A stretch of 32,756 nt of DNA. It comes from Chitinophagales bacterium (GTDB lineage Bacteria; Bacteroidota; Bacteroidia; Chitinophagales; Saprospiraceae). The notes beneath the pieces are model-generated. The model had not been told where the DNA came from and did no database searches. It worked only from the letters and a program-made list of their open reading frames with translations. Below, one piece after another: positions 1 to 32,756 of this stretch; position 1 is the first letter of the stretch, and the number at the start of each line of letters is the position of its first letter. The translations under genes were made by a program, and so were the position numbers. The stretch spans positions 1-32,756 of the forward strand of contig JAIXKS010000023.1 of NCBI GenBank assembly GCA_026928325.1, given 5' to 3'.

Positions 1-29
1 ATTTTTAGAGTAAAAATACAACAAAAAAA

Positions 30-53
30 GGGTGTCCTACTTTTCGGACACCC
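30..53 (-). terminator. Hairpin with T-tract, leftward terminator or element end
   Basis: An 8-bp perfect stem, GGGTGTCC (30-37) with GGACACCC (46-53), has an 8-nt loop. Read on the minus strand it is followed by seven T residues (29 down to 23), as in an intrinsic terminator. It lies left of the sucD terminator and of the palindromic repeat at 68-151, so it may be a backup terminator, the end of a gene beyond the left edge, or the tip of a mobile element. The sequence does not decide between these. Confidence 0.5.
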
Positions 54-67
54 TCCACAAAAAAATC

Positions 68-151
68 TTAATGAAATGTTGTTCTTTTTTCAAATCTCAT
101 CGTTAAAAATACTCGTCATAGTTACCACTATGCCTGCGTTTTTTGCCTTGA
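68..151 (-). repeat. Palindromic dispersed repeat, copy A
   Basis: Two facts define this copy. Bases 68-111 recur at the right edge of the window (32713-32756) with 43 of 44 matching. The 51-nt core 101-151, read on the minus strand, aligns without gaps to 22368-22418 at 41 of 51 positions. The centre is a perfect hairpin, CATAGT (117-122) with ACTATG (127-132). The left boundary is the end of the 44-bp match and the right boundary is the end of the alignable core. The true element probably extends further right. Confidence 0.7.
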
Positions 152-264
152 TCTTAAAAAAAATAACTTCCATTATTATTTTAATCTTTTATAGACTTAG
201 CACTAACACTTTGGTTAAGGTATGTTTTAGCATCTGCTGCATAAGCGATGCTTTTTTTTAAATC

Positions 265-300
265 AAAAAAGGCAGCTTTACATATCATTGCGAAGCTGCC
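265..300 (-). terminator. Intrinsic terminator of the carA-eno-sucD operon
   Basis: GGCAGCTT (271-278) pairs perfectly with AAGCTGCC (293-300). On the minus strand the hairpin is followed by six T (270-265). It begins 28 nt after the sucD stop, the expected place for the operon terminator. Confidence 0.8.
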
Positions 301-327
301 TTTATTATTTTATACCTTAGATTTATA

Positions 328-1203
328 TTATCCTTTTAGTACTTTTGCCATGGTAATACCTATGTCTGCCGGGCTTTTTACGACGTGGATGCCACAAGAA
401 GCCATGATTGCCATTTTAGCTTCTGCTGTATCATCATGTCCGCCAACGATTGCTCCTGCGTGTCCCATAGTTCGACCTTTAGGGGCGGTTTGGCCTGCAA
501 TAAATCCTACTACTGGCTTTTTATTGCCTGTTTCTTGAATGTATTTTGAGGCAAGGGCTTCATAATTACCACCGATTTCTCCGATCATGACGATACCTTC
601 TGTTTCGGGATCTTCCATGAGCAATTGAACGGCATCTTTAGTCGATGTACCGATAATCGGGTCGCCTCCGATACCGATAGCCGTGGAAACACCTAATCCT
701 GCTTTGACGATTTGGTCAGCGGCTTCATAAGTTAGGGTTCCGGATTTAGAAACGATACCGATGGTTCCTTTTTTAAATACAAATCCTGGCATGATACCGA
801 CCTTGGCTTCGTCTGGTGTAATAACTCCCGGACAATTCGGCCCAACTAATGTACAGTCAAATTTTTCGATATAGGCTTTGGCTATGACCATGTCTTGTAC
901 CGGAATACCTTCAGTGATACAGATGATGACTTTGATACCGGCTTCGGCTGCTTCCATGATGGCATCTGCTGCAAATCCCGGGGGTACGAAGATGATGGAA
1001 GTATTGGCTCCTGCTTGCTCTACAGCATCTTTTACAGAATTAAAAACAGGTTTACCCAAATGCGAACTACCGCCTTTTCCTGGTGTTACACCTCCGACAA
1101 GATTCGTTCCATACTCGATCATTTGTTCGGCATGAAAAGTACCTTCTTTACCTGTAAATCCTTGTACAATGATTTTTGAATCTTTGTTGACTAATACACT
1201 CAT
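328..1203 (-). CDS. sucD: Succinate-CoA ligase (ADP/GDP-forming), alpha subunit
   Basis: Alpha subunit of succinyl-CoA synthetase, the TCA-cycle enzyme that converts succinyl-CoA to succinate with substrate-level phosphorylation in the cytoplasm. The 291-residue length matches the family. The N-terminal CoA-binding Rossmann domain carries [10 protein letters not shown] (residues 15-24). GPNCPG (121-126) is the conserved ligase loop. The phosphohistidine motif GHAGAIVGG places the active-site histidine at residue 248, equivalent to His246 of E. coli SucD. It starts 8 nt after the stop of the FtsB/DivIC-like gene and is last in the operon, followed by an intrinsic terminator. The beta subunit (sucC) is not in the window, so the two subunits are encoded apart, as is common in Bacteroidota. 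Confidence 0.97.
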
Positions 1204-1211
1204 GTTGAATT

Positions 1212-1538
1212 TTATTTTTTACTGTTTTGTTCTATTAAAATTATCTCCTCATTTTCGAGATGCATCAAATGCTTCTCTCTTGCAAACTTTTCTTTATTGT
1301 ATTTTAGATCTTCAAGATCTTTAAGCGCCTGAGCGATCTCCTCGTTTAGGCTTTCTTTCTCCATCTCAAGCTTCGCCATATTGGATTTGATTCGTTGGAC
1401 AGCAAACATATTGTGCTTGTCAAAGAACATAACCCATACGATAAAAATCACGGTAACGACCGTATATTTGTTAATCCAGCTTCGTGATATGCCAAGAATG
1501 GCCGCCACTTCATGTACTATTTTCTTACTTTTAGACAT
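1212..1538 (-). CDS. FtsB/DivIC-like septum formation initiator
   Basis: Small bitopic membrane protein (108 residues) of the FtsB/DivIC family, which joins the division complex with FtsL and FtsQ/DivIB. It has a short cytoplasmic N-terminus, one transmembrane helix at about residues 25-39 ([13 protein letters not shown]), then a charged coiled coil at about 45-80. A final [19 protein letters not shown] segment follows, typical of the family's C-terminal end. The neighbourhood supports the call: ftsB directly downstream of eno is a widely conserved gene pair. The spacer to eno is 77 nt with no clear promoter, and sucD follows after 8 nt, so the three are probably co-transcribed. FtsB and DivIC cannot be told apart from this sequence, so no symbol is given. 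Confidence 0.85.
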
Positions 1539-1615
1539 ATTCTGTTACTTTTAACATTGAATGATGGTTTGTAGTTGAGACCTGATTACTTAATGCTGAT
1601 AAACAGTATTTTGTT

Positions 1616-4026
<2,411 letters not shown>

Positions 4027-4053
4027 GAATCGCAATATAATAGTATATGGCCG

Positions 4054-4061
4054 CAAATATA
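4054..4061 (-). promoter_or_regulatory. Bacteroidota -7 box for the carA operon
   Basis: TATATTTG on the minus strand fits TAnnTTTG. It ends 27 nt before the ATG at 4026, leaving a leader of about 20 nt. No clear TTTG is seen at the -33 position. This box decides the carA start (see carA). Confidence 0.6.
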
Positions 4062-4172
4062 GTTATATTATATGATTTTATAACTAATAAATTAGCGAGA
4101 TTATGTGCTAGGGTTAAATCTTTTAATCTTTTTGTTTTGGTGGCTTATGGTTTAGGTCTGCTGAATTATATT

Positions 4173-4180
4173 TATCTTTG
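4173..4180 (+). promoter_or_regulatory. Bacteroidota -7 box for the small membrane protein
   Basis: TATCTTTG fits TAnnTTTG and ends 20 nt before the ATG at 4201, giving a short leader. The divergent carA promoter lies about 110 nt to the left. No -33 TTTG sits at the usual spacing. Confidence 0.6.
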
Positions 4181-4200
4181 CTTGATCAAATACTTGGATT

Positions 4201-4491
4201 ATGCATGAACAAGATAAAAAGTTTGTAGAAAGGTGGGAAAAACAACGGGTCAATGGCAAATGGATTTATGGCCTTAAATATGGTGCTTTCTTCGGGTTTA
4301 TGGCCTTTTTGATCGTTAATTTATGGTATTTAAAAGATCGATCTTTTGATGAAGTTTTTTTAAATTCGATGGCTTTGAGCCAATTGTTGTCTATGATCCT
4401 CGGCGGTATTTTGGGATATAGCCTCCTAGCTTGGAACCTCAATCAAAAAACCTATGAAAAAATCATGGATCGGGAAAAAAAGGATTCGTAA
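4201..4491 (+). CDS. Small membrane protein with two predicted helices, function unknown
   Basis: A 96-residue protein that I do not recognise. It has a strongly charged N-terminus (residues 1-22), two hydrophobic stretches likely to be transmembrane helices (about 26-44 and 58-79), and a charged C-terminal tail (KTYEKIMDREKKDS). Short lysine- and glutamate-rich ends around a helical hairpin are typical of small inner-membrane proteins. A good promoter box 20 nt upstream and an ATG start support it as a real gene. It is transcribed alone, divergent from carA and convergent with the thioesterase gene, with 44 nt between the two stops. Confidence 0.75.
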   Translation: MHEQDKKFVERWEKQRVNGKWIYGLKYGAFFGFMAFLIVNLWYLKDRSFDEVFLNSMALSQLLSMILGGILGYSLLAWNLNQKTYEKIMDREKKDS

Positions 4492-4535
4492 TTAGTGTTC
4501 AATGACTGTATTTTACCTTGTGGAAAAGGGTAGTG

Positions 4536-5417
4536 TTACAGTTTTCGAATGAGTCCTTCTTGAGCTGTGCTTGCGATTAAAGTACCGTCTTGAGAGAATA
4601 TTTTGCCGGTACAAAAGGCTCGACCATGATTGGCATTAGAGCTTTCTACCGAATACAAGAGCCATTCATCTGCTCTAGCCGGGCGATGAATCCACATGGC
4701 GTGATCCAGACTTGCTATCTGCATCGGCGTTGTAAAAAACGAAAGTCCATGAGGAAATAAAGCGGTAATCAACAAATTGAAGTCGGATGCATAGACCAAA
4801 GCTGCTTGATGTAACAACGGGTCATCGGGTAGTGCGCCATTGGTTTTAAACCAAGTATGGTTGAGTGCAGGCCGTATTTTGGGTCGAAATGGGTCGTAAA
4901 CTTCTACAGGATGAAATACAAATGGACCATTGGGCGAAAAAATTCCTCTGGGCTCTATGTTGAAATTAGCCGCAAACTCAGCGAATAAATCAGAAAAGGA
5001 AGTCAAAGACTCCGGTCGTGCCACGTTAGGCATGACGGCATAATGCTCTATCCCTGCTTCTTCTTTGTGAAAGGAGGCAAAAAGGATGAAGATCTCTCTT
5101 TGTTCTTGTGTAGCAATGACCCTGCAAGTATTGAATGATCGGCCTTGCTTGATGACTTGTACTTGATAATCTATGGGTAGATCGTTGTTGCCAGGATGGA
5201 GAAAGTAACTGTGTAAAGAGTGCAGTACCTTGCCATCGCCAAATAAGTGGTGGGCGGCGCTAACCGCCTGACCTAAGACTTGACCACCATAGACATTTGG
5301 ACTTCCAATATCGAGGTTATACCCTTTGTACGTATGTGCATCAATAACATCTGGTTGAAGTACCTTGATGAGGTCTTCCAACTGAGTTTTTGGTGGATTA
5401 GGGCTCGAAGATTGCAA
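4536..5417 (-). CDS. tesB: TesB-type acyl-CoA thioesterase II
   Basis: Double-hotdog thioesterase that hydrolyses acyl-CoA to free fatty acid and CoA. The N-terminal hotdog contains VYGGQVLGQA (42-51) and HSLHSYFLHPG; the C-terminal one contains YASDFNLL with Asp212, ASLDHAMWIHRP (235-246) and STAQEGLIR with Gln286. The family triad is Asp/Thr/Gln; here the Thr position is Ser236, a conservative change that keeps a hydroxyl. The 293-residue length fits. The start is unusual: the codon before the TTG at 5417 is a stop and there is no early in-frame ATG. The start must therefore be TTG 5417 or a later TTG at 5381, which would remove 12 residues. It lies 55 nt after the MORN lipoprotein gene, possibly on the same transcript. 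Confidence 0.9.
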   Translation of the reverse strand: MQSSSPNPPKTQLEDLIKVLQPDVIDAHTYKGYNLDIGSPNVYGGQVLGQAVSAAHHLFGDGKVLHSLHSYFLHPGNNDLPIDYQVQVIKQGRSFNTCRVIATQEQREIFILFASFHKEEAGIEHYAVMPNVARPESLTSFSDLFAEFAANFNIEPRGIFSPNGPFVFHPVEVYDPFRPKIRPALNHTWFKTNGALPDDPLLHQAALVYASDFNLLITALFPHGLSFFTTPMQIASLDHAMWIHRPARADEWLLYSVESSNANHGRAFCTGKIFSQDGTLIASTAQEGLIRKL

Positions 5418-5472
5418 TTACAAAATGCCTATTTGCTGATATATAAAAAGAATATTGCGGTTTTGAAATGTG

Positions 5473-5985
5473 CTATTTAGCTATGATTTCTTGTACCACA
5501 GGTTTTCCATGAACTTCGATCAAGGTGTCCATATTGAACTTTGCTTCGTAAGTTACTTCCCCGTCTTCATCCCATTTTTTAAGTAGGCCGTGACGAATAC
5601 CATCTTTGTAAGTGGAGATATACTTGATAGATCCATCTTCATAGAAGAGCGTATCACCACCATTTTTGTTACCGTTTAGGAGATACATTACCTCTTTGAT
5701 TTTTCCATCGCGGTAGTAAAAGGTAGTTTTGCCTTCTTCCAAGTCATTGACAAAATTTCTTTCACAAAGCAACTCACCAGAATGGTAGTATTCAACATAT
5801 TTTCCTTCTTTTTTACCTTTGACTAGGGTAAACTTTCTGGATAGTGGACCATCTTCAAATCTATCTTCAATTTCCTGTACATCGGATGTAGCCTCAACAT
5901 TAGCTTCTGTATTTTTACAAGCGTAAAATGAGAGTGCCGAAAACAAAAAAACAATTTGAATTACTATATAGAATGGGTTTTTCAT
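5473..5985 (-). CDS. MORN-repeat lipoprotein
   Basis: A 170-residue lipoprotein. The signal peptide ends in a lipobox, SFYAC, with Cys23 as the predicted lipidated residue. Residues about 57-152 are a run of MORN-like (toxin-antitoxin YwqK-type) beta-hairpin repeats, recognisable as GKKEGKYVEYYHSGEL, EEGKTTFYYRDGKIK, GGDTLFYEDGSIKYI and RHGLLKKWDEDGEV. Such proteins are common in Bacteroidota envelopes; a specific function is not known to me. The gene has its own strong promoter and is followed after 55 nt by the thioesterase gene. Confidence 0.85.
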   Translation of the reverse strand: MKNPFYIVIQIVFLFSALSFYACKNTEANVEATSDVQEIEDRFEDGPLSRKFTLVKGKKEGKYVEYYHSGELLCERNFVNDLEEGKTTFYYRDGKIKEVMYLLNGNKNGGDTLFYEDGSIKYISTYKDGIRHGLLKKWDEDGEVTYEAKFNMDTLIEVHGKPVVQEIIAK

Positions 5986-6014
5986 GATAATATTGATTAA
6001 TAAAAATAATAAGG

Positions 6015-6046
6015 CAAAAATAAGAATTTAATGCGAATAGAACAAC
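6015..6046 (-). promoter_or_regulatory. Bacteroidota promoter of the MORN lipoprotein
   Basis: On the minus strand, TATTTTTG (6015-6022) is preceded by GTTG (6043-6046) with a 20-nt spacer, matching the Bacteroidota -7/-33 layout. The leader to the ATG at 5985 is about 25-30 nt. Confidence 0.65.
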
Positions 6047-6050
6047 ATTA

Positions 6051-6087
6051 AACTAAAAAAGGGTCTAATATTGACCCTTTTTTAGTT
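6051..6087 (-). terminator. Terminator after haloperoxidase copy 1
   Basis: A 15-bp perfect stem pairs 6051-6065 with 6073-6087 around a 7-nt loop, TAATATT. The stem has A/T-rich arms flanking GGGTC/GACCC, so it can terminate from either side. It lies 22 nt past the stop of the gene at 6110. Its core resembles the terminator of the second copy at 8068-8095. Confidence 0.85.
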
Positions 6088-6109
6088 AATTCTAATAAGT
6101 TTCTAATTT

Positions 6110-7504
6110 TTATTTTTTCCAAGGTAGGCTTTCTACTTTTTTGGCAACTCTATTACCTAAAGCTAAGGCTTCGTCACCGTCACATCTAAAGTGTACACCG
6201 AGTAAAACTCTTGACCATGAAATCTCATTGGCCATTTGTTTGAAGCTATCAAAGGTTCTAGGAGTACCCAAAAAGTCTCCTCTATTTTCGTGACATCGGT
6301 CGGTCATACTATAAGAGTAACCAAAGATGCTAGACAAGATTTCTGATGCTGATCCTGCAAAGGTAGCGTGTCCGGAAGGGAAAGCTGGAAATGGAGGCGT
6401 GATACCTGATTCATTCGTAACTGGATTGTATAAATTCGTGTCAAATGACGGGTCCATGACTTCTTGAATATAGGTTTCCGGACGCAATAAGTTATAAACG
6501 AATTTAGAATACCATGCTGCGATACCGCTATCTCCTAAAGCCATTCCTAATTTTGCACCAGTAACTACAGCAGTTTCGAGATTTGATTTTTCTATGACAA
6601 AAACCTGATCTGCGATAGCTAACCATCTGGCTGGTGGACTGAAAGTTACGTCCAATAAGTCATCACTCCAAAATTCTCCAATCCATTTTGTTGTATAAGC
6701 TTTTTCAGAGGTTTGATTATCTAAAATCTCTAATGCTTGAATGTATAAACCTTTTCCCGGTTCTTCGGAATATTTACCTACGTAATCAGTATATGGCTTA
6801 CAAAGTTTGATATCATCTGTGATTGCAAACGGACGGCACTGGCCGCCTATTGCATAAAGTCCATCACCAGGTCCCGGATAAGTAGGTACCCATGCTCCAG
6901 GTTCATTAACTCTATCTTGCCAATTGTTGCCTTTGAATGGATCGTTGTACAATTCAAATCCAACTTTGTCAGTCTTATACCAATCCCAGACAGCCGCAGC
7001 TACGGCAATTCCATGATTTTTAGATCTCGTGAATATTTCTTGGCTTGTTTCAGCAAGATACTGCTTTTCGTTTTTATCGTTTAGCGCTTTGATTTTTGAA
7101 AAATACTTGTCGTCCATTTTTGTAAAAAAGTGGCTAAACATATAATTGCTCGCAGCATTTATTACCGTAGGCCAATGGTATTCTTGGTTTGTAAAGGCTT
7201 TTGGAATTTCCAATCCAGGCATTTGAGATGCAATAGATTGGTATCCTTCCATTCCTGTTACGGTAGCTTCATAATTAGCTAATCCTATGTATCCAATAGA
7301 TAGCGCTGTACCTACAGGACGGAAGCCATCAGCATAGCGTTCCAAAACCATGTATAATTCGTTCCAATCATGAACCGATTGATAGTCGTATTCTGAAACT
7401 TTTTTAAACTCATTTGTTGTGTCATCTACGATGTCTCTTTTGCAAGATGAAATAACTAAAGCAATCAGTAGCAGGCTAAATGCCAACTTAGTAAAACTTT
7501 TCAT
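6110..7504 (-). CDS. Vanadium-dependent haloperoxidase / PAP2-family lipoprotein, copy 1
   Basis: A 464-residue envelope lipoprotein (lipobox ISSC, Cys21) with the complete vanadate/phosphate-binding site of the haloperoxidase-PAP2 superfamily. The residues are Lys334, Arg341 (RPETY), Ser377-Gly378-His379 (PSGHATFAG), Arg432 and His438 (SRVLLGVHFR). The spacings K-x6-R and R-x5-H are exactly those of Curvularia vanadium chloroperoxidase (K353/R360, R490/H496). Phe372 aligns with its Phe397, a residue associated with chloroperoxidases. It may therefore oxidise halides with peroxide or act as a phosphatase; the motifs alone do not separate these. It is a gapless paralogue of the gene at 8120-9514, has its own promoter and ends in a strong terminator. 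Confidence 0.88.
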   Translation of the reverse strand: MKSFTKLAFSLLLIALVISSCKRDIVDDTTNEFKKVSEYDYQSVHDWNELYMVLERYADGFRPVGTALSIGYIGLANYEATVTGMEGYQSIASQMPGLEIPKAFTNQEYHWPTVINAASNYMFSHFFTKMDDKYFSKIKALNDKNEKQYLAETSQEIFTRSKNHGIAVAAAVWDWYKTDKVGFELYNDPFKGNNWQDRVNEPGAWVPTYPGPGDGLYAIGGQCRPFAITDDIKLCKPYTDYVGKYSEEPGKGLYIQALEILDNQTSEKAYTTKWIGEFWSDDLLDVTFSPPARWLAIADQVFVIEKSNLETAVVTGAKLGMALGDSGIAAWYSKFVYNLLRPETYIQEVMDPSFDTNLYNPVTNESGITPPFPAFPSGHATFAGSASEILSSIFGYSYSMTDRCHENRGDFLGTPRTFDSFKQMANEISWSRVLLGVHFRCDGDEALALGNRVAKKVESLPWKK

Positions 7505-7571
7505 TCCTAAAATTTTAAATAATATTACAATAAATTAAAACAAACTTCCCTATTTCGGACAATTGGGTAGG

Positions 7572-7604
7572 CAAATGTATCGAAATAAAAATTAGATAAA
7601 CAAA
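7572..7604 (-). promoter_or_regulatory. Bacteroidota promoter of haloperoxidase copy 1
   Basis: On the minus strand, TTTG (7601-7604) is followed after 21 nt by TACATTTG (7572-7579). This is one of the best promoter matches in the window. The leader to the ATG at 7504 is about 60 nt. Confidence 0.75.
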
Positions 7605-8067
7605 TAAATCCTAAAATAATTGACATAAAATAAATTTATGCCATAGATTGTGATGACTTTTGGTTTGAATTTTAATTATTCAGGAATGGGTGTTTTTGTT
7701 ATTAAATGTTTGGTTATGTTTTTATTTGATATTAAATATTAAGTTTGTATTGAATTATAAAATTTAAAAGTGTTATAATATAATTTGATTAATTGCGAAA
7801 AATGATTTTTGTGTTATACCTGATAGATGATTTTAAGATAATAAAATCATTAATTAGGATTATACATTGTTTTTTATTTGGCATAAAATGTTATAAAAGT
7901 TGAAGCGCTTTGTTACTAAAAAAATATCGGGTTTTCTGCAGTTATATTGGTCGAATTAGATATCTTGAAGTTTGTAGATTGCGTTGGTTAAGTTAGATGG
8001 TGAGAATACATGATGGTGTCGTAGTTTTTAAGATTTTTATTTTGGTTAGCGATTGATAAAAGGCATA
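7605..8067. other. AT-rich spacer between the haloperoxidase paralogues
   Basis: About 460 bp without a credible ORF on either strand. It is very AT-rich with scattered T runs. A single TAnnTTTG match at 7740-7747 (plus) has no -33 element and no downstream gene. I see no RNA gene or long repeat here. Confidence 0.5.
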
Positions 8068-8095
8068 AAAAAAGGGTCATGAATGACCCTTTTTT
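8068..8095 (-). terminator. Terminator after haloperoxidase copy 2
   Basis: A 12-bp perfect stem, AAAAAAGGGTCA (8068-8079) with TGACCCTTTTTT (8084-8095), has a 4-nt loop, TGAA. It lies 24 nt past the stop of the gene at 8120. Its AAAAAAGGGTC/GACCCTTTTTT arms equal the inner part of the copy 1 terminator. Confidence 0.85.
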
Positions 8096-8119
8096 CTAAA
8101 TTATGTTGTGGCAGTTCGA

Positions 8120-9514
8120 TTATTTTTTCCAAGGAAGTTTGTTAACCGTTACTGCTATTTTTGTACCGTATTTTAAAGCTTCGTCATTATCCACTCTAAA
8201 GTGAACACCTAGGGTTACTCTTGACCAAGCAATCTCGCTTGCCATCTGCTTAAAGCTTTCAAAAGTTCTAGGCGTACCTAGAAAGTCTCCTCTATTTTCG
8301 TGACATCTATCCGTCATGCTATAAGAGTATCCAAAGATGCTCGAAAGGATTTCTGAAGCTGCACCCGCAAAGGTAGAGTGTCCTGATGGGTGCGCAGGGA
8401 ATGATGGAGAAATACCTGTTTCGTTCGTGATTGGGTTATTCAATATTGGCTCAAATGTAGGGTCAATATACTGCTGAATGTAAGTTTCTGGTCTCATTAG
8501 ATTATAGTGGAACTTAGAATTCCAAGCACCTACTGCAGCGTCATTTAAAGCTAAACCAAGTTTTGCATTGGTTACAACTGCTGTTTCAAGATTTGAGTTT
8601 TCTAACTTATACACTTGATCTGCGATAGCATACCATCTTGGAGGTGGGCTAAATGTTACATCTAAGAGGTCGTCACTCCAAAATTCGCCAATCCACTTAG
8701 ACGTATAAGCCTTTTCAGCAGATTGCTGATTCATAACCTCTAAGGCTTGGATATAGATACCTTTTCCCGGTTCTTCTGTAAATTTACCTACATAATCCGT
8801 ATAAGGTCGGCAAAGTAATAATTCATCTTTGATAGCAAAGGTACGGCATTTTCCACCAAGCGCGTATAGACCATCTCCAGGTCCTGGATAAGTAGGTACC
8901 CAAGCACCCGGTTCGTTGATTCTGTCTTGCCAAGTATTACCTTTAAATGGATCTAAGTATAATTCAAATCCGATAGGGTCTGTTCTATACCATTCCCAAA
9001 CCGCAGCGGCTACAGCTATACCGTGGTTTTTAGATCTTGTAAATACTTCTTGGCTGACTTCTGTTAGGTATTGAGTTTCGTATTTATCTCCTAAAGCTTT
9101 AATTTTAGAATAGTATTTTTGATCTAAACTAGGGAAAAATTTGCCGTACATATACGAATTAACGGCGTTAATCACTGTAGGCCAGTGGTACTCTTGATTG
9201 GTAAATGCTTTAGGTATGGTTAAGCCATCATATTCATTTGCAATCGAATTGTAAGCAGGCATTCCTGTCACGGTTGCTTCATAGACAGCTAAATTGGTAT
9301 AAGCAGCTACCATCGTGATCCCCACGGGTCTAAATCCTTCTGCATACCGGTCTAAGACTAAAAATAATTCGTTCCATTCGTGAATGATTTCATTGTCATA
9401 ATCTGCAACTTTGTTGAATTCATTCGAAGTGTCATCGATAATGTCTCTTTTGCATGCAGTAAATACTAAACTGCACATAAGTAGGCATAATGCCAACTTA
9501 GTAAAACTTCTCAT
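8120..9514 (-). CDS. Vanadium-dependent haloperoxidase / PAP2-family lipoprotein, copy 2
   Basis: Paralogue of the gene at 6110-7504, also 464 residues and aligning end to end without a gap, about 72% identical by hand count (336 of 464). The lipobox is FTAC (Cys21). The metal/phosphate-site residues are all kept: Lys334, Arg341, Ser377-Gly378-His379, Arg432, His438. Differences cluster next to the catalytic histidine: the segment reads SFPAHPSGHS instead of PFPAFPSGHA, so Phe375 becomes His and Ala380 becomes Ser, while Phe372 is kept. That is where substrate or halide preference could differ. The most divergent parts are the signal peptide and the last 20 residues. It has its own -7 box and terminator. 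Phosphatase activity remains an alternative to haloperoxidase. Confidence 0.88.
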   Translation of the reverse strand: MRSFTKLALCLLMCSLVFTACKRDIIDDTSNEFNKVADYDNEIIHEWNELFLVLDRYAEGFRPVGITMVAAYTNLAVYEATVTGMPAYNSIANEYDGLTIPKAFTNQEYHWPTVINAVNSYMYGKFFPSLDQKYYSKIKALGDKYETQYLTEVSQEVFTRSKNHGIAVAAAVWEWYRTDPIGFELYLDPFKGNTWQDRINEPGAWVPTYPGPGDGLYALGGKCRTFAIKDELLLCRPYTDYVGKFTEEPGKGIYIQALEVMNQQSAEKAYTSKWIGEFWSDDLLDVTFSPPPRWYAIADQVYKLENSNLETAVVTNAKLGLALNDAAVGAWNSKFHYNLMRPETYIQQYIDPTFEPILNNPITNETGISPSFPAHPSGHSTFAGAASEILSSIFGYSYSMTDRCHENRGDFLGTPRTFESFKQMASEIAWSRVTLGVHFRVDNDEALKYGTKIAVTVNKLPWKK

Positions 9515-9828
9515 TTCAAACTTTTTTTAAAATTTAAACAATATATAGATTCAATTTTGCAACTCTAACTATCACAGTAAATTGCACCGCAAAGGTAGAT
9601 ATACTTTTATTATACCCCTAATAAATCAAACAAAATCGTTTATAAATTAAATTTATTGATTTTAGTAAATTGGATAGTTAGTGATCATGAATTGGATACA
9701 TATATTTTTAAAACGAATATATAATTTAAATTTTGTTATAAATCGTCTTATAAACCTTTATTATAACGAAAAATAGTGATATTGTGCCTTTAAAACGTTA
9801 ATTTTGCGGCTTATTTAAATATATTGGA
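9515..9828. promoter_or_regulatory. Divergent spacer with promoters for haloperoxidase copy 2 and argS
   Basis: This 314-bp gene-free spacer separates two divergent genes. On the minus strand TACCTTTG (9590-9597) fits the Bacteroidota -7 box for the haloperoxidase gene, giving a leader of about 70 nt. On the plus strand TAATTTTG (9799-9806) is the -7 box for argS, giving a leader of about 16 nt. Neither has a TTTG at the ideal -33 spacing. The remainder is AT-rich and featureless to me. Confidence 0.6.
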
Positions 9829-11670
9829 ATGGATTTTTTGGTAAATATCCGAGAGGCAGTTGGTTCGGCAATCAAGACATTATATGATATAGACCTAAGT
9901 TCTGACCAAATCGTACTCAATGAGACGAGGAAAGAGTTTAGTGGCGACTACACCTATGTAGTTTTTCCTTTGGTTAAGCAATTGAAGAAAAAGCCAACGG
10001 ACATAGGCGATGAGATTGGTCAATGGCTGATAGAAAACCGAACACAAATAGCAGCTTATGAAACCGTTCAAGGATTTTTGAATCTTACTTTGGTCGATGA
10101 CTTTTGGTTTAAAAGCCTTATCGACATTGGCCATGCGGATCATTACGGGTATTCTAGTCCGATGCATAAGAAGGTATTGGTAGAATTTGCCTCGCCGAAT
10201 ACCAATAAGCCCTTACATTTAGGCCATATTAGAAATATTCTCCTAGGATGGTCGTGTAGTAAGATATTAAAAGCCAATGGCTATGAGGTCGTCAATACGC
10301 AGATCATCAATGATCGCGGCATAGCTATCTGTAAAAGTATGCTCGCATGGAAAAAATTTGGCAACGGTGCTACACCCGAATCTACTTGTATCAAGGGAGA
10401 TCATTTCGTAGGCGATTATTATGTTGCTTTTGAAAAGGCCTTTGTTGCAGAGTACGAAGATTTTCAGCAGCGGGATGAAGGCGAGGCGGTGTACCATGCT
10501 TCCGGTTCGACGGAAACGAAAGAAGCTTTTTTTAAAAAGTATAAAAATCAATATTTTAATGAGCACAGTGCTTTAGGCGCAGAAGCCCGGCAAATGTTGA
10601 TGCTTTGGGAACAAGGTGATGCTGAAACGCTAGCCCTATGGAAGCAAATGAACCAATGGGTGTATGATGGCTTTGATGTGACATTTGATAAGCTAGGTGT
10701 GACATTTGATAGCACTTACTACGAATCAGATACCTATCTACTCGGTAAAAAAGTCATCGAAATGGGTCTGGATCGCGGCGTTTTTTACAAAAAGGAAGAT
10801 GGTTCTGTATGGATAGACCTTGAGGATGTCGGCATGGACCAAAAACTGTTGTTGAGGAGTGATGGAACGTCGGTATATATGACGCAGGATATAGGTACAG
10901 CGCAACAGCGATTTGAAGATTATGGAATGGATAAGATGGTCTATACGGTCGGAGATGAGCAAGACTATCACTTTAAGGTGCTTTTTGAGATCATGAAACG
11001 CTTGGGAGAGTCCTATGCCGAAGGTTTGTATCATCTTTCTTATGGCATGGTAGAACTTCCGGAAGGAAGGATGAAATCTCGTGAAGGTACTGTAGTCGAT
11101 GCGGATGATATCGTAGCTGAAGTCATCGAAGAAGCTCGACTTTTGTCGGCAGAACGGGGAGAGATCGAGTCTTTACCTAAATCCGAGCAAGATGATATTC
11201 TTAGGAAAATTGGATTGGCAGCGCTTAAATTCTTTATCGTCAAAGTTCAGCCTAAAAAGAAGATGATTTTCGATCCTAAGGAGTCTGTGGATATGCAAGG
11301 TCAGACTGGACCCTATATTCAGAATGCCTATGTACGCATACAATCAGTAAAACGAAAAATGGCGGTTGGCTTGAATTTGGATTGGAATGGGTACAATACG
11401 CTCAACGAATATGAGAAAATATTGGTCAAGCACATCATGAACTTCCCGGATATCGTAAAGGAAGCCGGCGAACAGTTGGATCCTTCGACGATTGCCAATT
11501 ATACTTATGTGGTAGCGAAGGATTATCATCGGTTTTATCACGAGGTTCGGATATTAAATGCAGAATCAGAAGCGGCTAAAAGCTTTAGAGTGGTTTTGAG
11601 TGACACGATCGGATATGTATTGTTGCACGCATTTGATATGTTGGGCATCGAAATGCCGGAAAGGATGTAA
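9829..11670 (+). CDS. argS: Arginine-tRNA ligase
   Basis: Class I aminoacyl-tRNA synthetase that charges tRNA-Arg with arginine in the cytoplasm. The 613-residue length is within the range for Bacteroidota ArgRS. The N-terminal additional domain (about 1-100) precedes the signature ASPNTNKPLHLGHIRN, with the HIGH motif as HLGH at 130-133. The KMSKS-like loop is GRMKSREGTVVD (413-424); ArgRS commonly departs from the canonical KMSKS. The helical anticodon-binding (DALR) domain follows, ending FDMLGIEMPERM. Its own promoter box (9799-9806) lies 22 nt upstream. glnS follows 47 nt after the stop and also has its own box. Confidence 0.97.
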   Translation: MDFLVNIREAVGSAIKTLYDIDLSSDQIVLNETRKEFSGDYTYVVFPLVKQLKKKPTDIGDEIGQWLIENRTQIAAYETVQGFLNLTLVDDFWFKSLIDIGHADHYGYSSPMHKKVLVEFASPNTNKPLHLGHIRNILLGWSCSKILKANGYEVVNTQIINDRGIAICKSMLAWKKFGNGATPESTCIKGDHFVGDYYVAFEKAFVAEYEDFQQRDEGEAVYHASGSTETKEAFFKKYKNQYFNEHSALGAEARQMLMLWEQGDAETLALWKQMNQWVYDGFDVTFDKLGVTFDSTYYESDTYLLGKKVIEMGLDRGVFYKKEDGSVWIDLEDVGMDQKLLLRSDGTSVYMTQDIGTAQQRFEDYGMDKMVYTVGDEQDYHFKVLFEIMKRLGESYAEGLYHLSYGMVELPEGRMKSREGTVVDADDIVAEVIEEARLLSAERGEIESLPKSEQDDILRKIGLAALKFFIVKVQPKKKMIFDPKESVDMQGQTGPYIQNAYVRIQSVKRKMAVGLNLDWNGYNTLNEYEKILVKHIMNFPDIVKEAGEQLDPSTIANYTYVVAKDYHRFYHEVRILNAESEAAKSFRVVLSDTIGYVLLHAFDMLGIEMPERM

Positions 11671-11684
11671 AAGGAATTAGATTT

Positions 11685-11692
11685 TAATTTTG
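11685..11692 (+). promoter_or_regulatory. Bacteroidota -7 box for glnS
   Basis: TAATTTTG fits TAnnTTTG. It lies 25 nt before the glnS ATG and 14 nt after the argS stop, so glnS can be transcribed independently of argS. Confidence 0.55.
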
Positions 11693-11717
11693 TAATATTA
11701 TATATTGTTTATAAAAC

Positions 11718-13394
11718 ATGACAGAGGATAAAAGAGCATCGCTCAATTTTATAGAGCAAATCATTGAGGAAGACTTAAAATCAGGGAAACACAGCGGTCG
11801 AGTATTGACGAGATTTCCACCTGAACCTAATGGATACTTACATATAGGACATGCCAAGGCGATTTGTATCAATTTTGAAACGGCTAAAAAATATGGAGGT
11901 ACGACCAACTTGAGATTTGACGATACCAACCCAACGACTGAAGAAACGGAGTATGTAGAAAGTATTCAAAACGACATCAAATGGTTGGGATTTGAGTGGA
12001 ATGACGAACCTTTGTATGCGTCCAATTATTTCGGCACCTTGTATGAATATGCGATTAAGCTTATCAAAAAGGGTTTGGCTTATGTGGATGACAGTACACC
12101 GGAAGAGATAGCAGCCATGAAGGGAACACCTTCAGAACCCGGAAAAGATAGCCCTTATAAATCTCGAAGCATCGAAGAAAATCTAGATTTGTTTGAGCAG
12201 ATGAAAAACGGAGCATTTTCCGATGGCTCGAAAGTACTTCGAGCCAATGTGGATATGACTTCGCCCAATATGTTGATGCGCGATCCCATCATATATAGGA
12301 TCAAGAAAGAACACCATCATCGAACCGGAGATGCGTGGTGTATCTACCCAATGTATGATTTCGCCCATGGACAGTCGGATTCGATCGAAGGTATCACGCA
12401 TTCCTTGTGTTCGCTAGAGTTTATCCACCATCGACCATTGTACGAATGGTTTATAGATAAGTTAGAAATATTTCCAAGTCGTCAGATCGAGTTTGCTAGG
12501 ATGAATGTCGAATATATGATTACCTCCAAGCGCAGACTTTTGAAATTGGTCAATGATCATTATGTATCAGGATGGGACGACCCTAGGATGCCGACTATTT
12601 CGGGCATGAGGAGAAGAGGCTATCCTGCTGCTTCTATACGGGTATTTTGCGATAAAGCCGGTGTTGCCAAGCGTGAAAATACCATCGAGATCAACCTGCT
12701 AGAAGCATGTGTGAGAGAAGAATTGAATAAAACCGCTTTGCGTGCGATGGTCGTATTAGATCCTATAAAAGTTGTTATCACCAACTATCCGGAAGGCCAA
12801 ACGGAGATCTTGCACGGCGAAAATAATCCCGAGGATGTAGATGCCGGTATTAGAGAGCTCCCTTTTGGCAGAGAGATTTTTATAGAACGCGAAGATTTTA
12901 TGGAAGCAGCGCCACCTAAATTTTTCCGCATGACGCTGAATGCCGATGTTCGTCTCAAGCATGCTTATATCTTACACTGTACAGGTGTAGAAAAGGATGA
13001 AGCAGGAACGATAACCACGATCTTTGCCACCTATTATCCCAATAGTAAATCCGGGCAAGATACGTCAGGGATTAAACCTAAAGGGACATTACACTGGGTA
13101 AGTGCAACGGATCACGTGAAGGCTGAAGTTCGAGTGTATGACCGGCTATTTACCGTGCCTGATCCGGTAAATAACGAAGAGGAGGACTTTTTGAAGTATT
13201 ATAATGAGGCTTCATTGCAAGTCATTCATGGAGCGATTGCCGAGTCTTCATTAGCTAATACTCAATCGGGCATGAAGTACCAGTTTTTGCGTCAAGGGTA
13301 TTTTTCTACGGACGATGACAGCACAGCAGATCACCTTGTATTTAATAAGACCGTTGGCCTAAAGGAGAGTTTTACGAAAGCGGTTCAAAAATAG
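11718..13394 (+). CDS. glnS: Glutamine-tRNA ligase
   Basis: Class I synthetase that charges tRNA-Gln directly. RFPPEPNGYLHIGHAKAI contains the HIGH motif at residues 42-45; the Pro-Pro-Glu-Pro-Asn-Gly lead-in is characteristic of GlnRS as opposed to bacterial GluRS. The KMSKS-equivalent is ITSKRRL (268-274). The C-terminal half is the two-barrel anticodon-binding region. The 558-residue length matches E. coli-type GlnRS. Its presence means the organism can make Gln-tRNA directly and does not depend only on the GatCAB transamidation route. Confidence 0.97.
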   Translation: MTEDKRASLNFIEQIIEEDLKSGKHSGRVLTRFPPEPNGYLHIGHAKAICINFETAKKYGGTTNLRFDDTNPTTEETEYVESIQNDIKWLGFEWNDEPLYASNYFGTLYEYAIKLIKKGLAYVDDSTPEEIAAMKGTPSEPGKDSPYKSRSIEENLDLFEQMKNGAFSDGSKVLRANVDMTSPNMLMRDPIIYRIKKEHHHRTGDAWCIYPMYDFAHGQSDSIEGITHSLCSLEFIHHRPLYEWFIDKLEIFPSRQIEFARMNVEYMITSKRRLLKLVNDHYVSGWDDPRMPTISGMRRRGYPAASIRVFCDKAGVAKRENTIEINLLEACVREELNKTALRAMVVLDPIKVVITNYPEGQTEILHGENNPEDVDAGIRELPFGREIFIEREDFMEAAPPKFFRMTLNADVRLKHAYILHCTGVEKDEAGTITTIFATYYPNSKSGQDTSGIKPKGTLHWVSATDHVKAEVRVYDRLFTVPDPVNNEEEDFLKYYNEASLQVIHGAIAESSLANTQSGMKYQFLRQGYFSTDDDSTADHLVFNKTVGLKESFTKAVQK

Positions 13395-13608
13395 AAGATT
13401 GGGATTTACACGGTTGAATTGGCGCTCTAAGCCGATATTATTTTGCATGAAATGTAGCCATAATTGCAATTTGGCAAGAAATTGGTAGAGATAAATAGAG
13501 ATACATTAAGTATAGTAGGCGATTTTTTGATAATCTATATTGAAAATCAATGATTTAGAAGCTAGCTGTACTTGATCTTATGTCATAGATGTATAATAAA
13601 TATAATTA

Positions 13609-15231
13609 GTGGAGTCCAATAACCCTACATATAAGGTGCTTCAGCCTTTGATTCTTGCCGCAGCCGTTGCGATTGGTATGATGGTAGGCTTTAAGCTTAA
13701 TCAAAAGCCCGAAATGAGTTTGGTATCTCAACATGCCTTTCCCAAAGATAGCTTGTATCAAACAGGTAGGGTAGAAGAATTGCTCCGATTTATCGAGCAC
13801 AAATACGTGGACACGATTAATAATGAGGTCCTTTTAGATGCAGCCATCCAGGCGATACTTACCAAGCTAGATCCACATTCGATATATCTGAATCCTACGG
13901 AGACGAAGGAGCAAAATGACGAGATGAACGGTCGCTATTACGGTGTCGGTTTAGAAAATTATTTTATTGACGATACTGTGATCGTGAGCTATGTGATACC
14001 TGGAGGACCTTCTTTTCATGGTGGCTTGAAGGTTTTCGACCGAATCATAGCCGTGGATGGAGAAACCGTAGCTGGAAAAAAGTTAAAATACGAGGATATT
14101 CGCCAAAAACTTAGAAAGCCTCTCGGCCATGAAGTAAAGCTTCAAATCTTGCGAGCGGGAAAATTATACGATTATGTGCTTCAAGTGGGAGAAGTCAAAG
14201 TCCGCTCAGTACAATCTGTACTAATTCCAGAGATAGAAACCGCCTTAGTTCAAATTAATAAGTTTGGCACGAATACCTACCGGGAATTTATGGAGGAGAT
14301 TGAAAAATGGTTTGAACATCATCAAGCCAAGCACCTCATCATAGATTTGCGCAATAATCCGGGCGGTTATTTGCCAGAAGCGGTGAATATCTTGAGCCAA
14401 ATTTTTAAGGATAAGGACAAATTGTTATTATATACAGAGGGACGTTCCGGAAAGAGAAATGAATATAAGACCACAGGCAAGTATTTTTTTAATATAGAGC
14501 AAGTCGTCGTATTAATCGATGAGAACTCGGCATCGGCAAGTGAAATCATCGCTGGCGCTATCCAAGACCTCGATCGAGGAATCATTATAGGTAGGAGATC
14601 CTTTGGCAAAGGCCTGGTACAAGAACAATATCCACTCAACAATGGTGGAGCTATCCGCATGACGGTATCAAGATATTATATTCCATCGGGTCGATCCATT
14701 CAGAAAGATTATGCAGATACGGATAAATATTCGCAAGATATCCAAGACAGATACGAACATGGAGATTTGTTTTATAAGGATAGCACGACGGTTAAAAACA
14801 GCAAGAAGTATTTTACAAAGGTATTTAAGCGTGAAGTTCCAGGCGGTGGCGGTATAACACCGGACATATTTATTGGGCTTCAAGAGACACAAAGGGATCA
14901 ACAATCTTATGAAGAATATCAACTGATACCCGAATTTGCATTCAAGTACTTATCCAGACATCCTGAATTAATGAATCAAGATCGATATATACTCCATCCT
15001 GACAAATCATATCAAGAGGACTTTGATATCTTTATGACATCGCGATTAGGTGTCTCTTATGCAAAAAAAGCAGGTACGCAAGCGGATTTGTATTTTGAAG
15101 AATTTAAAAATCAGGTGGATCATATTATAGCTCGGAATCAAAATATGGACGAACGCTCCCATTTTGAAGACGCTTATATTAAAACGGCGATATCGACGAT
15201 AAAATCCGAAAAGAGCCCAAAGGATTTTTAA
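13609..15231 (+). CDS. S41-family C-terminal processing peptidase (CtpA/Tsp-like)
   Basis: Membrane-anchored periplasmic serine protease of 540 residues. An N-terminal hydrophobic segment (about 11-28) serves as anchor or signal. A PDZ domain follows at about 107-195, with YYGVGLENYF and the GLKVFDRIIAVDGE loop. The S41 catalytic domain holds DLRNNPGGYLPEAV (246-259), ENSASASEI with the nucleophile at Ser309, and SFGKGLVQEQ with general base Lys334. The 25-residue Ser-Lys spacing is that of E. coli Tsp. The start is GTG at 13609: the nearest upstream ATG in frame (13590) runs into a stop within seven codons, and the next internal Met would cut into the anchor. It stands alone, with 214 bp before it and about 600 bp after it. 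Confidence 0.93.
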   Translation: MESNNPTYKVLQPLILAAAVAIGMMVGFKLNQKPEMSLVSQHAFPKDSLYQTGRVEELLRFIEHKYVDTINNEVLLDAAIQAILTKLDPHSIYLNPTETKEQNDEMNGRYYGVGLENYFIDDTVIVSYVIPGGPSFHGGLKVFDRIIAVDGETVAGKKLKYEDIRQKLRKPLGHEVKLQILRAGKLYDYVLQVGEVKVRSVQSVLIPEIETALVQINKFGTNTYREFMEEIEKWFEHHQAKHLIIDLRNNPGGYLPEAVNILSQIFKDKDKLLLYTEGRSGKRNEYKTTGKYFFNIEQVVVLIDENSASASEIIAGAIQDLDRGIIIGRRSFGKGLVQEQYPLNNGGAIRMTVSRYYIPSGRSIQKDYADTDKYSQDIQDRYEHGDLFYKDSTTVKNSKKYFTKVFKREVPGGGGITPDIFIGLQETQRDQQSYEEYQLIPEFAFKYLSRHPELMNQDRYILHPDKSYQEDFDIFMTSRLGVSYAKKAGTQADLYFEEFKNQVDHIIARNQNMDERSHFEDAYIKTAISTIKSEKSPKDF

Positions 15232-15574
15232 ATCGAGGGTGCGTATCGCAATGAGATATTACAAAGGTTGCGGCTCATTGTCTAAAAAGGTATTGACATG
15301 TATAACTTATAATAAGAATTAGACTGCAATTTTGAATAAAAACGCACAAAAGATAGTAAGCCAACTAGAGATTATAAAAAATTAATGCAATCATGGGTAT
15401 TTTGCACCTAACTATGAGCTCAACATAAAGTGCGATAAATGCAATTAATTACATATTATGTATTTTTTTAATATAAAGTTTATTTTTCTTGATTAAAACA
15501 TGAATTTATAAATTACTGAATTACTATATAAATACATATATAAAAAATAAATTATAAAAAAAACATTAATTTTC
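15232..15574. other. AT-rich spacer
   Basis: About 340 bp between the peptidase gene and the promoter of the large secreted protein. There is no credible ORF. CAATGAG and CTCATTG near 15249-15280 could form a weak hairpin soon after the peptidase stop, but no T-tract follows, so I do not call a terminator. Confidence 0.4.
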
Positions 15575-15607
15575 TTTGTGTTACATATTATAAATATTCT
15601 ACATTTG
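15575..15607 (+). promoter_or_regulatory. Strong Bacteroidota promoter for the large type IX-secreted protein
   Basis: TTTG (15575-15578) followed after 21 nt by TACATTTG (15600-15607) is a full match to the -33/-7 layout. Transcription from it would begin near 15614, giving a leader of about 220 nt before the ATG at 15839. Confidence 0.75.
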
Positions 15608-15613
15608 TGCTTC

Positions 15614-15838
15614 GAAGTAGTTTCGTAATGTGTCAAATGTGTTGAATCTACTTCTCCCAAAAATAGTGTAAGACCCCGGAAAGTAATCAATAGTTAAGGT
15701 AAACATCGAGTCATTGGTGTCGCCGGGAAAATAAGATTGGATATTTTAAATATTAAATAAAGCTCATGTGCGGAGTGATTCGTGATGAGTGAGAAGCTTT
15801 TTATTATTAATTAATTTTTAAACTCAAAATTGGATCTC
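15614..15838 (+). other. Long 5' leader of the large secreted protein
   Basis: About 225 nt of predicted untranslated leader, much longer than the other leaders in this window. CCCGG (15675-15679) can pair with CCGGG (15723-15727), and this GC-rich patch stands out in an AT-rich region. I recognise no known riboswitch. The end is AT-rich (TTATTATTAATTAATTT) with no Shine-Dalgarno sequence. Confidence 0.4.
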
Positions 15839-18800
15839 ATGATGAAAACAAATTTTACTCACCCCCGTCTTTTAGCGAGATTAGCGATGATCTTGTTATT
15901 AGGCATTTTTACGAGCATTGGCGTTGAGGCACAATCTTGCTCTTGTAAAGGTTCTATTCAAATTTCTTTGGATGAAACTGGCGAGGCAACTGTAACTGTA
16001 GCAGATTTGCTTGCTGATAATTCCACATGTTCTGGAACACAGCAAGTCTTTGTTATGGAGACGATGAATGGTGCACCTATTCCAACGAGTCCTAAAGTGA
16101 ATTGTACTCATATTGGTAAGACCTTATTCGGAAAGGTTACTAATGGTACCAATTCATGTTGGACAACTATAACTGTAGAGGATAAGTTAGATCCTGTCAT
16201 CGAATGCCCTACAGGTATTATCACTTTGACATGCGTAGAATTAAGTGACTTTGTCCCTAATGTTACTGACAACTGCGGTGTTTTAAAGTTGGACACGATT
16301 AAGCGTACTATTATTGACAACAAGAACTGTAATGTAGGCTTACCACCAAATGTTATTTGCAGAGAAATTAGAGAATACCAGGCTACAGACCTTTCTGGTA
16401 ACAAATCTAATGTATGTACTGTAACATTTGACGTAACTACTATAGATTTTGCCGACATTGATTTGCCGGATAATTTTATAGGAGTTAATTCCTTATCTTG
16501 TGATGGTGAGGATTGGGCCAAACTCGATAATGGCAATCCATCTCCATATAGCAAAAACGGAAAATTCGGCACTGGATACCCTTCTATCGGCGGTGTTGAT
16601 TTACACGATAACGCAGATTTATTCTGTAATCTTGTTGTATCTTACACCGACGTAAAACTACCTACGGTTAAATGCGTAACAAAAATCATGCGTACTTGGA
16701 CCTTCTTTGAATGGTCATGTTTAAATAGAGATTCATGGAATCATACTCAGATGATCGAGATTGTGGACAATGAAGGCCCTACGATTTCAGGATTAGAAGA
16801 CTTCTCAGCATCTACAAGCAATAACGTATGTGAGGCGAAAATTACTTTGCCAGCGCCTACATTAAGTGATAACTGTGATGGAGCATCATTATTATCTTAT
16901 ACCATCACTGTTTACTTAAATGGTGGAACAGTACCTGGACCATTTGTTAATTTTGGACAATCTAGACTAGTAAGCCTACCTGTAGGTGTACATAAAGTAG
17001 TTTATACAGCTTATGACGGTTGTAAAAACTCTAATGAATATGAGATTACGATTACAGTTTTCGATAAAACTCCACCGGTAGCTATTTGTGATGAATATGA
17101 TACGGTAGGGTTAACTTCAGACGGTACAGCATGGGTGCCTGCAAGTTCATTTGATGATGGCAGTTATGATGAATGTTCATTATTTGACTTTGCTGTTAAG
17201 AGAATGAATCCAAATACTTGTGGAGGTTGTGAAATTCCGGTATTGACAGGATTTACATATCTAGGAGATTATACAGTAGCAGGAAAAACACACTACTACT
17301 ATTTATCAAAAGATAAGAGAACGCCACTAGCAGCATATAAGACAGCAAAAGCGTTTGAAGCGAATGTTGTAACTTACAATACTCTTGCTGAGGCAGACTG
17401 GGTTAAAACACAAGCATATTCTAAATTGCCAACGGCATTTACAGATCCTATCTTGATCGGTCTTAACGATATTACTAATGAAGATACATTTGTATGGCAG
17501 AGTGGTGAAAAACCAAACTACGCTTATCCATGGGCGCCAGGACAACCGAATGGTAGCGGAGACTATGTAGTACAAGGTAAAGATGGATTGTGGAACGATG
17601 TAGATAGTGATTCAGATTATTTCTATTATGTAATGGAAATCGAAGATCCATGTGGATTTAGCAGCTATGCTAAGTTCTGCTGTGCAGATATTCCTCAAAA
17701 CCAAATGGTTGTATTCAGAGTAATCGATGAATCAGGAAACTACAACGATTGTATGGTAAGTGCAATTATTCAAGACAAGATAGGACCAACTATCGAATGT
17801 CCTGCGGATACGACTATTGATTGTGAAGTAGTTTATGATGTTGATAATTTAGGTGCACTTTTTGGCGACGCTGTAGCGTATGACAACTGTCAAACTTTAG
17901 ATATTGAAGAAAAAGTTGATGTAAAAATATCTAGCTGCCGAGTAGGATACATTACTAGAACATTTACAGTAACGGATGCAGGTGGAAGAACTGCTTCTTG
18001 TACACAGACGATTACAGTTCAGTCATTGTATCAATATGAAGGGCCAACAGCATTTGAGTGGCCAGGAGATACTACTATTAACAGCTGTGGGGATCCAAAT
18101 GATCCTAATTTGTCACCAGATGTATTGGGAAGACCGATATTGAGCAATGGGCCATGTGCTTTAGTAGGTGCAGAATATAGCGACAAAGTCTATACATTCA
18201 ATAATTCGACAAGTCCTGCATGTTTCAAAATCATGAGAACTTGGACTGTTATTGACTGGTGTCAGCCGATTACTGAAACTAGAGGTTATAGAACTTGGAC
18301 ACACACACAGATTATCATGGCTACGGATAACGTTGCTCCGGTATTTGAACCGTTGGTAGCAGAAGTTTCTGCGGATACTTATGATGCTCTATGTGCTAAT
18401 GGTACGATTACATTGACAGCGACTGCTTCAGATAACTGTACGCAAGTATTGAGAAAGTCATACAAGATAGATTTAGATAATGATGGTACTTTTGATATTT
18501 CTCCAAATGCAACAGATGGTAATACAATTAGTATCACAGATGCATTCCCGGTAGGAAAACATAGAATCGTTTATACCTTTGAAGACAAGTGTGGCAATAT
18601 TACATCTAGAGAGCAAATCTTTAGTATCGTAAATAGAAAAGCTCCAGGCGGAATCTTAATCAAAGGATTGTCTATCAATCTTATGAAAATAGGTGTAGGA
18701 CAAGGTATGGCTGAGGTTTGGGCATCTGACTTCATCAAAGAAGCGAGTCATCCGTGTGGATATGATGTAGTATATTCATTTGAAGAAATCACTTTTGGCC

Positions 18801-20200
18801 CTACAGGAAAATTAGAGATTGTACCGAATTTAGTATTTAGCTGTGATGATCTAGGTGTACAAGAAGTGATTATATGGATCGCTTCTGTGACTCCTGCTGG
18901 TGATATTGTTCAAACCTATATTACAACATTTATCGACGTTCAGGATAACAACAATGTATGTGATCCGGATGGTAGAAGAGTGGTAGTAAGTGGAAATATC
19001 GCAACAGAAGCTAATGACATGTTAGAGGATGCAAGTGTTGACTTAATAGGTTCTGAATTCCACCAAATCACAGGAAAAGACGGAGCATTTAATTTCAACA
19101 ACATGCCTACAGGTGGACAATATTATGTTTCACCAGCTAAAAATGATGATGCATTAAATGGTGTATCCACATTTGACTTAGTTATGATTCAAAGACATAT
19201 CCTTGGCATTGAAGCACTTGCATCCCCATACAAGCAAGTTGCAGCTGATGCTAACAGAGATGGTAAAATTACAGCAAGTGACCTTTCTGACATAAGAAAG
19301 CTAATCCTTGGCGTAAATGATAATTTCACCAATAACACTTCATGGAGATTTATTGATAAGAATTATCAGTTTGCAGACAAATCTAACGCACAAGGAGAGG
19401 CCTTCCCAGAAGTATATCATATAGACCGATTGAATACAGATATGAAAACCGATTTTATAGCTGTTAAAACAGGAGACGTCAGTGGTGACGTTCAAGCAAA
19501 TAGATTTACAAATATCACTGAAACGAGATCTAATTCTCAATTGATATTATCAACGAATAACACTTCATTTGACTTAGGTCAAACGATCACTGTACCTGTT
19601 AAGGTTGCGGATGTAGCTAAGATATCAGGGATGCAGTTTACATTAGGTTTTGACAATGAATTAGTAACGTTGGTTGGTATCAATCCAGGTGCTTTGAATG
19701 TCAATGACAGCAACTTTGGACTTAATGATATACATAATGGATTATTGGCTGTGAGCTGGAATACAGGTGCACCTATACAATTGGATGCAAATACGACCTT
19801 GTTTACTATCACATTTGTGACTCGTGACCAAGGAAATGCAGGTAACTTATTCCAAGTTAATTCTGATATTGTACGTTCTGAAGCTTATGACGCTAATGAT
19901 GACAAGATGGATGTAGCATGGAGATCAAATAACACGAAAGAAGGATTTGAGTTATTCCAAAATACGCCTAACCCATTCAAGCAAACGACTTCTATCCAAT
20001 TTAATTTACCTGAAGCAATGTCTGCACAAGTTACGGTAAATGACATCACAGGTAAAGTTGTTAAAACATGGAATGTTCAAGGTGTGAAAGGATTGAACAC
20101 AGTTGAGTTCAATCACAGCAATTTACCTTCTGGAGTACTATATTATAGCATTCAAGCTGGTGAATTTGTTGCCACTAAGAAGATGATCGTAATTGAGTAA
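15839..20200 (+). CDS. Giant type IX-secreted modular protein with lectin-like, dockerin-like and cohesin-like domains
   Basis: A secreted or cell-surface protein of about 1,453 residues. Numbering here starts at a TTG three codons upstream of the chosen ATG. A signal peptide ends near GVEAQ (31-35). Residues 36-470 and 610-940 are Cys-rich HYR/Ig-like beta domains with a repeated unit, KIMRTWTFFEW (285-295) and KIMRTWTVIDW (800-810). About 470-607 is C-type-lectin-like, with LIGLND, GQPNGSGDY and LWNDV. About 1050-1100 is a carboxypeptidase-regulatory-like fold. About 1104-1165 is dockerin-like, with two Ca-loop/helix units (NDDALNGVSTFDLVMIQRHI and ADANRDGKITASDLSDIRKL). About 1237-1366 is cohesin-like. 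The C-terminus (1373-1456; ELFQNTPNPFKQTTSI to KKMIVIE) is a type A sorting domain. Adhesion or polysaccharide binding is likely; ligands are unknown. Confidence 0.9.
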   Translation: MMKTNFTHPRLLARLAMILLLGIFTSIGVEAQSCSCKGSIQISLDETGEATVTVADLLADNSTCSGTQQVFVMETMNGAPIPTSPKVNCTHIGKTLFGKVTNGTNSCWTTITVEDKLDPVIECPTGIITLTCVELSDFVPNVTDNCGVLKLDTIKRTIIDNKNCNVGLPPNVICREIREYQATDLSGNKSNVCTVTFDVTTIDFADIDLPDNFIGVNSLSCDGEDWAKLDNGNPSPYSKNGKFGTGYPSIGGVDLHDNADLFCNLVVSYTDVKLPTVKCVTKIMRTWTFFEWSCLNRDSWNHTQMIEIVDNEGPTISGLEDFSASTSNNVCEAKITLPAPTLSDNCDGASLLSYTITVYLNGGTVPGPFVNFGQSRLVSLPVGVHKVVYTAYDGCKNSNEYEITITVFDKTPPVAICDEYDTVGLTSDGTAWVPASSFDDGSYDECSLFDFAVKRMNPNTCGGCEIPVLTGFTYLGDYTVAGKTHYYYLSKDKRTPLAAYKTAKAFEANVVTYNTLAEADWVKTQAYSKLPTAFTDPILIGLNDITNEDTFVWQSGEKPNYAYPWAPGQPNGSGDYVVQGKDGLWNDVDSDSDYFYYVMEIEDPCGFSSYAKFCCADIPQNQMVVFRVIDESGNYNDCMVSAIIQDKIGPTIECPADTTIDCEVVYDVDNLGALFGDAVAYDNCQTLDIEEKVDVKISSCRVGYITRTFTVTDAGGRTASCTQTITVQSLYQYEGPTAFEWPGDTTINSCGDPNDPNLSPDVLGRPILSNGPCALVGAEYSDKVYTFNNSTSPACFKIMRTWTVIDWCQPITETRGYRTWTHTQIIMATDNVAPVFEPLVAEVSADTYDALCANGTITLTATASDNCTQVLRKSYKIDLDNDGTFDISPNATDGNTISITDAFPVGKHRIVYTFEDKCGNITSREQIFSIVNRKAPGGILIKGLSINLMKIGVGQGMAEVWASDFIKEASHPCGYDVVYSFEEITFGPTGKLEIVPNLVFSCDDLGVQEVIIWIASVTPAGDIVQTYITTFIDVQDNNNVCDPDGRRVVVSGNIATEANDMLEDASVDLIGSEFHQITGKDGAFNFNNMPTGGQYYVSPAKNDDALNGVSTFDLVMIQRHILGIEALASPYKQVAADANRDGKITASDLSDIRKLILGVNDNFTNNTSWRFIDKNYQFADKSNAQGEAFPEVYHIDRLNTDMKTDFIAVKTGDVSGDVQANRFTNITETRSNSQLILSTNNTSFDLGQTITVPVKVADVAKISGMQFTLGFDNELVTLVGINPGALNVNDSNFGLNDIHNGLLAVSWNTGAPIQLDANTTLFTITFVTRDQGNAGNLFQVNSDIVRSEAYDANDDKMDVAWRSNNTKEGFELFQNTPNPFKQTTSIQFNLPEAMSAQVTVNDITGKVVKTWNVQGVKGLNTVEFNHSNLPSGVLYYSIQAGEFVATKKMIVIE

Positions 20201-20234
20201 TTGAGTTTTTTTAAATAGTTTTAAGGTTTATTAT

Positions 20235-20278
20235 GAAGCCTCTGGATCAGCTCTGGTTCAGAGGCTTCTATTTTTATT
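20235..20278 (+). terminator. Terminator of the large secreted protein
   Basis: GAAGCCTCTG (20235-20244) pairs perfectly with CAGAGGCTTC (20259-20268) and is followed by TATTTTTATT. It begins 34 nt after the stop codon. Confidence 0.85.
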
Positions 20279-20280
20279 GA

Positions 20281-20886
20281 ATGTGTATTATACAACTTAT
20301 ATGATTTAAGTTGATAATATAGAAAGATAGGCTTAGCACCCTAAATTTAAAAATTGTGTTTTTGGTTCCGATCATGTGAATCGATAATTTCTCAAATATG
20401 AAAATTATATGCTGAAAATCATGTCCAATAAGAAAATTAATATATCTTTGTATTATAAAACAAATTTGGTCAGAATTTTAAGTACTTAAATTTTGTACAA
20501 ATTTGTTTTAAAATCATTTTTACATTAGTTCAATTCATGGATAATATAAAATAATTAGGACAAGAAATAATAATGCAAAAAGCAAGAATTATTATGAAAG
20601 AGTGTATTTTTGTTTGGTTTTATATCTATATTTTGTGTTAACTGTGTTTTTTCATAGGTAAGTATATATCCAGAAGTTGGAATGAATTACAGGCTGTATC
20701 TTCTATGAAATGGTATTGAATGATTATAACAAACATTCCCAAACCATTTATCAAATATTGGGAGATTGTCAATCATATCTCCTATCTTCCCTTTAAAACA
20801 TCTTAATGCTGATTCAAAATACGTATTCGCACCAATCACTCAAAGGTATTTTTGTGATTGATCTGAACGAAACTGATATAGATACT
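20281..20886. other. Gene-poor AT-rich region with one promoter-hairpin module
   Basis: About 600 bp without a convincing gene. At 20443-20450, TATCTTTG is a good -7 box. A nested inverted repeat follows at once, with arms 20456-20467 and 20499-20510 (12 bp, perfect) around a central TTTAAGTACTTAAA. A weak 50-codon minus-strand frame at 20687-20839 was considered and not accepted as a gene. Confidence 0.4.
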
Positions 20887-20919
20887 TTTGTTATATTCTC
20901 ATGAAATGGTGTATCTTTG
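20887..20919 (+). promoter_or_regulatory. Bacteroidota promoter of ruvX-def
   Basis: TTTG (20887-20890) and TATCTTTG (20912-20919) are separated by 21 nt, a full match. The ruvX ATG at 20932 is only 12 nt beyond the -7 box, so the mRNA leader would be just a few nucleotides. Confidence 0.75.
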
Positions 20920-20931
20920 CATTCTTTATTT

Positions 20932-21342
20932 ATGGCAAGAATACTAAGCATAGATTACGGAGCAAAAAGATGTGGATTGGCAGTTACTGATCCATTGCAG
21001 ATTATTGTGTCTGGTTTAGAAACGGTAGAAACCAAAGTTTTAATGGCTTTTTTGGAAACTTATTTGCAGCAAGAAAGCGTTGAAAAGATAGTGATTGGCT
21101 TACCTGTGCATACGGATGGAAATTTTACTTATCTTAAAAGCGATATCGATGCTTTTGCTATTGCATGCAAAAAGAAATTTCCGAATGTTGTTATAGATTT
21201 TGCAGATGAGCAATTTTCGTCCGTACATGCGAAGCGTATTATTATAGAAAGTGGCATTAAAAAGAAAAAAAGACAAGATAAATCCTTAGTTGATAGAATC
21301 AGTGCTGTTGTCATTTTACAGCGTTACTTAAACCATATATAA
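20932..21342 (+). CDS. ruvX: RuvX/YqgF-family RNase H-fold nuclease (putative Holliday junction resolvase)
   Basis: A 136-residue YqgF/RuvX protein, linked in other bacteria to pre-16S rRNA processing and to Holliday-junction resolution. The N-terminal MARILSIDYGAKRCGLAVTD carries the first acidic residue (Asp8) and the DYGxKRxGxA signature. IVIGLPVHTDG, DEQFSS and KSLVDRISAVVILQRYL complete the RNase H-like fold, with the last aspartate in the LVDRISA motif. The start was set at ATG 20932: the frame extends to a TTG at 20917, but that TTG is part of the TATCTTTG promoter box. def starts 2 nt after the stop, so the pair forms an operon. Confidence 0.93.
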   Translation: MARILSIDYGAKRCGLAVTDPLQIIVSGLETVETKVLMAFLETYLQQESVEKIVIGLPVHTDGNFTYLKSDIDAFAIACKKKFPNVVIDFADEQFSSVHAKRIIIESGIKKKKRQDKSLVDRISAVVILQRYLNHI

Positions 21343-21344
21343 GC

Positions 21345-21899
21345 ATGATATTACCTATTTATACATTTGGCCAACCGGTATTAAAAAAGAAAGGTTTAGC
21401 AATTGATAAAAATTACGAGGCGCTTGACGAATTGATTTCGAATATGTACGAAACGATGTATGCTGCCAAAGGTGTAGGGTTGGCTGCACCGCAAATCGGT
21501 CTTAATATCCGTCTATTTATCGTAGATACGATACAAATCATGGAAGGAGGCAAAGAGGATGCTGGTATCAAAAAGGCTTTTATCAATGCTCAAATCCTAG
21601 AAGAATCCGGTGATTTGTGGGCTTATGAAGAAGGATGCCTCAGTATCCCAAATGTGCGAGGAGAAGTCGAACGCCAGCCTATGGTCAAAATCAGATATGA
21701 GGATGAGCAATTTGTCGAACATATCGAAAGCTACGAAGGTATCAATGCAAGAGTGATCCAGCATGAATACGATCATATTGAAGGGATTTTATTTACAGAA
21801 AAGTTAAAACCACTGAAGAAGAAATTAGTGCAGCGCAAGTTGAATGATATCAAAGCAGGAAAGATGGTCGCTGACTACAAGGTGAAAATCATGCGATAA
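21345..21899 (+). CDS. def: Peptide deformylase
   Basis: Metalloenzyme that removes the N-formyl group from nascent proteins. All three family motifs are present: GVGLAAPQ (43-50), EEGCLS with metal ligand Cys98, and HEYDH with ligands His140 and His144 and catalytic Glu141. The 184-residue length is typical, and the C-terminal tail is lysine-rich (KLKPLKKKLVQRKLNDIKAGK). It lies 2 nt after ruvX and is the last gene before an 830-bp repeat-rich gap. Confidence 0.97.
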   Translation: MILPIYTFGQPVLKKKGLAIDKNYEALDELISNMYETMYAAKGVGLAAPQIGLNIRLFIVDTIQIMEGGKEDAGIKKAFINAQILEESGDLWAYEEGCLSIPNVRGEVERQPMVKIRYEDEQFVEHIESYEGINARVIQHEYDHIEGILFTEKLKPLKKKLVQRKLNDIKAGKMVADYKVKIMR

Positions 21900-21951
21900 A
21901 AGTCTAAGAACGGCTATTTTATTGTATGTTGAATTTCAAGTTACCCATACA

Positions 21952-22032
21952 ACTTTTTGTTTCTTTTGTGTCAAGACAAAAGAAAAGAAAGACTGAAAAT
22001 ACTACTTATGAATAGATTTTAAGCCAAAAGTC
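21952..22032 (+). repeat. 81-bp direct repeat, left copy
   Basis: Matches 22522-22602 with 3 mismatches in 81 bp (offset exactly 570). It contains a 9-bp perfect hairpin, TTCTTTTGT (21961-21969) with ACAAAAGAA, around the loop GTCAAG. It lies 53 bp after the def stop. It does not code for an accepted protein. Confidence 0.8.
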
Positions 22033-22312
22033 TAAAAAGTGAATTATTTGAATTTAATATTTGTGTTAAATCTTCACTTGTTTAGCTAATTGCCTCAGGC
22101 TACCTGAACAGCACTACTTTATTATGAAGACTTTTAAAACTTGTTAATACCAAATTTAAGCCGGCCTTAGCGGGTCATCCGTTAAAAAATCATGGAATAA
22201 AAACGTTAAAAATTTAAAACTGTTTGAGCCTATTCATAGTAAAATCGAGAGAAGAAGGCCAAGTTGGCGAAAATGGTCAACCGAAACCGGTTACACTAGG
22301 GCGAGTTTTTTG
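22033..22312. other. Gene-free stretch between repeat elements
   Basis: About 280 bp between the left 81-bp repeat and the palindromic element. I see no credible ORF, no promoter match and no RNA gene. It is bounded on both sides by repeats, so it may be part of a larger composite insertion. Confidence 0.4.
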
Positions 22313-22473
22313 ATACGAAAGTGATTTTTGAATCAGTCCAAAGATTCATGCTAAAAAATATCATAGTTCAAGGCAGAAAACACAGACATAGCCATTGCTA
22401 TGTCGAGTATTTCTAACGCAGAAATCGGATATTTTTAATGAAGAATGGGCTTATTTGAATGTCACTTTCGTAT
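22313..22473 (+). repeat. 161-bp palindromic dispersed repeat, copy B
   Basis: A symmetric, imperfect palindrome. The 12-bp ends ATACGAAAGTGA (22313-22324) and TCACTTTCGTAT (22462-22473) are perfect inverted repeats. Inner arms AAAAATATC (22354-22362) and GATATTTTT (22428-22436) also pair. The centre is a perfect hairpin, GACATAGC (22385-22392) with GCTATGTC (22397-22404). The 51-nt core 22368-22418 aligns with copy A (101-151, opposite strand) at 41 of 51 positions. This is the layout of a MITE-like or BIME-like element without a coding region. Confidence 0.75.
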
Positions 22474-22521
22474 TATATTAGTTTTTATGCAATGATTTTA
22501 GGATGAACCGGTACAGCCTTG

Positions 22522-22602
22522 ACTTTTTGTTTCTTTTGTGTCAAGACAAAAGAAAAGAGAGACTGAAAATATCACTTATGAATAGATTTTAAGCCAAAAG
22601 TC
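22522..22602 (+). repeat. 81-bp direct repeat, right copy
   Basis: Second copy of 21952-22032, same orientation, 3 mismatches. The two copies bracket the palindromic element at 22313-22473. The hairpin arms are unchanged. Confidence 0.8.
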
Positions 22603-22727
22603 AAAACAATTTCACCATTTTCTCCAACTCGACAAATCTAACGAATCCACGAATCCACACCTGGCTACAAGAAGTTATGACCACTGCACTAATATGGGCT
22701 AGTCGGCTAAAATGATGAAATAAGCTT

Positions 22728-23375
22728 TTATTTTCTACCGAAATCGGCCGGAATTTCTCCCAAAATCTCTGTCTCCCATTTGATGATGGGATTTTTCCAC
22801 GTATGTGTTTTGAGCCATGACTCGGCGCGATGGATGAGCTCGAAGAGTTCTTCGTTATGTTTTGTCAAAGCTAAGGTAGTTTTAGCTTTTTTGTTTTTAA
22901 CCCAACTGATTGCTGTTTTCGAATCCGTATAAATCGTGGTGTGATCGTTGCCCAATTTATGCAACATAGCAAGGGCATGAACTAAAGCAAGAAATTCGCC
23001 GATGTTGTTGGTTCCATCTCGGAAAGGACCTTGGTGAAAAATACGCGTTTTAGAAATCGTATTGACGCCTTGATACTCCATGAGTCCTGGATTTCCACTG
23101 CAAGCGGCATCGACAGAAATGCTGTCGCTAATGATTTTTTGAGCAACTTTTGGGTGGTTGGCGTTGTTTTTAGAATTGGTTTTTGAGGGTTGAGCTTGAG
23201 CAATAACTTGTTGGTAGCCTAGCTTAAAAGCATACTCAGCTTCTGCTTGCGTTTCAAAAGCTTTGTATTTCGCAGCCGGAAAACCATGGATTTGTTGTTG
23301 GCAGGCTTCCCAGGTTGGGTAGATACCCGGTATGTGACCTTGCCATACCACATAAAATTTTTGTTTCTTTGCCAA
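22728..23375 (-). CDS. Ribonuclease H with N-terminal viroplasmin (hybrid-binding) domain
   Basis: Type 1 RNase H that cleaves RNA in RNA-DNA hybrids. Residues about 5-52 (KFYVVWQGHIPGIYPTWEAC) form the viroplasmin/HBD domain, followed by a polar linker (60-80) and the nuclease domain from about 85. The four carboxylates are present: Asp89 (SVDAACSGNPG), Glu127 (NIGEFLAL), Asp151 (YTDSKTAISW) and Asp211 (ADFGRK). The 215-residue length suits this domain pair, known from Bacteroidota and eukaryotes. Transcription is divergent from tatD. A -7 box, TAACTTTG (minus strand, 23401-23408), ends one base before the tatD start codon, so the two promoters must overlap closely. Confidence 0.93.
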   Translation of the reverse strand: MAKKQKFYVVWQGHIPGIYPTWEACQQQIHGFPAAKYKAFETQAEAEYAFKLGYQQVIAQAQPSKTNSKNNANHPKVAQKIISDSISVDAACSGNPGLMEYQGVNTISKTRIFHQGPFRDGTNNIGEFLALVHALAMLHKLGNDHTTIYTDSKTAISWVKNKKAKTTLALTKHNEELFELIHRAESWLKTHTWKNPIIKWETEILGEIPADFGRK

Positions 23376-23400
23376 GAATTTGAAGTTTTTAATAAAAACA

Positions 23401-23408
23401 CAAAGTTA
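23401..23408 (-). promoter_or_regulatory. Bacteroidota -7 box for the RNase H gene
   Basis: TAACTTTG on the minus strand lies 25 nt upstream of the ATG at 23375. It abuts the tatD ATG at 23409 on the other strand, so RNA polymerase bound here would cover the tatD start. Confidence 0.55.
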
Positions 23409-24170
23409 ATGTTTATAGATACACACGCCCATATTTACACAGAAGAATTTGATGAAGATCGGGATTTGATGATTATGAATGCTTTCAATCAAGGAGTTAA
23501 GCAGATATTTATGCCCAATATTGATGAAAGCTCTATAGATGCGATGCTAGAAGTGGCCAGCAAACATGTATCTTGTTATCCCATGATGGGTCTGCATCCT
23601 TGTTCTGTAAAGGAAAATTATAAAGAAGTGTTGGATATGGTAGAAAAGTATCTATCGACACAAAAATTTTATGGTGTAGGCGAAATCGGCATTGACTTAT
23701 ATTGGGACAAGACTTTTACCGATGAACAAATCGAGGCCTTTCGCAGGCAGATCCACCTTGCTAAAGACTTGGACTTGCCTTTTGTGATCCATTCTAGAGA
23801 TTCGCTAGATCTAACGATTAGTATCGTCGAGTCACTCCAAGATGGCCATTTGAAAGGCATCTTCCATTGTTTTAATGGTACGCCTGAGCAGGCCAAGCGG
23901 ATTATGGATTTAGGTTTTTTTATGGGTATCGGTGGCGTGATAACCTATAAAAACGCCGGTGTGGCTGAGGTCGTAGCCGATATCCCGATGGAATACCTCG
24001 TACTAGAAACAGATGCGCCGTACCTTAGTCCGGTACCCTTCAGAGGCAAGCGCAATGAACCGGCCTATATCCTCAAGGTGGCAGAAAAACTGGCAGATTT
24101 AAAAGCGCTATCTGTCGATGAGGTAGCTCGAAAAACGACGACTAATGCCTTATCGATATTTGAAGTTTGA
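23409..24170 (+). CDS. TatD-family metal-dependent hydrolase (DNase)
   Basis: A 253-residue TIM-barrel metallohydrolase of the TatD family, known for 3'-5' exonuclease or AP-endonuclease activity in DNA repair. Metal-site residues are in place: DTHAH with His6 and His8, GEIGIDLYW with Glu92, HSRD with His128, FHCF with His153 and ETDAPYL with Asp202. The start was set at ATG 23409, which begins MFIDTHAHIY as in the family. The open frame continues upstream to 23247, but that part overlaps the RNase H gene on the other strand and is not TatD-like. It converges with serA, with only 14 nt between the stops. Confidence 0.95.
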   Translation: MFIDTHAHIYTEEFDEDRDLMIMNAFNQGVKQIFMPNIDESSIDAMLEVASKHVSCYPMMGLHPCSVKENYKEVLDMVEKYLSTQKFYGVGEIGIDLYWDKTFTDEQIEAFRRQIHLAKDLDLPFVIHSRDSLDLTISIVESLQDGHLKGIFHCFNGTPEQAKRIMDLGFFMGIGGVITYKNAGVAEVVADIPMEYLVLETDAPYLSPVPFRGKRNEPAYILKVAEKLADLKALSVDEVARKTTTNALSIFEV

Positions 24171-24184
24171 CTCTAACGACTCGA

Positions 24185-25135
24185 TTATTTATTCCCGCTA
24201 AGGGCTTGGATCACCTTTGTAGCAAGTTCGGCACCTATCTTTTCTTGTGCTTCTAACGTAGCTGCACCGATATGAGGCGAGAGTGATACTCTAGGATGCG
24301 TCAATAAGTCCTTATTGGGCGAGGGTTCGTTTTGATATACATCCAAACCGGCAGCTGCGACCTTGCCACTTTCGAGGGCTGCGAGTAGGTCGGCTTCATG
24401 GATGACATCGCCTCGACTACAATTGATGATGATAACGCCGTCTTTCATAGCGTCGAAAGCGGATTGGTCAAGGATGGGTTTTCCGATAGATGGCGTGTGT
24501 AGCGATATTATATCGGCATCTTCGAGCACATCATTGAAGTCAACGGTTGATAAATCGACGTACATACCCAGACCTACCGGACCAATCGCCAAGGTAGCCT
24601 TAGCAATATAAGGATCTGTTGCCAAGACATTCATACCCATGCCGAGTGCACATCTTGCCATTTCTTGGCCTATTCTGCCGAAACCAATAATGCCGAGGGT
24701 TTTGCCTTCGAGCTCCAAGCCACCACCAAAAGATTTTTTTAATTGATTAAAATGGCTATCTCCAATGGTCGGCATCTGACGATTGGATTGGTGTAAAAAG
24801 CGTGCAAGCGTAAGGATGTGACCCATGGCTAATTCGGCTACTGAACGTGAAGAAGCTTCGGGCGTATTGATGACGGTGATACCTTGGGCTTGTGCATACT
24901 TGACGTCGATATTGTCGAGGCCGACACCACCTCTGCCGATGACCTTTAGATTTGGTGCAGCATCGATGACTTCCTTATTGATCTTGGTTGCACTTCTGAC
25001 ACAGATAGCGTCGTACTCATGGAGGCGATCTATCAACTGGCTTTGATCGATTTTGTTCATGTCCACCGTAAAGCCGGCATTTTCTAGTAACTCCTTGCCG
25101 ATTGGCTCTATTCCATCATTAATCAGAATCTTCAT
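24185..25135 (-). CDS. serA: D-3-phosphoglycerate dehydrogenase, short form
   Basis: NAD-dependent 2-hydroxyacid dehydrogenase, most likely the first enzyme of serine synthesis (3-phosphoglycerate to 3-phosphohydroxypyruvate). The nucleotide-binding motif is GIIGFGRIGQEMA (148-160). The catalytic set is Arg241 (CSRGDVIHE), Glu270 (YQNEPSP) and His288 (SPHIGAAT). GRGGVGLDNID (68-78) is the SerA-like substrate loop. At 316 residues it lacks the C-terminal ACT domain, so serine feedback through that domain is not expected. Another 2-hydroxyacid dehydrogenase specificity is possible. A -7 box, TACTTTTG, lies on the minus strand at 25162-25169. Confidence 0.88.
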   Translation of the reverse strand: MKILINDGIEPIGKELLENAGFTVDMNKIDQSQLIDRLHEYDAICVRSATKINKEVIDAAPNLKVIGRGGVGLDNIDVKYAQAQGITVINTPEASSRSVAELAMGHILTLARFLHQSNRQMPTIGDSHFNQLKKSFGGGLELEGKTLGIIGFGRIGQEMARCALGMGMNVLATDPYIAKATLAIGPVGLGMYVDLSTVDFNDVLEDADIISLHTPSIGKPILDQSAFDAMKDGVIIINCSRGDVIHEADLLAALESGKVAAAGLDVYQNEPSPNKDLLTHPRVSLSPHIGAATLEAQEKIGAELATKVIQALSGNK

Positions 25136-25161
25136 GTGTAGCAGGATTTAAAAATGAGCTG

Positions 25162-25169
25162 CAAAAGTA
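25162..25169 (-). promoter_or_regulatory. Bacteroidota -7 box for serA
   Basis: TACTTTTG on the minus strand fits TAnnTTTG and lies 26 nt before the ATG at 25135. No clean -33 TTTG is seen at 19-21 nt. Confidence 0.5.
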
Positions 25170-25230
25170 GATACAAAACAGAGATTAATGACTATGCAAA
25201 GCGGTGTTTTTGAAATAATTAACGTAATGC

Positions 25231-25250
25231 AAAAACGAAACGATTGTTTC
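25231..25250 (-). terminator. Weak terminator of the hsd operon
   Basis: On the minus strand, GAAAC (25250-25246) pairs with GTTTC (25241-25237) around AATC, then G and TTTTT (25235-25231). The stem is only 5 bp, but it lies 26 nt past the hsdM stop with a T run in the right place. Confidence 0.35.
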
Positions 25251-25275
25251 ATTTGCAAGTTGCTTAATGGTGATG

Positions 25276-26886
25276 CTAAATGGTTTTTAGGCCTAATTCT
25301 TTTAAAAATTCATTGTGTTTATCCGTACTCGATTTGATTTGCTGATTAATAGCGCTTAATTCTGTATGCACTGCTTCCAAGTCAATTTGTACCTCATCTT
25401 CTGTTGTACTCACATATCTTGAAATATTCAGATTATATCCGTTCTTTTCAATCTCCTCCATCGAAACTTTGCGAGCATACCGCTCTCTTTCGCTTCTGAA
25501 TTTGTAAGTTTCAACAATGCTTTGAATGTGTTCTTCGCTTAATGAATTTTGCCTTTTCCCTTTTTCAAAATGTTCTGCTGCATTGATGAATAATACATCT
25601 TCTTGCTTTTTACATTTCTTCAAAACTAAGATGCAAACCGGAATACCTGTCGAGTAAAACAAATTACTTGGCAAACCAATAACGGTGTCAATATGATTGT
25701 CTTTCAGTAATTTGGTGCGGATTCGTTCTTCTGCACCACCACGAAACAAAACGCCGTGTGGCAAGATAATTGCCATTGTTCCTTCTTTTGCTAAAAAGTG
25801 AAATCCGTGCAAGAGAAAAGAAAAGTCAGCGGCTGATTTGGGTGCTAAACCATAACTTTTGAAACGAAAATCTTCACCCATAGCTTCGTTGGGTTCCCAA
25901 CGCAAACTAAATGGCGGATTGGCTACAATGGCATCAAATTCTGTCTTTTTGCTTGGGTTCATTTCGTTGAGCAAATCCCATTGATTGAGCAAAGTATCTC
26001 CGTGAAATATTTCAAACTCGGTGTCTTTCATTCCGTGCAAGAGCATATTCATTCGTGCAAGGTTGTAGGTGGTTATGTTTTTTTCCTGACCGTATATTTT
26101 GCCGATAGTACCGCCATTTTCTTTCATTCGTTTCCGAACATTCAACAACAAAGAACCCGAACCGCAAGCCATATCCATCACCTTTTCCAATTTGTCTTTT
26201 TTGCCTGTTTCCGGGTTTTGGCTGTCTAAGGTTACGATTTCCGAAAGAATGGTAGAAATTTGTTGCGGTGTATAAAATTCTCCTGCTTTCTTTCCCGAAC
26301 CTGCTGCAAACTGACCTATCAAATATTCATAAGCATCGCCCAAACTGTCCGCATCGGTAGAAAAATCGGCAATGCCTTCCGCTATCTTTTGAATGATAAC
26401 ACACAATTTTTTATTCCTGTCGGCAGCGGTTTTGCCTAACTTCTCAGAGTTGAGGTTAATCTCTGAGAACAAGCCTTGGAAAGAGCTGTCAAAAGATTCG
26501 TTTTCGATAAATCTGAAACCTGCCTCTAAAGTGGACAACAGTTCATCATCTTGGATTCGAGCCATCTCTGAAATATTGCTCCAAAGGTGTTCCGGCTTGA
26601 TAACATAATGCACTTTTCGCCGCATTTGTTGTTCAAAATCGGCAGTGTCTTTTGGATTTTCGGCATACCAAACCGACAAAGACGTGCGATTATCGTCTGC
26701 TTTCAAAACAGGATAATCTCTACCCAATTCTTTTTTGGTAGCTTCTTCGTAATTGAAAGATAGATAACGAAGAAAGAGAAACGAAAGCATATAATCTCGA
26801 AAATCATCTGCATTCATTGCACCTCGCAGGCTGTCTGCTATATCCCAAAGGGTTTTTCCTAATTGTTGTTGGTCTTTTTGTGTCAT
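25276..26886 (-). CDS. hsdM: Type I restriction-modification methyltransferase subunit HsdM
   Basis: N6-adenine DNA methyltransferase subunit of a type I system; with HsdS it modifies the recognition site. The N-terminal HsdM helical domain (about 8-130; LGKTLWDIADSLRGAMNADDFRDYML) is followed by the methylase core. There, AGEFYTPQQI (201-210), SAM-binding motif I DMACGSGSLL (238-247) and catalytic NPPF (323-326) are all intact. The C-terminal part contains LPHGVLFRGGAEERIR and the usual end helices. The 536-residue length is normal. The ATG lies 3 nt after the stop of the RAYT reading frame, so it is transcribed as the last gene of the hsdR-to-hsdM operon. Confidence 0.96.
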   Translation of the reverse strand: MTQKDQQQLGKTLWDIADSLRGAMNADDFRDYMLSFLFLRYLSFNYEEATKKELGRDYPVLKADDNRTSLSVWYAENPKDTADFEQQMRRKVHYVIKPEHLWSNISEMARIQDDELLSTLEAGFRFIENESFDSSFQGLFSEINLNSEKLGKTAADRNKKLCVIIQKIAEGIADFSTDADSLGDAYEYLIGQFAAGSGKKAGEFYTPQQISTILSEIVTLDSQNPETGKKDKLEKVMDMACGSGSLLLNVRKRMKENGGTIGKIYGQEKNITTYNLARMNMLLHGMKDTEFEIFHGDTLLNQWDLLNEMNPSKKTEFDAIVANPPFSLRWEPNEAMGEDFRFKSYGLAPKSAADFSFLLHGFHFLAKEGTMAIILPHGVLFRGGAEERIRTKLLKDNHIDTVIGLPSNLFYSTGIPVCILVLKKCKKQEDVLFINAAEHFEKGKRQNSLSEEHIQSIVETYKFRSERERYARKVSMEEIEKNGYNLNISRYVSTTEDEVQIDLEAVHTELSAINQQIKSSTDKHNEFLKELGLKTI

Positions 26887-27183
26887 CGTTTATTCGTTGA
26901 AAAATTTGTCTTCCTGCCAATTGGCAGGATTGTTTATAATGTAATTATTGATGTGTTGGAATGATTTATCATCACGAATAATGTGGTCGTGAAAACGGGT
27001 TTGCCACGTGAAATCAAAACCCAAACGATGGGCGTGTTTTGTCACGGCAGATTTGTATGACCCCACAATGGACGATATGGAATTTTTACCGATGTTTTGA
27101 AACCGTTGTTGGCCAATGGTTTTTTGTTCGATTTGGGTGAATGGCGTTGGTTGTTCCGTTTGGTTGGATGGCGTGGATGGATT

Positions 27184-27279
27184 GGGTTGGATGGGTTGGA
27201 TGGGTTGGATGGGTTGGATGGGTTGGATGGGTCGGATGGGTTGGATGGGTCGGATGGGTTGGATGGGTCGGATGGGTCG
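27184..27279 (+). repeat. Tandem 9-bp repeat, about 10.7 copies
   Basis: The unit is GGGTTGGAT, with GGGTCGGAT variants in the later copies. It lies inside the RAYT gene, and in the transposase frame it reads as Pro-Ser-Asn/Asp repeats. The unit is a multiple of three, so copy-number change alone keeps the frame. Confidence 0.95.
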
Positions 27280-27297
27280 TAGAGACAGGGCATGCCC
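27279..27297 (+). repeat. Partial REP-like palindrome inside the RAYT gene
   Basis: GTAG (27279-27282) followed by AGACAGGGCATGCCC. Bases 27284-27297 equal the first 14 of the 18-bp palindrome GACAGGGCATGCCCTGTC found whole in hsdR. A 5' GTAG before the stem is the known hallmark of REP sequences recognised by RAYTs. It sits exactly between the two tandem arrays. Confidence 0.6.
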
Positions 27298-27365
27298 CCA
27301 TTTTCATTGTTGCCCCCATTTTCATTGTTGCCCCCATTTTCATTGTTGCCCCCATTTTCATCGTT
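27294..27365 (+). repeat. Tandem 18-bp repeat, 4 copies
   Basis: The unit is GCCCCCATTTTCATTGTT (27294-27311 onward), perfect in three copies, with one T-to-C change in the fourth. In the transposase frame it encodes a six-residue Asn/Glu/Gly repeat (NENGGN). Confidence 0.95.
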
Positions 27366-27651
27366 GTGCCCGTTGATATTGTTGTTATCATCGGTAATAA
27401 TTATAACACCGTGAATATGATTGGGCATTACCACAAATTCGGCCAATTCCACATTTTGTGAATGATTTTTTATTTCGTACCACAATACATCAGCAATAAC
27501 ACCCGTATGTGATAATTGCATTTGTCCGTTTTTAATTTCACCAAAATAATGCAAACGGTTTTTGGTACAAATGGTTATGAAATATGCACCCGCCCAACGA
27601 TAATCCCAATTTTGTAATCGGGTGGAAGGTATGCGATATTTGTTTTGAAAT

Positions 27652-28965
27652 TTATCCATTTTTTTGTTTTGTTGTTTGGTCATTGTTGATATCGTTGTTA
27701 TCATTGTCATATGACAATGACAATGACGGAAATAAACCCTGCATCAACCCTTTTTTATGCAATTTCAATTGTTCTATCTTCTCGGCTTGTGCTGTGATGA
27801 GTTCATCTAAGGCAGAAAGACAAGAAGCGATTTTTTGTTGTTCATTTAGTGATTTAGGTATAATTAATTTATATTTTTCAAAATCTTTTTGATAAAGATG
27901 CACAATTGAAGAACCTCCTGATAATTTATTTAAAAAAGATGTAAACCTTGAACTTAAAAAGGAATGGAAGATAAATTCTGAATCATATAAGTCCTCAATT
28001 CTTATTCTAAAAATACCATTATTAAGAGTAGCTTCTTTTTCATTTAAGTTTTCCACAAAAGCTACTTTTCCAATACTTCCATCTTTTGTAATTAATATAT
28101 CTCCATTTTTTAGAATAATGTTTTCATCTTGAATATATCTTTCGTATTCTACAAATTTGGCTTTGTCCCAATCAATTTTATTGTTTTTAAAGTCAGTACC
28201 TGTAACTAAATAATATTTACCTTCATCTAAATGTTCTTCCTTTCTAAGGTTTTGCCAACCAATTCTTGCTTTCATTGTTGCCATATCAAGTATATTTTTT
28301 TCTTCCCATTCCCCCTCAAACTCCTTAAACCTCAACTTTGGCACTTTCTCATTTTCTTGTGGGAAAAGATTCTGCATCAATCCTTTTTTGTGGTTTTTGA
28401 GTAGTTCCAACTTTTGGCTGTGGGCTGTAATTACTTCATCTAAAGAAGATAAGCAAGAAGCGATGCGTTGTTGTTCTTCTTTGTCTTTGGGAATTCTGAT
28501 TTTCATTCTTTTCAAATCAGAATTATATAATCTACTAATAATTCCACCATCTGAAGTTTGCCACTTCAAATTTGAATAACAATAGAATAAAAAGTTATTG
28601 GAAACTATTGCTTCGTTGTTTCCTAACCAAACAATATTTGAGTCTTGAAAATAAGCAGGCGAACCATCATAAATTACCAATCTTCCAATTGTTCCAGAAG
28701 CCGAGATTAGAATATCACCAATATTTGGAAATGAATATTTACTTTTAAATTCATTATATTTTTCAAGTGAAATAAAGGCATCAGGCACTCTTCCAAAAGT
28801 TCCAATTTTGAAAAAGGGAATTCCTTCATTTGGATTTGTTTCTTCTGCAAAAATTCTCTTGCACATCAAAACTTCTCCAACTTCCCCTAACGTTTTCACT
28901 TCCCACGCTGCACTATTGGCAAATTCAGGGAAACGCAGTTCGGGTATTAATTTCTTCTTACTCAT
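27652..28965 (-). CDS. hsdS: Type I restriction-modification specificity subunit HsdS
   Basis: DNA sequence-recognition subunit of 437 residues with two target-recognition domains (about 20-160 and 215-370). Each is followed by a matching conserved spacer helix: EEQQRIASCLSSLDEVITA... at 163-202 and NEQQKIASCLSALDELITA... at 374-413, both ending KKGLMQ(N/G)LFP. Two complete halves mean a bipartite recognition site. The ATG overlaps the stop of the upstream GxxExxY gene by four bases (ATGA). The stop overlaps the RAYT start (ATGGATAA). The last 24 residues (SLSLSYDNDNNDINN...) are low-complexity and not part of the usual fold. They lie over an 18-bp palindrome at 27702-27719 and look like a tail added when the RAYT arrived. 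Confidence 0.95.
   Translation of the reverse strand: MSKKKLIPELRFPEFANSAAWEVKTLGEVGEVLMCKRIFAEETNPNEGIPFFKIGTFGRVPDAFISLEKYNEFKSKYSFPNIGDILISASGTIGRLVIYDGSPAYFQDSNIVWLGNNEAIVSNNFLFYCYSNLKWQTSDGGIISRLYNSDLKRMKIRIPKDKEEQQRIASCLSSLDEVITAHSQKLELLKNHKKGLMQNLFPQENEKVPKLRFKEFEGEWEEKNILDMATMKARIGWQNLRKEEHLDEGKYYLVTGTDFKNNKIDWDKAKFVEYERYIQDENIILKNGDILITKDGSIGKVAFVENLNEKEATLNNGIFRIRIEDLYDSEFIFHSFLSSRFTSFLNKLSGGSSIVHLYQKDFEKYKLIIPKSLNEQQKIASCLSALDELITAQAEKIEQLKLHKKGLMQGLFPSLSLSYDNDNNDINNDQTTKQKNG
27702..27719. repeat. Perfect 18-bp palindrome at the hsdS-RAYT junction
   Basis: CATTGTCATATGACAATG is self-complementary, followed by a further CAATGAC repeat. It lies in the low-complexity tail of hsdS just upstream of the RAYT start. 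Confidence 0.8.
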
Positions 28966-29408
28966 TTGTCTGAATCAGGATTTGTAGGATTATTGGATTT
29001 CAGGATTATTTGGTTGTTCGATTTCAGAATTTTGGAAGAGTATTTTGGATTAAATACCTTTTTAAATTGTAGGCTTGTGCTTCCAAAATTGATAAGTAGT
29101 CCTATGGGTTTATCATAAGCAACCACATAATTTTTGGCTTGGGCTAAATGCACATCTTCTAAATTGATGAGTGCTTTTAATTCAACCACAACACTATCTT
29201 CAATAATAAAATCGGCTCTTCTTGTTCCCACATCAATACCATCATAATAAATAGTGTGGGATTGTTCTCTTTGAAAAGAAATTCCTGCACGTTCCAATTC
29301 AATTGCCAAGCACCTTTGGTAAATCAGTTCCTGAAATCCATTACCAAGTGTATTATGTACTTTCATCGCACATCCATTTATCTTATATGTCAACTCATCC
29401 AAGTTCAT
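28962..29408 (-). CDS. GxxExxY protein (PD-(D/E)XK-like)
   Basis: A 148-residue protein of the GxxExxY family, named for the motif seen here as GFQELIY (Gly24, Glu27, Tyr30). The core has a nuclease-like RADFIIEDSVVVELKA, with Asp66, Glu76 and Lys78 in PD-(D/E)XK order. A biochemical role for the family is not established to my knowledge. It sits between hsdR (49-nt gap) and hsdS (4-nt ATGA overlap), which is not a standard subunit position. The C-terminal 22 residues are repetitive (ILKSNNQIILKSNNPTNPDSDK) because they are encoded by one arm of a 24-bp inverted repeat that brackets the gene. It may therefore be a cassette inserted into the operon, not a restriction subunit. Confidence 0.85.
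   Translation of the reverse strand: MNLDELTYKINGCAMKVHNTLGNGFQELIYQRCLAIELERAGISFQREQSHTIYYDGIDVGTRRADFIIEDSVVVELKALINLEDVHLAQAKNYVVAYDKPIGLLINFGSTSLQFKKVFNPKYSSKILKSNNQIILKSNNPTNPDSDK
28968..28991 (+). repeat. Inverted repeat, arm 1, at the 3' side of the GxxExxY gene
   Basis: GTCTGAATCAGGATTTGTAG plus GATT. It pairs with 29439-29462 in reverse complement with 23 of 24 matching. It begins 3 bp from the hsdS ATG and covers the last codons of the GxxExxY gene. Confidence 0.85.
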
Positions 29409-29438
29409 TTTATTCTTTTTTTATCTTGTCAATCATTA

Positions 29439-29462
29439 AATCCTGCAAATCCTGATTCAGAC
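29439..29462 (-). repeat. Inverted repeat, arm 2, at the 5' side of the GxxExxY gene
   Basis: Reverse complement of 28968-28991 with one mismatch. The arm supplies the TGA stop of hsdR (29459-29457). Weaker similarity continues inward beyond the 24 bp, as in decaying terminal inverted repeats. Confidence 0.85.
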
Positions 29463-32400
29463 AGTGTAGGCATTTAATCCACTTATTTCTCTTCCTTGTG
29501 CCAATTTTTTTAATTGCGGAACAAGGTCTGCCATTAAAGCCAATTCTTTTGTTCTGCGTTCTTTCCAATTCAAATCCAAAGGTTCTAAAAGGTCGGTTAG
29601 TTTTTCTCCGTCAAAAATCATTCGGCTCATTATTTTTTCTACAAAGGTTTTGAGGTTTGCGGTTTGCAATCCGTTTTTTAGAGCAATTTCAGCTATTTCT
29701 TTGTTGTATTTGTTATCTCTAAATTGTTCTAAACTAAGCTTCAATTCATCAACGGTTTGACCTTTTGACCAATCAACCTGTTCTATAAACTCAATCAAAT
29801 CCTCATCTTCCATTAGGTTAGAATTGGATTTTAGCAAACTGATTACTTGTGCTTTGGTCATTTTTTGCTTGGCAGGCTTCTTTTGCGTGCTGTCTGCAAT
29901 CAAATTCATTATATAATCATAGTCAATCACGGCAGAAGCAAACAACACAAATTCAAAATCTAATTGCTGAATGGCTTCGGGTGCATTTTCTCCTTCTTTT
30001 TGTTGTATTTTTCGTAATTGCTTGGCGGTTTCTATATACGAACTGCGGAACTCCTGCAAAGTTTCCGTTGGTAAAATGGCTTCGATTTTTGTTTTTTGCG
30101 TTTCGTCTAAATCGGTGTATTGGTCGAGTTGTGTTTTTATCCTTTGTACTTCTTTAAAATTTTGCACAAAGGCAATTCGAGCTGCATCGCCTTTCAGGTT
30201 ATAAACTTCTTGAGGTTCGTTTACTAAATTATTTTCCTGCATAAAAACGCCTAATTTTTCGACGGCTTCTTTATATTTATCAATCATCACAGGTGCAGGT
30301 TCCACCAACCAAATCTCTCTTGATTTTTCTTTATTGTCTTCTCCCGAAAATAAGGCTATAGCTTGGTTTACGGCTTCTTGTTGGCTACGAAAATCAAGAA
30401 TATTTCCATAAGGTTTGGTATCATTCAGCACACGATTAGTTCGTGAAAACGCCTGAATTAATCCGTGGTATTTCAGGTTTTTGTCCACATATAAAGTATT
30501 CAAGAATTTGCTGTCAAAACCTGTAAGTAACATATCTACCACAATAGTGATGTCTATTTTATCTTTGTGTGGAACGTCTTTGTTGCTGTATTTTTGGTCT
30601 TTGATGCGTTTTTGCACATCTTGATAATACAAGTCAAATTCGTTGATAGTATGATTGGTCTTGTATTGCGTATTGTAATCGGCAATAATTTCCATCAATG
30701 CCTTTTTCTTTTCTTCTGGATTTTGCTGATTGTCCTCTTTTTCCTGTGCCAAATCTTCTTGTAATTGCTTGATGTCAGCCGCATTTTTTTGGCTTTTTTG
30801 GTCGCCTTCATTTGCCATTAATTGGGCAGGCGGAGAAAACACACAAGCGATATTTAGTGGAATGTAATCTGGTTGAGACAGCCCATGCTGTTGAGACAGG
30901 GCATGCTGTTGAGACAGGGCATGCCCTGTCTGTACGGATTTGAATAGTTGATAATATTCAATAGCATTATTGATAGAAGCCGTAGCCAATACCGCATTAA
31001 ATTTGCGTTCGTTGGTTGCAGCATTGTGTTTTTCCAAAATGGCTTCCACCACAGCTTGTTGAGACAGCGCTTGTTGTTGAGACAGCGCATGCGCTGTCTG
31101 TACTGCAGATTTCCCTTTAAAATAATCAATGTGAAATTTCAATACATTCCTATCATCTATGGCGTGCGTGATGGTATAAGCATGTAATTCTTTTTCAAAA
31201 ATATCTTGGGTTGTTTTATAGGATTTTTCTTCTCCATCAATTTGAGTATAGCTCGCATTTTCCTCAAAAATAGGCGTGCCTGTAAAACCAAATAATTGTG
31301 CATTCGGAAAAAACTCTTTAATCGCTTTATGGTTTTCGCCAAACTGTGAACGGTGGCACTCATCAAAGATGAAAACGATTCGTTTGTTGCTTAATGGTTC
31401 TAAACGCTCTTTGTAGTTGCGTTTATTTGTTCCGTCTAATGCCAAACCTAATTTTTGAATGGTGGTAACAATTACTTTATCAGCATAATCGGTAGAAAGT
31501 AAACGTCTTACCAATGTTTCGGTATTGGTGTTTTCTTCCACACTTCCTTCTTGAAATTTATTAAACTCTTCACGAGTTTGTCGGTCAAGGTCTTTTCTAT
31601 CCACCACAAACAAACATTTATCAATATCGGGATTGTCTTTTAAAAGGGTTGATGCTTTAAAAGAAGTCAAGGTTTTACCACTTCCCGTAGTGTGCCAAAT
31701 ATAGCCGTTTCCGCGATTTTGATTAACACATTCTTCGATGGCTTTTACAGCATAAATTTGATACGGTCGCATCACGAGCATTTTCTGTTCGCTTTGCACC
31801 AATACCATATATTTACTAATCATTTCACCAAGTGTACATTTCTTTAGAAACCTATCTGTAAAGTCTTCAAGATGCTTGATTTTCTTGATTTTTTCATCTG
31901 CCAAATGGTAAACAGGTAAAAACTGCTCATCGGCATTGAATTGAAAATGTTGCTTGATATTATTGGCAAAATAGAATGTGTTTGTTCTGTTACTCACAAT
32001 AAACAACTGCATAAAACAAAGCAATGAATTTCCGTAACCGTTGCCCGCTTCGTTTTTGTAATCTACAATTTGTTGCATTGCCTTTCGTGGCGAAATATCT
32101 AAGTTTTTCAACTCGATTTGCACCATTGGAATGCCGTTAATCAACAAAATAACATCATATCGTTGATGGCTGTTTTCCGTATTGATACGCAATTGGCTAA
32201 TAACTTCGTACTCATTTTTGCACCAATCTTTGATATTGACCAATGTATAATGCAAAGGCGTTCCGTCTTCCCGTTGAAAATATTGTCTTTCTCTCAAAAA
32301 TTTAGACGCAATAAAAACATCAGAATTAATAATTTCCTCCCGAAGTCGCAAAAATTCACTGTCCGAAAGATGAACACGGTTGAGTGCTTCAAATTTTTCT

Positions 32401-32510
32401 TTGAAGTTTTGCTCCAAGGTTTTTCTATCCACTATATCAGGTCGATAAGTGTATTTCAGCCCTTTGAGTTGCTCAATTAATTGTTGTTCGATTTGATGTT
32501 CTTTAGTCAT
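29457..32510 (-). CDS. hsdR: Type I restriction enzyme motor/endonuclease subunit HsdR
   Basis: The 1017-residue ATP-dependent translocase and nuclease of the type I complex. The N-terminal nuclease has Asp119 (RYDVILLI) and QIELK with Glu133 and Lys135. The SF2 motor has Walker A TGSGKT (275-280), DECH (383-386), FTGTP (409-413) and FSRTNR (688-693). The C-terminal assembly domain follows. All key residues are intact. The odd features are two in-frame inserts between the motor lobes, VQTAHALSQQQALSQQ (470-485) and VQTGHALSQQHALSQQHGLS (526-545). Both are encoded by REP-like palindromes plus 18-bp repeats. The insertion points flank the conserved VVEAILEKHN...SINNAIEYYQLF block, where I would expect variable loops. 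It is the first gene of the operon. Its stop codon lies in the inverted repeat of the GxxExxY cassette. Confidence 0.96.
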   Translation of the reverse strand: MTKEHQIEQQLIEQLKGLKYTYRPDIVDRKTLEQNFKEKFEALNRVHLSDSEFLRLREEIINSDVFIASKFLRERQYFQREDGTPLHYTLVNIKDWCKNEYEVISQLRINTENSHQRYDVILLINGIPMVQIELKNLDISPRKAMQQIVDYKNEAGNGYGNSLLCFMQLFIVSNRTNTFYFANNIKQHFQFNADEQFLPVYHLADEKIKKIKHLEDFTDRFLKKCTLGEMISKYMVLVQSEQKMLVMRPYQIYAVKAIEECVNQNRGNGYIWHTTGSGKTLTSFKASTLLKDNPDIDKCLFVVDRKDLDRQTREEFNKFQEGSVEENTNTETLVRRLLSTDYADKVIVTTIQKLGLALDGTNKRNYKERLEPLSNKRIVFIFDECHRSQFGENHKAIKEFFPNAQLFGFTGTPIFEENASYTQIDGEEKSYKTTQDIFEKELHAYTITHAIDDRNVLKFHIDYFKGKSAVQTAHALSQQQALSQQAVVEAILEKHNAATNERKFNAVLATASINNAIEYYQLFKSVQTGHALSQQHALSQQHGLSQPDYIPLNIACVFSPPAQLMANEGDQKSQKNAADIKQLQEDLAQEKEDNQQNPEEKKKALMEIIADYNTQYKTNHTINEFDLYYQDVQKRIKDQKYSNKDVPHKDKIDITIVVDMLLTGFDSKFLNTLYVDKNLKYHGLIQAFSRTNRVLNDTKPYGNILDFRSQQEAVNQAIALFSGEDNKEKSREIWLVEPAPVMIDKYKEAVEKLGVFMQENNLVNEPQEVYNLKGDAARIAFVQNFKEVQRIKTQLDQYTDLDETQKTKIEAILPTETLQEFRSSYIETAKQLRKIQQKEGENAPEAIQQLDFEFVLFASAVIDYDYIMNLIADSTQKKPAKQKMTKAQVISLLKSNSNLMEDEDLIEFIEQVDWSKGQTVDELKLSLEQFRDNKYNKEIAEIALKNGLQTANLKTFVEKIMSRMIFDGEKLTDLLEPLDLNWKERRTKELALMADLVPQLKKLAQGREISGLNAYTV
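30872..30935 (+). repeat. REP-like insert in hsdR, site B
   Basis: Three 18-bp units begin GTTGAGACAG (30872, 30890, 30908), and the last runs into a perfect palindrome, GACAGGGCATGCCCTGTC (30913-30930), followed by TGTAC. On the coding strand it reads in frame as HALSQQ-type hexapeptides. It matches site A in layout and the half-palindrome in the RAYT gene in sequence. Confidence 0.9.
31058..31103 (+). repeat. REP-like insert in hsdR, site A
   Basis: Two 18-bp units begin GTTGAGACAG (31058, 31076), and the last forms a perfect palindrome, GACAGCGCATGCGCTGTC (31081-31098), followed by TGTAC. Relative to site B the stem differs by a compensated G-C swap (GGG...CCC to GCG...CGC), so pairing is preserved. 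It lies in frame in hsdR. Confidence 0.9.
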
Positions 32511-32712
32511 CCTATGGATCGTTTTAGTTGCCGTTACTAGGAAAATATATTCAAAAGATGATATATTAACGTACAGTCGTTATGGCCAAAGTGTGTTTCA
32601 TGGTCAAAGATAGCAATTATTATAATGATCGATATACTGTGAAAGCATAAAAATGACTACCACCTTCAAAAGCATTTAAATCTTAAGCTAGTGCTCTGTC
32701 AATATAAAGAAA
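32511..32712 (-). promoter_or_regulatory. Upstream region and likely promoter of the hsd operon
   Basis: TATCTTTG on the minus strand (32605-32612) fits the Bacteroidota -7 box and gives a leader of about 90 nt to the hsdR ATG at 32510. No -33 TTTG is found at 19-21 nt. Nothing else recognisable lies between here and the repeat at the right edge. Confidence 0.5.
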
Positions 32713-32756
32713 TTAATGAAATGTCGTTCTTTTTTCAAATCTCATCGTTAAAAATA
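32713..32756 (-). repeat. Palindromic dispersed repeat, copy C (cut by window edge)
   Basis: Identical to 68-111 except one base (T80 versus C32725), same orientation. It corresponds to one arm of the palindromic element; the hairpin centre would lie just beyond the window. Position 32756 is inside the match, so the real repeat continues to the right. Confidence 0.8.

Follow-up and report, generated by a model that had tools for sequence, protein, structure and literature searches.

Probable REP-derived palindromes in frame within an HsdR restriction subunit encoded beside a RAYT gene

The gene for the motor and nuclease subunit of a type I restriction system in a Chitinophagales bacterium holds a near-identical palindrome at two places in its reading frame, raising the question of where such hairpin DNA came from, how it entered a coding sequence, and whether the enzyme has any use for it. 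The window analysed here (the whole 32,756-nucleotide stretch, from a 3.7-Mb genome, G000) carries on its minus strand a type I restriction-modification operon made up of hsdR (29457..32510), a gene for a GxxExxY accessory protein (28962..29408; TIGR04256, without a PADLOC match), the specificity subunit gene hsdS (27652..28965; Pfam Methylase_S, PADLOC Specificity_I), an ORF resembling a RAYT (REP-associated tyrosine transposase; 27042..27710), and the methyltransferase subunit gene hsdM (25276..26886; TIGR00497, PADLOC MTase_I). The 1017-aa hsdR product matches Pfam HSDR_N, ResIII, SWI2_SNF2, T1R_D3-like and EcoR124_C, as well as TIGR00348 and PADLOC REase_I. The EcoR124_C match and the similarity to PDB 2W00 (E 2.9e-113, residues 4-728) place it among EcoR124-type HsdR proteins, and with these domains present the nuclease and helicase parts are whole, as a preliminary description of this DNA had stated. 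Elsewhere in the window, a palindrome, TTATCATTGTCATATGACAATGACAA, lies at 27698-27723, at the overlap of the hsdS 3' end with the RAYT ORF start, and two 85-bp direct repeats that are 95% identical (21952-22036 and 22522-22606) lie in a region without long ORFs, each containing a hairpin (TTTCTTTTGTGTCAAGACAAAAGAAA).

Site 1 (31058..31103, plus strand; HsdR residues 470-485) consists of one 18-bp arm copy followed by a palindrome from 31080 and GTAC; site 2 (30872..30935, plus strand; residues 526-547) has two arm copies, then a palindrome from 30912 and GTAC. The cores match GACAGCGCATGCGCTGTC at 31081-31098 (site 1) and GACAGGGCATGCCCTGTC at 30913-30930 (site 2) without mismatch. At a tolerance of up to three mismatches, chance would give 0.01 matches in the window, and none of 100 shuffles contained two; the palindromes are real and far beyond chance. 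The paired repeat-plus-palindrome architecture first described thus stands, with the correction that the perfect palindromes span 20 bp (starting at 30912 and 31080), not 18. Read on the plus strand, the 18-bp units start with GTTGAGACAG (exact at 30872, 30890, 30908, 31058 and 31076), duplicate half the palindrome and precede it at each site; TRF detects the array at site 2. Also borne out were a compensated change between the two cores, which is a single G-C to C-G swap, and the coding of HALSQQ-type hexapeptides, in frame at both sites within the 1017-aa ORF that carries the HsdR Pfam domains. Single-stranded folding was far more stable than expected at site 2 (z -6.6 on the plus and -6.3 on the minus strand) and less markedly so at site 1 (z -3.3 and -2.5; 2 of 200 shuffles equally stable on either strand). 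At both sites the stem is 10 and the loop 0, as in the near-perfect palindromic stem of a GTAG or double-foot REP. The feet of the hsdR copies, GTTG and GTAC, deviate from the 5' GT[AG]G and 3' C[TC]AC of such elements, and for that reason we call the segments REP-derived and not REPs; the GTAG foot is retained only in a half copy within the window's RAYT gene.

Both sites lie in low-confidence loops of the predicted HsdR structure. In the AlphaFold2 model, which is of moderate quality (mean pLDDT 75.6, pTM 0.62), eight segments have pLDDT <50, and two of them, 468-478 and 536-546, fall within the repeat peptides. Relative to the Pfam matches, site 1 (470-485) lies between SWI2_SNF2 (250-474) and T1R_D3-like (502-708), so that the placement originally proposed for both, between the two motor lobes, is right for site 1; site 2 (526-547) falls inside the T1R_D3-like match.

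The repeats were absent from all 93 distinct HsdR homologues (99 sequences besides the query, minus six identical copies), and ALSQQ was exclusive to the query among them, the nearest likeness being HAVS in L092. Against the commonest loop length, site 1 is longer by 4 aa (that length being common to 74 of the 93) and site 2 by 12 aa (87 of the 93). The nearest homologue from the same genus is 73% identical, and events were judged against proteins 65-86% identical. The loops at sites 1 and 2 differ in length even among repeat-free homologues. When inserts were defined as stretches of at least 4 residues in alignment columns filled in <30% of sequences, they fell at query residues 363-365 (21 rows), 465-481 and 528-548, with single cases at 424, 591 and 815. 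At 363-365, 18 of the 21 rows are lysine- or charge-rich and resemble ordinary length variation. Short repeat-like peptides, in frame at the 363-365, 465-481 and 528-548 loops, occur in 12 of the 93 homologues, and one such sequence is found in both orientations at two loops: PSTSLRAG (residue 365 in L006) and ALSEVEG (residue 544 in L116, L118 and L122) are nearly one sequence read in opposite directions. PSTSLRAG, ALSEVEG, ARTELAER, LPNRQAG and LSADQAG were considered as mobile palindromes and rejected, none having a stem of 7 or more. The sequence CTTCGACWWCGCTCAG has a single copy in G011, located within hsdR, and two in G141; eight other genomes lack it. The HsdR loops that receive inserts are tolerant, and we make no claim that each insert is mobile.

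A whole-genome search of G000 with four patterns for the palindrome gave no full copy beyond the two in hsdR, and one half copy, that within the RAYT gene. The word mobile, which the preliminary description had made to depend on more copies in the genome, is not supported for this genome. Relatives are another matter. The pattern GTWGAGACN12GTCT is present in 71 of 150 family genomes, mostly in few copies and in some cases in many: forward and reverse matches numbered 23 + 41 in G027, 67 + 62 in G148 and 58 + 66 in G163, a repeat with both feet being counted on both strands, and reversed-pattern controls gave 0 to 1. Among the 26 places listed for G027 (64 matches, against 1 for the control), 25 read GTAGAGACAGGGCA[TC]GCCCTGTCT; a two-footed pattern had no match in that genome, so that the GTAG foot of these copies is confined to a single end. 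The cores of such REPs vary among family genomes yet remain self-complementary, and at L125 and L033 REPs of this type directly adjoin RAYT genes. Sharing core and spacing with this type, and having the feet GTTG and GTAC, the hsdR segments may be read as its decayed relatives.

Does the operon itself contain a transposase that could have brought them? The RAYT-like ORF (27042..27710, minus strand) encodes the HUH part; it matches NF047646 with E 2.3e-5 and 24.3 bits against a cut-off of 80, has no Pfam match, and is 56% identical to residues 1-137 of the L130 RAYT. The C-terminal part with the Tyr region, 61% identical to residues 126-213 of the L130 RAYT, lies in another frame (26893..27303, minus strand). 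Between the two parts are the half REP GTAGAGACAGGGCATGCCC (27279..27297, plus strand), which shares its core with hsdR site 2, and two arrays found by TRF on the plus strand: 18-bp tandem repeats (4.1 copies, 27293..27366) that begin within the half REP, and 9-bp tandem repeats (11 copies, 27178..27277). The operon thus has a RAYT gene, as first reported, in a frameshifted form: as assembled, HUH part and catalytic Tyr are split over two frames. It is possible that the frameshift is an assembly error. The clear case of a cognate RAYT with the same REP is at L130, an hsd locus in a Bacteroidales record, where the RAYT (P0002; NCBIfam score 57.4 bits against a cut-off of 80) is in an open frame, and the linker joining its HUH and Tyr parts carries all 28 bp of GTAGAGACAGGGCATGCCCTGTCTCTAC in frame.

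A search of the 150 family genomes with P0002 gave matches in 54. Thirty loci from this search, and five met otherwise (some via a REP), made up a set of 35 RAYT loci, in 24 of which the linker boundaries could be placed, the script finding no C-terminal motif in the other 11. Linkers contained a palindrome with a stem of at least 10 in 16 of the 24 loci, against 0.27 expected from codon shuffles, and the flanking parts of the genes contained one in 3, against 0.9 expected; the palindrome was absent from 8 of the 24 linkers. Among scored loci picked by RAYT similarity alone the count was 13 of 19, a figure that may favour REP-bearing relatives, the P0002 query being itself REP-bearing. A looser script found the palindrome in at least five of the 11 unscored loci (L170, L174, L175, L187 and L194). 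Extra arm copies lie nearby in 4 of the 16 linkers (L173, L178, L192 and L196) and, by the looser script, in L187, the same architecture as in hsdR. Some linkers hold long palindromes centred on a REP, with stems of 43 (L194), 26 (L193), 19 (L176) and 24 (L248:9336), which look as though they had grown outward from it. REPs inside RAYT genes of Bacteroidetes and Cyanobacteria have been published (PMC6006769), and we rejected the idea that their presence here is new.

How palindromes of this kind enter genes was compared in six cases: the two window sites, L092, L013, L155 and L167. None shows a clean gain of 28 bp. That length is not a multiple of three, and the first reading of the hsdR segments as plain insertions is not supported; because a frame filter acting on a 28-bp element demands an indel in each case, survivors with various indels are what one would see. 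If the extra 18-bp units are left uncounted, site 2 has the native loop length and site 1 falls two codons below it. In L092, another HsdR, the loop corresponding to site 2 is unchanged in length and holds 28 palindrome-like bp that begin with GTAG and have a perfect stem of only 7. The best-resolved comparison sets L013, which comes from G005 of the same genus and belongs to a different HsdR subfamily, against its G009 counterpart, to which it is 87% identical over 505 residues: GTTGAGACGCAGCATACTGCGTCTTTAC lies in frame immediately ahead of the Walker A strand, at a gain of five codons, and its feet look partly native, GTAAA and CAAC pre-existing in the target. The operon of L013 also holds a REP-carrying RAYT, and the two cores differ. 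An in-operon RAYT thus accompanies both palindrome-bearing hsdR genes whose operon can be seen, the contig of L092 being too short to show one. In G169, an in-frame REP (RDAINRVST) occurs in two genes other than hsdR, whose products we take to be an FG-GAP-type repeat protein (L155) and an alpha-2-macroglobulin-like protein (L167); comparison with REP-free homologues 58-72% identical gave about +7 or +8 codons for L167 and about -6 codons for L155. The length changes in L167, L155 and L013 rule out length-neutral overwriting as a rule, which site 2 and L092 had suggested. Either a RAYT or template switching may have been the agent of entry.

We consider it probable, by comparison of these sequences, that the hsdR segments are decayed RAYT-associated REPs that entered two loops, had their arms copied later, and persist as tolerated passengers. 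The source element would have been a REP of about 28 bp, made of a 4-nt foot, a perfect palindrome and a second 4-nt foot, which would have entered the two HsdR loops in the form of a short DNA hairpin, a RAYT probably doing the cutting and joining of single strands, with only frame-keeping outcomes surviving. Half of the palindrome would then have been copied in tandem in 18-bp (six-codon) steps, as in some RAYT linkers. Because the peptides lie in flexible loops and neither the nuclease nor the motor domains are broken by them, their most likely status is that of tolerated passengers. It is probable that the copies reached G000 together with the hsd operon, as opposed to spreading from another place in the genome. 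Whereas the sequences themselves, their position in loops, their absence from homologues and the presence of this palindrome in other family members and within RAYT genes are observations, mobilisation by a RAYT, slippage, neutrality and horizontal arrival are parts that we infer. Set against this reading are the deviating feet, the lack of another full copy in G000, the absence of two-footed matches in G027, the best source of the same core, the differing hsdR and RAYT cores in the L013 operon, the 8 scored RAYT linkers with no palindrome, the distance of the repeat-free homologues compared, and the moderate quality of the structure model. In Stenotrophomonas, a RAYT bound but did not cleave GTTG and GTAC substrates (PMC8266576); if that behaviour applies by analogy here, the hsdR copies would be dead ends.

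The same palindromes might have been copied without any transposition: a REP, that of the nearby RAYT gene or some other, would have served as the template in template switching or in gene conversion between short homologous stretches. We regard this as possible, if somewhat doubtful. It would account for the partly native feet (GTAAA, CAAC) in the G005/G009 HsdR pair and fits the site 2 core of the half REP in the window's RAYT gene; template switching could also explain the RAYT-linker palindromes that far exceed REP length (stems 43, 26 and 19 in L194, L193 and L176). Against it, the site 1 core (GCGCATGCGC) is absent from the RAYT gene, and the G005 hsdR core is unlike the copy in its RAYT.

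That RAYT genes should sit in type I restriction operons at all is a more unusual lead than the hsdR palindromes. Among ten genomes of the window's genus, RAYT matches (E 1e-6) were found in six, at nine loci, of which six lie within type I hsd operons (G000, G003:C63, G005:C31, G005:C32, G005:C56 and G009:C41); hsd subunits were assigned by PADLOC in G000, G003, C31 and C32, and by similarity and gene order in C56 and G009. The RAYT gene of C32 contains an internal stop. Of the remaining loci, that in G008 adjoins a PtuA/PtuB (Septu-like) pair, and the two in G001 had no hsd gene in the available flanks (<1 kb on one side). The top-scoring PADLOC HsdR model is not the same in G000, C31 and G003, so the pairings look like separate associations. 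Across the family, where the flanks were about 1.5 kb at most, 4 of 30 RAYT loci were with hsd genes: the window and G009, of the same genus, and L177 and L193, where similarity is short or weak. Conversely, a RAYT was present at 3 of 80 HsdR loci (48 of the 80 being at least 15 kb), with one further case in G011. By these counts (3/80 and 4/30), we rejected residence of RAYT genes in hsd loci as a general rule outside the genus. Of the RAYT genes inside type I hsd operons at L248, L249, L250, L263, L264 and L268 (from G005, G009, G011 and G003), five of the six have an internal palindrome; in the exception, L250, from another genus, the palindrome is beside the RAYT gene. At L267:3557-6358, a 22-bp palindrome lies within a RAYT gene that neighbours a PtuA/PtuB (Septu-like) gene pair.

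Recurrence of RAYT genes in this genus's type I hsd operons would fit selection, in which REP-coded linkers tune the HsdR motor, or a hairpin in mRNA or DNA regulates the operon. Consistent with that idea are the 12 of 93 homologues with other short in-frame peptides at three loops, these two included, and the altered site 2 loop of L092, palindrome-like with a perfect stem of only 7. We think selection unlikely: the other 81 homologues have no such peptides, loop lengths vary without repeats, as tolerant sites would, and palindromes are not clearly enriched across 89 hsdR genes, four of them duplicates (45 found against 39.5 expected from synonymous shuffles), so that general enrichment was rejected. 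A bolder version, in which RAYT-REP modules recur in and are co-selected with hsd operons, and the resident RAYT repeatedly seeds hairpins into permissive hsdR loops that grow by six-codon steps and diversify the motor, strikes us as slightly less likely still. Ordinary tandem-repeat slippage in a loop that was palindromic by chance is very improbable: obvious as the 18-bp tandem copies are at both sites, it would leave unexplained why two loops hold nearly one palindrome differing by a compensated swap, where chance predicts 0.01 matches for the window, and why the palindrome recurs in relatives' RAYT genes and dispersed copies.

The hsdR pair places a published phenomenon in a host gene and setting that are new, and the copies, preferred here as decayed RAYT-associated REPs, are probably tolerated passengers. 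The initial judgement of the locus as unusual is not supported by the literature, in which REPs within genes, RAYT genes included, are already described (PMC3733652, PMC6006769). Our literature search found neither hsdR as a REP host nor the presence of RAYT genes in type I hsd operons. The main text of PMC3733652 has neither 'hsd' nor 'restriction', and mentions Bacteroidetes only under CGTC repeats; 'hsd', 'restriction' and 'tandem repeat' are likewise absent from the main text of PMC6006769. The locus offers a tractable setting for hairpin DNA becoming protein: the same loops of a well-studied enzyme take different short inserts in different lineages, and a candidate mover of some of them, the RAYT, is encoded close by. 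The association of RAYT genes with hsd operons is open to testing at scale.

Several known systems resemble parts of this picture. Rickettsia palindromic elements (RPE, cited in PMC3733652) are palindromic DNA tolerated as an in-frame protein insert, and small dispersed repeats in Nostoc are tiny repeats that lie beside short tandem repeats. Closer are the REPs of TnpAREP subclass 2.4, which are long and double-footed (GT[AG]G and C[TC]AC), belong to a subclass common among Bacteroidetes and Cyanobacteria, and are also known as in-frame inserts separating the HuH and Tyr parts of the tnpAREP gene (PMC6006769); unlike those described there, the window's copies are in hsdR, have the feet GTTG and GTAC, and were found nowhere else in the genome. 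Intragenic GTAG-tagged REPs, as described by Di Nocera et al. (2013, PMC3733652), lie in frame, many in genes for DNA-acting enzymes and presumably in flexible loops, with two per gene in some cases (uvrA, uvrB). The hsdR copies share with them the palindrome in frame within a gene, and differ in their decayed feet and tandemly copied arms.
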